Source: Cutibacterium porci (lineage in GTDB: Bacteria > Actinomycetota > Actinomycetes > Propionibacteriales > Propionibacteriaceae). Taken from it: a DNA stretch of 64,000 nucleotides. Positions 1 to 64,000 of this stretch are shown here, one piece after another. The notes beneath the pieces were generated by a model. That model saw only the letters and a program-made list of their open reading frames with translations. It was not told the DNA's origin and ran no database searches. Position 1 is the stretch's first letter. The number at the start of each line of letters is the position of its first letter. The DNA lies in the NCBI RefSeq assembly GCF_009696315.1, contig NZ_VUMG01000003.1:434001-498000 (forward strand). The letters are read 5' to 3'. Both the position numbers and the translations under genes were made by a program.

Positions 1-750
<750 letters not shown>

Positions 751-767
751 GCTATCACCATCCTGCA

Positions 768-804
768 TGATCGCTCCAGGGCCGTTTCGGTTCTGGAGCG
801 ATCA
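768..804 (+). terminator. Hairpin terminator after the CoA-transferase
   Basis: A perfect 12-bp inverted repeat (TGATCGCTCCAG / CTGGAGCGATCA) with a 13-nt loop starts 18 nt after the stop codon. There is only a short T/A tail, so termination strength is uncertain. Confidence 0.7.
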
Positions 805-884
805 TTATGTGCGGTAACCGCGCGAGGTGACGATTTTCGTCACGCCATGTAGTCACAGCCATGACTGCGCGCCGGTAGGCATGC

Positions 885-951
885 AAAAAATCCCGCCCCG
901 CCCCGGAGACAGGCACGTCAGTGCTGCCACCGTAGGCGAGTCGGGATTTTT
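885..951 (-). terminator. Probable terminator of the amidase gene
   Basis: Inverted repeat of about 10 bp (AAAAATCCCG / CGGGATTTTT) with a long GC-rich loop, just downstream of the amidase stop. Read on the minus strand it ends in GGGCGGGATTTTTT, a typical U-tract. Confidence 0.5.
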
Positions 952-953
952 GG

Positions 954-2360
954 TTATCGGAAACTGCGCTCATGCCCCCGAGCGCTTTCGAGGGCACAAC
1001 CGAGTGCCAGCAGAGTGGCCTCGCCGTACAGCCGACCGCCAAGCATGATGCCGATGGGCAGTTCTACGCCGTCAATAATCGTTGTGTGCAATGGCAGGCT
1101 CATTGCTGGGCGCCCGGTAATGTTCCATAGGCTGGTCCACGGTGTGAAACGGCATTGCGCGTCGAAATCAGCCGCCGGATCGTCATCATTCCGCAGCGCT
1201 CCTATCGGCAAGGGAGGCTGGGCTAGGGTCGGGCTGACGATGACGTCGAAGCTGTGCCAATGCTGCCCGACTCGGCGGGTCACCATCTGGATACCGGCCA
1301 AGGCGTCGGCTAGCTCGACTCCGCTGCGACGTCGGCCCTGGTCGCGCAGCCACCTGGACATGGGTGTGCAGAATTCTTCACGGTCGGGCGGAACCGGAAT
1401 CGCGGCGGCCCCGACTTCCCACACGCATCGGAAAGATTCCCACTCGGGAGGGCCAAAGGGGGCACTCGTCTGCTCGACGATGTGGCCCATCGACTCCAAG
1501 GTGGCTGCCGTCCGGTCGAGCGCCGTCAGGGCATCCGGATGTACCTGGGTATCGGCGATGACCGGATCGCGCAGTATTCCGATGTGTAGCGGTCTCAGGT
1601 CACGGTCACAGACCGACAGAAAGGTCCCTGTCGACGACGGGGCGTAGTAAGGGTCGCCCGGCCACGGCCCGGATAGTACGTCGAGGGCAGCTGCGGTGTC
1701 GCGCACTGTGCGGGTCAGCACCCCGCTGCTCACCAGCCCCGGGCCGTCAATCCCGTAAGGCCCTGACGAGACCCGGCCCCTACTGGGCTTAAGGCCGACG
1801 ACCCCGCAGCATGACGCCGGAATGCGTATTGATCCTCCGCCATCGGATCCCTGGGCGATCGGCACTTCCCCGGCCCCGACGGCGGCCGCTGCACCACCGG
1901 ATGACCCTCCCGCCATCCGGGTGTGGTCCCACGGGGTGACGGTAGCCGCCCGCCCGTCCGGCTCGGTATAGCAGGGGAGCCCGAATTCGGGTGCGGCCGT
2001 CGTCCCGATCGGGATAGCACCAGCCGATTTGAGTCGAGCGACGATGCCATCGTCGTAGTCTGCCAGCGTCCCGCCGACGGCCTGACTACCGACGGCACGA
2101 GGCGCTCCGCTCAAGGCGTTGAGATCCTTAATCGGGCAAGGAACGCCGAACAAGGGGCCCGGACGGACCTGTCCTACATCGAGCTGATGCTGGAGTTCGC
2201 GGGCGGTGTTCCGAGCCCCGGTGTCATCGATCCACGTCCACGCGTGACACTCGTCGGCATGTGCCGCTTCGAGGGCGGTATCAATAACCTCAAGGACCCC
2301 GACGTCGCCAGCGGCGATGCGGGTGGAGGTTTCCAGGGCGGTCAGTGGGTCCATAGTCAT
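954..2360 (-). CDS. Amidase (amidase signature family)
   Basis: 468 residues, the usual length for the family. The amidase signature is plain: a catalytic Lys in the PCPIKD segment (about residue 94), then [14 protein letters not shown] and [13 protein letters not shown], giving the Ser-cisSer-Lys triad. No signal peptide is seen, so it is cytoplasmic. Members hydrolyse amides such as aryl acetamides, carbamoyl compounds or aminoacyl-tRNA amides; the lack of gatB/gatC neighbours argues against a GatA role. The ATG at 2360 is followed two codons later by a second ATG, with a weak TAGGA upstream. It shares orientation with the LacI-type gene upstream (18 nt gap), so it may belong to the same transcript. 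The substrate is unknown. Confidence 0.85.
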
Positions 2361-2378
2361 GGTCCTACCATGCCGACG

Positions 2379-3380
2379 TTAAGGGTCGGCGGGGTCATCC
2401 ACCGGAGGGCACGCTGAAGCCCGGACGATCAGGGCCGTAGGGATCTCGACTATTCCGCTGGGATCCGTTCCAAGGGCAAGGCGGGCCGCAGCTTCTCCCA
2501 CGGCCGCAAAATCAAGCCGCACCGTCGTAAGCGCTGGCCGAGTGGCCACCGAGTGTGGATGATCATCCATGCCGACGACAGAGACGTCCTCGGGAACCCT
2601 CAATCCCAGCCTGTCAAGCCCTGTCAAGAGGCCGATCGCCAAGTCGTCGTTTCCACACAAGACTGCCGTCACCCTGTGCGCTCGTACCGCCCGTGCAACG
2701 TGCATACCCGTCTCAACTGACCACCCAGTTGCCAACGGTTCGAGCGATGGGAGGCCTCGAGCAGACAGGACTTCGCGCCACCCCGCACATCGCGGATCAG
2801 GGTGTCCAGCAGGCGGAACTCCGACATAGGCAATGCGACGGTGACCCAAACCCGCCAAGTATTCTGTGGCTATTACTGCACCTGCATGATCATCGGTCCA
2901 CGCACGAGACCAGGGTTCGCCCTTTTCGGGTCTTCCCCCGGCAATAGCAACCGGAAGATCGACGGGCAACCCAGGCAGGAGAGCCACGCTGGGGGAATCA
3001 AACTCGAGGACGACAACCCCATCGGCTCGAGCGTCTAAGGCGCATCGCACGGTGGAACGGCATTGCATCGGCGACCCAGCCAGCACATGTAAAGAGGTCT
3101 CAACGCCGAGGTCCAGGGCCGCGCTTAGCACACCCGAGAGCGTCGCCCAGTAACCGGTGCGGCCGATGTCGGAAACGAGAACGTGCAACCGGGCGACGTC
3201 GGGATCAGCACGCCGATACCCCAGCTCGGTGGCCGCAGTGAGAATCTCCTCAGTGGCGCGCGGAAGGGTGCCCTCAGCACCACTTTGACGCGCCAAGGCA
3301 CGCGACGCCGTTGCTAAGGAGACGCCGGAACGCTCGGCGACGTCAGCTAATCGCGGGGGCCACCAGGGCCGCCTCACCAT
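2379..3380 (-). CDS. LacI-family transcriptional regulator
   Basis: 333 residues from the ATG at 3380, which overlaps the stop of the upstream glycosidase gene (ATGGTGA), implying coupled translation; an ATG 18 nt upstream is an alternative. The N-terminus has the LacI helix-turn-helix (RLADVAERSGVSLATASRAL, about residues 10-29), followed by a periplasmic-binding-protein-like effector domain with GLGHRRIAYVGVP and DVSVVGMDDHPHS, both family landmarks. It probably senses a sugar and controls the divergent GH16-like and GH36/ABC genes; an imperfect palindrome at 4831-4859 is a candidate site. Being the second gene after a structural gene fits autoregulation. Confidence 0.87.
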   Translation of the reverse strand: MVRRPWWPPRLADVAERSGVSLATASRALARQSGAEGTLPRATEEILTAATELGYRRADPDVARLHVLVSDIGRTGYWATLSGVLSAALDLGVETSLHVLAGSPMQCRSTVRCALDARADGVVVLEFDSPSVALLPGLPVDLPVAIAGGRPEKGEPWSRAWTDDHAGAVIATEYLAGLGHRRIAYVGVPPAGHPDPRCAGWREVLSARGLPSLEPLATGWSVETGMHVARAVRAHRVTAVLCGNDDLAIGLLTGLDRLGLRVPEDVSVVGMDDHPHSVATRPALTTVRLDFAAVGEAAARLALGTDPSGIVEIPTALIVRASACPPVDDPADP

Positions 3381-4756
3381 GGCCGGGTCACGTTCCATGT
3401 ACTGGACAATACCGGGTTCACACTCCGGCCCTCGGCAGGCGCATCCGCAGGAGACCAGGGCGCGACGGGGACGCATCTGGGGGCTGCTGAGGTGGAACAA
3501 GCCGGCGCAGACGGAACGGGAATCGATATTGCCGATCGGTTGGGAAGGGGCGAGGGAACCGCAGCGGTGAGCGTCCAGACCGCTGCCATGGCCGAATCCG
3601 AACCTTCGATCACCCTGTTATCAGCTACGACGATCGGCAAGCCTGTGAACTTTGAGTGCAGGGTACGCCCGGCCCCATCTGCAAGCATGTGCCAGCGATT
3701 GAGACTACCCCCGGCATCCGACGTCGTCCGACGTCCGGATCCGACGACGACCTCATGTTTACCGTCCTCGGCGTCGACACCGAGGACAGCACCGCCAGGA
3801 GTCGAAAGGCTGTAAGTGCAGTCGTCGTGCTGGACAACACGCCAAGTCTGAGGCTTCGTCTGCAAGGTAAGGACGCTGCCGTCAAGTCCCAAGAATCGCC
3901 CGTCCAAACTAGCCAGCCGATAGTCGCCAGCCTCTAGTGTCGGGTTCGGGGCGTACCAGGCGCGCACGTAATCAATGTCAAAACTAGCCGGGAGCTGACT
4001 GACGACTGGGGCCCCTAAATGCCCTTCGAGACTGAGGACCATGTGCCGCGACATCCGCCACAGAGAAGCGTCACTAGGTTTCGTTTCCCACGCCAGGTGA
4101 CGGTCAAAATAGAATCGGAGCCGACCGTCGCGACGTTCGACACCGTACGTGTGGTAATCCCGCGAAATGTCGACGTCAACCGGGTAGGCGTGGCCGCCGA
4201 AACGCCGGTGCGTGGTTTCCGTGTTATCAGGCCACACATGCGTCGCAATGTTCATCTTCATGTAGTCAAAAGTTTCCTCGACGTCAAGCTCTGGGTTTGG
4301 CTCGGCGCCGGTCAGCAAAAGGGGGCCACCGTCAAGGGCAGATGACTGCATCCAGATGGCCGACAGTACCCGGGCGGTCGAGGGCAGCACCTTGGCGCGC
4401 ACCTCGACATAGGTGCACAAGCCCGGCAAGTCAAAGACTGATTCGACGGCACCAAAAGTGTAGGAATAGTCATCGACCCGCTCGGCACGGGCAGATAAAC
4501 GGAGCTGCCCGTCAGAGAAGGACACGTTCGCGTCTCGAAAGAGGCCACTTCCCGAGTGTGAGTACCACAGGCCGCGATGCCACTGAACCGAACTGCGGAC
4601 CGGATCGGAAAACTCGTCTCCAACGCCCAGGAGGGTCCAGTCGCCGAGGTCGATATCGGCTCCGGTGGCGACAGCTCGATCGTGGCCGACAACCACCGGA
4701 ACAACCGCCGTGAGAATGGCAGCTTCGAGGACTGATCTACGTGTGATCAGTGTCAT
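3374..4756 (-). CDS. Secreted GH16-like glycoside hydrolase with C-terminal trefoil-like region
   Basis: 460 residues, ATG at 4756 preceded by AGGAG at 5 nt. The N-terminus is a Tat-type signal: TRRSVLEAA then a hydrophobic stretch ending AVA near residue 30. Residues about 35-270 have GH16 traits: GDEFSDP, a YVEVRAKV strand and the catalytic-type motif NPELDVEETF, with acidic residues spaced as in the E-x-D-x-(x)-E active site. Residues about 275-400 (GDYRLASLDGRFLGLDG, then TYSLSTPGGAVLGVDA) look like ricin-type beta-trefoil repeats for sugar binding. The proline-rich tail is low complexity. It probably cuts a beta-linked polysaccharide outside the cell; the exact substrate is not visible. 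It diverges from the alpha-galactosidase operon. Confidence 0.75.
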   Translation of the reverse strand: MTLITRRSVLEAAILTAVVPVVVGHDRAVATGADIDLGDWTLLGVGDEFSDPVRSSVQWHRGLWYSHSGSGLFRDANVSFSDGQLRLSARAERVDDYSYTFGAVESVFDLPGLCTYVEVRAKVLPSTARVLSAIWMQSSALDGGPLLLTGAEPNPELDVEETFDYMKMNIATHVWPDNTETTHRRFGGHAYPVDVDISRDYHTYGVERRDGRLRFYFDRHLAWETKPSDASLWRMSRHMVLSLEGHLGAPVVSQLPASFDIDYVRAWYAPNPTLEAGDYRLASLDGRFLGLDGSVLTLQTKPQTWRVVQHDDCTYSLSTPGGAVLGVDAEDGKHEVVVGSGRRTTSDAGGSLNRWHMLADGAGRTLHSKFTGLPIVVADNRVIEGSDSAMAAVWTLTAAVPSPLPNRSAISIPVPSAPACSTSAAPRCVPVAPWSPADAPAEGRSVNPVLSSTWNVTRPW

Positions 4757-4830
4757 GTGTGCTCCTATGCAACATCGTCACCCCTTGAGGGATGCCATGC
4801 AGCCTACGACAAATGACCCTCGTCTCCACG

Positions 4831-4859
4831 AGCGCGTGAAAACAGCTTTTTCATGCGCT
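4831..4859. promoter_or_regulatory. Candidate operator between divergent sugar operons
   Basis: An 11-of-12 inverted repeat, AGCGCGTGAAAA and TTTTCATGCGCT, flanks a 5-nt centre. It lies in the 184-bp divergent spacer between the GH16-like and GH36 genes, where a LacI-type repressor site would be expected. No stop codon precedes it, so a terminator is less likely. Confidence 0.45.
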
Positions 4860-4940
4860 GTGGACGGCCCCTTCTTTGGATCCTAGGGTGAACCGCATCA
4901 AGAACAACGGCCAATGCCGGCCGACCAGGAGCTCACCACT

Positions 4941-7031
4941 ATGCACAACGTCACCCAAGTCATCCAGCCGTACCGGCTCGCGATGGCCCCCGACCAACCG
5001 ATCGGTTTGGCAGCCGGAGCTCTTGACGGCACGGCAGCGCTTCCCCTCGTCGAATGCCTCACCCTCGAACATGGCCGATGCTTCGTCGACCATCGACTCA
5101 CCCAGACTGCTGTGGGGGCCGGTCTTCGTCCTGTTCACCGCGAACCGCTCACTTCGCCGTGGCCCGGCACCCGTATCACCCAGCATGATCCAAGATCCGA
5201 ACTCACCGTCACCGTCGATCTTTGGCACCCCACCTCAGGGACATTGCGCGGGCAAACAACCGTACAGAATGACGGCAAGCTCCCGGTCCACCTCACTGCC
5301 GTCTCTGCGATGTGCGCCAGCCTCCTGTCTGGAGCCGAGCTCGATAACCTGGATGTGCTCATCGCACCCAGCGCGTGGATGGCCGAGCAACGGTGGGCCC
5401 ATCACCACCTGTCCGATCTTCTGGTGGCCGTCGGCACCGAGTTGCATGGAGAATCCCCACGCGACCGCTTCATCCTATCCTCTGAGTCCGGTTGGTCATC
5501 GGGACGTTGGGAACCGGTCGGCTTTATTACTGACCCGGCCTCTGAACGCACCGTAGGCTGGCAGATTGAGCACAACGGTGGCTGGACTGTTGAATTAGCC
5601 CGGCGCTCTTCGACCCTGGGCCTCTGCCTCTTCGGGCCGACTGACCTTCAGCACCACTGGATGCACCAACTCGACCCAGGCGAGACTTTCACTACCCCCA
5701 CGGTGACGTTAGCGGTATCTGATAACGGCTGGCAGGGCGCGGCAGCCGAACTAAGCACCTACCGCCGCGTGTTGAGGGGCAGCAGTGGCACAGCAGCTCC
5801 GATCGTCTTCAACGACTACATGAATACCCTCATGGCCGATCCAACAGCCGAACGACTCTCGGCGCTCATCCCAGCCGCGGCTCGCACCGGAGCCGAGGTG
5901 TACTGTATCGACGCCGGATGGCACTCCGACGACACAGACTGGTGGGACGACGTCGGTTGTTGGGAGCCCTCGCCTCGCCGATTTCCTGGCGGGCTCCGCC
6001 GCACCCTTGATCTCATTCTCTCCTACGGCATGACGCCTGGCCTGTGGATTGAACCGCTGGCTGTCGGTCTGCGCAGTCCCCTCGTCAATGATCTACCACC
6101 GGAGGCTTTCATGCGCCGTGCAGGAGTTCCGATCGTCGAACAGAATCGGGTGCGTCTGGACATGCGCAATCCGCAAGCTCGCTCTCACCTAGATTCCGTC
6201 ATCGACAGGATGGTCAGTTACGGCATCGGCTATCTCAAGATTGATGACAATTTCTCTGTCGGTTCTGGCCCCGATGAGGACGCAGATTCTCCTGGTGACG
6301 GTTTGCTCGGGCATTGCCGCGCTTGGGCCTCCTGGCTTACCGACCTCTCTCGTCGTCACCCTGGACTCGTCGTCGAGAACTGCGCATCTGGGGGGATGAC
6401 CACCGACTATGCCCTGTTGGCCCGAGCAGCCATCCAGTCGACATCAGACCTCCAAGATTCGGTGCGTTACCCGCCCATCGCCGCCAATTCACCAATGACG
6501 ATTTTGCCCGAACAGGCCGCCAACTGGGCTTATCCACAGCCGGACATGGACGACGAGCAAATCGTCTTTACTGTCACTACCTCTTTAGCTGGCACCTTTT
6601 ACCTGTCCGGTCATGTCGATCGCATGAATGCTCACCAGATGGCTCTCGTGCAGTCTGGCGTGGAGGTAGCTAAGGCCTTACGGTCAGATCTCACCAGCCA
6701 GATACCGTGGTGGCCGAACGGCCTTGCCGGCTGGAATGACGAATGGATCGTCACCGGGCGTCGAAAAAAGTCGTCTCGTGACGGGGTGATCATCGTCTGG
6801 CATCGTCCTGGCACCGAATCGACAATTCTCGACTTACCTGATCTGGCTGGGACCCACCTCGTGCCTCTTTATCCACCAGCCTCTCTAGTCCCCGACCCAG
6901 GAATTCATATTGCTGACTCATCGGGTTCTCCTCGACTTAGTTGCCCGTCTCCCAAACCAACCGGCCGGGTCTTCCGCGTCCGGGACCTTCACGATTGCGT
7001 CACCGACGTCGCAGAAATGGAGAAGAAATGA
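4941..7031 (+). CDS. Alpha-galactosidase, GH36 family
   Basis: 696 residues from the ATG at 4941, chosen because AGGAG ends 9 nt before it; an ATG at 4914 has no such site. The order fits GH36: an N-terminal beta-sandwich, then a TIM barrel with YCIDAGWHSDD, the nucleophile motif GYLKIDDNFS and the acid/base region CASGGMTTDY...STSDLQD. No signal peptide is seen, so it acts on galactosides after import. The stop overlaps the start of the binding-protein gene (ATGA), and the gene heads an operon with a sugar ABC importer. That supports uptake and cleavage of alpha-galactosides such as melibiose or raffinose; the sugar itself is an inference. Confidence 0.88.
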   Translation: MHNVTQVIQPYRLAMAPDQPIGLAAGALDGTAALPLVECLTLEHGRCFVDHRLTQTAVGAGLRPVHREPLTSPWPGTRITQHDPRSELTVTVDLWHPTSGTLRGQTTVQNDGKLPVHLTAVSAMCASLLSGAELDNLDVLIAPSAWMAEQRWAHHHLSDLLVAVGTELHGESPRDRFILSSESGWSSGRWEPVGFITDPASERTVGWQIEHNGGWTVELARRSSTLGLCLFGPTDLQHHWMHQLDPGETFTTPTVTLAVSDNGWQGAAAELSTYRRVLRGSSGTAAPIVFNDYMNTLMADPTAERLSALIPAAARTGAEVYCIDAGWHSDDTDWWDDVGCWEPSPRRFPGGLRRTLDLILSYGMTPGLWIEPLAVGLRSPLVNDLPPEAFMRRAGVPIVEQNRVRLDMRNPQARSHLDSVIDRMVSYGIGYLKIDDNFSVGSGPDEDADSPGDGLLGHCRAWASWLTDLSRRHPGLVVENCASGGMTTDYALLARAAIQSTSDLQDSVRYPPIAANSPMTILPEQAANWAYPQPDMDDEQIVFTVTTSLAGTFYLSGHVDRMNAHQMALVQSGVEVAKALRSDLTSQIPWWPNGLAGWNDEWIVTGRRKKSSRDGVIIVWHRPGTESTILDLPDLAGTHLVPLYPPASLVPDPGIHIADSSGSPRLSCPSPKPTGRVFRVRDLHDCVTDVAEMEKK

Positions 7032-8338
7032 ATCGCCCCTTCAAGGCTGTCGCAGTAGGAGCCATCGCGACGCTGTGCCTCACTGCCTGCTCCGATCCAG
7101 GCTCAGGCTCACCGCAATCCTCAGGATCAGAGTCATGGCCGTCAGCAACCACCAATCTCCACGATGTGGAGTTGACGATGTGGGCCGCCCAGTCGTCGGC
7201 ATCGATCCCCAAGCAGGTCGTTGCGGACTTCAGTAAGGCTACCGGAGCCAAAATCAAGATCGTCACTCTCCCCGACCCCTACGAGCAGAGTGTCCAGACC
7301 AAAGTCGCCACCGGTGACGTCCCTGACCTGGCCATGTGGCAACCGACGACGTCGATGCTGACCAGCCTGGGGGCCAAAGAGCATCTGCAGGTGCTCGACG
7401 ACGCCCCGTGGGAGTCGAAAACTGACAAGAACGTCCTGGCTGCCGGTAGCTCATTGAACGGGCACCGCTACGCCGCCTTCGTCTCAGCACCCTCAGTCAT
7501 GGGCGTCTGGTACAACAAAGAAGTTTTCACCAAGAACGGCGTCCAGGTGCCGAAAAATTTCGACGAGATGCTCACCATCGCCAAGAAACTCAAGGCTGCT
7601 GGCCAGACCCCGTTCTACGAGATGGGCGGAGAGTGGTGGGCCAGCCAGTGGGCGGTTCAGGTACAGCTGGCCGACACCGCCAAGGCCGGTCTATGGGACA
7701 AAGTCAACAGAAATGAGGATAAGTTCACCGGCACTGAGATCCAAGGTGCTATCAACACCTACGACACCATGATCAAGGACGGCCTGTTCAATTCGGACAT
7801 AAAGACCGGAACTTTCAACGACCAAGCCAAGGCACTGCTCGACGGGAAAGCAGCGATGGCCATTCAAGTAACGAGCCTATTGGGCAACATGGCCGCCCGA
7901 ACCGACACTGCCACTCTCGACAAGAAGATCGGGTTCTTCCCCATCTCTAAATCGGGAACTGTGGCAACGTCAATCCCCGACCAGACCAACGCAGTGGTTG
8001 CCTTCAAGTCGAACGATGCCAAGAAGGAGACTGCGGCACGTCAGTTCATCACCTACTGGTTGTCCGACGGCTACGCGTCCTTCATCAAGAGACAAAACAC
8101 CGTTTCCATCATTAACGGTGTTCGAACGCCCGATTCCGTACCCAAAGCCCTCATCGACTCGAACGCTACCCTCAAAGACTCAGTCGGCTCGATGCAGTCT
8201 CTTGCCATCGCTAATCCCGACTTGGCAAAAAACCTCGGTGACATGATCGCTGGCACGAAAACCCCGGCACAAGTGGCTTCAGAGACTCAGTCCCAGTTCG
8301 CCCAGCTCGCCAAGGCGATCGGCGCGAAGGGATTCTGA
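7028..8338 (+). CDS. Sugar ABC transporter substrate-binding lipoprotein
   Basis: 436 residues from the ATG at 7028, which overlaps the GH36 stop and has GGAGAAG just upstream. The N-terminus is a lipoprotein signal: basic start, hydrophobic core, lipobox LTAC with Cys at about residue 22. The body shows family-1 solute-binding features: VELTMWAAQ, MGVWYNKEVFTKNG and GKAAMAIQVTS. It should be anchored outside the membrane and deliver a sugar or oligosaccharide to the two permeases that follow. No ATPase gene is present, as is common for actinobacterial CUT1 systems that share an MsiK-type ATPase coded elsewhere. Confidence 0.9.
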   Translation: MNRPFKAVAVGAIATLCLTACSDPGSGSPQSSGSESWPSATTNLHDVELTMWAAQSSASIPKQVVADFSKATGAKIKIVTLPDPYEQSVQTKVATGDVPDLAMWQPTTSMLTSLGAKEHLQVLDDAPWESKTDKNVLAAGSSLNGHRYAAFVSAPSVMGVWYNKEVFTKNGVQVPKNFDEMLTIAKKLKAAGQTPFYEMGGEWWASQWAVQVQLADTAKAGLWDKVNRNEDKFTGTEIQGAINTYDTMIKDGLFNSDIKTGTFNDQAKALLDGKAAMAIQVTSLLGNMAARTDTATLDKKIGFFPISKSGTVATSIPDQTNAVVAFKSNDAKKETAARQFITYWLSDGYASFIKRQNTVSIINGVRTPDSVPKALIDSNATLKDSVGSMQSLAIANPDLAKNLGDMIAGTKTPAQVASETQSQFAQLAKAIGAKGF

Positions 8339-8343
8339 TCCGT

Positions 8344-9246
8344 ATGCCCTCGATGGAAGCCGCACCGCGACACGGCAATGCAAACCAGTCGCACCCTTGG
8401 GGATTCGTCGTACCCGCGCTCGCCGTGCTCGCGGTGTTCTTCCTCACACCAACGATCTACAACTTCATCTACGCTTTCACAGACTGGTCGAGCTTCAAAA
8501 CGGCCATCAACCCAGTAGGCTGGAGCAATTTCTCCGATCTCATCGCATCAGGGAGCTTACGGAAATCCCTGATCATCACCCTTATTTACGCAGCTGGCGT
8601 GGCCGTTTTGCAGAATCTGTTCGGACTGGTGCTGGCCGTGATGTTGGAGCGCGACACCCTCGTCAACAAGATCGTCCGGGTAATTTTCTTTATCCCCGTG
8701 ATCCTCTCGGCACTAGCGACTGGTTACATTTTTCAAGCGTTGCTGCGCCCCGACGGCGGGCTCAACCAAATGCTCGGAATGCTCATAGGGTCTCCGGTGA
8801 AAGTCTCCTGGCTGGGTTCGACGACGTGGACTCTGCTCGTGTGCATCGTCATTCACTCATGGAAGTGGATGGGCATGTCGATGCTCGTGTACCTGGCCGG
8901 GCTTAAGACGATCGACGCCCAAGTGCTCGAAGCGGCACGCATCGACGGAGCGTCACGGTGGGCGGCATTCCACCATATCCGCCTACCTCTCGTCGCCCCA
9001 GCGGTGACATTCAACGTCGCCACCGCCTTACTGGGGTCGATGAACTCCTTTGACATTGTTCAGGCGACGACAGGCGGAGGCCCCGGCGGCTCCACCGAAC
9101 TACTCAATCTCTTCATCTTCCGAACTTTCGGCCAGGGCCTCTACGCTCAGGCAACGACAATGAGCCTGGTGCTTTTCGTGGCCGTTGTGATCTTGGCATT
9201 CCCCGTGATCGGGATGCTTCGTCGCCGTGAAGGGAAAATGTCATGA
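8344..9246 (+). CDS. Sugar ABC transporter permease (MalF type)
   Basis: 300 residues with about six hydrophobic segments, the first at WGFVVPALAVLAVFFLTP. The ATPase-docking EAA loop is EAARIDGASRWAAFHHIRLP, near residue 200. It starts 5 nt after the binding-protein gene and its stop overlaps the next permease start (ATGTCATGA), so the two permeases are translationally coupled and form one heteromeric channel. Confidence 0.9.
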   Translation: MPSMEAAPRHGNANQSHPWGFVVPALAVLAVFFLTPTIYNFIYAFTDWSSFKTAINPVGWSNFSDLIASGSLRKSLIITLIYAAGVAVLQNLFGLVLAVMLERDTLVNKIVRVIFFIPVILSALATGYIFQALLRPDGGLNQMLGMLIGSPVKVSWLGSTTWTLLVCIVIHSWKWMGMSMLVYLAGLKTIDAQVLEAARIDGASRWAAFHHIRLPLVAPAVTFNVATALLGSMNSFDIVQATTGGGPGGSTELLNLFIFRTFGQGLYAQATTMSLVLFVAVVILAFPVIGMLRRREGKMS

Positions 9247-10058
9247 CCAAACGCATCATTCAACCAATTGGCGCGGCACTGCTAGCTTTGATCGTCGTCG
9301 GGATACCACTGTGGACGGTCATCGTCACCGCGGGGAAGTCCCAGGCCGACGCACTCACCCCGGACATGTCATTGCCACACCACTGGCAGTTATTGACCAA
9401 CATCTCCACTGTCACCGACCAGACAAGGATCGGCTGGGCGTATCTGGGCTCGTTATTCCTGCTAATACCCTCGGTGGTCGTCGTCTTAGTCATCGGATCG
9501 ATGGCATCGTGGGTGCTGGCTCGGCGCAAAGGCAAGCTCGTCTCCGTCATCTACGCGTTGGGAATTTCGGGCATTATCCTACCTCCAGCAGTCGTCACCT
9601 TGGTATTGCTGCTGCGCCAGTTGGGATTGGCTGGCCGCCCCACTGGAATGATCTGTGCCTATGTCGGAATGTATCTGTCGACGGTGATTTTCTTCGTCAC
9701 AGGATTCGTCCGCACGATACCCGAATCCCTCGAGGAGGCAGCCCGAATCGATGGAGCTGGACCTATGCGCGTATTTGTAAAGGTCATCCTTCCCTTGCTG
9801 CGACCAGTGCTGGCAACTGCCACGATTCTCATCAGCCTTTACGTGTGGAACGACGTCTTCTATGCCTTCTTTATCGTAGGCGGTCGAATGGACACCTTGC
9901 CGCTGAATTTGTTTACAGTCGCCAGCGCTGGGGTACACCTCAATAACTGGCATCTCATTTTCACCTACGTACTGCTTATGAGCTTGCCGATTGTTGCGCT
10001 GTTCATTGTGTTCCAGCGCAGCATTATTTCAGGTATCACTTCGGGTGCGGTCAAGTGA
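9243..10058 (+). CDS. Sugar ABC transporter permease (MalG type)
   Basis: 271 residues with six predicted membrane segments and the EAA loop EAARIDGAGPMRVFVKVILP. As the second membrane subunit of the importer it ends the operon that begins at 4941. The following 430 bp hold no gene, and a hairpin at 10493-10522 separates it from the converging M81 gene. Confidence 0.9.
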   Translation: MTKRIIQPIGAALLALIVVGIPLWTVIVTAGKSQADALTPDMSLPHHWQLLTNISTVTDQTRIGWAYLGSLFLLIPSVVVVLVIGSMASWVLARRKGKLVSVIYALGISGIILPPAVVTLVLLLRQLGLAGRPTGMICAYVGMYLSTVIFFVTGFVRTIPESLEEAARIDGAGPMRVFVKVILPLLRPVLATATILISLYVWNDVFYAFFIVGGRMDTLPLNLFTVASAGVHLNNWHLIFTYVLLMSLPIVALFIVFQRSIISGITSGAVK

Positions 10059-10492
10059 CCCCTCTTACCGCCTGCGACCTTTGACCGTCCTTCGCTGATG
10101 CTCGACAGAAAGCATCTCACCAAACCCCACGGCATGCCGGCTCCAAGACGATCGCAATGCTCTTCCTCATAGCCGGCGACATCATGCTTAGATACCACTA
10201 GTGAAGTACCGGACGAACATGGTGCGCAGAGTTATCATCTCAGCCCAACAGCACTCATCAGCAGAGTTCGCAGTAACACTAGCTAATGACTCTCCGAAGA
10301 GATATGACGCGTCAACAAGTCAATCAGCTGGTTCAAGGAAGTGGCTCTCTAAAGCAAGCATGAATAGGTAGCACAGCAAAGTTTCACGGACCTTATCCGA
10401 ATCACAAACTAAAATCAGACCAACGAAAAACTCGTACTCCAGGGAGTATCCAACAACTGCCAGGCTCCATCCTCAGCTGAATAGACCCGACT
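10059..10492. other. Non-coding spacer between converging operons
   Basis: No credible gene is seen on either strand. The stretch is less GC-rich than its neighbours and holds no obvious RNA gene; the only clear structure is the hairpin at its right end. Confidence 0.6.
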
Positions 10493-10522
10493 AGATCGAG
10501 GCGTGATTGCACGCCTCGATCT
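10493..10522. terminator. Bidirectional hairpin between converging genes
   Basis: A perfect 13-bp stem (AGATCGAGGCGTG / CACGCCTCGATCT) with an ATTG loop lies 24 bp beyond the M81 gene stop. Neither side has a T-run, so it may act as a transcript end protector as well as a terminator. Confidence 0.65.
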
Positions 10523-10545
10523 GATTGGCGAAATCTCCACAGCGC

Positions 10546-12066
10546 TCACCCTGTAATGCCAGTGAAGTCTGGATCCTGCATGTCCTCGTCAAAGGGAAAG
10601 ATTGGACGACGCAGATGGTTATAACCCAAACGCATAAGGTCCTGGTCTACGCCGCCAGGGGTGAGCGCCATGATCCAATCAGCGGCCAAGCTATAAAGAT
10701 CCGGCTCTAGATATCCGATCTTCACCACGACAATGTCAGTCGTCCGAGGGTCCAGTTGTACCCGTTCAAACTGTTCAAGGGTCGTGTACTGATTGCGCCG
10801 AGTCGTCACGATAATGCTAAGCCCCCCGACTCCTAGCACTGCCGTACGCAGGCCGCCCGGATCATCAACTAGGCAGCGCACCTGGGCACTTAGGTGGACA
10901 GGGCCGGGCATACGAGTATCGACATGTCCACCTAAATCCGCCTCGATGACGCCCCCGACGCCCGCTTCGTCAGCAAGTTTCACGGCCTCTGGGTCATAGA
11001 TGGAAGCATAGATCGCGGAGAGATCCCCGCCAGTGATCTCGGGATGGGCCAGCAATACAGATAGCGCAATCGTCACGTCATCAGCACCTCCAGCGCCCGG
11101 ATTGTCTCCCGAGTCAGAGATAATGAACGGTCGCCGCGATGACACCACCGCCTTATCTACCGCTTCTTCAATCCCATCTGTGGGAGCGACGAAGGCAAAT
11201 TCGTGACGCACCTTCCAGAAGAATTGTGCAATCTCACGCACCCCGTCGCGTACGCTGTTCTCGTCGTCACCGAACCCGACGACGGCTGCCGTGCAGCGGG
11301 GCTGATCCGCCCAGGCAAAGCCAATCCACACCCCGACATCGGTAACACCGTCACGAGCCGCCACCTCAGGCACCATGCCGTAGAGTGACGCCGCCGGTTC
11401 GAGCCTGGTGGATGTCTTTTCGCCGGGTAACAGAATCGGCACTGTGACCATCGCCTTAATCGGTTTCCCCTTCCCGGAACGTAGTCGCTCGCACAATGTC
11501 CGAGCTGCTCTCTCCCGTGACACCCACGCATCCTCGTGCGGTGCCATCCGATAGCAGGTGAGTAGATCGCAGCCCGCGAAGAGCTTTTCAGAGACGTTTC
11601 CGTGCAGATCCATCGAGGCGCTCACCATCGGCTCGGGGCCAACCACGTCACGGATGGCGTTAATGAGATCTCCCTCAACGTCGTCGTAGCCTGGCACGCT
11701 CATCGCTCCGTGAATGTCGAAGAAGATCCCGTCCAAGTGGCCAGCCTTCGCCAGCCCGTCACAGATTTCAACGCGCCACTTCTCATAGGTCAAACGCTCC
11801 ACGCGGCCTCCTGGCAGGGCTGAGCAGTGCAGGATCGGCACCCATTCAACGCCACGGTTCCACGGACGTTTTACCGGCACATCCCACTCCTCACCTGCAA
11901 TGGCCCGGGGCACGTGGTCTATGCCGGGGATCGGGGACTCAGTGATCCACGGGTATCGCTCCAGCAGTGTCTGGCCACGACGCTGCGTGAAGTCAGCGGC
12001 CGTGCTCATGTAGGGGGTGAAAGTACTCGATTCGATATGAAGCCCACAAATGGCTATACGTATCAT
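10546..12066 (-). CDS. M81-family metallopeptidase-like protein (MlrC type)
   Basis: 506 residues, standard for the MlrC family first known from microcystin degradation. Family landmarks are FFDIHGAM (about residue 125), SASMDLHGN (about 160) and ISDSGDNPGAGG (about 315), which carry probable metal ligands. It has no signal peptide. Its ATG shares a base with the stop of the ROK regulator upstream (TGATG), so the two are coupled; AGGAAGG lies about 10 nt before it. Placed with a ROK repressor and facing a transporter/kinase/fucosidase operon, it may process an amide- or peptide-linked part of an imported glycoconjugate. That role is inference; most family members have no assigned substrate. 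Confidence 0.85.
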   Translation of the reverse strand: MIRIAICGLHIESSTFTPYMSTAADFTQRRGQTLLERYPWITESPIPGIDHVPRAIAGEEWDVPVKRPWNRGVEWVPILHCSALPGGRVERLTYEKWRVEICDGLAKAGHLDGIFFDIHGAMSVPGYDDVEGDLINAIRDVVGPEPMVSASMDLHGNVSEKLFAGCDLLTCYRMAPHEDAWVSRERAARTLCERLRSGKGKPIKAMVTVPILLPGEKTSTRLEPAASLYGMVPEVAARDGVTDVGVWIGFAWADQPRCTAAVVGFGDDENSVRDGVREIAQFFWKVRHEFAFVAPTDGIEEAVDKAVVSSRRPFIISDSGDNPGAGGADDVTIALSVLLAHPEITGGDLSAIYASIYDPEAVKLADEAGVGGVIEADLGGHVDTRMPGPVHLSAQVRCLVDDPGGLRTAVLGVGGLSIIVTTRRNQYTTLEQFERVQLDPRTTDIVVVKIGYLEPDLYSLAADWIMALTPGGVDQDLMRLGYNHLRRPIFPFDEDMQDPDFTGITG

Positions 12067-13259
12067 CAGTGATTGCCTTCCTGTGAGATGGGCATATGAG
12101 AGTCAAGTATCGACATGCCAATAAGCGGAGCATTAGCTCCGCACGCCGAAGTCTCGATAACGAGATGTTCAGTGCACATGGGCAAGCAGCGCTCGTACAG
12201 TTCACTGCGTACGCCTGCGAGCAAAGAACTCATCTGCGACATTGAACCGCCCAACACGATGCGAACTGGGTTGAGGAAGTTGACAAGATTAGAAAGCACC
12301 TCACCAAGACGTATTCCGGCGTCACGCACTAAGGAAACCGCCTGGGGATCGCCGCTGTTTTCGGCAGTCACCAACTGCGAAGTTGTGGAAATGGACGAAC
12401 CCAAGTGGCCTAGCCGCCGCAAGATCGCAGCCCCCGATGCCACCGTCTCCAAACACCCAGAGTTACCACAGGTGCACGGTAGGGGGTTATCGGTTTGCAC
12501 CCGCAGATGGGTGATGTCGCCGGCAAGACCGCGCGAGCCTCGGTAGGCGACACCACCGCTGACCCAACCAGCACCTATGCCGGTGCCAGCTTTGACGTAG
12601 ATGCAGGAGTCCAGGTGTCGTCCGCGGCAGTTCCACTCCCCGATTGCCGCGGCGCGAGCGTCATTCTCGATAACTGATGGCACCGCGAGTTCCTGCGCCA
12701 GCATGCCGGCAATGTCTTTTCCACTCCATCCAGGCATCCGTGCTGCCCCGACGACGTGACCACTACCGTCGACCGGGCCGGGTACCGCCAGACCGGCTGA
12801 AACCAACGCTCCAGGGATTTCGTCACGAAGCCTTCGCCACCCCTTTGCCAAGGCTTTGATCGTCTTCTCCGGACCGATCTCTATGTCTATCTTGATGTCG
12901 TCGGTAGCTAGTAGCTCACCCTCACGAGACGCTATCCCCAACCGGGCATGATGCTGGCCAAGTTCTGCAACAAAGGCATTACCAACTGCTGGTGCAACGC
13001 GCAACTTAGTGGGACGGCGACCCCCGGTAGAGTCGGCGCACTCAAACTCTTCAACGACTCGCGACTCAAGCAGGTGCCGCACCGCCGCGCTCACCGTGGA
13101 ACGCGGCATAGAAGTGCTCTCGGCAATCTCGGCACGAGTGAGACCCGGCGTCTTTCGGAGAACCTTAACGACTCGCTGCTCAGGGGCGCTGACCAGCTGA
13201 TCATGTGCGTGCTCGTTCATACCCGTTGCGCCAAAGTTGGTGAGCTCAATATCTGTCAT
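12066..13259 (-). CDS. ROK-family transcriptional repressor (NagC/XylR type)
   Basis: 397 residues from the ATG at 13259, chosen for GAGGAAG just upstream; longer forms lack one. An N-terminal winged HTH (LTRAEIAESTSMPRSTVSAA, about residues 38-57) is followed by a ROK sugar-kinase-like domain with the zinc motif CTCGNSGCLET and LVNFLNPVRIVLGG. Such proteins release DNA on binding a sugar or sugar phosphate. It diverges from the binding-protein operon at 13450 and is the obvious candidate regulator of it, alongside the coupled M81 gene. Confidence 0.88.
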   Translation of the reverse strand: MTDIELTNFGATGMNEHAHDQLVSAPEQRVVKVLRKTPGLTRAEIAESTSMPRSTVSAAVRHLLESRVVEEFECADSTGGRRPTKLRVAPAVGNAFVAELGQHHARLGIASREGELLATDDIKIDIEIGPEKTIKALAKGWRRLRDEIPGALVSAGLAVPGPVDGSGHVVGAARMPGWSGKDIAGMLAQELAVPSVIENDARAAAIGEWNCRGRHLDSCIYVKAGTGIGAGWVSGGVAYRGSRGLAGDITHLRVQTDNPLPCTCGNSGCLETVASGAAILRRLGHLGSSISTTSQLVTAENSGDPQAVSLVRDAGIRLGEVLSNLVNFLNPVRIVLGGSMSQMSSLLAGVRSELYERCLPMCTEHLVIETSACGANAPLIGMSILDSHMPISQEGNH

Positions 13260-13449
13260 CAGCTTCCTCAATCTGTCATCACGCCTGCCCGCCGTCCCGG
13301 CCCACAGTATGCCCGTTGTTACAACCATGTGTAGCAAAAGTAATAAAAGTTAGACTATTTTCCATCCAAAACACTCAAAGTAGCCAACTTGAGCTAATCT
13401 TGCGGTAGTAGAGGCTCGTCCCAACAGGCAACGGAGGCTGAGGGAACTC
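13260..13449. promoter_or_regulatory. AT-rich divergent promoter region of the ROK-controlled island
   Basis: The 190-bp spacer between the ROK repressor and the binding-protein operon contains an A/T-rich core at about 13328-13365, unusual for this chromosome and typical of ROK/NagC binding regions. I could not assign convincing -35/-10 boxes. GAGGG precedes the start of the binding-protein gene. Confidence 0.4.
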
Positions 13450-15246
13450 ATGAAGAAACCACGAAAGAAACTGTTAGTGATGACCGCAGCGATGGCAGCA
13501 ACTCTGTTGGTTGCCTCGTGCTCGTACGGCAATGGCAACCCCGGTCGATCTGAGGCAAGCGGCAGCACACAGGGCGACAACGTATCCTTCGCCACCGCCA
13601 CGCCTAACTGGATCCTCCCGGTGTCCGCGCCTGGAAAGACACAGGGTGAGAACGCCATGCTCACCCAGCTCGTCTACCCCGCCTTGTTCTCCTACAAACT
13701 CGACGCCAAGAACGAGTTCAACATCGATGAACGCCACTCGGTAGCCAAACTTCCCACCGTGTCCGACGACTCACTCACTTACACCATCACCCTCAAGGAC
13801 CGCACATGGAGCGATGGCGTCGAGCTCACTACGCGTGACATGGAGTTCTGGTGGAACATCGTCACCAATAACACCGACAAATGGGCGTCTTACCGCAAAG
13901 GCCAGTTCCCCGACAACGTCAAAGCCTTCAAGATCATTGACGATAAGACCTTCACCATCACCACGACTGAGAAGTACAACCCGGCGTGGTTCATCAACAA
14001 CCAACTGAACCGACTTGCGCCAATGCCAGCCCACGCCTGGTCTAAGACCAGCGACTCTGACAAGCCCGGCGAAAAGGACCGCACCCCGGCCGGAGCCAAG
14101 GCAATCTTCAAATATCTAAGTGCAGCCTCAGAAGACTTACAGAACTACGGCACTAACAAACTCTGGAAGACGACTCTCGGACCCTTCCAGCTCGGAAAGT
14201 ACACCCCAAACGGTGAGGCCAAGCTCGTCGCCAGTCCTGGCTACGACGGTGAAGACAAGGCGAATATCTCGAGCTTTACCATGCAGCCGTACACCAGCGA
14301 CGACGCTGAGTTCAACATTCTGCGTTCCGGGAGCATCGACTACGGCTTCATCCCACCCAGCTCGATGAGTCAGCAAAAATACATCGAGAAACAGGGTTAC
14401 ACCGTCAAACCGTGGTATGGCTGGTCGATAACCTACATGCCGCTTAACTTCAACAACCCGAAGTCCGGCCCGATTTTCGCTCAAAAGTATATCCGCCAGG
14501 CAATGCAATACCTCATCGATCAGGAGGGAATCTCCAAGGTCATCTGGAACCAGACTGCATCTCCCACCTGCGGTCCGGTACCCCAACAGCCGGGCACCGT
14601 CGGAAGCTCCAAAGGCTGCGCATACGACTACAACCCTGCGAAAGCCGAGAAACTCCTCAAAGACCACGGCTGGAATGTCACTAAGGACGGAGTCACTACT
14701 TGCCAAAAAGCCGGGGAGGGCGAAGGCGAATGCGGCAAAGGAATCAAGCAGGGCGCCAAGCTCTCTTTCACCGTAATTTCCCAGTCCGGTTTCACTTCGA
14801 CCACCCACATGTTCGCCGAGCTCAAGTCGAGTTTTTCCAACGTCGGTATCAACCTGGAGATCCGAGAAGTTCCTGACTCAGTGGCTGAGTCGCAAGCCTG
14901 CAAACCCAACGACACGAACTGCAAGTGGGACCTGTCATTCTTCGGTTCACAGTCGTCGTGGTACTACCCGGTCTACGCGTCCGGTGAACGGCTCTTCCAA
15001 AGCGGTGGCCCGGTAAACCTGGGCAGTTACTCCGACAAGAAGGCTGACGAGCTTATTGATGCGTCCATGCGTTCGAACGATCGAGCAGCTCTCAAAGCGT
15101 ACAACGACTACTTGGCAGAAGACCTACCTGTGCTATGGATGCCGAACCCGGTCAATCGCGTCTCGGCATGGAAATCCAACATCCAGGGCATCGATCCACA
15201 GGACCCCATGCTTTACGTGTACCCGCAGGACTGGACCATCAAATGA
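13450..15246 (+). CDS. ABC transporter substrate-binding lipoprotein, family 5 (oligopeptide/oligosaccharide type)
   Basis: 598 residues. The N-terminus MKKPRKKLLVM plus a hydrophobic core ends in the lipobox VASC (Cys at about residue 25). The body has SBP family 5 traits: SLTYTITLKDRTWSDGVELT (about residue 105), MPLNFNNPKSGPIF, and a C-terminal half with paired Cys residues. Family 5 proteins bind peptides, nickel or, in some actinobacteria and Thermotogae, oligosaccharides. Because the operon also encodes a ROK sugar kinase and a fucosidase and sits opposite a ROK repressor, a sugar-containing ligand is more likely than a plain peptide; this is inference. Confidence 0.88.
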   Translation: MKKPRKKLLVMTAAMAATLLVASCSYGNGNPGRSEASGSTQGDNVSFATATPNWILPVSAPGKTQGENAMLTQLVYPALFSYKLDAKNEFNIDERHSVAKLPTVSDDSLTYTITLKDRTWSDGVELTTRDMEFWWNIVTNNTDKWASYRKGQFPDNVKAFKIIDDKTFTITTTEKYNPAWFINNQLNRLAPMPAHAWSKTSDSDKPGEKDRTPAGAKAIFKYLSAASEDLQNYGTNKLWKTTLGPFQLGKYTPNGEAKLVASPGYDGEDKANISSFTMQPYTSDDAEFNILRSGSIDYGFIPPSSMSQQKYIEKQGYTVKPWYGWSITYMPLNFNNPKSGPIFAQKYIRQAMQYLIDQEGISKVIWNQTASPTCGPVPQQPGTVGSSKGCAYDYNPAKAEKLLKDHGWNVTKDGVTTCQKAGEGEGECGKGIKQGAKLSFTVISQSGFTSTTHMFAELKSSFSNVGINLEIREVPDSVAESQACKPNDTNCKWDLSFFGSQSSWYYPVYASGERLFQSGGPVNLGSYSDKKADELIDASMRSNDRAALKAYNDYLAEDLPVLWMPNPVNRVSAWKSNIQGIDPQDPMLYVYPQDWTIK

Positions 15247-15295
15247 CTTCACTGGGGTCGGGCCAACTTACTGGTCCCGCCTTATTCCAGCCGGC

Positions 15296-15317
15296 GTCAC
15301 CGGAACACCCCGGTGAC
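15296..15317 (+). promoter_or_regulatory. Intercistronic hairpin after the binding-protein gene
   Basis: An 8-bp stem (GTCACCGG / CCGGTGAC) with a 6-nt loop lies in the 115-bp gap between binding protein and first permease. Such hairpins often protect the upstream message and keep binding-protein output above that of the permeases. Confidence 0.5.
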
Positions 15318-15361
15318 CCCACCCCAACGCCCCGACCACCCACCTCAGGAGGGAGCAAAGG

Positions 15362-16321
15362 ATGACCCGATACATCGTGCAGCGCGTCTTTCAGGCGCTC
15401 GTAGTGCTGCTACTCGTCACGCTTATCACTTTCTCCATCCTTCACGCACTTCCAGGCGGAGCAGCTCGCTCGGCTTTGGGATTGGATGCCACTCAAGCAC
15501 AGATCGACGCATACAACCACCAGATGGGTTACGACCAACCCCTATGGAAGCAGTATTTCGACTATCTGATCCAGATCTCCCACGGGGAATTCGGACACTC
15601 CTATCGGCTCAACATGCCAGTTGCCGATGCGATCGGTCAGCGGCTCCCGAAAACGATTGTCCTCAGTCTTATATCGGCAGCCATCGCCATCATCCTCGCG
15701 ATCCCTATAGGCGCTATCCAAGCCGTCAAGCGCAACCGCGCAGCTGACTACGCTCTCACCGTCATCGCCATGCTCGCATATTCCACACCACTGTTCTTCC
15801 TGGGCCTCGTTCTCATCATTCTCTTTTCACAGGTGTGGCCGATCTTCCCGCCAGAAGCGCCCCAAGGGTTCAGTGTCGGAGAAGTTCTTAGCCAAGGGAA
15901 ATCGCTCGTGCTCCCCACGACGACACTCGCCATTGTCACGCTGGCCGTATACGCGCGCTACATGCGCTCCTCAATGGTTGACAACCTCGAGGAAAACTAC
16001 ATCCGCACCGCCCGCAGCAAAGGAATTACCGAGAAAAGAGTCGTCATCGTCCATGCCCTGCGCAACTCGCTGTTTCCGATCATCACCCTACTCGGCATGC
16101 AGTTGCCTGCCTTGTTTTCCGGTGCACTGGTAGTGGAGTCGCTGTTCAACTACCCCGGCATGGGTCTGTTGTTCTGGCAAGCGGCCCAGTTCCGCGACTA
16201 CCCCATCCTGCTAGCCGTCACCATCATTATCTCAATGGCCACCGTGCTCGGCGCCCTCATTGCAGACGTTCTCTACGCCGTCGTCGACCCGCGGATTCGC
16301 TACGGAGGAGCAGACCGATGA
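15362..16321 (+). CDS. ABC transporter permease (DppB/OppB type)
   Basis: 319 residues, ATG after AGGAGGGAGCAAAGG. It has the DppB-type N-terminus (ITFSILHALPGG), about six membrane segments, and the cytoplasmic loop YIRTARSKGITEKRVVIVHA that docks the ATPase. Its stop overlaps the start of the second permease. Confidence 0.92.
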   Translation: MTRYIVQRVFQALVVLLLVTLITFSILHALPGGAARSALGLDATQAQIDAYNHQMGYDQPLWKQYFDYLIQISHGEFGHSYRLNMPVADAIGQRLPKTIVLSLISAAIAIILAIPIGAIQAVKRNRAADYALTVIAMLAYSTPLFFLGLVLIILFSQVWPIFPPEAPQGFSVGEVLSQGKSLVLPTTTLAIVTLAVYARYMRSSMVDNLEENYIRTARSKGITEKRVVIVHALRNSLFPIITLLGMQLPALFSGALVVESLFNYPGMGLLFWQAAQFRDYPILLAVTIIISMATVLGALIADVLYAVVDPRIRYGGADR

Positions 16322-17259
16322 GCACCGAGATCGCTATTCCCGATCCTCAGAACCGAGGTTCTAAACCTGCACATCCCACGCGTTCCAGCATAGGGAGACG
16401 GACCAGCAGACGCACCAGTCTCTTCAAACAGGGAGTGGAGGTCTTCTTCGAGAACCGTTTGGCCTTCATAGGATTCGTTACCCTGCTCATCATCGTCGCT
16501 CTATGCTTCATCGGGCCATCGATCTGGCGAACCGATCAGGTCCACACCCAGCTGCCCAATGCCTACCTACCCATCTCCGGCACGCACCCTCTCGGTACGG
16601 ACGCAGTGGGCTACGATCAACTGGGACGGCTCATGCTCGGCGGCCAGACGTCCATCATCGTCGGCCTGGCAGCCGGCATTTTAGCCACCACCATCGGGAC
16701 GATTTGGGGCGCCACAGCCGGATTCGTCGGAGGATGGGTGGACGCTGCGATGATGCGAATCGTCGACTCACTCATGGCTATCCCGGCCTTGTTTCTCTTC
16801 ATGCTCATCGCCACGATCGTCACACCGACCGTGCCCTTATTGGTAATCATCATTGGCGCATTCGCTTGGCTCAACCCAGCTCGACTCATCCGCGGTGAGT
16901 CGCTGGCTCTGCGAAGCCGAGAGTACATCGTCGCTATGCGTGGCATGGGCGGTCGCTCGCTGCGCGCCGTACGCACTCACATTGTGCGTAATGCCATCGG
17001 CACCGTCATCGTCAATGCAACCTTTCAAGTGGCAGACGCCATCCTCTACGTCGCATACCTGTCATTTCTCGGCCTCGGGGTTCCCCCACCAGCAGCCAAT
17101 TGGGGCGGCATGCTTTCCGACGGGCTCGCCGAGGTCTACTCGGGTCACTGGTGGCTGCTATATCCGCCCGGAGTACTAATCATCATTCTGGTTGTCGCGT
17201 TTAATTTCGTCGGTGATGGATTACGGGACGCCTTCGAGGTTCGGCTGAGGAGTAGATGA
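16318..17259 (+). CDS. ABC transporter permease (DppC/OppC type)
   Basis: 313 residues with an extended basic N-terminus, then the family segment HPLGTDAVGYDQLGRLMLGG (about residue 90) and the ATPase-docking loop EYIVAMRGMGGRSLRAVRTH. It pairs with the DppB-type permease upstream and starts within its stop codon region, with GGAGGAGC as ribosome site. Confidence 0.92.
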   Translation: MSTEIAIPDPQNRGSKPAHPTRSSIGRRTSRRTSLFKQGVEVFFENRLAFIGFVTLLIIVALCFIGPSIWRTDQVHTQLPNAYLPISGTHPLGTDAVGYDQLGRLMLGGQTSIIVGLAAGILATTIGTIWGATAGFVGGWVDAAMMRIVDSLMAIPALFLFMLIATIVTPTVPLLVIIIGAFAWLNPARLIRGESLALRSREYIVAMRGMGGRSLRAVRTHIVRNAIGTVIVNATFQVADAILYVAYLSFLGLGVPPPAANWGGMLSDGLAEVYSGHWWLLYPPGVLIIILVVAFNFVGDGLRDAFEVRLRSR

Positions 17260-17260
17260 C

Positions 17261-19315
17261 ATGAATGTGTCACAGCCCGAAGACATCTTGCTGCGTTTGC
17301 AGGATCTAGAAGTCACTATTGACGTGCGCGGTGGCAGAGTCACTCCGTTGCGGGGCTGTTCCATGGAGGTACGACGCGGTGAGACGATCGGCCTGGTCGG
17401 CGAGTCTGGATCCGGCAAGACGATGACCGCGCTATCCATCATGGGCCTACTCCCCCACGGTGGACGGGTTACCGGAGGATCCATCGTTTTCAACGGCAGA
17501 GATCTCACTAGCTTGCCGCCTGACGAGACCCGCCGTATTCGTGGCATGGACATCGGGATGATCTTCCAAGACCCACTCACTTCACTCAACCCGACGATGA
17601 AAATCGGTAACCAAGTGGGCGAAGCGCTGAGAATCCACAAGGTGACTTCGAAGAAGAAGGCTTGGGAACGCTCTATCGACCTCCTACGCAAGGTGGGAAT
17701 GCCACGTCCTGAAAAGATCGTCAATGACTATCCACATCAGCTGTCCGGTGGCATGCGTCAGCGAGTTATGATCGCCATGGCACTTGCTTGCTCACCCAGC
17801 CTTCTGATCGCGGACGAGCCGACAACAGCCCTGGACGTGACAACCCAGAGGCAGATCCTCGACCTTATTGACGGCCTCAAGAAGGAGTCCAACACCGCCA
17901 TCATCTTGGTGACACACGATCTGGGAGTGGTCGCGGGACGGGCCGACCGCGTAGCCGTCATGTATGCGGGTCAGATTGTCGAGGTGGCATCGTCCACAGA
18001 CATTTTCATCAATCCCCAGCACCAGTACACGCGCTCGCTCATTGCCGCACTGCCTGAGCAGGCCACCAATACCCGTGAGGAGCTCTACACCATCCCGGGG
18101 ATGCCGCCGGATCTGCGCGAAAAAATCGTGGGCTGCGCCTTTGCTAGCCGCTGCCCGCTGGCCACTGAGATCTGCACTCAGTCCAGTCCACGCATAGTCA
18201 CCTTGAGTAAAGCTGATGGGCCGAATAGCGGCAACGAACCCGCCAACCACTTACACACTTGCTTCCATCCGGCAGGGCCACCGCTGAAGCACCGACACGA
18301 CCTACGGCCGGAGAGAGCCCTGTCCAGCCACCCCGTTGTGTGCTCAGTGCAAGATCTCCACAAGAGCTACCCCGCCATGAGCAGCGGCGCCATCCGGCGT
18401 CAAATCGGGTGGGTACAGGCCGTCAGCGGTGTCAGCTTTGATGTCTATGAGGGTGAGACACTGGGAATCGTCGGTGAATCCGGTTGTGGTAAGTCGACCC
18501 TAGGCCGCGTCATCACTGCATTGGAACCGGCGACGTCAGGCTCCGTGTGCATTAATGGCAAGGACATTTCCCAGGCGTCACGCAAGGAACGCACCCTCTT
18601 GCACCGCAACGTACAGATGATGTTTCAGGATTCCTACGCCGCTATGGACCCGCGCATGCGAATAGACGAGATCCTCTCCGAGCCTCTGAGCATCCAAAAA
18701 ATCGGAGACCGGCGCTCGCGTGCCGATGCCGCAGACAATCTCGTAGACAAGATCGGGTTGTCCGACAACGCCTTGTCGAAGTACCCGCACCAGTTCTCCG
18801 GCGGTCAATTACAGCGGATCGGCCTAGCACGGTCGCTGATGTTGGAACCCCATCTCATTGTCTGCGATGAGCCAGTCAGTGCCTTGGACGTATCAATCCA
18901 GGCCCAAGTACTCAACCTCATGCGCAGGCTGCAGCAGGAGCAGAATCTCACCTACATCTTCATCTCCCACGACTTGTCTGTCGTCAGATACATGTCGGAT
19001 CGAATTGCCGTGATGTACTTAGGCAAAATCGTGGAAATAGGTGAAGCTAACAAGGTCGTCAACCACCCACGTCATCCATATACTCGGGCACTGATCGAGG
19101 CGATCCCCGTTGCCGACCCAGCTCATCGCGTGGAAGAGATCGTCCGTCTGCAGGGTGAGCCAGCCAGTGCCATCGACCCACCTCCCGGATGCCGATTCAA
19201 GAATCGATGCCCATTTGCCACCGACAAGTGCGCCGAGGAACCCACTTTAATCGGCGACACACACCAAGTGGCCTGCCACTTTCCGCTCCCACACGACGCC
19301 TTGGAAGCATCATGA
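17261..19315 (+). CDS. Fused dual ATPase of an oligopeptide-type ABC importer (DppD-DppF fusion)
   Basis: 684 residues with two complete nucleotide-binding domains. The first has Walker A GESGSGKT (about residue 50), signature LSGGMRQR and Walker [13 protein letters not shown]; the second has [17 protein letters not shown] and [12 protein letters not shown]. Each is followed by the oligopeptide-ATPase C-terminal extension with Cys residues ([11 protein letters not shown]... and [11 protein letters not shown]...), which in relatives can hold an iron-sulfur cluster. It powers the two permeases just upstream. The next gene starts inside its stop codon (ATGA). Confidence 0.93.
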
Positions 19316-20253
19316 GCGGCCCCGGCGCCTATCATCGACCGGTCATCGCCATCGACATTGGCGGCACAACGCTGACTATCGCCGAAGTTCGTTCCGACGG
19401 AAGCGTACGAGACCCAGTGACAATAGACAGCCCCGCGCGAATCCATGGCGACGAAGTGGTGACCCGAATACGTGAGCTTGTCGAGACCCGCTGGCCTCAT
19501 CCGTGCCGAATCGGCGTAGGGGCTGCAGGAGTCGTCGACCCTGTCAGTGGCTCCATCGGCAGAGCATCCGACTCTTTCCAGGGGTGGACCGGATACCCAC
19601 TGCGCGAACGCCTGGAGCAGGCCATAGGGGTAAAGGTCCAAGTAGAAAACGACGTCAACGCCTTTCTCATTGGTGAGCGACGGTTCGGCGCAGCGACCGG
19701 GGAGCGAGACTGCCTTGGGGTCATGCTTGGTACCGGTGTCGGCGGAGCCGTCATCCTCGACGGACAGGTGATCCGCGGTCGGCGCGGGGCCGCGGCCGAA
19801 ATCGGACATATGCCCGTGCTAGGAAACGATCGATGCAGTTGTGGCGTTCCCGGGCACCTCGAGTCGCTCACTGGAGGACGAGCCATAGCCCGACGCTGGG
19901 CCGCGGCCACTGGACGGGATCCCAAAACCGTCGATGGCGCCCGCGAGGTTGCCCGCCGGGCGGCGAACGGTGATGCTGCGGCTCCGCGCATATTCGCCGA
20001 AGCTGGAAAAGCCCTAGGAATCGCACTTGTCCAAGCCGCAACCCTCTTCGATCTGAGTACGGTTATCGTTGGGGGAGGCGTTTCAAGAGCGTGGCAGTGG
20101 CTTTCACCCGGCCTACACGACGTATTGGCGGCCTACCCGTTGATCTCCGGAACTGAATTGCGGGTGCGTCTTGCCTCACTAAGTGAGCGCGCGGTCCTCA
20201 TGGGCGCAGCAAGTCTTGGAGCCTGCGGCGACCAATGGAAGAAGCCATGCTAA
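19312..20253 (+). CDS. ROK-family sugar kinase
   Basis: 313 residues from the ATG overlapping the ATPase stop. It opens with the phosphate-binding motif AIDIGGTTLTIAEV, has the catalytic-type segment VENDVNAFLIGE, and a zinc motif CSCGVPGHLESLTGG in which His takes the place of the third ligand Cys of the usual CxCGxxGCxE. No HTH is present, so it is an enzyme rather than a repressor. It should phosphorylate a hexose or N-acetylhexosamine freed inside the cell; which one is not readable. The fucosidase start overlaps its stop. Confidence 0.88.
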   Translation: MSGPGAYHRPVIAIDIGGTTLTIAEVRSDGSVRDPVTIDSPARIHGDEVVTRIRELVETRWPHPCRIGVGAAGVVDPVSGSIGRASDSFQGWTGYPLRERLEQAIGVKVQVENDVNAFLIGERRFGAATGERDCLGVMLGTGVGGAVILDGQVIRGRRGAAAEIGHMPVLGNDRCSCGVPGHLESLTGGRAIARRWAAATGRDPKTVDGAREVARRAANGDAAAPRIFAEAGKALGIALVQAATLFDLSTVIVGGGVSRAWQWLSPGLHDVLAAYPLISGTELRVRLASLSERAVLMGAASLGACGDQWKKPC

Positions 20254-21545
20254 ACTTCGACGAACGCACCGGCCCGGATCAGGGAGTGAACGCCCCGCAC
20301 TGGCCGCAGGCCCACGTGCCTCAATGGTGGAGAGATGCCAAACTCGGATTCTTCATCCACTGGGGCTTGTATTCGATTCCCGCCTGGGCGACCACCGGTC
20401 CCGACTCGGTGCCCCTTGAGCAAGAGTACGCCCATCACCGCTACGCCGAGTGGTACGCGAACACGATGCGCATCCCCAATTCCCCCACCCGCTTACACCA
20501 CGACAAGGTATACGGACTCGGAACGAGCTATGAGGACCTCGCCGACCGGTGGAACCCCGCCCTAGATGCACCTGCCGCGCTGATCCGTCGAATTGCTGAC
20601 GCCGGAGCAGGGTATGTCATCCCGACGACGAAACACCATGACGGATTCTGTCTGTGGGATACCGACACGACCAACTTCAATGCCGCCAAGCGAGGACCGC
20701 ACCAAGATCTCATCAAGGCTTTGCATGACGAAGCACGAGCAGCAGGACTTAGATTCGGCATCTACTATTCGGGAGCGCTCGACTGGCATGTTGGAGACTT
20801 CGGGGCGATTACCTCCGATACCGAGCTATTCACCTTCCGTCGCAATGACCCTGACTTCGCCAAATACTGCGCGGCTCAGCTTACTGAACTTATCGCACGG
20901 TTCCGACCGGACATACTCTGGAATGACATCGAGTGGCCCGATGCGGGCAAAGGGCGCCAGTCCTACGGACTCGCCAGCCTATTCAGCCACTATCTGAAGC
21001 AGGTACCTGGTGGGGTCCTCAACGACCGTTGGGGAGTACCCCACCACGGATTCCTTACTCGGGAATATCGTGACGTTGACGCCAAGATTAACGAGCCGTG
21101 GGAGTCAACACGCGGACTAGGACGTTCCTTCGGATATAACCAGGAAGAATCAGCAGACGAGAGTCTTAGTGGCACTGAGTTAGTTAGGTATCTCGTGGAC
21201 GTCGTCGCGAAAAATGGGAATTTGCTCATTAACGTCGGGCCACGCGCCGACGGGTCAATTCCTGACGTTCAGGCCGCCGCAATGGCGGAACTTGGGCAGT
21301 GGATGAGGGTCCATGGTGAAGCCATTCGGGGTACCCGGCCTTGGGGAAACGGGATCTACGGTAACCAGCGCATCGTCAAGCGTGGAAAAACTGTCTATGT
21401 CCATCTGCTCGACGGGGACGCACTGCACCTTCCTGACGAACTCAGGGGCTTCGACGTCAGCTGGATCGGCAGCCAGAGCAGGCAGACCTCTGTGCCGTGT
21501 GAGATCGTTAACCAGCCAGTCAAGGTCGCGAGGCTCACCGAGTGA
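20247..21545 (+). CDS. Alpha-L-fucosidase, GH29 family
   Basis: 432 residues from the ATG at 20247, which overlaps the kinase stop (ATGCTAA) and follows GGAAGAAG; an ATG at 20235 would add four residues. GH29 landmarks are KLGFFIHWGLYSIPAW (about residue 35), TTKHHDGFCLWD (about 130) and FRPDILWNDIEWPD, which carries the nucleophile Asp. The usual Trp-Phe/Trp-Asp context is slightly altered. No signal peptide is present, so it cleaves fucosyl compounds after uptake. As last gene of the importer/kinase operon it supports a fucosylated glycan or glycopeptide as the imported substrate. Confidence 0.88.
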   Translation: MLNFDERTGPDQGVNAPHWPQAHVPQWWRDAKLGFFIHWGLYSIPAWATTGPDSVPLEQEYAHHRYAEWYANTMRIPNSPTRLHHDKVYGLGTSYEDLADRWNPALDAPAALIRRIADAGAGYVIPTTKHHDGFCLWDTDTTNFNAAKRGPHQDLIKALHDEARAAGLRFGIYYSGALDWHVGDFGAITSDTELFTFRRNDPDFAKYCAAQLTELIARFRPDILWNDIEWPDAGKGRQSYGLASLFSHYLKQVPGGVLNDRWGVPHHGFLTREYRDVDAKINEPWESTRGLGRSFGYNQEESADESLSGTELVRYLVDVVAKNGNLLINVGPRADGSIPDVQAAAMAELGQWMRVHGEAIRGTRPWGNGIYGNQRIVKRGKTVYVHLLDGDALHLPDELRGFDVSWIGSQSRQTSVPCEIVNQPVKVARLTE

Positions 21546-21841
21546 GGATGGATCCCAATCATGTGGTCAATACTGACCCCGAGGGAACCTCCTAGTGATG
21601 AGGGCAATGGAACCGGCAAGTTCGACCCTGGTGAAGCCAAACCTGAAAAGTCACCGAAGCGCAACCCGTTCGTCCGCACGCAGCGGTTCCAGTATTTGAG
21701 GGCGTGTCCCCCGGGGCCCAGCCGTTGCAACCTCGTACTCATGCATAAGAATGGGGCGTGACGCGGCAAGCTATCCTGCGAGCCATGCCGACTACTCATA
21801 TTCACGAGATTGGCCGCTACGTCTAGGCTGGAACAACCCGT
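21546..21841. other. Spacer after the fucosidase
   Basis: About 300 bp with no convincing gene. Short open frames exist on both strands but none has a ribosome site or recognisable motif. Confidence 0.5.
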
Positions 21842-21850
21842 AGGAGGATC

Positions 21851-22459
21851 GTGACCGAGCAGCCCATGCACCCAAAGCCCCGCCATGCAGAGCCAGGGGA
21901 CGTCTCCCCGAGCGTAGAACCGCATGCAAGCGCTGAGACAATTGCCACTCTTCCTCCACCTGAAGACCCCAAAGAAGTCGCATCGTCGGCACGAGCAGGG
22001 CAGACCGCCGCTGGGCTCTATTTCGCTGCAGCAGTGACTGCCACCGCTGCACTCCTAACCGCATGGTGGCAGTCCATCCACATGCAGACTTTTACCCAAG
22101 CGACGAACCTCATGACGTGGACCCACCCTCGCCCCGGATCCCTGGCATCAGTGCTCCTGGCTACCGCCATGATGTCCATCGCCGCCGCGATGGTGGCTAT
22201 GCCTGGAATCCTGGCTGTCAGTACCTGGCTTGGACGCCGGTGGGTACGTTGGGGCGCCATCGGCGGAATCGCGGTCGGCTGCGCAGCTGTCACCCTCAAC
22301 TGGGTGTCGTGGATCGGGATGCCATTCCTTATAGCCGCCGGCGTCATGGTCTGGTTGCCGTCAGTACGCCGTTGGATGGATTCATTGCACCCGGCTAGCC
22401 ACAAAACCGAGCATCCGACTGCCGCAGTGAGTTACGGTAGGGTTCCGCAACACTATTGA
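21851..22459 (+). CDS. Small integral membrane protein of unknown function
   Basis: 202 residues starting at a GTG with AGGAGG 3 nt upstream. A hydrophilic Pro/Glu-rich N-terminus of about 55 residues is followed by three or four hydrophobic segments (about residues 60-80, 105-130, 140-160 and 160-172) and a short polar tail. I recognise no family motif. It stands alone between the fucosidase operon and tRNA-Gly, so context gives no function. Confidence 0.75.
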   Translation: MTEQPMHPKPRHAEPGDVSPSVEPHASAETIATLPPPEDPKEVASSARAGQTAAGLYFAAAVTATAALLTAWWQSIHMQTFTQATNLMTWTHPRPGSLASVLLATAMMSIAAAMVAMPGILAVSTWLGRRWVRWGAIGGIAVGCAAVTLNWVSWIGMPFLIAAGVMVWLPSVRRWMDSLHPASHKTEHPTAAVSYGRVPQHY

Positions 22460-22520
22460 GCTATCCCGGGTCGCACAGCTCTGGCGTTGTGCGCTAAACT
22501 GTCTCAAGTCTTTTGACGTT

Positions 22521-22594
22521 GCGGGCGTAGCTCAATGGTAGAGCGCCAGCTTCCCAAGCTGGACACGCGGGTTCGATTCCCGTCGCCCGCTCCA
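22521..22594 (+). tRNA. tRNA-Gly(CCC)
   Basis: A full cloverleaf folds: acceptor GCGGGCG / CGCCCGC, D stem GCTC / GAGC, anticodon stem CCAGC / GCTGG with loop TTCCCAA (anticodon CCC), T arm GCGGG-TTCGATT-CCCGT, discriminator T and encoded CCA. Its 3' half is duplicated at 32854, marking it as the integration target of the island that follows. Confidence 0.97.
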
Positions 22595-22620
22595 CTATGA
22601 CCTCGCATTTGATAAGGCCC
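22551..22620 (+). repeat. Direct repeat, left copy (attachment-type site in tRNA-Gly)
   Basis: This 70-bp segment covers the tRNA from the anticodon loop to CCA plus 26 bp beyond. It recurs without mismatch at 32854-32923. Sequence beyond the repeat is still related in both copies (recombinase 3' ends), so the repeat is the conserved core of a larger homology. Confidence 0.9.
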
Positions 22621-22782
22621 GGGTTGCGTTTGGCGAGTATGCCCTTGGGGGTCTAAATTCCGGCGAGCGTTGGCGAGTTCACGTTTACCCTGGTCAGCGC
22701 GTTGGCGAGTTGAGCATCAGCTAGTTACGGGCATGAAAATGCCCGCCCTCATATGAGCCGGGCTCGGCTACGCGGAACAGTT

Positions 22783-23665
22783 CTACAGGTCGATGGTGAG
22801 TGCACGTCCGTCGCGGAAGAAGAACTCAATGGCTTCTTCCCTGACGATGGCGTGGTCGATGAGGGCAGTCCACTGGGTTGGCTGGAACGTGCTGACCGGC
22901 GCGGCTGAGAGTTGGTCGTATGCGGCAAGCAGCGCGTTGTGTTTGACTTGGCGCTCGTTGATCTGCCCCTCCAGGTTCTTCAATCGGTCGGTGACGTGGT
23001 TGTAGTCGGTCTCGATGCGTTTGATCTGCTTGGCGTACTTGTCCTGGTCGGTAGCAACATGCTGGTTGTGTGCCACCATCGCTGTGAACGCGGCCTCTAG
23101 TTCAGCCTGCCGCTCGGCCACGTGCTCCCGCTCAGCTTCAAGGCTCGTTTGTGTCAAAAACGGTTGCGAGGTCTTCACGAAGGCCCGGATCCTCGAGGGT
23201 AGCTGAGTTGTGACAGCGCGGCCAGGAAGGCGGTCTTGATTTGGTGGTCACGAAGCGTTGGCGTAGGGCAGACGTGGTCGCCTGCGTGTTTGTTGTTGAA
23301 GTGCCACGCGGTGTGTTTGTTCGTGGTCGATGACCAGGTTTTCCATCCGTACCAGCCGCCACAGTCGGCGCATTTCAGGCGGGAAGAAAACAGGTGGAGT
23401 TTCGAGCCGCTTCCTTCCCCGTGACGGGTGGCTATTTCGTATTGGACTTGATCCCACACGCCAGGGTCGATGATCGGCTCGTGGTTTCCGGTGACGTAGT
23501 ACTGGGCAACCTCACCATCGTTACGCTTGATGGTCTTGGTCAAGAAATCAGCAGTGTACGTCTTCTGTAAGAGGGCGTCGCCTTTGTATTTCTCGTTAGA
23601 TAGGACTGCCTGAAGCGCCTCACCCTCGGATGCGCCACCTCCAAGGGGTCTGGTGGCCGGGATGG
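22783..23665 (-). pseudogene. Large serine recombinase, C-terminal remnant
   Basis: Readable parts in order: a recombinase domain (ALQAVLSNEKYKGDALLQKT, then GEVAQYYVTGNHEPIIDPGV), half of a zinc ribbon (LKCADCGGWYG), and, after two frame changes near 23145-23215, a coiled-coil segment (EAEREHVAERQAELEAAF) and the family-typical end (EEAIEFFFRDGR). The catalytic N-terminus is missing and the start is fused in frame to the end of the next recombinase, at about 23665. This is a deletion product of two tandem recombinase genes, both non-functional. Confidence 0.85.
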
Positions 23666-24898
23666 CTGTGACGGTGGTGCCATCCTTCAGCGTGATGTCG
23701 AGCCGATCGGGATACGCGTGGATCACGTCGAGGTGCTCTGCGACGGCATCCTCATCGAAACGCTCGAGGCCGAGGATGTCGGCCATGAGGTTTTCGAGCA
23801 CGGTTTCGCGTAGATTGTGGCTCCCGCACGGGTTGCCGTGTCCTTTGCAGGCGTTCCAGCAGCGCCAGAATTTGTAGTCAGGCACGGTGGCGCGTGTGCG
23901 GGTTTTGCGTTGATAGTTACACCCGCAGGCTGGGCAGGTGATCTTGCCAGTGAAGCACCCGGTGTTTTCGACGGGGTCGCTGCCGGGCCGATTTCTCGAC
24001 GGCGGGCGATCTCGGCTTGCGCCTGGTCAAACAGCTCAGGGTCGATGATCGCGGGCAGGGCTCCTTCGACCCAGTATTTAGGTAGTTCGCCGGTACTCGT
24101 TGCCAATGGCGGATGCGGGGCGCAAACGTCTTTTGCAGCATCTGGCAGCCTTTGTAGCGTTCGTTTTCCAGCATGCGCCGCATCACCGACCCGTAGAATC
24201 TGCCTCCGCCACGCGACCGGTGCCCGCATTGAGCCAGGTTGCGGTCTTCTCCGGCGAAATACCGGCTAGGTAGTCGGCGAACAGCAGGCGCACGATCTTG
24301 GCTTCGTCGTCGTTAATAACGAAGCCGTTCCCGGCCCAGTCGTAGCCATAGATCCAAAACGAGTTCGTGCCGCCTTGCGTGTAGCGCTTTCGGATCGCCC
24401 ATTTCACGTTGCGTTGCAGGGGGCGGGATTCTTCTTGGGCAAACGACGCCAGCAGCGTGAGCAACAGTTCACCATCGGCGGTATTGGTGTCAGTGCTTTC
24501 TCGTTCGAACCGTACCGCCACACCCAGGGCTTTTAGTTCGCAGATGGTTTCTAGTAAGTCGACGGTGTTTCGGGCAAGCCGCGAGATTGACTTGCACAGC
24601 ACGCTACCGATCAGGCCTGCGCGTGCTGTGGTTATGAGGTCTTGGAAACCGGGGCGATTGGTCGACGTGCCAGTGATGCCCAGATCGGAGAACACTCCGG
24701 CGTATTCCCAACCGGGTGTGGCTTGGATGAGCCGCGAATAATGGGAGACCTGCGCAGCCAAGGATGCCGGTAGGCGTCCCGAATCATCACTGACCCGGGC
24801 ATAGGCCGCCACCCGCACCACCGTAGGTGGGCCGGTCGCGCAGGGATAACCCGTAGCCCTGGTGGGGCTTTTTGTAATGGGATTTGATTGATTGTCAT
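23666..24898 (-). pseudogene. Large serine recombinase, frameshifted
   Basis: The likely start is ATG 24898 (MTINQIPLQKAPPGLRVIPA), followed by a frame change near 24825 into the catalytic domain: VAAYARVSDD with the nucleophile Ser, then SISRLARNTVDLL and SFAQEESRPLQRNVKWAIRKR. Around 24185 the frame changes again into MRRMLENERYKGCQMLQKTF, and again near 23880 into the C-terminal CKGHGNPCGSHNLRETVLEN. At least three frameshifts make it inactive. Such enzymes normally integrate and excise actinobacterial elements; pairs of them in tandem are common. Confidence 0.88.
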
Positions 24899-24902
24899 GG
24901 TT

Positions 24903-25109
24903 CTATACACGCTCTAAAGCGGGTGTATATCCAGTCGCTGTGGCCAAGAACTGGCGCGACTGATACACCGGCGGCGCAGCGAGCATGTGCCGGGTGTAGA
25001 TCTCGAACGCTGCCTTGGCGGGAAGCAGGTCCGCAGCCACCAGGCAGGTAAGAATGTCGCCGACCTTGATGGCGTGCAGCTCGCTGATGAAACGATCCGG
25101 GCTAGCCAT
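24903..25109 (-). CDS. Small hypothetical protein of the recombinase module
   Basis: 68 residues from ATG 25109, ending 5 nt before the recombinase start. The sequence looks like a real folded protein (FISELHAIKVGDILTCLVA, helix-rich) but I recognise no family. Its position suggests a recombinase accessory factor. No clear ribosome site precedes it, and the flanking genes are broken, so it may be expressed poorly or not at all. Confidence 0.5.
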   Translation of the reverse strand: MASPDRFISELHAIKVGDILTCLVAADLLPAKAAFEIYTRHMLAAPPVYQSRQFLATATGYTPALERV

Positions 25110-25141
25110 CGCGTCACGAACCGCAGGCTGTTGGTGGGCGA

Positions 25142-25525
25142 TTATTTACGGCCCCCACGAGTACCGAAACGAGCAAGCACATAGCAGGCGTGACAGCAAT
25201 ACTTTTGGCTCGTCTTGACTACCGTGAATTCGTCCCCGCAGCCCGCACACATTGTTGTTCGAGAGCCGCCTGCTTTCACGGATTGGCACCAGGCTTCCCA
25301 GCGGCATGCGGGGCGCAATACTTCGCCCGAGATGTGCGTCCTTCGAGCGCTTAGCCGCACCAGGCGCACACGGATTCGCTGGCGTCGGGGCTGGCTGTGA
25401 TGTTGTGTCGTTGGCAATAGGAGCGCACCTGGTCTCGGGTCAGCCCGCAAAACTCGGAGATGGACTTATATCCCCAGCCCGCGTTTCGCAGGTTAGTGAT
25501 TCGTCGGATTGCCAGTGGAGTCATC
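25142..25525 (-). pseudogene. HTH/zinc-ribbon accessory protein, broken
   Basis: Starting at ATG 25525 the frame gives an HTH-like N-terminus (MTPLAIRRITNLRNAGWGYK) and then CAWCG followed directly by a TAA. Beyond it, in the same frame, reads ALEGRTSRAKYCAPHA, and one frame change near 25300 continues as ACRWEAWCQ and CAGCGDEFTVVKTSQKYCC. Joined, these make a two-zinc-knuckle protein often found next to actinobacterial serine recombinases. One stop and one frameshift disable it. Confidence 0.7.
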
Positions 25526-25617
25526 TAATAGCACAGTCCCTTCACTCCACTGCCGACGAGCTCCGTTTTGTTTAGCCCCAAGAAATGCGGCGACATGCGC
25601 CCACGACGCGGCGACAG

Positions 25618-25634
25618 ATACTCTTGAGGTGTAT
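25618..25634 (+). promoter_or_regulatory. Conserved dyad upstream of the GIY-YIG gene
   Basis: ATACTCTTGAGGTGTAT is an imperfect palindrome 31 nt before the GIY-YIG start. The same 17 bases, in a longer conserved block, precede the broken second copy (34199-34215), pointing to an operator or promoter element. Confidence 0.4.
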
Positions 25635-25664
25635 CCGTGTGCGTTGGCGACAAGGAGGTGGCTC

Positions 25665-26576
25665 GTGGCGGCACCAAGGACTGTGCAGTTGTTCTTGATG
25701 GACGGCTCACCTAACGGGCGAATCAAATGCTCGTTAGATAACTGGGTGGGCAAGGTCTACCTGATCCCCCGCACGGAGATCACACGCTCCAAAGACCGCC
25801 CTGAACTGGCGCAGACGGGCATCTACCTGTTGTTCGGCACCGACACCGAAACCGGCGACGCGTTTCTCTACGCCGGGCAGGCCCGCGAACGGAAGAACGG
25901 TAACGGCGTGCTGGCCCGGGTAGCTGAACATCTGAGTGAAGAGAAACTGAACTATTTCACCCACGCGATTTTGATCATCGATTCAGATAACTCCTTCGGC
26001 CCCACCGAAATCTCCTATCTGGAAAACGCCTTCTACCAGCAAGCACTGGCAGCTGACCGAGTCAAGGCCGTCAACAGCAACGACCCGTCCCCGGGCAACG
26101 TAACTGAGGAAAAGAAAGCCGCCCTCGATGAATTCATCTCGACGGCAAAAATCCTCATCGGTTCACTGGGGCACCGGGTTTTCGATGCCGTCGATGACGC
26201 AAAATCCGTCACACAGGCTTCGTCCCGTTCAGCTTCACCGGGTGCGGAACCGTTGCTGTTCCTGAACTCGGCTGGCGCAACTGGTAGCGGACGGCAAACC
26301 ACCGACGGATTCGTCATCCTGAAGGGTGCACAGCTGCGCGCAGACATGACCCACTCAGCACCAGAATCAGCACGCAAGAACCGAGAAAAATTCGCTGACC
26401 GCATCAGCGACAGCGGTGAGCTGATCCGCGACACCCTCTTCACCTCACCGTCTGCTGCCTCAGACTTCCTCACCGGTTCATCCACCTCAGGCAAGGTCTT
26501 GTGGAAAACCAGTGACGGCATCACACTGCGCGACCTCGAACAAGCAGAACTCAAAGCCACTACCACCAACCTATAA
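25665..26576 (+). CDS. GIY-YIG nuclease-like protein with C-terminal DUF4357 domain
   Basis: 303 residues from GTG 25665, with AGGAGG 6 nt upstream; no other start has one. The N-terminal half has the GIY-YIG pattern: TGIYLLFGTDTE (about residue 47) and FLYAGQARERKNG (about 67), then LENAFYQQAL with the conserved Glu. The C-terminal part (TDGFVILKGAQL, SPSAASDFLTGSSTSGKVLW) matches DUF4357. Proteins of this build are often linked to restriction or mobile DNA. It is the only fully intact gene of the left part of the element. The true function is unproven; a DNA-nicking or defence role is inference. Confidence 0.75.
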   Translation: MAAPRTVQLFLMDGSPNGRIKCSLDNWVGKVYLIPRTEITRSKDRPELAQTGIYLLFGTDTETGDAFLYAGQARERKNGNGVLARVAEHLSEEKLNYFTHAILIIDSDNSFGPTEISYLENAFYQQALAADRVKAVNSNDPSPGNVTEEKKAALDEFISTAKILIGSLGHRVFDAVDDAKSVTQASSRSASPGAEPLLFLNSAGATGSGRQTTDGFVILKGAQLRADMTHSAPESARKNREKFADRISDSGELIRDTLFTSPSAASDFLTGSSTSGKVLWKTSDGITLRDLEQAELKATTTNL

Positions 26577-26760
26577 GCGCGAAAATTGGCCCCGACATCG
26601 CCTCCTAGGGTGAGCTGCTCCCCGTTTGTTGGACTGAGAAATCAGATATCAGCGGAGTGGTTTTATGAGCATGAATTTCTTGGAGCGAGTCGCAGCATAA
26701 AAGCCCGGCTATACTTTACGAATTTTCCGCAGCAAACTTAGGTCACAGCACCAGCAGCCC

Positions 26761-27091
26761 GTGCTCGTCATTCACCGAAGCCCCCGTATCCGCGCTACCA
26801 CCTCCGATGGCATGGTCGAGGGCCGACAGGTGATGGCACGCCTGATAGACGCGCTCATCAAGTCCATCCCAGCAGTCTCGGTGAAGATCGCCAAGCTTGG
26901 CCGAACTCTAGAGAAGGGGCGGGGCGACATCCTGACATTCGTCAAATCATCACAGCTCCAGCAACGGCCCGACCGAGGTTATCAATGGCCAGCTCGAACA
27001 CCTGAGCGCCACCACCCTCGGGCTACGCAGCCTCACCAGACCCCTACTCGAGGCCTGCGGATTCAGACGCGGCCTACACGCTGGAGTGTGA
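26761..27091 (+). pseudogene. ISL3-family transposase, C-terminal remnant
   Basis: The frame from 26761 reads GRQVMARLIDALIKSIPAVS and AKLGRTLEKGRGDILTFVK, and after one frameshift near 26955 reads SNGPTEVINGQLEHLSATTL and LLEACGFRRGLH before a stop at 27091. These are the C-terminal landmarks of ISL3 transposases (LGRTL..., SNGPTEAINGRLEHLRG). The rest of the IS and its ends are gone. Confidence 0.75.
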
Positions 27092-27246
27092 AGAGACCCT
27101 AGTGTGCACAACACTCTCGATTACAGCGATACCGCAGGTAAATGGCAGCCTGATTCGACGAGCTCAATCGCTGCACAGATCTCGGAACTCTGATCCCCAC
27201 CTAAACCGTCGGAGTGAGAGGGCAACAAGTAGAACCACCGCGTCTC

Positions 27247-28005
27247 TTATCCCTCAAAGCTGGCGATACGAAGACCCCTGACGGCCGCAAGAGAAAAGAT
27301 ACCCGCGACGACGAGCAGGGCTAGAACCACCAGGAAGTCCCACAGACGCAGTTCTCCGTTAAAAATCCCACGTACCCACTGCACTTGATAACTCAATGGG
27401 TTAATTCTAGCCAGAATGCGCACAAACACGGGGGCTCCATCAAGACGGTAAAACACTGGAGCTGAAAAGCTCAACGGAAGCATCATAATATTGACGATAA
27501 AGTCTCTTGTTTGGTAGTTCGACACCAAACCCGTGATCGTGATGCCAATCAAACTCCAAAAAATCGCACAAACAGCACCTGCAAGAACCCCGAGAAAGAG
27601 CGGAACCACAGAGAATCCAGAACCAACAATAAGCATGCAAATGACTACAACGCACGCTTGTATGGCAAACACGATTAAGCGCGGAGCCAAAAGACTCGCA
27701 CCATACGCGGACATAGGAACACCTGCTTGTAGCTTCATCGCAGCAAGGCCCCAGCGCCGCTCGATTACCACCCGGTAGATCATCTGTGACAAGGCAGACA
27801 AGGCCTGCATTACGATGATTCCAGGACCCACGAACCGCAAATAGTCCCCGCCTCCGAGGACACCAGACAGTCCCAACCCGAGCAAACAAAAATAAGCAAG
27901 CGGTGAGACACACAACGAAAGACAGTGCCGCCAACTATTTAAACCAGCGCTGGAAATTTCAAGTCGAAGCAATGAATTAAACGAAGTACCCCAGTTCAGA
28001 GACAC
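27247..28005 (-). CDS. ABC-2 type transporter permease of the lanthipeptide locus
   Basis: 252 residues from GTG 28005 with GAGGAG about 9 nt upstream. Six hydrophobic segments are visible, with the ABC-2 segment SFSAPVFYRLDG and the INPLSYQVQWVRG motif typical of bacterial drug/peptide exporters. It follows the ATPase gene by 41 nt. Together they should form an efflux pump for the lanthipeptide or for self-protection. Base composition is lower in GC than the chromosome around it. Confidence 0.83.
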   Translation of the reverse strand: MSLNWGTSFNSLLRLEISSAGLNSWRHCLSLCVSPLAYFCLLGLGLSGVLGGGDYLRFVGPGIIVMQALSALSQMIYRVVIERRWGLAAMKLQAGVPMSAYGASLLAPRLIVFAIQACVVVICMLIVGSGFSVVPLFLGVLAGAVCAIFWSLIGITITGLVSNYQTRDFIVNIMMLPLSFSAPVFYRLDGAPVFVRILARINPLSYQVQWVRGIFNGELRLWDFLVVLALLVVAGIFSLAAVRGLRIASFEG

Positions 28006-28046
28006 CCTCAGGACTCCTCAAAATCGCTTCCCCGCTACCGTACAAG

Positions 28047-28928
28047 TTAATGTTGAGCAGCCCACTTTACTGCTTGGCGAAGTCCCACCGCCTGACGGGA
28101 ATATTCTACGACATCCACACCCGATGGCAAGACTCCCAACACTGTCTTGAAGTCGGTACCACGTGGCACATCCAGAATAATGCTGCATCCTTGCACCTCC
28201 ACAGAGAACCCCTCGACCTTCCCCAAATCATCTGGCGAGACAGCCCGATCCAAGACAACTCGAATAGTCTCTTTGGTAACGAATCGCTCCACAAAATCCG
28301 GCTTACTGCCAAAAAATTTGACGACACCATCCGCAAGGAAAATGACATCATCAATAAGATCTTCTACAGCCTCGAATTCATGTGAGGAAATCACAACTGT
28401 CGCACCACTCTGCCTGACGTCTCGCACATGATCCGCAAAACGTTCGAGATTCTGTACATCTAATCCCACCGTGGGCTCATCGAGCAAATAGATATCTGGC
28501 TGCATGGCGAAAGTCCGCGCGATCATCAATCTCTGCTGCTGCCCTCCTGACAGAACTTCAGGAGTGGCCTTGAGATTGGCATCACCTAAGCCGACCTGGG
28601 CTATGGCTTGATCTGTTATAAGATTGGCCCGGTCTCCCTTCAACCCAGCAAGACAGGCGCCAAGCCAGACGTTCATCCAACCACTGACAAACCAGTCAAT
28701 CACCAACCGCTGCGAACACCATCCAACGCGTGCATCTGCAGTATCAACGCACCCCTGTGAAGGCTCAGACACACCACCAAGCAAATCAATCAGCGTAGAC
28801 TTTCCTGCCCCATTTTCTCCCAATAAGCCGACAACCCGGCCACTGCAGATTTCGAGATGGGGAATATCTAAAACCAGCTTTTCACCATAACGCTTTTGCA
28901 ACCGCTCGATGCGGATAGCCGGGATCAT
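28047..28928 (-). CDS. ABC transporter ATPase of the lanthipeptide locus
   Basis: 293 residues from ATG 28928, which overlaps the stop of the lyase-kinase gene (ATGA). Walker A is GLLGENGAGKST (about residue 37), the signature is LSGGQQQR and Walker B is IYLLDEPTVGLD, followed by ISSHEFEAV. The C-terminal 70 residues resemble the regulatory tail of ABC-2 type ATPases. It is translationally coupled to the modifying enzyme and precedes the permease, the usual layout of RiPP exporter genes. Confidence 0.88.
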   Translation of the reverse strand: MIPAIRIERLQKRYGEKLVLDIPHLEICSGRVVGLLGENGAGKSTLIDLLGGVSEPSQGCVDTADARVGWCSQRLVIDWFVSGWMNVWLGACLAGLKGDRANLITDQAIAQVGLGDANLKATPEVLSGGQQQRLMIARTFAMQPDIYLLDEPTVGLDVQNLERFADHVRDVRQSGATVVISSHEFEAVEDLIDDVIFLADGVVKFFGSKPDFVERFVTKETIRVVLDRAVSPDDLGKVEGFSVEVQGCSIILDVPRGTDFKTVLGVLPSGVDVVEYSRQAVGLRQAVKWAAQH

Positions 28929-30262
28929 AGACAGAAAACCTCTCGCATTTCCAATCCTCCTTCTCGACAAATCCTCCGACACATTCTGTGAATCGCATCG
29001 CTCGAAGAGTATTTCGGCTTCCACCAGCCTCCGGTTCCGTCCCGCAAGATACTAGCATGCCAGCGAGGGTGCGTCGCCAGCAAACCGGTCCTGATTAAAG
29101 CAAATAAATCCCGCTCTCGAGAAGGACCAGACCAAGCTGGGCTAACATACCCAGGGGTGCCAGGAGGTGTAAAGGCGACGTCAGCACCTGTACGCAAGCT
29201 AGCCACTTCTAAATCACAGAAACTTACATCTCTCGTACCCGCGCCTATGAGGATATTACCGCAAGAAATGTCATTTATGACTATTCCTCGATCATGAGAA
29301 GGATTCACAAGGTCTCTCAGAATTCTCGTCACTAATCCTTCAATCTCAACAAAGAGAACCTCATAGGGTGGCTCAGAAACCGCCTTGAGGAGACTGCCTG
29401 TCTTATACAAGAAGTCCATCACAAGAAAATGAGAGGAATCCACAGTGAACCCATGGGTTACCGTAGGCATCCCCGGTAGGTCACCAAGTAGCCCCAAGAA
29501 CCGTCTTTGCCGCATCAGTCGCGACACGGCATCAACCCCGTGGGCATCCCGCTCAGCGAAGTCCCTCGCTTCCTTAAGTACGACCCGTCGAGGAAGACAT
29601 GAACCAGGGACTTCAGAGAAGTCAAGTGCCTCAAAAACGCCGCCCTTAGCTCACATCGAAAGCGCCCGGAGCACCAAGTATCGTCCGGCGAACAGTCGTG
29701 TCTGGGCGACCGCTCCCTCGGGCTCACCGCTTCCCCTTCTACCCCAGGGATCCTCAACTCCTTCGGGTAGTGTCCGCCCGGGGGAACGCTCATCCAATTC
29801 ATTGGAACCAGCGCGGCCCCTGTGAGATCGCCCAAGCAATGACCCGTACCGGAAATACAAGCAATCCGATTCAGGGACGGACGAATCGCTCAGTGGGCGC
29901 GGCCCAGATTCCCCTCGGAGCGCCTTCTTCAAGACTTCCACAAGACGCAAGAAGTGATCGCGACTCTGAGGGTAAATAGTTATCACTTTCCTCGCCTGTG
30001 TGACACCAAGTAACCCCATGTTTAGGGATGCTAGTGTTTTCATGTCTCGTGCAAATTTGAACGTCACTCCACCGTCAAGTGCTTTTGCCACAAGAAGTAA
30101 CACATGCCCAGCGCTGTCCAAGCCTGCTGAAACGTGTATTTTGAAACCAAAGCTCGGCAAATCGTCAGTATCACCGATTTGCGTCCAAACCCCAGTATGC
30201 GAGAGTGATTGACAGCCCTTCTCTAAGCTAATTACTTCCGCACATGCCTCATCATAATTCAT
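28925..30262 (-). pseudogene. LanKC-like lyase-kinase without cyclase domain, interrupted by one TGA
   Basis: The single frame of 446 codons is open except for a TGA at codon 204 (29651-29653). Residues about 25-120 match the LanKC lyase domain: GFKIHVSAGLDSAGHVLLLV, VTFKFARDMKTLASLN, KVITIYPQSRDHFLRLVEVL and LYFRYGSL. From about 190 a kinase domain follows: RYLVLRALSM, the TGA, AKGGVFEALD, VVLKEARDF, GIVINDISCGNILI (catalytic Asp), CDLEVA and GTPGYVSPAW. The protein ends soon after the kinase; the roughly 400-residue LanC-like cyclase of class III enzymes is absent. In the family, Ser/Thr are phosphorylated and eliminated to dehydro residues. The TGA sits in the nucleotide-binding loop, so the enzyme is probably dead in this strain. 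Confidence 0.82.
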
Positions 30263-30272
30263 AACTCTGCAC

Positions 30273-30515
30273 TCACACCGTAAGACCACTGCCAAAGACT
30301 TCTCTTCCGGCGTTCACGGCAATACAGAGCACACAATGACTGTAAGAAACTACTAGATCACCGAGCCTAGGGACGCCATAATATGAAGCCAGTAGAGCGA
30401 ATTCCGAGGTCCGGAATCTCTCGCCTTTTGGGCACTTAAATCCACGAATGATCATCCGATAGAGCAAATGCCATGCTCGTGCGCTCATGAACTCGTTTGA
30501 ATTACATTCGAGCAC
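30273..30515 (-). CDS. Small hypothetical protein between protease and lyase-kinase
   Basis: 80 residues from GTG 30515, preferred because GAGGA lies 4 nt upstream; an internal ATG at 30488 would give 71 residues. It begins 8 nt after the protease stop and ends 10 nt before the lyase-kinase start, so it sits tightly within the operon. The sequence (MSARAWHLLYRMIIRGFKCP, then FRTSEFALLASYYGVPRLGD) has a helical look and four Cys, without a known motif. It could be an accessory protein, or a shifted part of the lyase-kinase N-terminus, which looks slightly short. Confidence 0.45.
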   Translation of the reverse strand: MLECNSNEFMSARAWHLLYRMIIRGFKCPKGERFRTSEFALLASYYGVPRLGDLVVSYSHCVLCIAVNAGREVFGSGLTV

Positions 30516-30522
30516 GAATTCC

Positions 30523-32004
30523 TCAAATAGCCACCAAAAAGTGCCGTCGACTCGATGCTGGATCTCTACTGCTTCGGATTCCGAAATTTTTATCGAAGAA
30601 CTCCTGCATAGCTTGCTGCACCGATAAAGCATCGTTGTGCTTGACCAAAGAATGATCAAACGACAGCTCTTCTAAAATATCACCAGGCATAATACACAGC
30701 TCAGACAAATAGGTTCGGAGCTCCTTAGTTGGCGGGGTTACCGTGTCTTGTGGACTCCACATCACGCACATATGGCGAGTCTTTCGTTCACTGGGCGACA
30801 CGATTTTCCCACACATAGAGCGCTTCTTGGGGGAATCGAGTCCCCATTCAGTCGGAGGTACCCGCGAAGATGCGATGCTTTTCCACAGATCCTCGACATT
30901 TACAAATGGGGCAACGGCGATAATCCCTTCCAGAGGCGCATCAGCACTAAGCAACGCTAAGTATGCACCGTAGCTATGTCTGACCAAGAGAACTGAGGAA
31001 AACTCTCGCTCGTGAGACAGGCCAATAAGAGCACGCAACTCGCGAAGGTCCTGAACACCCCACGCGCCGACAATCCGCCTTCTGTGTACGGTCCCCAGAC
31101 CGTCGGCTCCGCTTGGTCCCGGCATCCACATCGTTGCCGTCGGCTGGCCCAGCCAACTAAATGCAGCTGTGTATCTATCGAGAACAGGTTGGTCCGGACC
31201 TCCCGGGAGAAATATGACAAGCATATCACCTCGTCCTATCAAAAGGCCGCGCACCGTCCCGGCTGAGGTATGCCAAAAGGTGTAATCACTACTCGATTCG
31301 AGCGTTTCATTCCCGCGTATTTCTGTGTATTGCAAGCGCGGAACGGAGGCAAAGCATGACCACAACCGCAACTGGTTCTGAGCTGACGGAAAATGCAGAT
31401 AGCCAGACATATAGCCAGTTTCCCCCAAATAGACTGTGCATCTATTTTGAAGTGTGATTTGACCGTTGTTTCCGGCATAGATGGACGTTCGAGAGACTTC
31501 AGCTGGAGCCGTTAATCGCCTTAGCAAACGCTGTTCCTGAAAGTCGATAAGCTGCACTTAATTCGGCGCCGCCTGCGCCGCAGCCAACAGGAACCGTTCA
31601 CCTATCCATGACGACGGGATGGCGGCGACACGCCACAAAATCTCACCCATCTCACTAATAACGACACACTCGTTAGCGAAAGGTGGCGCACTACACCGGA
31701 TAGACAGAGCAATTAATCTACCAGCCGGGGACGCAATTGCCCGCTCAGGCGGAAAGGGGGAGGTGAGCAGTGTACGGGCCCCAACGGGGCTTCTCGATAC
31801 CAAGTGGAATCCCGTTTCAGCGCGATGAACAGTCAGAATCCTCTCATCACCCACTACCGCCAAGGGCCTTACCTCTGCGCCCACACGCAATGTGAAGACT
31901 TCAGTTCCGGTCCACTCGCACACGCACAGCGACCCATCTCTAGGTGCTATAAATCGGTCCCCAGAAGCATCAACCGCAAGCGGCCCATCAATTTGCATAC
32001 CCAT
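30523..32004 (-). pseudogene. Prolyl-oligopeptidase-type (S9) protease, interrupted by one TAA
   Basis: A 494-codon frame with one stop, TAA at codon 149 (31558-31560), directly followed by GTG CAG. The first 148 residues are beta-propeller-like (DGPLAVDASGDRFIAP, GRLIALSIRC, GEILWRVAA). After the stop the propeller goes on (VQLIDFQEQRLLRRLTAP), then an alpha/beta-hydrolase domain with nucleophile LVRHSYGAYLAL, Asp in SPQDTVTP and His in SFDHS. The nucleophile elbow departs from GxSxGG (Arg for the first Gly, Ala for the last). POP-type proteases remove leader peptides in some class III lanthipeptide clusters. A restart at GTG 31557 would yield only the C-terminal part. Confidence 0.8.
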
Positions 32005-32013
32005 GTGAATAGC

Positions 32014-32148
32014 TCATCCGTAAGCATCATTCACGGCGGCACGACCAACAGCAACGCGACAGAGATGCGCTGCCCCGCCGCTCTGACAGAGCAGAGTGGA
32101 CTCACCTTCCGGATCGAAACTGATGGCACTTAAGATGTTCAAGATCAT
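32014..32148 (-). CDS. Candidate SapB/AmfS-like lanthipeptide precursor
   Basis: 44 codons from ATG 32148 (TTG 32142, with GGAA 8 nt upstream, is an alternative start). The peptide begins MILNILSAISFDPEG and goes on ESTLLCQSGGAAHLC, ending in a 15-residue tail without Cys. The short leader plus Ser-x-Leu-Leu-Cys ... Ser ... Leu-Cys pattern resembles RamS/AmfS, whose cores have S-LLL-C and a second S...C ring. A Pro in the leader (FDP-EG) offers a cut site for the POP protease encoded 9 nt downstream. No database comparison was possible. Confidence 0.55.
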   Translation of the reverse strand: MILNILSAISFDPEGESTLLCQSGGAAHLCRVAVGRAAVNDAYG

Positions 32149-32218
32149 TTCCAGATTGAGTGCAGGGTGCCTACACCGACGCGGGTATAGGCAGGCACCC
32201 CCGTCTAGCCTGGAATAT

Positions 32219-32446
32219 TTACCCTGCGGTAGGGCAAGTCTGGCTGTGCGCGCCCGAGAGGGCTGCGCTGACGCAATTCCCGTCAATACCGAGCTGCGCG
32301 AGCGCGTCTAAATCCCTAGCGGCAAAGGCAGCACTCTCCTGGGCTCCCATACCAAAACGTGCAACGGTGCCCTCGGGATCGTTGAAGTAGTCCGAGACAA
32401 CGTTGAAGTCAGTGAGCATGGCACTAACGAACCGATCCTGATTAAT
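32219..32446 (-). CDS. Candidate RiPP precursor with long helical leader, ATT start
   Basis: 75 codons if translation begins at ATT 32446, which has a perfect GAGGAGG 7 nt upstream; the first in-frame ATG (32419) has no ribosome site and would give 66 residues. The leader contains DYFNDPEGTVARFGMGA and AARDLDALAQLGIDGN, a pattern like the small LigA/Nif11-type helical domains recruited as RiPP leaders. The last 18 residues, CVSAALSGAHSQTCPTAG, are rich in Ser, Thr and two Cys, as a core peptide should be. The FNDPEG segment is shared in kind with FDPEG of the second precursor. It is the first gene after the promoter at 32550-32579. Confidence 0.55.
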   Translation of the reverse strand: MNQDRFVSAMLTDFNVVSDYFNDPEGTVARFGMGAQESAAFAARDLDALAQLGIDGNCVSAALSGAHSQTCPTAG

Positions 32447-32466
32447 GGATCAACCTCCTCAAATTG

Positions 32467-32484
32467 GTGACCACCGTTGGTCAC
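32467..32484 (-). promoter_or_regulatory. Dyad in the leader of the lanthipeptide transcript
   Basis: GTGACCA-CCGT-TGGTCAC is a perfect 7-bp inverted repeat lying between the -10 box and the ribosome site of the first precursor. It could be a repressor site downstream of the promoter or an RNA hairpin 6 nt from the Shine-Dalgarno sequence. Confidence 0.45.
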
Positions 32485-32549
32485 GCCAAAGAGTCTTCCT
32501 GCGCGGTAACCGCGATGTCAAGGTCCTCGCCAAACTTCAACCAAAAATT

Positions 32550-32579
32550 ATTATACCACACGGAGAGAGGCCAGCCCAA
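32550..32579 (-). promoter_or_regulatory. Promoter of the lanthipeptide locus
   Basis: On the minus strand TTGGGC (32579-32574), an 18-nt spacer and a perfect TATAAT (32555-32550) precede the first precursor by about 100 nt. An AT-rich run follows the -10 box. Confidence 0.55.
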
Positions 32580-32853
32580 CCTGAGACGCCTAGACTCTGC
32601 AAGTGAGAGCTTTCCTTACTGACTCAAGGCTGACGCCGCCTAGCCCGACGAACCGCGCGGGGCTCAGCGACAGGGCATCAGACCCGCCGTCCGACACCCA
32701 TTCAACACTCCCCTGCCAACGTCACCACGCGAGACCATCGCTGTGCCGTCCAATTAATCGAACACTCGCCCGACGTGCGTGCCCATTCCACCGGCCGACG
32801 CCGGTCACCAGCGGTCACATCACAGCGCCATCAGGGGACCACGCACGCCCCGA
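32580..32853. other. Spacer between lanthipeptide promoter and right repeat
   Basis: No gene is supported on either strand; the stretch is rich in CCGAC-like runs and ends at the 70-bp repeat. Confidence 0.5.
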
Positions 32854-32923
32854 TTCCCAAGCTGGACACGCGGGTTCGATTCCCGTCGCCCGCTCCACTA
32901 TGACCTCGCATTTGATAAGGCCC
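32854..32923 (+). repeat. Direct repeat, right copy (tRNA-Gly 3' fragment)
   Basis: Identical to 22551-22620. It contains the tRNA from the anticodon loop to CCA without the 5' half, so it is not a working tRNA. It marks the junction of element 1 with a second, more decayed element. Confidence 0.9.
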
Positions 32924-34080
32924 AGGTTGCGTCTGGCAAATATGCCCTAGGGACCTGGATTCCGCCCAACGTTGGCGTGCTGACGTTTCGCGAAGTCAGA
33001 CACCTATTCTGCGCGAAAGCCGGCCCACATATGAAGCGGGCCAGGCGACGTGGAACCAGGTCGGCGTCGATTGCGCATCCGTCGCGGAAATAGAACTCGA
33101 TGCTGCCCACGTCGACAACGGCATGGTTGATCAGGGCCGTCTAGCGGGTTGCCCGGAACGTGCTGACCGGCGCACCTAAGAGTTAGTCGTAGGCGGCAGT
33201 CTCCGCCGCGAGGTCCTCGGGCAGAAAAGGTAGAGCTTCGAGCCGCTGCCTACCCCGTGGCCAGTTCGTATTGAACTTGATCCCACACCTCAGGGTCGTT
33301 GAAAGGCTCGTAGCAGCCAGTGACGTAGTACTGGGCGACTTTTCGTTGGTGAAGTTTGATGCTCTTGGTCAAGAAATCAACAGTGCACGCTCCTTGCAGC
33401 GCAGCATTGCCTGTGTATTTCTCGTTAGACAGGATCGAACGGATCGTAGCGACACGCCATGTGGTTGTCCCGCGCGCCGTCAAATACCCTTCGGCCTCGA
33501 AACATCTTTGATTTTTCGGACGGATTTCCCGGCCAGGAACAAGCCATAGATTTCGCGCACTACAGGGGCTCGCTCTTTGCCAATGACAAGGTTGCCGTCC
33601 AAGCCTTTCTTGTAACCAAGCGGGGACTTATACGGCACCATGACCCCCCCCACAAGCTAAGAGTTTATGGTGACCCCACGTCACGTTCTCGGAGATGGAT
33701 CGGGATTCTTCCTGACCAACGAGCTCATGAGTGTGATGAATGGTTGGCCTTTGGAATCCAGCGTCCAAACGTTTTCCATCTCGAAGTACACCTCCACTCC
33801 CCGATCTATCGGCAACCGCACGTGGGCAAGCGTGTCAACAGCGTTACGGGCGAACCGGGACACCGATTTAGTGGCGATGAGATCGATCTCGCCTGCCAGC
33901 ACATCGGTAATCATTTGTGTGAAGCCTTCACGTTATTTCATTAATACTCCGGTGATGCCTTCGCCGGTGTATATACCGACGAGCTGCCAGCCTGCGTGAT
34001 CGCTGATGTAGCTATGTAGCAGCCGACCTGGGCATGGATCGGCGCTCGTCCAATACTGTGGACACCCCAGCGTATACTGC
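32924..34080 (-). pseudogene. Second serine recombinase, heavily decayed
   Basis: Fragments in order along the minus strand: SDHAGWQLVGIYTGEGITG with a following in-frame stop, MITDVLAGEIDLIATKSVSR and FARNAVDTLAHV of the catalytic domain, IRSILSNEKYTGNAALQGA and KVAQYYVTGCYEPFNDPEVW of the recombinase domain, and SIEFYFRDGCA at the C-terminus. Many stops and gaps separate them. The last two parts match the first element's recombinase remnant closely, so both elements come from one family. Confidence 0.8.
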
Positions 34081-34198
34081 TACACGTTCGCCGACCTGCA
34101 GCAGTTCACCATCAGATGCCCCCACCGTCGAGGAGCCCCGTTTTTGTTTAACCCCAACAAAGCAAGACAGCAATATGCGCCCCTCAGCACGGCGACAG

Positions 34199-34215
34199 AT
34201 ACTCTTGAGGTGTAT
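34199..34215 (+). promoter_or_regulatory. Second copy of the GIY-YIG upstream dyad
   Basis: The same ATACTCTTGAGGTGTAT as at 25618, within a conserved upstream block, although the gene it would serve is broken. Confidence 0.35.
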
Positions 34216-34251
34216 TCACGCCCATTTCAACATAACGATAGAGGTGGCTCG

Positions 34252-34496
34252 TGACGGCACCAAGGACTGTGCAATTATTCTTGATGGACGACTCACCTAA
34301 CAGGCGAATCAAATGCTCGTTGAATAACTGAGTGGGCAAGGTCTACCTCATCCCCCGCACGGAGATCACCCACTCCAAGGACCGCCCCGAGCCCACACAG
34401 ACCGGCATCTACCTACTGTTCGGCACCGACACCGAAACCGGCGACGGACTTCTCTACGCCGGGCAAACTCACGAACGAAAGAACGGTAACGAGAAA
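34252..34496 (+). pseudogene. GIY-YIG protein, truncated second copy
   Basis: Starting at GTG 34252 the frame reads TAPRTVQLFLMDDSPNRRIK, nearly the same as the copy at 25665, until a Trp codon has become TGA (34329-34331; SLNN-stop-VGKVYLIP). It stays recognisable through TGIYLLFGTDTETGD and LLYAGQTHERKNGN and then stops matching at about 34496; the rest of the GIY-YIG domain and DUF4357 are lost. Confidence 0.85.
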
Positions 34497-34517
34497 GACG
34501 CTACCCCTAAGCACACG

Positions 34518-34554
34518 CGCATTGATGATCTGACACGGTCAGATCATCAATGCG
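34518..34554. terminator. Hairpin at the end of the island
   Basis: A perfect 16-bp inverted repeat (CGCATTGATGATCTGA / TCAGATCATCAATGCG) with a 5-nt loop lies 38 bp beyond the stop of the beta-helix gene. It probably ends that transcript, though there is no T-run; it is also close to where homology to element 1 stops. Confidence 0.55.
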
Positions 34555-34591
34555 TTCCGTGGCATGAAGCAGTCGCTAACTGCTTCCCGCC

Positions 34592-35878
34592 CTACTTGCT
34601 GCCATTCTCCGGGACGTCGCCCTCGATCCTCGTCGCTATAGAGCCAGATCCAGTCGCGGTCACGTCACCAAGCGAGAGCTCCCCGATTGAGCCACCCTCG
34701 AGGACTTCGAGCGTCACAAGATCGGCTCCCCCGGTCGTCACTATCCCGCCGACCTTCAGGGAGGTCACCTCACCGCCGGGCTTGATGGAGACCGCCGTGG
34801 CCTTGAGCTTCATCTGAACACCCTTGACGAGGCTCATACCCTCGCCGCCCGTCGTGCGCACGTCGCCACGCACCTCGATCGGGCCCGTCGGCTTCGAGAC
34901 CTGGATGCCAATGGCACCGTCGCCATGGGTGGTGATGGAATCGAAAGTAGCAGACTCGACGGAGCCGTCGTAGACGTTGAATCCGCGAGCGCCCAGGCCC
35001 GTCGTCGCGATTGGGGCGTTAATCTCGAGGCGGCCCATCTCGCCAAAGTTGACGAAACCGATGCCGGAAGCACCCGTGGTCGTGACTGGGGCGTGCGCCA
35101 CCCACTCCGCCGTCTTACCCCACAGGTCGAGCGCCATGTCATTCGCGCCGTGGGTGGTAGTCGCACCAGTGTTTTCAACGCGATCGACGACGGCACCACC
35201 GAGGACGAACACGGCTCCGGTGATCTTGTCACCCGTTCCCTGGACAATGCCACCGTCGGTGATAACCGTGTCGGTCTCGAGCAAGTCGGCCCGCAGGGAG
35301 CCGCCAGTCAGCTTGCCCTCGCGATCCGTGTAGCCGTCGAGGAATACACCCGAGCCACGGACCGGCGTCAACGGCGTTCCGATGCTGATGCCCTTGAGGG
35401 TAGCCGTGAACTCCGTGTCAGCATCCGGCTGCAGATTCCACAACGTAAAGCCGCCTTGGAGCACGTCGACTCCAAAGCCGTGTGGCTGGCGCGAACGTCC
35501 GCGCACATCGGCGGCTTTGACGTGCACCTGATCCGCCTCCACGCGAATCATGCGCAGGTTATCGTCAGCCACGAGGTAGACCTGGCCAACGGTCGTCACA
35601 TTGCGGAGGACGAGAGTTCCAGCGTTGGCAAGACTCGTGTCGTTATAAACGGCAACCTCGTAGTCGACTGTCGTGATTGTGATGTCATTGAGCGTGTTAT
35701 TCCTCGTCAGTCGAACACCCTTCCCGGTGAACTCAAGCGTTCCGCCCGACAGAGTGGCGCCCTCGGGGAGGGTGATGGATGGCGAACCGGTAATGGTGCC
35801 CTCGACGCGGATGTCCATGAAACCATCTGCGATGGCTTTCGCAAGTTCGTCTGCGCTTGACACTGTGATTGCACTCAT
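34592..35878 (-). CDS. Predicted right-handed beta-helix protein
   Basis: 428 residues from ATG 35878, the second of two adjacent ATGs, which has AAGGAAG 6 nt upstream. The sequence is a run of short beta-rich turns with repeated Gly, Thr, Val and Asn: TGSPSITLPEGATLSGGTLE, then ITGAVFVLGGAVVDRVENTG and many (T/S)TxGxxG turns. This is the look of a pectate-lyase-like solenoid. There is no signal peptide, anchor or catalytic motif, and the neighbours do not help. It could be a cytosolic structural or binding protein, or reach the surface by a non-classical route. Function unknown. Confidence 0.7.
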   Translation of the reverse strand: MSAITVSSADELAKAIADGFMDIRVEGTITGSPSITLPEGATLSGGTLEFTGKGVRLTRNNTLNDITITTVDYEVAVYNDTSLANAGTLVLRNVTTVGQVYLVADDNLRMIRVEADQVHVKAADVRGRSRQPHGFGVDVLQGGFTLWNLQPDADTEFTATLKGISIGTPLTPVRGSGVFLDGYTDREGKLTGGSLRADLLETDTVITDGGIVQGTGDKITGAVFVLGGAVVDRVENTGATTTHGANDMALDLWGKTAEWVAHAPVTTTGASGIGFVNFGEMGRLEINAPIATTGLGARGFNVYDGSVESATFDSITTHGDGAIGIQVSKPTGPIEVRGDVRTTGGEGMSLVKGVQMKLKATAVSIKPGGEVTSLKVGGIVTTGGADLVTLEVLEGGSIGELSLGDVTATGSGSIATRIEGDVPENGSK

Positions 35879-35881
35879 CAT

Positions 35882-36974
35882 TACTTCCTTGAGCCGAGCT
35901 GGATTCCCAATGATATTAAACCGTAGGAGGTCATCCTATTGAGGGGAATGAACATCGCGTTCTATATTCTCAACGCTCCCAGCAAACTCCCGGTTTTACC
36001 TCAAGGGAGTCTCATTCCTGCGCTCACGAACATGCTGTGATTCCTCGCCATCCACCCCCGTCTCACCCACTGAAGTAGCGGCCTCTCCCCACAACTTCCG
36101 CGGCACACGAGGCTCGATGTGCCGAGCTGACTGCGTCCGTCTTTCATCATCTCCGCCGCGTGGGGCATATGTACCATGACCGACATGCTGACCGTTGATC
36201 TCCTCGCCGTGGCCCGGGATGCGGCGGTCGACCGCCTCCCCTCGTTGAACAGTCACCGGAAATGTACCGGCGGGACCTGCATCACTATCGCGCGTGCCGC
36301 CATGAAGACTGCCGAACACACCCACGAGGCGGCGACCACGGGACACCTGAGCGTCATCATCCGAACTCTTTAACGCCCTGTCGTCCAAACGCGGGGACGC
36401 GATCCCAGTGTTTCTGACAGCAATCCAGACGGGCTCTCGGACGCGCAGGCCGTCACCTAGCGGCTCACCCAATGGCTTCAGCCGTTCAGTCTTCCACGGG
36501 AACATACTCGTCGCATAAACGCACACGACAGGGAAGTCAGCATTATGAAAGCGTTCGCAACGAGTAGTAAGCGTCAACTGTCGAGCATGCGGAGGATGCC
36601 AACCTGGGCGTCAACAACAAGGAGGGCGGGCAGGTCGTTCACAGGGTCCGTTCTCTCAGGCAGCGTCCCAATTCGAGCATGTCGCTCCCCGCGCGCCACG
36701 CAATTTATATCAGGTCCGTGAGAACACGATGCAGCCCACCGACCGTGCCGCGAGCACAGTGAGGCCGCCCCGGCCCGTGACACACGTCCCCACCCAGAAC
36801 CGCCACGGGCCAACCACGCTTGACACCTCCCCAACTCCTGCCAGCTTCCGCCGTGCGCAAACCTGAGCCAGGTCACTCACTGTGTACCCGTGCCGGTGAT
36901 ACATTCGGGGCAATGCTCGCCGCGCAATGACCTCGCTTTGAGCGGGATCTCCCACGGCCCACCCTGAGCGCCAT
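35882..36974. other. 1.1-kb gene-poor region
   Basis: No confident gene. Short frames exist on both strands without ribosome sites. One minus-strand segment (about 36870-36955) reads RALPRMYHRHGYTVSDLAQ, faintly like the start of a TetR-type HTH; if real it is a remnant, diverging from the isochorismatase operon. Confidence 0.4.
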
Positions 36975-36990
36975 CAAAAGGAGAGTAACC

Positions 36991-37620
36991 ATGACCAGCC
37001 TTCCCATTCGCGACCAGAAGTCGGATTTCCTCCTCACGGGCGAGAACTCTGTACTCGTCCTCATTGACTATCAGCCCACCCAGGTCAACTCCATCAAGTC
37101 AATGGACCCAGAGGTCATGGTGCGCAATATTGCCAACGTGGCACGCTTGGGTAAGCTCTTCTCCATTCCGACCGTGCTCACAACGGTCAACGTGGAGACC
37201 GGCAAGAACGGGCCCACGATCACCGAAATCACAGACGTTCTCGGCTCCGATGTCGTCCCGATCGACCGCACTTCGATCAACTCGTGGGAGGACAAGGAGC
37301 TGAAGGAAGCAGTCGAGGCGACCGGTCGTAAGAAGATCATCATTGGTGGCCTGTGGACGGAAGCGTGCGTGATGCTCCCCACGCTCGATGCTCTCAATGA
37401 CGGGTACGAGGTGTACCCGGTCGCCGACGCTATCGGCGGCACCTCTAAGGAAGCTCACGACCTTGCCGTGGCGCGCATGCGCGAGGCAGGCGCGCAACCG
37501 ATCAGCTGGGTTATGCTCGCCTGCGAGCTTCAGCGCGACTGGGCACGCCAGGACACAGCCGGGCAATTTGCCGACATCCTCTTCGGTGAGCACGGTATCA
37601 ACTCCATCAAGGGCGAGTAA
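36991..37620 (+). CDS. Isochorismatase-like cysteine hydrolase
   Basis: 209 residues, ATG with AAAGGAGAG about 6 nt upstream. The family pattern is clear: VLVLIDYQPTQ (catalytic Asp near residue 26), a cis-peptide region IIIGGLWTEACVMLP with nucleophile Cys, and a conserved C-terminal helix. It is close to YcaC-type hydrolases, whose substrates are mostly unknown amides or imides. It is cytoplasmic and is followed after 21 nt by an MBL-fold gene, so both may act in one small catabolic or detoxifying step. Confidence 0.87.
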   Translation: MTSLPIRDQKSDFLLTGENSVLVLIDYQPTQVNSIKSMDPEVMVRNIANVARLGKLFSIPTVLTTVNVETGKNGPTITEITDVLGSDVVPIDRTSINSWEDKELKEAVEATGRKKIIIGGLWTEACVMLPTLDALNDGYEVYPVADAIGGTSKEAHDLAVARMREAGAQPISWVMLACELQRDWARQDTAGQFADILFGEHGINSIKGE

Positions 37621-37641
37621 GACTCCTCTCGGCAATAGCTC

Positions 37642-38286
37642 GTGATGACGCTGACACTAACACGCGGCATTCACGCCGCGCTCACAATCACATCGGGGTC
37701 TACAACACTCGTCGTAGACCCCGGTGCGTTTGGCTTTCCCGGGTCTGTTGCGAACGCTGACGCGGTGCTTGTGACGCACGATCACTTTGATCACGTCGAC
37801 GTCCCGGCCCTTGCAGTCGCTCTGGAGGACAACCCTGGCCTTCACGTCTACACTCCGACCCACCTCAGCCTTGAGGCTAACGTCGATCGGCAGACCCTCG
37901 TCAGCGAGGGAGACGAGTTCATGGTTGGCGACGTGAGTGTTAGCGTTATCGGGCGCGAGCAAGCCACGGCCAGCATCGATGACGACGTCATCATCAACGT
38001 CGGATACCTCATCGGGGGCCTTGTCCTCCACCCGGGGGATGCCCGACCGGTCATCAAGAACCTCGACACCCTTATCGTTGCTCTAGCAGCCCCATGGCAG
38101 AGCACCCCGCAACTCGAGGAGTACCTGCGCGTGGTAACGCCCGCGCGCGTCATCGGGCTCCACGACGGCACGCTCAACGATCTCGGTCGCAATTTTGGCC
38201 AGAAGACCCTCGCCCGTATCGCCAGCAGCTACGGAGGTGAGGCTATCAGCCTCAATCCCGGAGAATCGGTGACGCTACCGCACTGA
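37642..38286 (+). CDS. MBL-fold metal-dependent hydrolase (UlaG-like)
   Basis: 214 residues from GTG 37642; the adjacent ATG at 37645 is equally possible and no strong ribosome site distinguishes them. The metal motif THDHFDHVD is complete, LVLHPGDARP supplies a further ligand, and a late conserved His is in IGLHDGTLND. The length and order fit the small UlaG/YtkL-like group. It is the last gene of the isochorismatase operon; a hairpin follows. Substrate unknown. Confidence 0.85.
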   Translation: MMTLTLTRGIHAALTITSGSTTLVVDPGAFGFPGSVANADAVLVTHDHFDHVDVPALAVALEDNPGLHVYTPTHLSLEANVDRQTLVSEGDEFMVGDVSVSVIGREQATASIDDDVIINVGYLIGGLVLHPGDARPVIKNLDTLIVALAAPWQSTPQLEEYLRVVTPARVIGLHDGTLNDLGRNFGQKTLARIASSYGGEAISLNPGESVTLPH

Positions 38287-38295
38287 CGACCCTGG

Positions 38296-38332
38296 CTCGG
38301 TGATCTGTCCAGGCGGTGGGCAGATCACCGAG
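38296..38332 (+). terminator. Terminator hairpin after the MBL gene
   Basis: Perfect 12-bp stem (CTCGGTGATCTG / CAGATCACCGAG) with a 13-nt loop, starting 10 nt after the stop. Confidence 0.65.
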
Positions 38333-39960
38333 TACGTGGCCGGATGCTCAGCGTTTACCCACCATGAGTCCCGCTCCTGACACCTCAAGCGGCTCGATCA
38401 CCACCGTCTCACGACCGAGGGCGACATCGATGCAGCTACCAAGATCAGAATGCCAGAGCATAGAGATTGAATTAAATGGTTAGCTCCCCCAAAGCAGCTG
38501 TGTGGAAACCAGCTAACGAAAGTATCGCAACAAGCAGCGGAATCTTTCAAGGACACTGGCAGCCCCATCGACGTTGAGTATAAGTCTCTTCGCTTGCTCT
38601 CCTGCGTTTATGATTTACATCTGAACCCACTCCATCTTGAAATTATTCTTAGTGGAAACAATGCGCCCAGCAAAGTCCTTCTCATGGCTTAATAGTGCAG
38701 AAAACCGTGTGCTATTCGTTTCCCCAAGTAGGTCCATTTTCCGTAGAAGAATAGAGCTTAACTATCTTTCTGATTTTCAGAATTTTGTACACTTTCACGG
38801 ATATCGTTGCGACTATTGCGGAACCGAACGCAACCAAGGTAGCAGTTCTTGCGAGGCAAGAGGAAGCATGCTTTACCCACCACACGGTATTCAGATCAGC
38901 TCCGACGGAAATTAAATCTTTTCATTAGTCGCCACGATCTGCACGACTTGTGTGCCATAAACTTGAATATAGGTCTCGATCACTTCATTGGTTGCGTCAA
39001 TGACTCACAGGTTTTCGATAATTCTTATTGATGACTGAACGGTATGTTGTGACATGATTTCATTAGGTATTTGAGCAATGGTGTCGGTTTGAGCATCAGC
39101 TAGGTACGCCAAACCTTCAGAAATAACATGATCCATCCCATGTACGCGCGCTGCATCACACCCGCATACCCACCCTCACCAGGAATGGGCACGGTTTCAA
39201 CCACATCGGCATATGTAGAGATTGATTTATCCTAGTTATTCAGGTCTTCGCACTTTCTAACAAATCAAGGTTAGTCACCTATTGTGTAGGGACATTATTA
39301 AGGTCGCCAGCTATACGCCAGCAAACTTAGTGAAAGGACACAGAGTGGGGTTGAGTATGACTTCATCGAAGCATTCAACTGCGCGAGCCAACTCTCCAGT
39401 TCCTTCAACCCCTACCTCTGACTCGGAACCGCATGTACACCTCTTTCCTTATGGCGAGATGACCATCATCATTCGTAGAAACGAAGAGGTTTGGACAGAC
39501 AGCCCAATAGACCCCGCGACGAATCGACACTCATCAAGCATCTCAGAACCTTCGGTCGCACTCTCCAAGCAAGCCCACCACTAGCGGAGGAGCACGAAAC
39601 CCGTACTGACAATCGTCGATGTGCTCAACCAACGCGGCATCGAAACGTTGCGCCTGCTCCAGCCGCCTCAACGACCCTAGGCGAAGCCTCCTCATTCTAA
39701 ACTTGCCCAGGCAACCCGCCTCCTTAACTGGAAATAGCCTACCGCCTCAACCCAGTTCAGCCGGATCATGGGCAGGAGGACCAGGATCCAGCACCAGAGA
39801 CAACAAAACACCTACTCAGAGTAGGTTAGGCGACAATTTCGCTCCTTAGTCTTTGACTTCACACTAAGCCCCCTGCCTATGGCCTATTGGCGAGGACTAT
39901 CCCCGAACCCAACCTACGCAGTACTACCCTTTTCCAGACCTGCTCCGGATCATGCAGGGC
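38333..39960. other. 1.6-kb degraded, partly AT-rich region
   Basis: No intact gene is supported. The part around 38450-39050 is clearly richer in A/T than the chromosome. On the minus strand at about 39105-39200, 33 codons read VPIPGEGGYAGVMQRAYMGW and a hydrophobic stretch before a TAG, like the end of a lost membrane protein. The 15-nt string TTGAGCATCAGCTAG near 39090 also occurs near 22703 in the island. The region looks like a graveyard of transferred DNA. Confidence 0.45.
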
Positions 39961-39987
39961 GCCCGAATAGGCCAGCCACGCTAGGCG

Positions 39988-41361
39988 TTAGCTCTGATAC
40001 TGGGCAACCCAGGCCTGAGAGGCAATCTGTACGGCATCCCATGTCGAACCGAACGGAGGGGTGTAGGCAAGGTCAAGGTCACTGATACTGGCGACGTCCA
40101 TACCGTGGAAGATCGCAGTGGCGTAGATGTCGACGCGCTTAGCAGCCTGAGTGCTGCGGTGCCCGACGAGCTGTGCCCCCAGCAGGCGGCCTGTAACGCG
40201 GTCGCCGGTCACGTGGACAGCGATGGGATGGGCCCCTGGGTAGTACGCCTTGTGGTCGTCTGGGAAGGTCGTGGTGCTGGCAGGATCGAAGCCCGCAGCT
40301 ATCGCCTCGCGGTCGTGCAGCCCGGTGCGAGCCGCTACTAGATCGAAAACCTTGACTACCTGGGTGCCGAGACTACCGGCAAACCGGGCTGTACCGCCTA
40401 GCACATTCTCGCCGGCGATCCGCCCTTGTTTGTGAGAGGTGGTGCCCAACGGCAAGTAGGTCGTGCCGAGCAGGCGGTGGTGAGTGGCCACGCAGTCGCC
40501 TGCGGCCCACACGTGCGGAACACCGGTAGCCATTGTGTCATCAACTATTACCGCGCCGTGGGGCCCGCTCTGGACGCCCGCTTGCAGAAGCAGACTGGCA
40601 TCCGGTCGCACACCCACCGCGACTAGGACCAGTTCCACATTCCACGACAGGGGTCCGCCACCGGCGGCTTGACCGGTCACGTGTAGCCCGTCAGAACGCC
40701 TCTGGATGCCGGTAACGCTCGTGCCAGTGTGGACGTCAACTCCGTGGTGTTCCAGCTCCTTATGCAGCAAGGAACCGAGCTTTTCATCGACAGTGGGCAG
40801 CACTTCAGAGGCCGCTTCGACCTGCGTGACGTCAATGCCGCGAGCGGTCAGCCCCTCAGCCATCTCCAAACCGATATAGCCGGCACCCACAACCATTGCA
40901 GTGCGCGGCCGCAGACGCTTCAACGACTCAGAAAGGATGAACATGTCGCCCATCGAGTGCAGCAGGTGGACGCCATCTGCTGCACCGAGGACGTCAAGTC
41001 CGGTAATCGGTGGACGCACCGGTTGGGCACCGGTCGCGACCACCAATTCATCGTAACTGATGAGCGACGTACCACCGTCAGGCCTGACAACCTCAAGCTC
41101 ACGTCCATCGACGTCGATGCGGGTAGCACGGGTGCCGAGCAGCAGCTGCAGGCCGGCATCTTGCAAGTCTGTGCGGGTGCGATGCGCGAGGCGGTGCCAT
41201 TCGCTAACCTCACCGGAGATGTAGTAAGGGATTCCGCAGACAGAAAAGTTCGGATACGCGTCAGCTACCACCACGGTAACGTGCGTGGACGGGTCGAGTT
41301 CGCGGGCGCGAAGCGCCGCAGATATGCCGGCATCACTGCCACCAACGCACACCACGTGCAT
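39988..41361 (-). CDS. FAD/NAD(P)-dependent oxidoreductase, CoA-disulfide-reductase-like
   Basis: 457 residues. N-terminal FAD-binding GGSDAGISAALRA, then YPNFSVCGIPYYISG with a redox Cys at residue 42, the position used by CoA-disulfide reductases; VVGAGYIGLEMAEGL binds NAD(P); HVWAAGDCV completes the flavin site; a dimerisation domain ends the protein. It lies 26 nt downstream of the ArsR gene in the same direction. Relatives in arsenic clusters are thought to support thiol redox balance or act on arsenic-thiol compounds; its exact role here is unknown. Confidence 0.87.
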   Translation of the reverse strand: MHVVCVGGSDAGISAALRARELDPSTHVTVVVADAYPNFSVCGIPYYISGEVSEWHRLAHRTRTDLQDAGLQLLLGTRATRIDVDGRELEVVRPDGGTSLISYDELVVATGAQPVRPPITGLDVLGAADGVHLLHSMGDMFILSESLKRLRPRTAMVVGAGYIGLEMAEGLTARGIDVTQVEAASEVLPTVDEKLGSLLHKELEHHGVDVHTGTSVTGIQRRSDGLHVTGQAAGGGPLSWNVELVLVAVGVRPDASLLLQAGVQSGPHGAVIVDDTMATGVPHVWAAGDCVATHHRLLGTTYLPLGTTSHKQGRIAGENVLGGTARFAGSLGTQVVKVFDLVAARTGLHDREAIAAGFDPASTTTFPDDHKAYYPGAHPIAVHVTGDRVTGRLLGAQLVGHRSTQAAKRVDIYATAIFHGMDVASISDLDLAYTPPFGSTWDAVQIASQAWVAQYQS

Positions 41362-41387
41362 GGGATACCTTCCAGTTCTCCGATAGG

Positions 41388-41735
41388 TCAGGCCAGCATG
41401 GCGGTGTAGTCGCGCAGCTCAGCCAATCCCTCAGGCCGAAGGGTGAAGTGCGCCCACTTGCCGCGCATCTCCTTGTTCACCAAGCCTGCCTCAACCAACT
41501 TCTTCAGATGGTGGGACAGCGTGGGCTGAGTCACCCCGAACACCTCAGGCAGGTGGCAAGCGCACACGCTCGAGCACTGGCTAGCCGCGATGTGGTGCAA
41601 AATCCTCAGCCGGACTGGATCAGCGAGAGCTTTGGTGACACGCGCCACGTGTTCCGCCCGTTCCACCGAGATCGTGTCACCGCCCGGCGCGCACTCGTCG
41701 GTTGCGCTCGTCGGGATTTCTAGCAATTCGATCAT
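41388..41735 (-). CDS. arsR: ArsR/SmtB-family metalloregulator
   Basis: 115 residues with a winged HTH (GVTQPTLSHHLKKLVEAGLV, about residues 68-87) and an upstream CSSVCACHLPE segment whose Cys residues form the usual trivalent arsenic or antimony sensor. It diverges from arsD-arsA; two related palindromes at 41754 and 41791 lie in the 116-bp spacer. The family releases DNA when metalloid binds. The weak ribosome site (GTAGAG) fits low-level repressor production. Confidence 0.9.
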   Translation of the reverse strand: MIELLEIPTSATDECAPGGDTISVERAEHVARVTKALADPVRLRILHHIAASQCSSVCACHLPEVFGVTQPTLSHHLKKLVEAGLVNKEMRGKWAHFTLRPEGLAELRDYTAMLA

Positions 41736-41753
41736 GCAGATACTCTACCCAGT

Positions 41754-41775
41754 CATATTGACACCCGTCGATATG
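41754..41775. promoter_or_regulatory. ArsR operator 1
   Basis: CATATTGAC-N4-GTCGATATG, arms matching at 8 of 9 positions, starting 19 bp before the arsR start codon. It overlaps a TTGACA that could be a -35 box for arsDA. Confidence 0.6.
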
Positions 41776-41790
41776 TATGCCACGCTCATT

Positions 41791-41812
41791 CATATCGATG
41801 GTCATCAATGTG
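41791..41812. promoter_or_regulatory. ArsR operator 2
   Basis: CATATCGAT-N4-ATCAATGTG, arms matching at 7 of 9 positions and sharing CATATyGAy with operator 1. The centres are 37 bp apart. Confidence 0.5.
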
Positions 41813-41851
41813 TTTGTGATTGTCACGGCACGCCAGTCCGGAGGTTCCCTT

Positions 41852-42331
41852 ATGCCCGTCATCCGCGTCTTCGAGCCCGCTTTGTGCTGCAACACCGGGG
41901 TGTGCGGCCCGAACATCGATCAGGAGCTCGTCGATTTCACAGCCGCCGTGAATGCCCTCAGGGCACAAGGGATCGACGTGCAGCGTGCCAATCTGGCCAC
42001 CGAGCCGGCACAATTCGCCGAGCACCCCGTGGTAGCTCAATTCCTCCAAACAGCCGGTTCCGAAGGTCTACCTTTGACCCTGGTTGACGACGTCACCGTC
42101 CTCACTGGCCGCCACCCCCGCCGCGACGAGCTAGAGCGTTACGCCGGGTTGACGCCCGCCCAGGACTCTCAGTGCTGTAACCCGGCCGCAGGACAGTCCA
42201 CCTCCGATGCCTGCTGCAACCCACAGCCCATTACCCTCATGACATCTACGAGCTGCTGTAGCTCGAATTCGGCGGCCGAGGCACCATCAGCAGGCTGTTG
42301 TGGACAAGCCTCCAGCACCGGCTGCTGCTGA
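41852..42331 (+). CDS. arsD: ArsD arsenic metallochaperone
   Basis: 159 residues from ATG 41852, with CGGAGG upstream; a longer form from 41777 has none. Cys12, Cys13 and Cys18 (ALCCNTGVCG) are exactly the As(III)-binding triad of ArsD. The C-terminal third carries five further Cys pairs (QCCN, ACCN, SCCS, GCCG, GCC), more than in the plasmid prototype, suggesting extra metalloid capacity. It hands As(III) to ArsA, whose gene follows 27 nt downstream. Confidence 0.93.
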   Translation: MPVIRVFEPALCCNTGVCGPNIDQELVDFTAAVNALRAQGIDVQRANLATEPAQFAEHPVVAQFLQTAGSEGLPLTLVDDVTVLTGRHPRRDELERYAGLTPAQDSQCCNPAAGQSTSDACCNPQPITLMTSTSCCSSNSAAEAPSAGCCGQASSTGCC

Positions 42332-42358
42332 GCCGCCTCGGACCCCCAGGAGATCGTG

Positions 42359-44134
42359 ATGCCACAGTTCCTCGACAACCCTCCCCGGCATTTTTTCTTC
42401 ACTGGAAAGGGCGGTGTCGGCAAAACCAGCATCGCGTGTGCCTCCGCTGTGCACCTCGCTCGCCAGGGCAAGCGAGTGTTGCTAGTCAGCACCGACCCTG
42501 CGAGCAACATTGCGCAGGTCTTCAACACGACCATCGGCAACAAGATGACCGCGATCGAGCAGGTGCCCGGCCTCGATGCGCTGGAGATCGACCCTGACGA
42601 GGCCGCAGAGGCCTACCGCAACAAGATTCTTGCGCCCGTCCGCACCATTCTGCCCGCCAAAGAGATCGAAGCTATCACCGAGCAGCTATCGGGCTCCTGC
42701 ACCACCGAGATCGCCTCATTCAACGAGTTCACCGATCTGCTCGCCAACACCCACGTCACCGCCGGATATGACCACGTCATCTTCGACACCGCCCCCACTG
42801 GCCACACCATCCGCCTACTGCAACTGCCCGGAAGCTGGACGAGTTACCTCGACAACGGTAAAGGCGACGCATCGTGCCTGGGACCTATGAGCGGTCTAGA
42901 GAAAAATCGCGCCACCTACCGCACCGCCGTCGAGACACTCACCGACCCCAGCAGCACTCGTCTGGTGCTCGTCGCCCGGCCTCAGCACTCCACGCTGCGC
43001 GAGGTTGCCCGCACGCTGAACGAACTCGCCGAACTCGACATCCACGCCACGAACCTCGTCGTCAACGGCATACTGCCAGCCGCATCCACAACCGACGAAC
43101 TCTCATGCGCCATCCACGACCGCGAGCAGGCGACGTTAGCTGCCATGCCGACTGCATTGTCAGCCCTCCCCTGCGACAAGGTGAGTTTGAAAAGCGTCAA
43201 CATGGTCGGCCTGGATGCCCTCACCACTCTGTTTCACGACGAGGATGCTCCACATACCGAGGCACGAAATACCGAACAACTGACCATGGAGGAGCAGCCC
43301 GACCTTGGCACCCTTGTGGACCAGCTCGCCGAAGCTGACCATGGGCTCGTCATGGCGATGGGCAAGGGCGGCGTTGGTAAAACCACCGTCGCAGCGGCCA
43401 TCGCCATCGCCCTAGTGCAACGTGGCAAGAAGGTACTACTCACCACCACCGACCCCGCCGCACACCTAACGACGACCCTCGGTAACGACGTGGACGGCCT
43501 CGACGTGAGCGCCATCGACCCAGATCAAGCCGTCTTGGAATACCGCGATCATGTCATGGCTTCCAAGGGGGCCAAGCTCGACGATGTCGGTCGCGCCGCG
43601 CTCGCCGAAGACCTTATGAGCCCCTGCACCGAGGAGATCGCTGTATTCCAGCAGTTCAGCCGTGCAGTGAACAAGGCGCGTAACCAATTCGTCATCATCG
43701 ACACCGCCCCCACCGGCCACACGCTGCTACTCATGGACGCCACGGGCTCCTACCACCGCGACATCACCCGCCACCTTGACGGCAACCAGCGCGACCACGT
43801 CACGACCCCGCTCATGCGGCTCCAAGACCCCGACTACACCAAAATCATCGTGGTCACACTGCCCGAAACCACGCCGGTGACTGAAGCGCAGGCACTGACG
43901 ACTGATCTCGAGCGTGCCGGTATCCATCCGTGGGCCTGGGTGGTAAACAACTCCCTCGCAGCGGCCCGCCCTACCAGCCCGCTGCTAGCCACCCGAGCCC
44001 GCTGTGAAAAGCAGCAGCTCGACGCGGTGGCTGCCATGAGTAGCCGTATGGCCGTCATCCCCACCCAAACCCGCGAACCTGTCGGCCGCCAGCAGCTCAT
44101 GGCACTCAGCCATGGGCGCGCCGCAGGCCGCTAG
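42359..44134 (+). CDS. arsA: ArsA arsenite-activated ATPase
   Basis: 591 residues from ATG 42359 (GTG 42356 is possible; AGGAG fits the ATG better). It is the full double-domain form: P-loop FTGKGGVGKTS near residue 15 and MGKGGVGKTT near 335, each followed by a signature DTAPTGHT. Family knowledge: ArsA drives the ArsB pump after receiving As(III) from ArsD. No arsB or acr3 gene lies next to it in this window, so the partner must be elsewhere or lost. Confidence 0.92.
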   Translation: MPQFLDNPPRHFFFTGKGGVGKTSIACASAVHLARQGKRVLLVSTDPASNIAQVFNTTIGNKMTAIEQVPGLDALEIDPDEAAEAYRNKILAPVRTILPAKEIEAITEQLSGSCTTEIASFNEFTDLLANTHVTAGYDHVIFDTAPTGHTIRLLQLPGSWTSYLDNGKGDASCLGPMSGLEKNRATYRTAVETLTDPSSTRLVLVARPQHSTLREVARTLNELAELDIHATNLVVNGILPAASTTDELSCAIHDREQATLAAMPTALSALPCDKVSLKSVNMVGLDALTTLFHDEDAPHTEARNTEQLTMEEQPDLGTLVDQLAEADHGLVMAMGKGGVGKTTVAAAIAIALVQRGKKVLLTTTDPAAHLTTTLGNDVDGLDVSAIDPDQAVLEYRDHVMASKGAKLDDVGRAALAEDLMSPCTEEIAVFQQFSRAVNKARNQFVIIDTAPTGHTLLLMDATGSYHRDITRHLDGNQRDHVTTPLMRLQDPDYTKIIVVTLPETTPVTEAQALTTDLERAGIHPWAWVVNNSLAAARPTSPLLATRARCEKQQLDAVAAMSSRMAVIPTQTREPVGRQQLMALSHGRAAGR

Positions 44135-44200
44135 CCCCAGACTCAACACCGGCGACAGCACGGCTAAGGATGACGCCGTAACGGCAGGTGCACAACGGCA

Positions 44201-45187
44201 TCAATGACCTGACGATGGGCCTTCAACCCAACCACCCAACGTCGTCAAAAGATGCTCAATGAACCCCTCAGCATCGACGTCGCACAGTAGGTCGACGTTG
44301 GGCTCCTTGCCCCAGCGCCCCAGCTCGTCGCCGACCGTCTGCCCACGGGTCAGCGTGCCTGTCAGCTCAACGTCGACGGCCAGTGGTCTCGTCTTGGCAA
44401 ACTGGCCCGTCACCGCATTGGCGACGACGAGCGGGTCGTGCAGATACGCGCACCATCCCAGACCGTCGGCCTGGTGAAACTCGAAGTAGAACTGCAGGGC
44501 GTCAGCAAGCACGGCACCAACCGGGTGATCTTTCAGTTGTGCCACGGCTTGACGATGCTTCTCGTCGAGACGGACGGCTTCGGTAGCCTGCAGCGCACCG
44601 AGCACAACCCGCTGGGACGCCTTGCCCCACGCCTCGAACACCTCGTGTGCAGCCTCCGGGTCCACCGCGATGTTCCATTCACTTGTCGGCCCGGTGTTGC
44701 CACGATGATTGATCGCCCCGCCCATGACGTGCAGTCTCCGCAACAACCGCGGCAACTCTGGTTCTTCCCGCAGCGCCAGTGCGAGGTTCGTCAACGGCCC
44801 GGTGACGATACCCACCAACCTCCCCGGGTACTGGTGCGCGAGATCGACCCACAGTTGTGCCCCGCTACGGGAATCCGGACGCCCGCATTCCTCCAGCACA
44901 GCGTGGCCCAACCCGTGCGGCCCGTGGGTCTCTTCGGCGGTCATGAGGGGCTCGACGAGCGGCGCGTCTGCCCCTCGAGCTACCGGAGCATTCATTCCGA
45001 GCAACTCGGTCAACCCGAGCGCGTTACGCAACACGTCGTCTTGGCTGACGTTGCCAGCAGTCGTCACCACCCCGACGGTCTTAACGTCATCGCGACAGGC
45101 CAGGTAGGCCAGAGCGAAGGCGTCGTCGATGCCGGGATCACAATCCAGCAAGACAGGCAGGGCTGTAGATGATGTCAGGTTGGCCAT
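44201..45187 (-). CDS. Inosine-uridine-preferring nucleoside hydrolase
   Basis: 328 residues. The N-terminal calcium-binding motif LLDCDPGIDDAFAL is intact; VTGPLTNLALALREEP, NHRGNTGPTSEWNIAVDPEA and LHDPLVVANAV follow in the usual order. It cleaves ribonucleosides to base and ribose in the cytoplasm for salvage. It stands alone, converging with the ars operon. Confidence 0.92.
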   Translation of the reverse strand: MANLTSSTALPVLLDCDPGIDDAFALAYLACRDDVKTVGVVTTAGNVSQDDVLRNALGLTELLGMNAPVARGADAPLVEPLMTAEETHGPHGLGHAVLEECGRPDSRSGAQLWVDLAHQYPGRLVGIVTGPLTNLALALREEPELPRLLRRLHVMGGAINHRGNTGPTSEWNIAVDPEAAHEVFEAWGKASQRVVLGALQATEAVRLDEKHRQAVAQLKDHPVGAVLADALQFYFEFHQADGLGWCAYLHDPLVVANAVTGQFAKTRPLAVDVELTGTLTRGQTVGDELGRWGKEPNVDLLCDVDAEGFIEHLLTTLGGWVEGPSSGH

Positions 45188-45271
45188 GACAGCACCTTAC
45201 GAGACCGGGCCACCCGAAGACGTCAGGTGAGGCACGATGGGGAAGAAGGCGCTTTGAACGATCCAAGGAGT

Positions 45272-45697
45272 ATGTGTGGAAGCATGACTGACACGCAGAA
45301 GACCCCATCTCGCGGCGAAAAGGTCCTCGCCGCTGTGGTCGCCTTCACGCTATGGATGGCCTTGGTGTTCGCGATCGTGGCAATCTTCGTCGGCTGGAGG
45401 TGGTCGCTGCGGATATACGTCGGAGTACTGCTTATTGGCATCCCCGGAGAGATCATGACGGACCTCGTCAGCCGGAATCAGCTGTGGCCGCACCGCACGC
45501 CGCGAATAGGACGTTCTCGCGGCTGGCCTGTGCTGGTATCAGCCCTCATCCTTATCGGCTGGGCATTCATCGTTCTCGCGGCGACTGCTCTCATCCAACC
45601 GTGGTACGGCGCTACCGGTGACATGGCATGGGTCATGGTGGTGGGGATCGTGGCGATTTTGGCCAAAGAGATTTTCGACGCCAGGAAGAGATCCTGA
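45272..45697 (+). CDS. Small integral membrane protein
   Basis: 141 residues from ATG 45272 or 137 from ATG 45284; AAGGAG lies 1 nt and 13 nt before these, so the start is unsettled. Four hydrophobic segments (about residues 18-38, 42-60, 88-110 and 115-132) alternate with short basic loops. It resembles uncharacterised actinobacterial membrane proteins but shows no motif. It precedes the EcsC-like gene by 50 nt in the same direction. Confidence 0.7.
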   Translation: MCGSMTDTQKTPSRGEKVLAAVVAFTLWMALVFAIVAIFVGWRWSLRIYVGVLLIGIPGEIMTDLVSRNQLWPHRTPRIGRSRGWPVLVSALILIGWAFIVLAATALIQPWYGATGDMAWVMVVGIVAILAKEIFDARKRS

Positions 45698-45747
45698 TCC
45701 GTCGCCTGCGGCTACCCTGGAACACAGTCGAGTGAGAGGAGACCCGC

Positions 45748-46431
45748 GTGGGCATCGGAAGCAACATCGGCAAAGCACTGCTCGCCCAAGCCCCCGACAT
45801 AGCTCCTGGGGCGGCTGTCTCACTGCTGCGCAGCATTCTCGGATTCGCCATCGACGGCGTCTCGGGTGTGCCGGGAGCGCGCCAGACCGCCGGTAAGACC
45901 CTCACAAAGCATGACGGCGATGTCGAGCTGGCAATCAACTCCTTGGTCAATCAGCACATAGCGATGGCCGGGGCTCAGGGATTTGTGTCCAACCTTGGCG
46001 GCCTCGTCACCTTGGCTGTGACTATCCCCGCCAACATCTCCGGTGTCGCGATCGTGCAGGCCCGCATGGTGGCGGCCATTGCTCACCTGCGCGGGTACGA
46101 TCTCGACGACCAGCGGGTCCGCACCGCCATCCTCGCCACTCTCATGGGTCAGCGCGAGGTGGACAGTCTCATCCACGAGAAAAAGCTACCGACGACACCG
46201 ATGGGTATCGCTACCGCCCCGGTCAGTGACGCCGATCTCGAAAAGGTCGTTGCCCGCAATCTCGTCAATGTCCTCATGGGGCAGGTTGCCGGCAAGAAGT
46301 TGCCGGTATTCGTCTCCAAACGCGTTCCTGTCCTGGGCGGCGGAGTCGGTGCCACCACTGATGGGTTCACGACGTGGAGTGTCGCCCGCTACGCGCGCAA
46401 ACAGTTCCCCACCCGGCGTCCTCGAAGCTAA
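45748..46431 (+). CDS. EcsC-family protein
   Basis: 227 residues from GTG 45748 with GAGGAGA about 8 nt upstream. The central part (HIAMAGAQGFVSNLGGLVTL, then ANISGVAIVQARMVAAIAHL) is the glycine/alanine-rich core of EcsC-like proteins, with one or two weakly hydrophobic segments. EcsC is linked to the EcsAB transporter in Bacillus but its biochemical role is unknown. No EcsAB-type genes lie here. Confidence 0.72.
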   Translation: MGIGSNIGKALLAQAPDIAPGAAVSLLRSILGFAIDGVSGVPGARQTAGKTLTKHDGDVELAINSLVNQHIAMAGAQGFVSNLGGLVTLAVTIPANISGVAIVQARMVAAIAHLRGYDLDDQRVRTAILATLMGQREVDSLIHEKKLPTTPMGIATAPVSDADLEKVVARNLVNVLMGQVAGKKLPVFVSKRVPVLGGGVGATTDGFTTWSVARYARKQFPTRRPRS

Positions 46432-46441
46432 TAGGTCCGCG

Positions 46442-47713
46442 TCAGAACGTCTGTCGACGACGCCCTCCGGGCCGACGGGTACGACTGCGGCGGACAAGCC
46501 CTACCGCCCGAGCCGCCGTCGTTCCAATAAGTAGCCCCAAGGCGATCGCGCCGATGATCCCTGCAGACTCCAACGCCGTCGCACCAGCCACTGGAGTTCC
46601 TGCCCCGAGCTGGGTAAGGGAAACCACCCCCAACGAGCCGGGAACCAGCAGCCAGAAGCTGGGCAGAAAGAGCACGAGGCGCGGCAAGCGCGGACGGTAT
46701 ATCTCGATTATTGAAGACCCGAAACTGGCCACGACGGCTCCCAGCAATCCGCCACCCCACGTCGCCCCAGCGATCGTCTGACCAATGATCTGGAAGGCCA
46801 AGGTCATGGCCAGCATCAGCGCAACCCAGGGGATGAGCCGCCCCGGTATCGACTCCATCAGGCTCATGCCAGCAGTCAAGAGGAGGACGCCGAGGAAAGG
46901 TACCCACAGCCCACGCCAAGGCACGATCTGGTTTCCCAGCTGATCGACGGGGACTTTCATGAGCCACGCGGCGACGAGCACACCCGCCGTGAACATAGCC
47001 AATTGCGCAGTACCAAATGCCAGTCGCGACGCACCTGCCATCATCGCTCCGGCAGCTAGTTCCGCGACTCCTGTGACGATGAGGGCACCCGGCAGTAGCA
47101 CCGCAATGGGCGGCAACAGACTGCGCAGCGGCCCCTCAATGAGCCCAAGTCGGGCCGCCCAGAAGGCACACAATGCGACGGCGAAGGCAGCGACGAACGG
47201 GGTGAGGACGGCCAGGGCTTTCCTTTTGCCCGATAACCACATGAATCCGGCTGTGATCTGACCGGCAAGTATCGAAAACAGCACGCTGGGCCACAGCGGC
47301 TGCAATACGAGGGCAATACCGGAGGCCACGCACACCATGCCGCCGTGTAGACCGAACCTCGGATAGCGCGGCGGGATAGACCGCAGGCTGCGAAATTGTT
47401 CAAGGGCCTCAGCTGGGCCGATGGTGCCGTCAAGAAGCTCCTGACGGATCCGAGCAGTGGTAGCACTCTGATCCAGCCGGATGGTCCCTTCCACCGATTC
47501 GAACGTGGCTGGGGTGCCACCTCCCAAACTCACCACCACCCCCGTAGGCCAACCTTGTACTTGAACGTCGGAACATCCGAGATACCGACCGACGCTACGG
47601 GTATCAGCTTCCACCTCGTGCACCGGCTGACCACCGGCGATCCCCGCCGCCGCTACATAGGCCAATAGGCGGCGGACACCGTTGTCGTCGAGCTCGTCCA
47701 CGTCAGATCCCAT
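46442..47713 (-). CDS. Threonine/serine exporter (ThrE family)
   Basis: 423 residues joining the ThrE cytoplasmic N-domain (about residues 1-130, with FESVEGTIRLDQ) to about ten membrane segments, as in the Corynebacterium threonine exporter. The segment LLPGALIVTGVAELAAGAMMAGA (interrupted reading: LLPGALIVTGVAEL) and MESIPGRLIPWV are typical. It probably exports small amino acids or dipeptides. The C-terminus is very basic. It converges with the EcsC-like gene, with only 10 bp between stops. Confidence 0.85.
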   Translation of the reverse strand: MGSDVDELDDNGVRRLLAYVAAAGIAGGQPVHEVEADTRSVGRYLGCSDVQVQGWPTGVVVSLGGGTPATFESVEGTIRLDQSATTARIRQELLDGTIGPAEALEQFRSLRSIPPRYPRFGLHGGMVCVASGIALVLQPLWPSVLFSILAGQITAGFMWLSGKRKALAVLTPFVAAFAVALCAFWAARLGLIEGPLRSLLPPIAVLLPGALIVTGVAELAAGAMMAGASRLAFGTAQLAMFTAGVLVAAWLMKVPVDQLGNQIVPWRGLWVPFLGVLLLTAGMSLMESIPGRLIPWVALMLAMTLAFQIIGQTIAGATWGGGLLGAVVASFGSSIIEIYRPRLPRLVLFLPSFWLLVPGSLGVVSLTQLGAGTPVAGATALESAGIIGAIALGLLIGTTAARAVGLVRRSRTRRPGGRRRQTF

Positions 47714-47919
47714 CGTCGATACCGTGGATCAATAGTCGCGCACCTGTGCGCCTTTAGCACGCCCGCTGACCGAACATCCATCCGTACGCCATCGCAGACA
47801 GTTGTGATTGCCGTCGTTAGCGCGCGTATCGGCCGACCGTGGGGTCGCTCGCAACCACCGTCGGGCCTGGCGGCGTCAAGGTGTACGTCAACCACCCGGC
47901 GCGCGCTCGCGCAAGGTCG

Positions 47920-48624
47920 TCAGGGACGCAGGGATTTTCCCCCGGCCAGCCCCCATGCATACCCGATAACCCCTAGCAGGGCACAGGCACCAGCACACAC
48001 CACGGCCACGGTAGACACTGTCGGTGCACTGCCCTCAACTGCGGCCGTTTTCCCTGGATAGCCTCCTGGCAGGAATCGCAGGAAGGTGTGCGACTGCGCG
48101 ACGACCACAACGAGGTAGGTTAGAAGACCGCACAGCGGCCCACCCCGCCGCGATACCACTCCGGTAACACATAGTGCGATACCGGTACACAGCACGCACG
48201 TAACAGAGAGCCCCATAAATGGCGGCCACGGCAGCTGAAACCGTGTCGGCATCTGCGGTATGAGCACGGAATCACCATCAGGTATGACCTCGACGGGCAA
48301 TGACCGCAGTACCCATCCCATGAGCAATGGGAGACCAGCCGCGCAGCCGCATATCCACAGCCCTATCGACGCGTACCCCACCGTGAGGGACCGAACCGAT
48401 GTCCTCTCGACCCAATCCATGGCCGATGCGACACACCACATGATGGTGGCACAACCCACCAGAACGATCAGCTCGGGACCAGTCGCAGGGCGATCCCACA
48501 GATCTCCCGGTGCCAGCGACAGACTCGTCTTCCACAGGAAAAAGGCCACGACGAAGGCCGCCACCGGCACGATGACAAGGGCCATGGCGTGGCGCCCCTT
48601 CAGGAAAGCCGCGATGCTTCTCAT
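47920..48624 (-). CDS. Membrane protein of an ABC-2 transporter operon
   Basis: 234 residues with six hydrophobic segments and a short basic N-terminus. Its ATG overlaps the stop of the upstream permease gene (ATGA), so the two are coupled and probably form a heteromeric channel. No specific family motif stands out. It is the last gene of the three-gene operon. Confidence 0.7.
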   Translation of the reverse strand: MRSIAAFLKGRHAMALVIVPVAAFVVAFFLWKTSLSLAPGDLWDRPATGPELIVLVGCATIMWCVASAMDWVERTSVRSLTVGYASIGLWICGCAAGLPLLMGWVLRSLPVEVIPDGDSVLIPQMPTRFQLPWPPFMGLSVTCVLCTGIALCVTGVVSRRGGPLCGLLTYLVVVVAQSHTFLRFLPGGYPGKTAAVEGSAPTVSTVAVVCAGACALLGVIGYAWGLAGGKSLRP

Positions 48625-49982
48625 CGGTGGAGATCTCTAGAGGTCAACGAACACGTGCTTACCGCGCGATGATGCGCCGTATACCAATGACGGAATGCGG
48701 TTACATCCATGCCGTCAAGGCTATTTCGTTGCGAACTCGTCGGCTCATCGTGCGGGAGTCCAGCCAACCGAAGAATGGTACGTTCCACGGTATCGACAGC
48801 CCCGAGAGCCTCCATTTGCTGGGACGTCATATCTCCAGAGGTGGACATAAAGGCACATGCGTCCCGTCCTGAAAATGATTGAGCCAGCCCCTCACCCGTC
48901 AGATCCGATAATTGTTGCGCGGAGCGGTATGAAGTCGGTTCTCCGAGATCAATGACGAGTTGTTGGCCGTGTACGTGGTATCCAGCCTCGGCAAGCAGGA
49001 TATCTCGGGAAGCCATCGCGTGCGGCATGACGGACGCGACGCGCTGAGCCGGTTTCGCGTAGGAGGCAGCGAGACTGCGATGCGCTGGCGTGACGCATAC
49101 CCGTACGCCCTCGTGCGACGAACACTCAAAAGCTAGTGGCGCATTTCGAAACAACGGTACCGGCATGACGACGCCCACGGCAGCGATGATGAGCGGTGGG
49201 GCGATCAAGGCCACACAGGGCATCACTCGACGCCATGTCAACCCACCAGAACGGACTTGTGACCAGCGGGCGGATGCCAGAATGCACGAGATAGTGACGA
49301 TAAGAAAGAACAGGGCTCGCACCACCACGGCTTCGGGCGTGACAGTGTGGGTGCCACCTGGTTCCGACATTCCGAGCGACCATCCGAGAGCCACCGAGCT
49401 ATACCCGGTGTTGGCGAGGATATGACCGTTCATGAGGACGGGTAATCCGACCACGACGATGCACACAAGAGGCGCTAACACCCACACGATGGGGTGGCAG
49501 ACCATTGCAGCAACAAGGTGAGCGACAGCCACTAGAGCCGCGAACGACAGCAGGATGACGATTAAGTCGGAGGCTTCGGCGACGGTCGGAGTCGCATTGA
49601 GCCACGCCTTGACGACCAGCGGGGCGGCCACGATGACCGTCCCGGTGAGCAAGGCAACCGTCTGCCTCCAGAACCAGCACCAGTGAATGCCGAGAATGGA
49701 CCGCGCTGGAGCAACCCCCACAACCATGTCCGAGGGTGCCATACGTTCCGCGAGGCTCGCCCCCATAAGGCCAGCCACAATCGCCCACAGCATACTGGAT
49801 TCCCGGAGCGTGACGACAACGTCCTGCACCTGCCACACACCCCAGGCCCATCGGCCTCGCAGCGCCACAAGGCTGCACATGGCACCACCGACCGTTACGA
49901 GAACCACATACCATGGCGTGAACGGGAATGCCACGCAGCGAAAACCACGCAACGGACGCATATCATGGGGCGACCTGGGCAT
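48621..49982 (-). CDS. ABC-2-type membrane protein with large extracellular domain
   Basis: 453 residues from ATG 49982, which shares a base with the ATPase stop (TGATG). Six membrane segments fill residues about 20-280; the remaining 170 residues form a soluble, probably external domain with paired Cys (FECSSHEGVRVCVTPAH). That layout resembles membrane subunits of peptide or antibiotic exporters where the extra domain handles substrate outside. The substrate is unknown. Confidence 0.72.
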   Translation of the reverse strand: MPRSPHDMRPLRGFRCVAFPFTPWYVVLVTVGGAMCSLVALRGRWAWGVWQVQDVVVTLRESSMLWAIVAGLMGASLAERMAPSDMVVGVAPARSILGIHWCWFWRQTVALLTGTVIVAAPLVVKAWLNATPTVAEASDLIVILLSFAALVAVAHLVAAMVCHPIVWVLAPLVCIVVVGLPVLMNGHILANTGYSSVALGWSLGMSEPGGTHTVTPEAVVVRALFFLIVTISCILASARWSQVRSGGLTWRRVMPCVALIAPPLIIAAVGVVMPVPLFRNAPLAFECSSHEGVRVCVTPAHRSLAASYAKPAQRVASVMPHAMASRDILLAEAGYHVHGQQLVIDLGEPTSYRSAQQLSDLTGEGLAQSFSGRDACAFMSTSGDMTSQQMEALGAVDTVERTILRLAGLPHDEPTSSQRNSLDGMDVTAFRHWYTAHHRAVSTCSLTSRDLHR

Positions 49983-50716
49983 CACGCCGCCTCCCCGAGA
50001 AGGGTGAGGTACCCAGCCTCAGCGTCGTTGGCGTTACGGACTGGATGCCCTCGGCCAACAGATTCCAGTTCGGAGTACGAGCCCTCGAAGACCAGCTTTC
50101 CCTCAGACAAGACGACGAGTTGCGACACGAAGCCCTGGAGATCCTCAAGCAGATGAGTCGACACAATGACCGTCCGATCTTCGGCGAGCTCACCGAAGAG
50201 GGATCGCACCCCAATCCTTGATGCCGGGTCGAGGCCTACCGTCGGCTCATCAAGCAGTAATACAGCCGGATCGCCGACAATCGCACACGCGATTCCAAGT
50301 CGCTGACGCATTCCACCCGACAGGGACTGGACGCGCTCATCGGCGCGGTCGAGAAGCCCAACACGATCGAGGGCCGCACGCGCCCTCGCGCGGCATTCGC
50401 TCGGTTCAACGCCTCGCGCCCAGGCCGCGTATTCCACCGCCCGCCGGATACGAAAGCGCGAGGGGAGGGAAAACCTCTGGGGCAGGAATCCGACCAAAGC
50501 ACGGATGGTGTCGACGTCATCGCTGACATCGACACCATTCACCCGAACGTGGCCGGACTCCGGTTCACGCAGTGTCGCGAGGATACTGAGAAGTGTCGAC
50601 TTTCCGGCCCCATTCGGGCCGAGCAGCCCCCACAGACCAATACCAAATTCACAAGAAATATCAACCAGACTGTTACGACGACGGTAGCGGTGCGAGAGGT
50701 GTTCAATTTCTATCAA
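49982..50716 (-). CDS. ABC transporter ATPase
   Basis: 244 residues from TTG 50716; no ATG or GTG fits in frame upstream and the ribosome site is weak, so expression may be low or the start may be misjudged. Walker A GLLGPNGAGKST (about residue 31), signature [12 protein letters not shown], Walker B AVLLLDEPTVGLD and H-loop VSTHLLED are complete. It powers the two membrane proteins that follow and belongs to the ABC-2/drug and bacteriocin exporter group. Confidence 0.88.
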   Translation of the reverse strand: MIEIEHLSHRYRRRNSLVDISCEFGIGLWGLLGPNGAGKSTLLSILATLREPESGHVRVNGVDVSDDVDTIRALVGFLPQRFSLPSRFRIRRAVEYAAWARGVEPSECRARARAALDRVGLLDRADERVQSLSGGMRQRLGIACAIVGDPAVLLLDEPTVGLDPASRIGVRSLFGELAEDRTVIVSTHLLEDLQGFVSQLVVLSEGKLVFEGSYSELESVGRGHPVRNANDAEAGYLTLLGEAA

Positions 50717-50764
50717 TTCAGTGTGCCCCGAGTAAAGATGGATTCCGCCATGTCAGCGAATAAG

Positions 50765-50810
50765 GTCGACGGGTTTCTTGCGAGATTCCGTCTCAGCCAA
50801 ACCCGTCGAC
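50765..50810. repeat. 12-bp inverted repeat before the ABC operon
   Basis: GTCGACGGGTTT and AAACCCGTCGAC are perfect inverses separated by 22 nt. It may end the E2 transcript or regulate the ABC operon; there is no T-run. Confidence 0.5.
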
Positions 50811-50818
50811 ACACGATA

Positions 50819-50864
50819 CCGCATAGCTATGCGGTCATCTGTACAGCATAGCTATGCGGTCATC
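50819..50864. promoter_or_regulatory. Tandem palindromic repeat, candidate operator
   Basis: A 19-bp unit beginning GCATAGCTATGCGG occurs at 50821 and again at 50846, 25 bp apart. Each contains the perfect palindrome GCATAGCTATGC; the first extends to CCGCATAGCTATGCGG. It lies between the E2 stop and the ABC ATPase start, where a dimeric repressor site would be expected. Confidence 0.55.
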
Positions 50865-50923
50865 CGGACACACAAACGGAACACTCCCACTCCTGTCGGA
50901 TCATCCCGTCCACAAGGTCTACC

Positions 50924-52342
50924 TCAGTACAGCATTGCCGACGCCGGATCCGACAGGATTTCCGCAACGTCGTGAAGGAAGGTCGAGCCCTCCTCACCGT
51001 CAATGAGACGATGATCGAACCCGAGGCTCATCGTCGTCACCCACCTGGGGACAACGCGCTCGTCATCACCGGTCCCAACGACCCATGGCCGTCGAGCGAT
51101 AGCGCCGAGCACCAGGATCGCCGACTCGGTCCGATTGACGACCGGAGTCCCGGCGTCAAGGCCAAACACCCCGACGTTGGTAATCGAAAACGTGCCGTCG
51201 GTGTAGTCAGTCGGTTGCAACCGGTCTTCCTTGGCGATCGCGACAATCCGGGTGATTTCCGTAGCCAGTTCAAGCATCGTCATGTCCTGGGCGTCACGCA
51301 CCACCGGCACCATGAGCCCGCGCGGGGTCGCCGCAGCGATACCAAGGTTGATCCGGTCACGGAAGACGATCTGGTCGGCAGCGTCATCCCACGCAGCATT
51401 GATAACCGGGGTCCTGCCCATCGCCAGACACACCGCCTTGCACCACACCGTCAGCGGGGAGACACGCAGGCCTGTGAAACGGCGGTCGGCGCGCAGCCGG
51501 TTGACCAGCTCCATCGTCGGGGTGACGTCGCAGGTGAGGAAGGCCGTCACGAGGGCTTTGGTATCCAGCGAGTCCTTCATAGCCTTCGCTGTAACCTTAC
51601 GCACCCCACGCACCGGCACCTTGCGGGTGTGACCGTCGGGTTCTGTCGGGGCGCCGCCGAGCAGACGCCGAGACATCACCGACATGTTCGCCAGCTCGGC
51701 GTCACCACGAGAAACGCCGGTATCCCGAGCAGCATCATGCCCAGCCTCGGCTGCTGCTTTAACGTCACTCCTGGTCACCGCCCCCTGCGGACCAGTACCG
51801 CTAACCTGCGCCAGGTCAATACCGAGGTCGGCGGCCAGTCGTCGAGCAGGCGGCTTGGCAAGGACGTGCGCGGTGCGGTCCATCCGCGGGGGATCCTCGC
51901 GAGCACGAGGCTCAGCAGAACGCTCCTGCGGCGCGATCTCGGCGTCAGTGTGTGCATCCCCGGCGTCATAGTGAGGTTCTGGTTCTACCGGATAGCCGCC
52001 TTCCTCGGGCGCTCGCTGCGCCGACACCGCAACTGCTCTGCGGCGACGACGTCGACGTCCGGTTTCCTCCGCGACGTGGCCGACGAGGAACTCCGGCTCG
52101 TCATCGGAACCGTCGTCAATCATGACCAACGGCTCCCCAACAGCCACCGTCTCACCAGGCTCAGCACACAGTTTCGCCACGGTACCGGCAAACGGGCTAG
52201 GCAACTCAACAATCGACTTAGCCGTCTCGACTTCGCACAGCACATCGTTGATCTTCACGGTGTCACCGGGAGACACTTGCCAAGAGACAACTTCTCCTTC
52301 CGTGAGTCCTTCACCTGGGTCGGGCATGCGGTAGCTCTTCAT
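50924..52342 (-). CDS. 2-oxoacid dehydrogenase E2, dihydrolipoamide acyltransferase
   Basis: 472 residues, ATG with GGGAGG 7 nt upstream. Order: one lipoyl domain (VETAKSIVELPSP, lipoyl Lys at residue 42), an acidic/Arg linker that includes seven Arg in a row (about 96-102), a peripheral-subunit-binding domain (AKPPARRLAADLGIDLAQVS, about 161-180), and the acyltransferase core with the catalytic GFDHRLIDG near the end. It is the last gene of the E1alpha-E1beta-E2 operon. The type is branched-chain or acetoin-like; E3 is not encoded here. Confidence 0.92.
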   Translation of the reverse strand: MKSYRMPDPGEGLTEGEVVSWQVSPGDTVKINDVLCEVETAKSIVELPSPFAGTVAKLCAEPGETVAVGEPLVMIDDGSDDEPEFLVGHVAEETGRRRRRRRAVAVSAQRAPEEGGYPVEPEPHYDAGDAHTDAEIAPQERSAEPRAREDPPRMDRTAHVLAKPPARRLAADLGIDLAQVSGTGPQGAVTRSDVKAAAEAGHDAARDTGVSRGDAELANMSVMSRRLLGGAPTEPDGHTRKVPVRGVRKVTAKAMKDSLDTKALVTAFLTCDVTPTMELVNRLRADRRFTGLRVSPLTVWCKAVCLAMGRTPVINAAWDDAADQIVFRDRINLGIAAATPRGLMVPVVRDAQDMTMLELATEITRIVAIAKEDRLQPTDYTDGTFSITNVGVFGLDAGTPVVNRTESAILVLGAIARRPWVVGTGDDERVVPRWVTTMSLGFDHRLIDGEEGSTFLHDVAEILSDPASAMLY

Positions 52343-52368
52343 ATGAATACCTCTCGGGAGGACGGTGG

Positions 52369-53367
52369 TCAGAAGGCCAGGGAGCGGTCGACGGCGTCGA
52401 GGATGCGGTCGACGTCCGGGATGTGCTCCCCTTCAACCTTGGCTGGCGGGTATGGGGTCGACCATCCAGTGACTCGCAGTACTGGGGCCTCCATAACGTA
52501 ATACAGCTGTTCTCCCAGCCGAGCTGCAATCTCTGCACCAATGCCCTGGGTGCGCGGCGCCTCCTGCACCACAATCGCCCGCGTTGTGCGGCTCACTGAC
52601 TCGTAGACGACCGTCATGTCGATCGGGGAGAGGCTGCGTAAGTCGATGACCTCAAGCTCTCGCCCCTCCTGAGACGCCTCTTTCGCCGCCTCCAAACAGG
52701 TCTCGACCATTGGCCCGTAGCAAATCACAGTGGCGTCCTTGCCTGGGCGCGAGATCCGGGCCTGGTGCAGCCCCAGCTCGGGTGTCTGCGCAATCTCGCC
52801 ACGGGTGTAGTACCGACGCTTCGGCTCAAAGAAAATCACCGGGTCAGGGCTGTCGATGGACTGACGCACCATCCAGTAGGCGTCGTCAGGGTTGGAGCAG
52901 GTGACCACCTTGAGACCAGGCGTATTCGCGTAGAACCCTTCCGGCGACTCGGAGTGGTGTTCTGGCGAGCCGACACCGCCGCCGAAAGGAATACGGATCG
53001 TCACCGGCAGGGACCACCGACCGCCGACGCGAGCCCGGTACCGGGCCAACTGCGAAACGATCTGGTCAAAGGCTGGGGCGCTGAAGCCGTCGAACTGAAT
53101 TTCCACGCACGGTCGGTACCCGCGCATAGCCATACCAATCGCGGTTCCGACGATGCCTGATTCAGCCAGTGGCGAATCAATGACCCGACGGCCACCAAAC
53201 TGGGCTTTGAGACCATCAGTGATGCGGAAGACACCACCAAGGGTGCCAACATCCTCTCCTATGACGACGACGTGATCGTCGGCAGACAAAGCGTCAGCCA
53301 GCCCGGCATTGATGGCTTTGGCAAGGGTGGTCTCCCCCTGCGGACGCGCGCTCACATTCTCGCTCAT
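52369..53367 (-). CDS. 2-oxoacid dehydrogenase E1 beta subunit
   Basis: 332 residues from ATG 53367, which shares a base with the E1alpha stop (TGATG) and has AGGAGG 7 nt upstream; GTG 53370 is less likely. Landmarks are VVVIGEDVGTLGGVFRIT, DSPLAESGIVGTAIGMAMRG and GSPEHHSESPEGFYANTPGL. It pairs with E1alpha to decarboxylate a 2-oxoacid with thiamine diphosphate. Confidence 0.93.
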   Translation of the reverse strand: MSENVSARPQGETTLAKAINAGLADALSADDHVVVIGEDVGTLGGVFRITDGLKAQFGGRRVIDSPLAESGIVGTAIGMAMRGYRPCVEIQFDGFSAPAFDQIVSQLARYRARVGGRWSLPVTIRIPFGGGVGSPEHHSESPEGFYANTPGLKVVTCSNPDDAYWMVRQSIDSPDPVIFFEPKRRYYTRGEIAQTPELGLHQARISRPGKDATVICYGPMVETCLEAAKEASQEGRELEVIDLRSLSPIDMTVVYESVSRTTRAIVVQEAPRTQGIGAEIAARLGEQLYYVMEAPVLRVTGWSTPYPPAKVEGEHIPDVDRILDAVDRSLAF

Positions 53368-54512
53368 CACTTATCCTCCTGCCATGAGGCGATGTCCTCA
53401 GCCTCAGCCAACACATCAGGAGTCGGCTCGACGTAGACATCTGACATGAGATCGGCCATCACGGGCACCCGAGCCTGGTGGGCGGCAGCGCGAACCTCGG
53501 CGCCGAAGGCCTCCTCACGCTCAGCGAGGTCGTCGAGCCATGCTTGGTCGATAACACCGCGATCCTGCAGATAGGTACGCAACCGGATGATGGGGTCACT
53601 CTTATCCCACGTCGACTCTTCTTCTGCGGTGCGATAGCGGGTCGGATCATCAGTAGTGGTGTGAGCGCCCATCCGGTACGTCCACGCCTCAACGAACACC
53701 GGACCTTGTCCGCTACGGGCATGTTCGAGAGCCGATCGCAGCACGGCTGCCATCGCGATCACGTCATTGCCGTCGACTTGCACAGCGGGGATACCGAAAC
53801 CGAGACCACGCCGGAAAAGAGACGTCGGCGACTGTACGCTAGTCGGCTCTGAAATCGCCCACTGGTTATTGACGCATACAAAGACCACCGGGGCATTCAT
53901 TGAAGCCGCGAAGACATACGCCTCGTTCGTGTCTCCCTCGCTCATCGCACCGTCACCGTGAAAATCCAGTACGGCCGCCGGAGTACCTCCAGCCTCGACG
54001 TCGCGCTGGACACCCATCGCGTAGCCGACAGCGTGTAGGGTTCCTGACCCGATCATTACAGGGTACGCACTGAAATGAGTAGCGACGGTATCCCAGCCGC
54101 AATGAGCGGTGCCATTCCACGCCCCCAGAATGTCGACCACGCTGACGCCCATAGCGTGTGCCAACCCTTGCTCTCGGTAGGTAGGAAACACCTGATCGTC
54201 GTCCCCTAGCGCCAGCCACGCACCCGCCTGGGTCGCCTCCTGCCCCAGGAGGGGTGGCCACAAACCCAACTCGCCATGACGCTGCAAAGCAGTGCCTTCC
54301 ACGTCGAGGCGTCGCGTCATCACCATCATCTCGAGAGCCTTGACGAGGTCGTCGTCGCCCAACCCAGCAGGAAAGTTAGGGTGCGGTGTCAGATGCCCGT
54401 GCTCGTCAAGGATCCTCACCATTGCAGGATCTGGACGATTGACGGGGTGTTGGCGCGCCGGAAGGACGAACGGGTCCGCGTCTGCCTCGTCAGCACAAAT
54501 AATCTCGGTCAC
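53367..54512 (-). CDS. 2-oxoacid dehydrogenase E1 alpha subunit
   Basis: 381 residues from GTG 54512, chosen for a perfect AGGAGG about 6 nt upstream; longer forms run into the regulatory spacer. The thiamine-diphosphate motif is LDFHGDGAMSEGDTNEAYVF to VCVNNQWAIS (about residues 185-215), and the phosphorylation-loop region YRMGAHTTTDDPTRYR is present. Sequence style fits branched-chain 2-oxoacid dehydrogenases, linking Val/Leu/Ile breakdown to acyl-CoA. Two palindromes at 54582 and 54615 lie upstream. Confidence 0.92.
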   Translation of the reverse strand: MTEIICADEADADPFVLPARQHPVNRPDPAMVRILDEHGHLTPHPNFPAGLGDDDLVKALEMMVMTRRLDVEGTALQRHGELGLWPPLLGQEATQAGAWLALGDDDQVFPTYREQGLAHAMGVSVVDILGAWNGTAHCGWDTVATHFSAYPVMIGSGTLHAVGYAMGVQRDVEAGGTPAAVLDFHGDGAMSEGDTNEAYVFAASMNAPVVFVCVNNQWAISEPTSVQSPTSLFRRGLGFGIPAVQVDGNDVIAMAAVLRSALEHARSGQGPVFVEAWTYRMGAHTTTDDPTRYRTAEEESTWDKSDPIIRLRTYLQDRGVIDQAWLDDLAEREEAFGAEVRAAAHQARVPVMADLMSDVYVEPTPDVLAEAEDIASWQEDK

Positions 54513-54581
54513 ATCTTCCTCCTGGTCAAATGCTCCGTCCCTCAATTCTGGACGCCGCCAAGTCCAGTTCCAAACGCAACC

Positions 54582-54626
54582 TACGGTTCCGTAAGGAGCC
54601 ACCAAGAACGAGGTTACCGTTCCGTA
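54582..54626. promoter_or_regulatory. Paired operator between E1alpha and HemY genes
   Basis: TACGG-TT-CCGTA (54582-54593) is a perfect palindrome; TACCG-TT-CCGTA (54615-54626) differs at one position. They are 33 bp apart, about three helical turns, in the divergent spacer. A dimeric regulator of the TetR or similar class is likely. Confidence 0.55.
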
Positions 54627-54687
54627 GGTTATCCACCATTCCTACCCCGAGCTTCGGTTGACGTCAGAACGTGCGTACCCTCAAACC

Positions 54688-56073
54688 GTGAACAAAACAG
54701 TGGCGGTCATCGGTGCCGGGATGACGGGTCTGACAGCCGCGCACCATCTACAAAGCCACGGCTACCGACCTGTCGTCCTCGAATCGGGGCAGGGCGTCGG
54801 CGGCCAGGTGAGGTCGCGTCGTCTTGGCTCTAACGTGGTTGAAATGGGAGCCGAGGCCGTACCCCTGCGCGCCCCCGGGGTTGCTGCGCTCGTTGAGGAA
54901 CTGGGGCTGGCGGATTCCATGCGCCACCCTGCCCCTGGGCGCACGCTGCTATCGAGCCGACGCGGAGTCGTCGAGATGCCAGCCGGGGTGACTCCGGTAG
55001 GGCCCACGAAGTTCCTCCCCACTATCACGTCGCGCATCCTCTCCCCCGCCGGTCTGCTACGAGCCGGGCTCGAACCTTTCAATACTCGCCCCCACCCCGA
55101 CGACGTCAGCGTCGGTCAATTCATTACCGAAAGCTTTGGCGACGAAGTGGGACGCGCCATCGTCGACCCGCTGCTGGGTGGTATCCATGCCGCTGACCTC
55201 AACACGTTCTCGCTGGCCGTAGCCGCCCCCGCCCTTGCACAAACCGTCAAGAAGGGCGACTCCATCATCGCCGGGACTCTCAAGCGCAATGCCACCGGAT
55301 GGTGGTCGCGGATTCGCCATCGTTCACAGCGTTCCAATCTGCATACTCCCGCCATGGCCACATGGAGGCACGGCCTAGTGAGATTGCCGGAGGCGCTGGC
55401 CGAAACGCTCACCGTTCACACCAATACCCGTGCCACTGGCATTCGTCAGGTTGGCCACGAGTGGGTCATCGATGTCACTGGCCCACACGGCATCGGATCT
55501 GTTGCTGTTGACGAGGTCATCATCGCCACCCCGGCCAAGGTTGCGGCTGCCCTGCTCGCTATCGCGTCCCCGCCGGCGTCTGACCTGCTGCTGCGATGCG
55601 AGAGCACCACGGTTGCCACACTGGTGATGCGCACTGACCCTGTTGACCATCCGATCGCCACATCCCAGACCTGGTTTATCGGTTCGGCGTGGTCGCCCCT
55701 CGTACGCCAAGTCACCAATCTCTCGACGAAGTGGCACCTTTCTGAACCCACCTTCCGGATCACCATGGGTCGACAGGGTGGAACCCCTATCGACAACGTC
55801 TCTGACGACGACCTCGTCACCATGACCGTGGCAGAGCTGAAACGCCTCGGGCTAACTCTTACCCCCCGCGACTACGTCGTTGAGCGTCACCGTGGTGCCA
55901 TGCCGCAACCGGCTCCCGGTCACCGCGAGCGCATGACCCAGCTCGCCACGATCCTCGACGGCACCGGGCTCCATGTTGGAGGTGCCGGTATCGACGGCGC
56001 CGGAGTCGGCACTGCCATCGTTGCTGGCCGCCGTCTTGCACGCCGCATCACCTCGAAGGAGGACAACTCATGA
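54688..56073 (+). CDS. hemY: Protoporphyrinogen/coproporphyrinogen oxidase (HemY type)
   Basis: 461 residues from GTG 54688; TTG 54658 would add ten residues but neither has a strong ribosome site. It opens with the FAD-binding AVIGAGMTGLTAAHHL, then GVGGQVRSRRLGSNVVEMGA and DPLLGGIHAADLNTFSL, and ends in the second FAD segment GLHVGGAGIDGAGVGTAI. This is the oxygen-dependent flavin oxidase that aromatises a porphyrinogen; in Gram-positives the true substrate is often coproporphyrinogen III. The radical SAM gene starts inside its stop codon, which ties both to heme formation. Confidence 0.87.
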   Translation: MNKTVAVIGAGMTGLTAAHHLQSHGYRPVVLESGQGVGGQVRSRRLGSNVVEMGAEAVPLRAPGVAALVEELGLADSMRHPAPGRTLLSSRRGVVEMPAGVTPVGPTKFLPTITSRILSPAGLLRAGLEPFNTRPHPDDVSVGQFITESFGDEVGRAIVDPLLGGIHAADLNTFSLAVAAPALAQTVKKGDSIIAGTLKRNATGWWSRIRHRSQRSNLHTPAMATWRHGLVRLPEALAETLTVHTNTRATGIRQVGHEWVIDVTGPHGIGSVAVDEVIIATPAKVAAALLAIASPPASDLLLRCESTTVATLVMRTDPVDHPIATSQTWFIGSAWSPLVRQVTNLSTKWHLSEPTFRITMGRQGGTPIDNVSDDDLVTMTVAELKRLGLTLTPRDYVVERHRGAMPQPAPGHRERMTQLATILDGTGLHVGGAGIDGAGVGTAIVAGRRLARRITSKEDNS

Positions 56074-57359
56074 CCATCACTACGCGTCCTGACCACCGAA
56101 CCCAGCCTGGCACTGCGCCTGCACAACAAGGTCTCGGCGGAGGCGGCCATCCAGGAGGTCATCCAGGCCACAGCCCACTCGTCCGCGAGATCAAGCACGA
56201 CCTTAATGACAAGCCCTTTATGGTCATCTGGGAGGTCACCCGTGCCTGCGCCCTAGTGTGTCAGCATTGTCGCGCGGAAGCCCAGCATCATGCCGCTCCC
56301 GGCCAGCTCACCAACGCCCAGGGCCACGACCTCATTGACCAGCTGACTAGCTATGAGAAGCCCTACCCCATGCTCGTCCTCACCGGTGGTGACTGCTTCG
56401 AACGTCCGGACCTTGTTGACCTCATCGAGTACGGCGTCAGCAAGGGCTTGCACGTGTCGATCTCGCCGTCGGTAACGCCGCTGTTTACCCGCGATCGCGT
56501 GAAGGCTGTGCAGGATGCCGGCGTTTCCGTCATGTCAATGTCCCTCGACGGCGGCTCAGCCGCTACCCACGACGCATTCCGCGGTTTCCCAGGCACTTTT
56601 GACCGCACCGTCGAGGCCTGTCACATGCTTCGCGACATGGGGATGAAGTTCCAGCTCAATACGGTCTTCACCGCCAAGAACATCCATGAAGCCCCGCAGA
56701 TGCTCAAGAACGCCATCGACCTGGGGGCGTTCATGTTCTACACCTTCATGCTGGTACCCACCGGGCGCGGCGCCCAGCTCGATATGCTCTCACCCTTGGA
56801 ACGCGAGGACGTCCTCTACTGGCTGCACGATAATTCCACCCGCATTGCGATTAAGACCACTGAGGCCCCTCAGTATCGACGCATTGCCTTCCAGCGCGAA
56901 GCCGTCCGTCAGGGCACAGAGCGACCGGTTCGCCACGGCGAGCTCTACGAGTGGCTCACCCGCGAGACTAACGAGCTCCTGGGCGAGACCATTGCAGATC
57001 CGCGCCCGCCGCGAACCCCGATGGCGATCAATTCCGGGTCCGGGTTCGCGTTTATCGACCACACCGGCGACGTCTACCCCTCAGGGTTCCTGCCTATTCA
57101 TTGCGGGTCGATCAAGGAGAAACCCTTCCCCGAGATCTACCGAGAATCTCCCGTTTTCCGGAACCTACGAAATCCCAGCGGATTCTCTGGTAAGTGCGGC
57201 GCATGTAATTTCAACCATTTCTGCGGTGGGTCCCGTTCTACCGCGTACGCCATGACCGGTGATTACCTCGCCTCCGACCCTTCCTGCGCCTATGTGCCGC
57301 CGGGTTATGACGGCGAACTCCCCGACGGGGTCCCCGTCGAGGGGATTCCTCGGGTCTAA
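56070..57359 (+). CDS. Radical SAM/SPASM protein, probably heme-related
   Basis: 429 residues, ATG overlapping the HemY stop. After a Gly/His/Pro-rich N-terminus of about 35 residues, the radical SAM motif is CALVCQHC (about residue 65), followed by LVLTGGDCFERPDL. The C-terminal SPASM-type region has CGSIKEKPF, CGACNFNHFCGGSRSTAYA and DPSC, enough Cys for a second iron-sulfur cluster. Related proteins (AhbC/AhbD, NirJ) act on heme side chains, and actinobacterial homologues lie near heme genes. Coupling to hemY supports such a role; the reaction is inferred. Confidence 0.85.
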   Translation: MTITTRPDHRTQPGTAPAQQGLGGGGHPGGHPGHSPLVREIKHDLNDKPFMVIWEVTRACALVCQHCRAEAQHHAAPGQLTNAQGHDLIDQLTSYEKPYPMLVLTGGDCFERPDLVDLIEYGVSKGLHVSISPSVTPLFTRDRVKAVQDAGVSVMSMSLDGGSAATHDAFRGFPGTFDRTVEACHMLRDMGMKFQLNTVFTAKNIHEAPQMLKNAIDLGAFMFYTFMLVPTGRGAQLDMLSPLEREDVLYWLHDNSTRIAIKTTEAPQYRRIAFQREAVRQGTERPVRHGELYEWLTRETNELLGETIADPRPPRTPMAINSGSGFAFIDHTGDVYPSGFLPIHCGSIKEKPFPEIYRESPVFRNLRNPSGFSGKCGACNFNHFCGGSRSTAYAMTGDYLASDPSCAYVPPGYDGELPDGVPVEGIPRV

Positions 57360-57371
57360 TGGCGAGCCATC

Positions 57372-57400
57372 GCAGACGCCGTGATCGTCGCGGCGTCTGC
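57372..57400 (+). terminator. Hairpin after the radical SAM gene
   Basis: A 10-bp stem (GCAGACGCCG / CGGCGTCTGC) with a 9-nt loop starts 12 nt after the stop. The next 240 bp hold no credible gene. Confidence 0.6.
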
Positions 57401-57640
57401 ACTATGACAACGTGGGCATCATTACGGCACCTGCATCATTACGGCGTCTGCCGCGTTTTGGAAACGATGTGGCACGGCCTCACGTCCGTCGCCGCGATGC
57501 GTCACGCTGATAGCCACGTTCACGTCATGGTGTCCATCGAGTGAATTCTTGATGGCGAAATTCGCCGAACCCATTGCAGGGCCGACCACGCATAAGCGAA
57601 GCTGGATGCCTGAGGTATAGGACAAGTCCAGGGAGGACCC

Positions 57641-59746
57641 ATGAATCACCGACGCAGGGCTCACATTGCTGGCGTGTCGGTGCTATGCGTGACCGTCGGC
57701 AGCTTTGCTGTCAATCCAGCTATCGCGGCACCGAGCACCAGTGACACCCCGTCCCCGGCGGCCGCGTCGTGCAATGGGGACAAGAACGTCGACATTTTCA
57801 ACTTCAACGATTTCCACGGTCGCATTGCTACCGGGGCCAACCTTTTCTCCCCGGTCGTCGAGGATCGCAATGCCAATGGAGCCGATAAGGTGTTGTTGTT
57901 GAATGCTGGCGACAACGTCGGTGGCTCAACATTCGAGTCTGGGTCTCTCAACGACGAGCCGACGATCGACATGCTCAAGGCTGCGGGAGTCGAGGCCAAT
58001 ACCGTCGGCAATCACGAGTTCGACAAGGGCTGGAAGGATCTAGCCGACCGCGTCGTACCGCACATCGGTACCCCCTACTTAGGTGCCAACGTCTATGAGA
58101 AGGGCACGACGACCGTAGCGGCTCCCCTCAAGGCGTCAACGGTCATCGTCAAAGATGGGGTGCGCATTGGTGTCGTCGGTGCCGTCACCCACGACCTCCC
58201 CTCCTTAGTTTCCCCCGCCGGCATCTCTAACCTCACCATTGGTGACCCAGTCAAGGCCGTCAACGCCGAAGCCAAGCGCCTCAAGAGTGAAGGCCTGGCT
58301 GACATCGTCATTGCCGAATACCATGAGGGTGCCGCCGACGGGTCCGGTGATGCTGCCAGCCAAGGCGGCAACTTCGCGCCGATCTACGCCACCACATCTA
58401 GCGACGTCGACCTCGTCTTCAACGGCCACACCCACCAGGTGTACTCGTGGAAGGACAACGCCGGCGCCCCGCTACTACAGGCCGGCTCTTACGGCCAGCA
58501 TCTGGCCAAAGTGAAGGTGGCGTGGGATTCGCAGCAAAAGAAACTGTGCTCCACTGACGCCTCAATCATCGACCCGGCTAAAACTCCGGCCGACGACCCG
58601 ACGATCGCCAAAATTTCCTCAATATACGACGACGCCAAGGCCAAGTCGGACAGTGTTGGCGCCACCGTCATTGGCCATGCGAGCGCCCCGATCACCACCC
58701 CGTCCAACGAGTCCGACCAAGAGTTCGGTGCTAACGTCCGCGACCGAGAATCGACGATGACCAATATGGTCGCCGACATGTTCAAGGACACCCTAGGCAA
58801 GGACGATCCGAACTTCATCGGTCTGCAAAACCCCGGCGGGACCCGCGCCTCTCTGCTCGACACCGACATCACCTACAAGCAGGCAGCCCAGGTGCTCCCC
58901 TTCGCGAATACGTTGACCACCACCAAGATCACCGGTGCCCAGTTCAAGAAAGTCCTTGAGCAGCAGTGGCAGCGTGACGAAAACGGCGAGGTCCCGTCGC
59001 GTCCGTACCTACAGCTCGGGGTGTCCTCAAACGTCACCTACACCTACGATGAGTCCCGCAAGGAGGGCGACCGCATCACCTCTGTGTGGGTGAACGGCAA
59101 GCCGATGGATCCCAACGCCACCTATACCGTTGGCTCCGGTTCCTTCCTGATCGCCGGAGGTGACAACTTCACCGAGCTTGCCAAGGGCTCCAAGCCCGTC
59201 GATAGCGGCAAGATCGACCTCTCCGCGTGGGTGGATTGGATCAAGGCCCACAAGACCCTCAAGCCCGACTTCGCCAAACGCGCTGTCTCCTTGACGACCT
59301 CGCTGCACGAGGGCATGTCGAAGGACGCCACCTTCACCCTCGGGAAGCCCGCTGCGAAGGCTGTCGCTCCCGACACTGTGGATTTCACGTCCAAGGGTGC
59401 GGTAGCCAACACAACCATGAAGGCTCAGATCGTCCAGGGCACCACAACCGTCGACGTCGCCACCGCACCGGTGAAGGATGGCTCGTCGTCGGTTACCGTC
59501 ACAGTGCCAACCGATAAGGGCCTTGTCAGCGGACCCGCCACTGTGTTGTTCACTTTCCCGGATTCGGGCACCGTAGTGCGCTTCGCCGCCGTGATCTCCG
59601 TACCAACTGTTGGGAACTCAACGCCTGGTGGCGTCTCGACCCCCGGCGGCTCTGATGCCACCCGAAGTGGCGTCACCTCTGGTGTCACCGGCCCTGGTGA
59701 CAGCTCACGCAGCAACAGGCCTGGACTCCCCAGCACCGGCGTGTGA
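57641..59746 (+). CDS. Secreted 5'-nucleotidase/2',3'-cyclic phosphodiesterase (UshA-like)
   Basis: 701 residues, ATG with GGGAGG 5 nt upstream. A signal peptide (MNHRRRAHIAG, hydrophobic core, cut near AIAA) is followed by the metallophosphatase domain: IFNFNDFHGRI (metal ligands), LLNAGDNVGGS, VGNHEFDKGW and NGHTHQVYSW. The C-terminal nucleotidase domain has GLQNPGGTRASL and GSGSFLIAGGDNFTEL. The last residues are RPGLPSTGV: a sortase-like LPxTG with no hydrophobic anchor or basic tail after it. It should hydrolyse external nucleotides for phosphate and nucleoside supply. A strong terminator follows. Confidence 0.9.
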   Translation: MNHRRRAHIAGVSVLCVTVGSFAVNPAIAAPSTSDTPSPAAASCNGDKNVDIFNFNDFHGRIATGANLFSPVVEDRNANGADKVLLLNAGDNVGGSTFESGSLNDEPTIDMLKAAGVEANTVGNHEFDKGWKDLADRVVPHIGTPYLGANVYEKGTTTVAAPLKASTVIVKDGVRIGVVGAVTHDLPSLVSPAGISNLTIGDPVKAVNAEAKRLKSEGLADIVIAEYHEGAADGSGDAASQGGNFAPIYATTSSDVDLVFNGHTHQVYSWKDNAGAPLLQAGSYGQHLAKVKVAWDSQQKKLCSTDASIIDPAKTPADDPTIAKISSIYDDAKAKSDSVGATVIGHASAPITTPSNESDQEFGANVRDRESTMTNMVADMFKDTLGKDDPNFIGLQNPGGTRASLLDTDITYKQAAQVLPFANTLTTTKITGAQFKKVLEQQWQRDENGEVPSRPYLQLGVSSNVTYTYDESRKEGDRITSVWVNGKPMDPNATYTVGSGSFLIAGGDNFTELAKGSKPVDSGKIDLSAWVDWIKAHKTLKPDFAKRAVSLTTSLHEGMSKDATFTLGKPAAKAVAPDTVDFTSKGAVANTTMKAQIVQGTTTVDVATAPVKDGSSSVTVTVPTDKGLVSGPATVLFTFPDSGTVVRFAAVISVPTVGNSTPGGVSTPGGSDATRSGVTSGVTGPGDSSRSNRPGLPSTGV

Positions 59747-59764
59747 CGACTGCTCCCGACGTCA

Positions 59765-59796
59765 ACACAACCCCGGCTAGCAGGCCGGGGTTGTGT
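59765..59796 (+). terminator. Strong terminator after the 5'-nucleotidase
   Basis: A 12 to 13-bp GC-rich stem (ACACAACCCCGG / CCGGGGTTGTGT) with a short loop, 19 nt after the stop; a T-rich GTCGTGTTTG tail follows. Confidence 0.8.
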
Positions 59797-59844
59797 CGTG
59801 TTTGAATCAGGCCAAGGCTGGGCATCCGCGGGCTCTACGCCAGC

Positions 59845-61737
59845 TCAGCCGAGCGACTCCAGCCATGCCTGATGTAGCTGGGCGTAGCGTCCGCCCCGAG
59901 CCTCCAATTCAGCCGGTGAACCGTCCTCCTGGATCTGCCCGTGCTCAAGCACGAGCACCCGGTCGGCGATCTCGACTGTCGACAACCGGTGCGCGATGAT
60001 GATGGCGGTGCGGTCAGCCAGAATCGTTCGTAGCGCTCGTTGCACCAACCTCTCCGAGGGAATATCCAATGAGGAGGTTGCCTCGTCAAGGATGAGTACA
60101 GCTGGGTCGGCTAGAAAAGCCCGGGCAAAAGCCACCAACTGACGCTGGCCAGCCGATAGTCTCCCACCGCGCTGAGAAACATCGGTGTCGTACCCGTCCG
60201 GGAAGGCGCTAATAAACCCGTCGGCGCCCACCGCATGCGCGGCAGCCTCGACGTCCGCGCGGGTGGCGTCGGGACGACCAAACGAAATGTTGTCGGCGAT
60301 GGTCCCGGCGAAGATGAAGTTTTCCTGAGTCACCATGGTGACCGCTCGCCGCAAGTCCGCGTCGGAAAGGTTACGCAGGTCGTGGCCATCCAGCCGAACT
60401 GTCCCGCGCTCCGGGTCGTGGAAACGCGAGATGAGCTTGGCGATCGTCGTCTTGCCCGCACCCGTCGTCCCCACTAAAGCAACCGTCTGGCCTGCGGGGA
60501 TGTGTAGGTCGAGGTCGGACAGGACTTCACGTTCGGATGTATATCCAAACGCAACATGGTTGAAATCTACCGTGCCGTCAACGGTTCCTAAACCAACCGG
60601 CTGTTTCGGTTCAGCGACCGCCGGTTCTTGCTCCAGCACACCCGAAAGCTTCTCCAGCGCAGACGACGCTGACTGGAAAGTGTTGTAGAACTGGCCGATG
60701 TCTTTGAGGGGCTCGAAGAACTGACGCAGGTACAGCAGAAAAGCCGTCAGCACGCCGATCGTCGTCCAGCCACGCAGCGCAAAGTAACCACCGATGAGCA
60801 ACATGAGGCCGACAGTGAGATTTCCAACCAGGGTGATGCCGGGCATGAAGATCGCGAAGAGCCTCATTGACCGCACGTTGATGCCACGGTAGCGGTCGGC
60901 TAGCTCAGTGAAGATCTCTTGGTTACGCGGCTCACGACGGTATGCCTGCACTGCCTTAATGCCAGTCATCGTCTCCGCGAACTGCGTAATGACCTGGGCC
61001 GACGCGTTGCGCACCTTGCGGAAGGTGCGGCTCGACTCCGACGAGAACCACTTCACCAGCAAGGCGACAAAGAACAGCGACGTCAAGCAGACGAGGCCCA
61101 AACGCCAGTCCATCACCAGCAGCATGACGCCGGTCCCGACGAGGGTGAGGACAGCCGACACGAGACCGTCGAACCCTTCTTCCATGAGCTCGGCAATAGC
61201 GTCGATGTCGCTTGTCATCCGAGAGACAACTCGCCCCGAGGTGTACGTGTCATGGAAGGTGACGTCGAGGGCTTGGAAGTGACGGAAAACCCGACGACGC
61301 AGCTCCAACAGCACATCTTGGCCAATTCGGCCCGACACCCGCAGGAAGTAAATGCGGGTCGCTACCTGAACGGCAAGCACAACGAGCATCGCCACGACGG
61401 TAGCGATGAGGTTCCTCGCCGATCCGCCATGCATGAGAGGGGGAATACCCAGGTCGATGCCACGACGAACCAGCCACGGAGATGCCAGCCGGGCGATGTT
61501 TTCGACAATGATGGCCGCCAGCAACACCCATACCACAGTCTTGTAAGGCCGAAGCAGGGACCACAGCAGGGCTCGGGAGCGAGCCTTGAGTAACCCAGCG
61601 GCTTGAGCCGAGACCTCGTTGGCCTCTTCGTTGGCGACGCCGCGCCAGTCTTGGGCGGTGGATGTATCTGCGACGCGCTTCTGGCTGGCTGTGGCAATCG
61701 CGGGAGTCTTGCCGTGCTCTACCTTGTCGTCAGGCAC
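59845..61737 (-). CDS. ABC exporter half-transporter with ATPase (canonical Walker B)
   Basis: 630 residues from GTG 61737, with AGGAGG 6 nt upstream and an 8-nt overlap with the gene before it. Six membrane segments (about residues 55-330), then an ATPase domain: VGTTGAGKTT, signature LSAGQRQ, Walker B AVLILDEATSSLD and IIIAHRLSTV. The catalytic Glu is present while the signature departs from LSGGQ. Together with the next gene it forms a heterodimeric exporter with one full and one degenerate site. Substrate (drug, lipid or peptide) unknown. Confidence 0.92.
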   Translation of the reverse strand: MPDDKVEHGKTPAIATASQKRVADTSTAQDWRGVANEEANEVSAQAAGLLKARSRALLWSLLRPYKTVVWVLLAAIIVENIARLASPWLVRRGIDLGIPPLMHGGSARNLIATVVAMLVVLAVQVATRIYFLRVSGRIGQDVLLELRRRVFRHFQALDVTFHDTYTSGRVVSRMTSDIDAIAELMEEGFDGLVSAVLTLVGTGVMLLVMDWRLGLVCLTSLFFVALLVKWFSSESSRTFRKVRNASAQVITQFAETMTGIKAVQAYRREPRNQEIFTELADRYRGINVRSMRLFAIFMPGITLVGNLTVGLMLLIGGYFALRGWTTIGVLTAFLLYLRQFFEPLKDIGQFYNTFQSASSALEKLSGVLEQEPAVAEPKQPVGLGTVDGTVDFNHVAFGYTSEREVLSDLDLHIPAGQTVALVGTTGAGKTTIAKLISRFHDPERGTVRLDGHDLRNLSDADLRRAVTMVTQENFIFAGTIADNISFGRPDATRADVEAAAHAVGADGFISAFPDGYDTDVSQRGGRLSAGQRQLVAFARAFLADPAVLILDEATSSLDIPSERLVQRALRTILADRTAIIIAHRLSTVEIADRVLVLEHGQIQEDGSPAELEARGGRYAQLHQAWLESLG

Positions 61738-63634
61738 GATCAGCCTCCTCTCCCGAAAAATCCACAACTTCGCCCGACATTCCCTGCTCGGCGTCGTAGT
61801 CGGCGCTCAACAGCTCCCGATATTCCGGGACTGTGGCCAACAACTCGCTGTGGGTGCCAACATGGGTAATCGTCCCTTCTTCGAGTAAAGCGACGCGGTC
61901 AGCTAGCAAGACGGTGGAGGCTCGGTGGGCGACGACGATTCCCGTCACCTTGACGAGCACCCGCTTCAGCGCCGCTTCGACGAGGGCCTCGGTGTTCATG
62001 TCGAGAGCCGAGAGGGTGTCGTCGAGGACGAGAATGCGCGGATTGACGAGGACTGCCCTTGCCAGAGCCAGACGTTGACGCTGACCGCCCGACAAGCTCA
62101 TCCCCTGTTCACCGATCCGGGTGTCTAGACCCCACGGCAGATCCCACACGAATCCAGCTTGGGCGACCTCGATGGCCTCGGCGATCTCGTCGTCACTGGC
62201 CTGTGGGCGACCCAACGTGAGGTTTTCGCGAACACTCATCGAAAACAGCGTGGCGTCCTCAAACGCCGTCGCGACAATGCTGCGCAGGTTTTCTACTTCG
62301 AGGTCGCGCACGTCAACCCCGTCGATGCGGATGGCACCCCCGGTGACGTCGGTCAGCCTCGGGACGAGCGCAGTCAGGGTCGTTTTGCCCGAGCCGGTAC
62401 CGCCGACTAAGGCGATGGTTTCTCCTGGGGCGATGGTGAGGTTGACGTGGCGTAAGACGTCGGAGTCGGAATCGGGGTAGTGGAAGCACACGTCGTCGAA
62501 AACGAGTTCACCACGGGCGTCATCAATGTGGCGAGGACCGTCATGGATGGTCTCGGGGGCGTCAAAAATCTCGGTAATACGGTCAGCGGCCGTCATAGCG
62601 TCCTGGGTCATTGAGAGCAGAAAACCCAGCGACGAGATCGGCCAGATGAGACTCAGCATCAAGGTGATGAAGGCCACCAGGGTACCCAAGGTGAGGTGGC
62701 CGTGAGCCGCCGCGTAGGCACCGATAGCGAGCACGACGATAAGGGTGAGGGTGGGGATGGCCTCAAGGAAGGTCCAGAAGGCTGATACCAATTTCACCCT
62801 ATCCAGGCTGGTTTGCCACAGCGTGGTCGATTTGTCGTCGAATCCCTGATAAACGTGCTCCGAACGCCCAAAAGCTTTGATGACACGCAGCCCATGCACT
62901 GCTTCTTCGACAGCCGAGGCGACGTCACCGGTCTGATCTTGGATGGTGCGCGAGATGGTGACGTAACGGCGTTCGTTCCACAGGCACAGCCACACGATCG
63001 GCACCGCAGAAACCAACACCACGATGCCCAGCGGCCAGTACATCCGTAGTAGCAGGATGGTGACGACGATGATTTGGAACGTGTTCATGATGATGAACAG
63101 CAGCCCGAATCCCAAGAAACGGCGGACCGTCGAAAGGTCGTTCATAATGCGGCTGAGCAACTGCCCGGACTCCCACTGAGTGTGGAATCCGAGCGGCAGA
63201 CGCTGCAATTTGGCGTACATATCTAACCGGATACCCGCCTCGACGCCGAGGGTGGCTCGGGCCACCACCCACCGCCGCAAGAACATGAAAACAGCCTCGA
63301 CGACTCCGACACCGATCGCAGCGCTGCCCAAAAGCCACAAGCCACGGTGGTCGGAGTGAGCAACGGGACCGTCGATGATGCGCCGCGTCAGTAAAGGAAC
63401 GAGGATTCCAGCGATCGTCGAGAGGAACGCAAAAACCACCATGACGCTGAATCGACCTATATAAGGCCGCATGTATGTGCGAGCACGCCACAGGTTGACC
63501 AATCTGTTGGCGTGCTTCGAAGGCGGGGCGAGGGCTGGTTCGCGGATGAGCGCGTCGGCGTAGAGGGTGCGTACCTCGTCGCTGATGCCGACGGAAGGAT
63601 CCGCTGTGGTGTTATGTGACGCTGTGATGGGCAT
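61730..63634 (-). CDS. ABC exporter half-transporter with ATPase (degenerate Walker B)
   Basis: 634 residues from ATG 63634, where GGGAG lies 4 nt upstream; an ATG at 63700 has none. Six membrane segments, then VGGTGSGKTT, LSGGQRQRLALA and Walker B ILVLDDTLSALD, in which Asp replaces the catalytic Glu. The pattern complements the partner gene (normal signature here, normal Glu there), exactly as in TM287/288- and LmrCD-type heterodimers. The two genes overlap and are surely co-translated. Confidence 0.93.
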   Translation of the reverse strand: MPITASHNTTADPSVGISDEVRTLYADALIREPALAPPSKHANRLVNLWRARTYMRPYIGRFSVMVVFAFLSTIAGILVPLLTRRIIDGPVAHSDHRGLWLLGSAAIGVGVVEAVFMFLRRWVVARATLGVEAGIRLDMYAKLQRLPLGFHTQWESGQLLSRIMNDLSTVRRFLGFGLLFIIMNTFQIIVVTILLLRMYWPLGIVVLVSAVPIVWLCLWNERRYVTISRTIQDQTGDVASAVEEAVHGLRVIKAFGRSEHVYQGFDDKSTTLWQTSLDRVKLVSAFWTFLEAIPTLTLIVVLAIGAYAAAHGHLTLGTLVAFITLMLSLIWPISSLGFLLSMTQDAMTAADRITEIFDAPETIHDGPRHIDDARGELVFDDVCFHYPDSDSDVLRHVNLTIAPGETIALVGGTGSGKTTLTALVPRLTDVTGGAIRIDGVDVRDLEVENLRSIVATAFEDATLFSMSVRENLTLGRPQASDDEIAEAIEVAQAGFVWDLPWGLDTRIGEQGMSLSGGQRQRLALARAVLVNPRILVLDDTLSALDMNTEALVEAALKRVLVKVTGIVVAHRASTVLLADRVALLEEGTITHVGTHSELLATVPEYRELLSADYDAEQGMSGEVVDFSGEEADRA

Positions 63635-63856
63635 AAATCTCCCGGTGAGTTGGCTGATGTGCTGGCCATCCCGCGAAAGCGGGGCTGCGATGTTCCTCAC
63701 TCAGGAATTCATGACGTTGAGAATACTGCAGGTTGAGCCGACAGTCTGAAATTCGAGACCGGGAGCGCAAAAATACTCCAACAGCGAGCGCCCCGCCGCG
63801 GTACCCGCCCCCATCGGGCACACTGGACCCGACCGTCCATGGGAAGGAACCCCACC

Positions 63857-64000
63857 GTGAGCAAAGCAATCATCCCTTCGATCATCTTCGTGTGCTGGGG
63901 CAATATCTGCCGTTCACCGATGGCCGAGTACGTCGCCAAAAAGGTTTTCGCCAGCGAGGGGTTGGATGCCCACATCACCAGCGCCGGGGTCAGCGATGAA
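63857..64000 (+). CDS. Low-molecular-weight protein tyrosine phosphatase, N-terminal part
   Basis: 48 codons from GTG 63857 (AAGGAA about 9 nt upstream), running off the window end. The P-loop VCWGNICRSPMAE has the Cys-x5-Arg-Ser signature near the N-terminus, as is normal for the family, and ITSAGVSDE follows. It removes phosphate from protein Tyr or Arg. Confidence 0.88.
   Translation, partial: MSKAIIPSIIFVCWGNICRSPMAEYVAKKVFASEGLDAHITSAGVSDE

Follow-up and report, generated by a model that had tools for sequence, protein, structure and literature searches.

Genes of the locus and the element that carries them

The locus lies on the minus strand at positions 27247-32579 of the window, the 64,000-nucleotide stretch of Cutibacterium porci DNA analysed here. 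It contains a LanKC-related lyase–kinase gene, a weakly recognised S9-type peptidase frame, a possible precursor gene and the genes for an ABC ATPase and a permease (Table 1).

Table 1. Features of the locus and of its surroundings (positions in the window)
Feature	Position	Strand	Remarks
Left direct repeat	22546..22649	+	overlaps 3′ end of tRNA-Gly(ccc) 22521-22594 (ARAGORN)
Serine recombinase, in pieces	22783..24821	-	Resolvase domain 24183-24821; Recombinase and zinc-ribbon domains 23175-23885
ORF of 355 codons	25509..26576	+	DUF4357 domain, PF14267, E 7e-11
ABC-2 type permease, open	27247..28005	-	PF01061, E 2e-12; copy in congener 85% identical
ABC ATPase, open	28047..28928	-	PF00005, E 2e-23; ATG overlaps lyase–kinase stop (ATGA)
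Kinase part of lyase–kinase	28925..29650	-	behind in-frame TGA; NF038151, E 6e-24; catalytic-loop D and N and DFG-type D kept
In-frame TGA splitting lyase–kinase	29651..29653	-	codon 204 of 446, in kinase Gly-rich loop
Lyase part of lyase–kinase	29654..30262	-	from ATG 30262; RamC_N, E 1e-28; K, H, K, R, Y columns kept
ORF of 80 codons	30273..30515	-	between peptidase and lyase–kinase
S9 (prolyl oligopeptidase)-like peptidase frame	30523..32148	-	in-frame TAA 31560-31558 and TGA 32016-32014
Putative precursor	32219..32446	-	leader weakly like LigA (PF07746); C-terminal GNCVSAALSGAHSQTCPTAG
TATAAT, possible operon -10 box	32550..32555	-	by eye; absent from consensus-scan list
Right direct repeat	32849..32952	+	copy of tRNA-Gly 3′ end

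The two direct repeats are 104 bp long and 93% identical, and a 49-bp stretch of the left one is also present in P. freudenreichii phages, next to an integrase gene. The 355-codon ORF inside the repeats looks GIY-YIG-like by eye. The locus is carried on the relic of a tRNA-Gly element, which appears to be immobile.

The putative precursor matched PF07746 with an E-value of 0.0018 and 18.8 bits, under the cut-off of 25.3. No homologue of it was found in 197 genomes of the family, other matches (E 0.0086 or weaker) being taken as chance. At ribosome-site spacing from its Shine-Dalgarno-like GAGGAGG stands an ATT; the first ATG follows nine codons on, at 32419, and is a possible alternative start. 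The C-terminal piece of the peptidase reached an E-value of 0.003 with PF00326, under the cut-off, and its family matches sit in frames of 612-755 codons with E-values of 2e-4 and weaker. For the 80-codon ORF, no Pfam or NCBIfam match was obtained up to an E-value of 10.

Domains and in-frame stops of the lyase–kinase

The lyase-type motifs on which the preliminary description of this locus was built (GFKIHVSAG, KVITIYPQSRD and LYFRYGS) all fall in a single minus-strand frame (29651-30295). As described there, the kinase domain lies downstream in the same frame, which ends in an ATGA overlap with the ABC ATPase gene, and the distance from the ATG to the final stop is 445 codons plus stop. In a Pfam search the lyase piece matched RamC_N (PF25816, E 1.1e-28), the N-terminal phospho-Ser/Thr lyase domain of LanKC enzymes. 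The NCBIfam LanKC model NF038151 matched both the lyase piece (1.8e-28) and the kinase piece (5.8e-24), and the read-through over residues 24-410 with an E-value of 5e-58. The score of the read-through, 197 bits, is under the NCBIfam cut-off of 575, and the LanL (class IV) model NF038150 scored nearly equally on lyase plus kinase. With PF00069 the kinase piece reached 17.7 bits, under the cut-off of 31.7.

Structure prediction, which had been proposed as a check, agreed with the LanKC-like assignment: the top PDB matches of the modelled lyase–kinase are LanKC structures, and its kinase domain also matches kinase structures. The best matches, by sequence as well as by model, were CuvL (8car/8cav) and ThurKC (8sam/8sao/8sap), class III enzymes that have the same RamC_N-type lyase followed by a kinase in one frame. 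We therefore regard the lyase and kinase domains as real. The frame stops at 28925, at the end of the kinase fold, the alignment and the model being weak over the last 45 residues. The class V families PF01636 (kinase) and PF17914 (lyase) were not reported for either piece in the Pfam searches. Like the window enzyme, class Va systems (LanK and LanY) combine a kinase and a lyase without a LanC-type cyclase (PMC12291118, PMC9486802), but in class V these are separate proteins of other families.

The gene is not one open frame as had been assumed, for a TGA interrupts it, and the first in-frame start codon past this TGA, GTG 29527, lies beyond the catalytic Lys. The frame is clearly coding, because it has only one internal stop, whereas the five other frames of the stretch have 10-33 apiece. 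In the peptidase frame, which stops aside is clearly coding too, just one internal stop is certain; the TGA lies inside the gene if translation starts at ATG 32148 and before the start if it begins at ATG 32004. Recoding of TGA was considered and ruled out, since the TGAs are accompanied by the peptidase TAA and other defects. As the lyase–kinase has few stops, no frameshift and preserved catalytic positions, its loss appears to be recent and other strains may hold open copies; the genome searches covered one genome per species.

Cyclase searches and relatives of the locus

No cyclase or cyclase remnant was detected when our own cyclase profile was run against the six reading frames of the window, the best E-value being 0.49, in agreement with the earlier statement that the modifying enzyme is without this domain. 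The window therefore has neither the C-terminal LanC-like cyclase of LanKC nor the zinc-binding LanC cyclase of class IV (LanL), and the neighbours of the lyase–kinase are the ABC ATPase gene and the 80-codon ORF rather than a separate LanC gene. In controls the profile recovered 36 of 36 left-out cyclases, a friendly figure as some of these are close relatives of the others. In a harder control, it found the cyclase domain of a full-length LanKC encoded elsewhere in the same genome (contig C1, 173-176 kb, in a different operon) at 3e-45 when this was left out. The Pfam model PF05147 was rejected as proof of absence and replaced by our own profiles: it gave only 22.1 bits, under its cut-off, on that same cyclase domain and no match in the whole genome.

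Homologues of the locus with a cyclase, which would have spoken against the preliminary description, were not found in the searches made. The read-through returned 28 pattern stretches from genome contigs, none of them a relative, and no match in phages; the lyase piece had no match in viral contigs. Among plasmids, the only near match at nucleotide level was a 74-base tRNA match. Plasmid records with a match numbered 56, one of which was examined; a Lactobacillus plasmid match was ruled out as a two-domain enzyme, its gene having 863 codons.

In the class sample, 104 of the 108 frames with matches spanning both domains have at least 840 codons and four are short; this survey scored no more than four candidates from each genome, with E-values of 1e-8 or better, so that rarer two-domain cases may be missed. 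Three of the four short frames, all actinobacterial (G405, G367 and G596), are open, have about 500 codons and, like the window gene, end after the kinase. They differ from it in that a separate LanC-like gene directly follows. The fourth (G289) has the look of a full-length LanKC disrupted by a change of frame close to the end of its contig. A further frame, G512, with 336 codons and a match over 47-297, was likewise taken to be frame-broken and lies outside the 108. In a tree of 57 rows, the window enzyme has an end branch of 2.2 and shares a starred set of 14 rows with the three two-domain enzymes; long branches meet there, and its placement with them is uncertain.

A relative with the same domain end, which had been suggested as a test of the two-domain architecture, is present in Cutibacterium sp. 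isolate S24M_St_45 (MAG, NZ_JAUNEJ010000003.1), where kinase tail, ATGA overlap, ATPase and permease follow each other as in the window. Compared with the window, this congener keeps about 62 kinase codons; a stop of its own stands 13 codons ahead of the final one, and 13 codons are missing in the middle. Unlike the window locus, the remnant sits behind ileS. There was no match to the precursor, the peptidase or the lyase, and none at all to the cyclase profile. Within the last 31 kinase codons, window and congener differ 4, 1 and 12 times at codon positions 1, 2 and 3 (p 0.002). The shared junction of kinase end, ATGA and ABC genes indicates that the cyclase-less end is older than the split of the two loci.

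The ABC pair is intact in the congener as in the window. For the one pair of genomes compared, and at a high dS of about 1, dN/dS was 0.136 for the ATPase and 0.082 for the permease, and the pair is under purifying selection. With a damaged lyase–kinase beside an intact ABC pair in both loci, the biosynthetic function is on the way to being lost and the transporter is retained.

Origin and history of the locus

Taken together, these data are probably best explained by the recent decay of a class III-type lanthipeptide locus, whose cyclase-less end predates the split from the congener and whose ABC pair was kept by selection. In the ancestor, a two-domain lyase–kinase would have phosphorylated Ser and Thr residues of the precursor, and elimination of the phosphate would then have yielded dehydro-residues. 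The stop of its gene would have overlapped the start of the ABC transporter gene, possibly coupling their translation. With this end already in place, the two loci would have separated, after which each presumably suffered damage to its biosynthetic genes or lost them. Selection would have retained only the ABC pair, whose role was most likely self-protection or export. The locus would then exemplify how a biosynthetic operon is lost and its transporter stays behind, and it looks like a fading gene cluster and not like a new enzyme at work.

The preliminary description had favoured a stable two-domain enzyme making dehydrated or spontaneously cyclised peptides. That such an enzyme is still functional, in this genome or in a sister strain, is now quite improbable, even though the domain end is conserved, the catalytic positions are kept and open two-domain relatives exist. 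The class Va kinase–lyase pair also lends it some support, as this pair suffices for a substrate-controlled Lan ring (PMC12291118). However, there is an in-frame TGA here and another stop in the tail of the congener, neighbouring genes look damaged, and the three open relatives adjoin a LanC-like gene. Published fragments disagree on whether two domains suffice: according to PMC10604976, the ThurKC lyase–kinase alone did not modify its peptide, although fragments of other synthetases were reported active. The same source describes ThurKC lyase–kinase and cyclase cooperating as separate polypeptides. A cyclase acting in trans, either a separate LanC whose gene is now lost or the full-length LanKC encoded elsewhere in the genome, could thus be envisaged, and separate LanC-like genes do lie beside the three open two-domain enzymes. 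We consider it unlikely: neither a LanC-like gene nor a remnant of one was seen in the window, nothing in the congener matched a cyclase, and the full-length protein belongs to a different operon. It is very improbable that the stops are assembly or sequencing errors in an open locus. Apart from a small number of stops the frames are clean, but several substitution-type defects lie in one operon, the recombinase is interrupted too, and the same gene has decayed in an independent assembly.

It is possible, but doubtful, that a deletion in the common ancestor removed the cyclase from a full-length LanKC, the ATGA forming at the deletion, and that the gene was doomed from the start. The full-length form is by far the commoner one and both known short-form copies are broken. 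On the other hand, the frame ends at the end of the kinase fold and not in mid-domain, as far as its weakly aligned and modelled last residues allow, and the kinase tail was under protein-level constraint after the cyclase was lost. The evidence dates the cyclase-less end only to before the split of the loci, which is compatible with an original two-domain design as well as with an old cyclase deletion.

We suggest only tentatively, and as a rather unlikely case, that Cutibacterium once had, and some strains may keep, a LanC-free route derived from class III, with a LigA-like leader, in which the two-domain enzyme by itself would yield a dehydrated or self-cyclising peptide for export by the coupled ABC pair. 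Should the enzyme ever have functioned without a cyclase, this would demonstrate that two domains can be enough for a class III dehydratase in nature. The open two-domain enzymes, all three of which adjoin a LanC-like gene, offer a direct means to ask whether dehydration needs the cyclase.

A lyase-kinase without a cyclase

The genes of the locus are arranged on the minus strand in the order putative precursor, peptidase frame, 80-codon ORF, lyase-kinase, ABC ATPase and ABC-2 permease. GC content across 26-32 kb is 0.52-0.54, compared with about 0.57-0.63 for most of the window. A TATAAT hexamer was seen by eye and was absent from the output of the consensus scan.

Features of the locus, the flanking element and related loci
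Feature	Sequence	Coordinates	Strand
TATAAT	window	32555-32550	minus
Putative precursor	window	32446-32219	minus
S9-like peptidase frame	window	32148-30523	minus
TGAGCTA, peptidase	window	32016-32010	minus
80-codon ORF	window	30515-30273	minus
Lyase-kinase	window	30262-28925	minus
TGAGCTA, lyase-kinase	window	29653-29647	minus
ABC ATPase	window	28928-28047	minus
ABC-2 permease	window	28005-27247	minus
tRNA-Gly(ccc)	window	22521-22594	
Second tRNA 3'-end copy	window	32849	
Decayed recombinase/DUF4357-gene parts	window	33114-34491	
Second LanKC of C. porci	G000:C1:173-176 kb	L094 9437-11935	
Open actinobacterial two-domain lyase-kinases with adjoining LanC-like gene	L087	6386-9042	
	L088	7626-10380	
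	L089	7247-9921	

The preliminary description had favoured a stable two-domain, LanKC-like enzyme. Profile searches bear out the relationship: with its in-frame TGA read over, the frame matched the NCBIfam model NF038151 (LanKC, class III) at 5e-58, covering positions 32-425 of the 833 in the profile, and NF038150 (LanL, class IV) came close to that score. The two models scored similarly on the lyase and on the kinase piece, and the lyase piece matched RamC_N (PF25816) at 1.1e-28. The closest PDB sequences were CuvL (8car, E 9e-22) and ThurKC (8sao, 8sap, 8sam, E 3e-20). An AlphaFold2 model from a 47-row alignment reached a mean pLDDT of 81 and a pTM of 0.81, falling to block means of 40-68 in the final 45 residues, and its best 16 Foldseek matches were all LanKC structures. 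Among the alignment columns that never vary are K, H, K and R of the lyase and D, N and D of the kinase, the latter presumably the catalytic positions of the window enzyme. Most likely, the predicted ancestral enzyme phosphorylated Ser/Thr of the precursor and then eliminated the phosphate. The lyase residues, mapped onto the window enzyme by eye, are given as catalytic in PMC9486802.

A profile built on 36 LanKC cyclases and LanC-like neighbours, run on the window in all six frames, found no cyclase (best E 0.49). This profile recovered 36/36 left-out cyclases; the cyclase of the other LanKC of the C. porci genome, itself left out, was recovered at 3e-45. Across nine Cutibacterium genomes, that same cyclase was the sole match at E 0.1 or better to a 31-row profile.

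The lyase-kinase without a cyclase and its ATGA overlap with the ATPase are real, but the frame of 446 codons is interrupted by a TGA at codon 204, within the Gly-rich loop of the kinase. The peptidase frame contains one in-frame TAA, plus an in-frame TGA if ATG 32148 is the start. Ahead of the precursor stands GAGGAGG, with ATT about 7 bases beyond it; the first ATG comes nine codons later. Both longer frames are still clearly coding, with one internal stop in the lyase-kinase frame vs 10-33 in the five others, and two in the peptidase frame vs 12-36. So few stops in frames otherwise coding give a picture of recent loss of the biosynthetic genes. An identical four-base stretch comes after each of the two in-frame TGA codons (TGAGCTA); with 10 occurrences of this 7-mer on the two strands of the window together, the agreement is probably chance.

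We describe the gene as a degenerate, LanKC-related two-domain lyase-kinase and not as a LanKC member, because it lacks a cyclase and an open frame and stays under the family cut-off. The peptidase may be S9-like on weak sequence similarity (PF00326, E 0.003, under the cut-off; family genomes, E 2e-4 and weaker; PDB acylaminoacyl peptidases, E 0.24 and weaker).

Age of the two-domain end

Relatives ending after the kinase, taken beforehand as support for a stable architecture, are represented by one close relative, although its copy is itself broken. In Cutibacterium sp. isolate S24M_St_45 (G003), a MAG, a kinase tail of about 62 codons follows ileS, a gene named by eye, and precedes an open ATPase and permease. 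A separate in-frame TGA interrupts this tail 13 codons ahead of the final stop, and in the middle the tail is 13 codons shorter than its counterpart in the window. No match to the peptidase or precursor was found in G003. The last 31 lyase-kinase codons align without gaps and share the final stop and ATGA, so the junction without a cyclase already existed before the two loci separated. The 17 differences between them are distributed 4/1/12 over codon positions 1/2/3 (p 0.002); the kinase tail was thus under protein-level constraint after this junction arose. Unlike the lyase-kinase, broken in both genomes, the ABC pair is not broken (dN/dS 0.136 for the ATPase and 0.082 for the permease, at dS about 1).

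Two-domain enzymes elsewhere

Among 198 family genomes, 32 matched the read-through frame at E 0.001 or better; many weaker matches cover the kinase only. In a class sample of 394 genomes, with the window and G003 excluded, 108 of the matches listed span both domains: 104 are open at 840 codons or more and four measure 513-529. One of the four looks like a full-length gene broken by a frame change. The other three (genomes G405, G367 and G596) are two-domain enzymes directly adjoining a separate LanC-like gene, confirmed by a separate check in two cases, and represent a natural split of LanKC. They likewise end after the kinase, with poor alignment over the last residues, and form one clade in the tree; the position of the window enzyme is unsure. 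No mention of a cyclase-less or split LanKC was found in the searchable part of the literature. According to PMC10604976, the ThurKC lyase-kinase is inactive alone and gains activity with the cyclase as a separate polypeptide, and domains of other synthetases are reported to be active by themselves. For class Va, PMC12291118 describes a substrate-controlled route to the Lan ring, which the kinase-lyase complex accelerates.

Genomic surroundings

The C. porci genome (2.6 Mb, 19 contigs) encodes a second, open LanKC of 832 codons with a cyclase domain. Its operon contains a beta-ketoacyl synthase gene, and inspection by eye adds a phosphopantetheinyl transferase, an MFS transporter and a two-component system; it looks like a lipopeptide-lanthipeptide hybrid cluster, a type we take to be that of the lipolanthines. 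RamC_N had no match in the other eight Cutibacterium genomes. A weak match below the cut-off (E 0.0018) links the leader of the putative precursor with PF07746, the LigA subunit family; a literature search for LigA-type RiPP leaders listed a single paper, on plant peptides. A class IV lanthipeptide cluster appears in PMC4289311 for Propionibacterium acnes P.acn17 (TIA2EST22_11370).

A 10.3-kb stretch lies between tRNA-Gly(ccc) and a duplicate of that tRNA's 3' end, the two forming a 104-bp repeat that is 93% identical. Of this repeat, 49 bp are also present in 12 P. freudenreichii phage records, next to the integrase gene in the case of Anatole. The recombinase is present as pieces, and we infer that the island has lost the ability to move on its own. 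A second, more decayed copy of the recombinase and DUF4357-gene parts follows in tandem after the right repeat, which would fit the integration of two related elements at a single tRNA-Gly.
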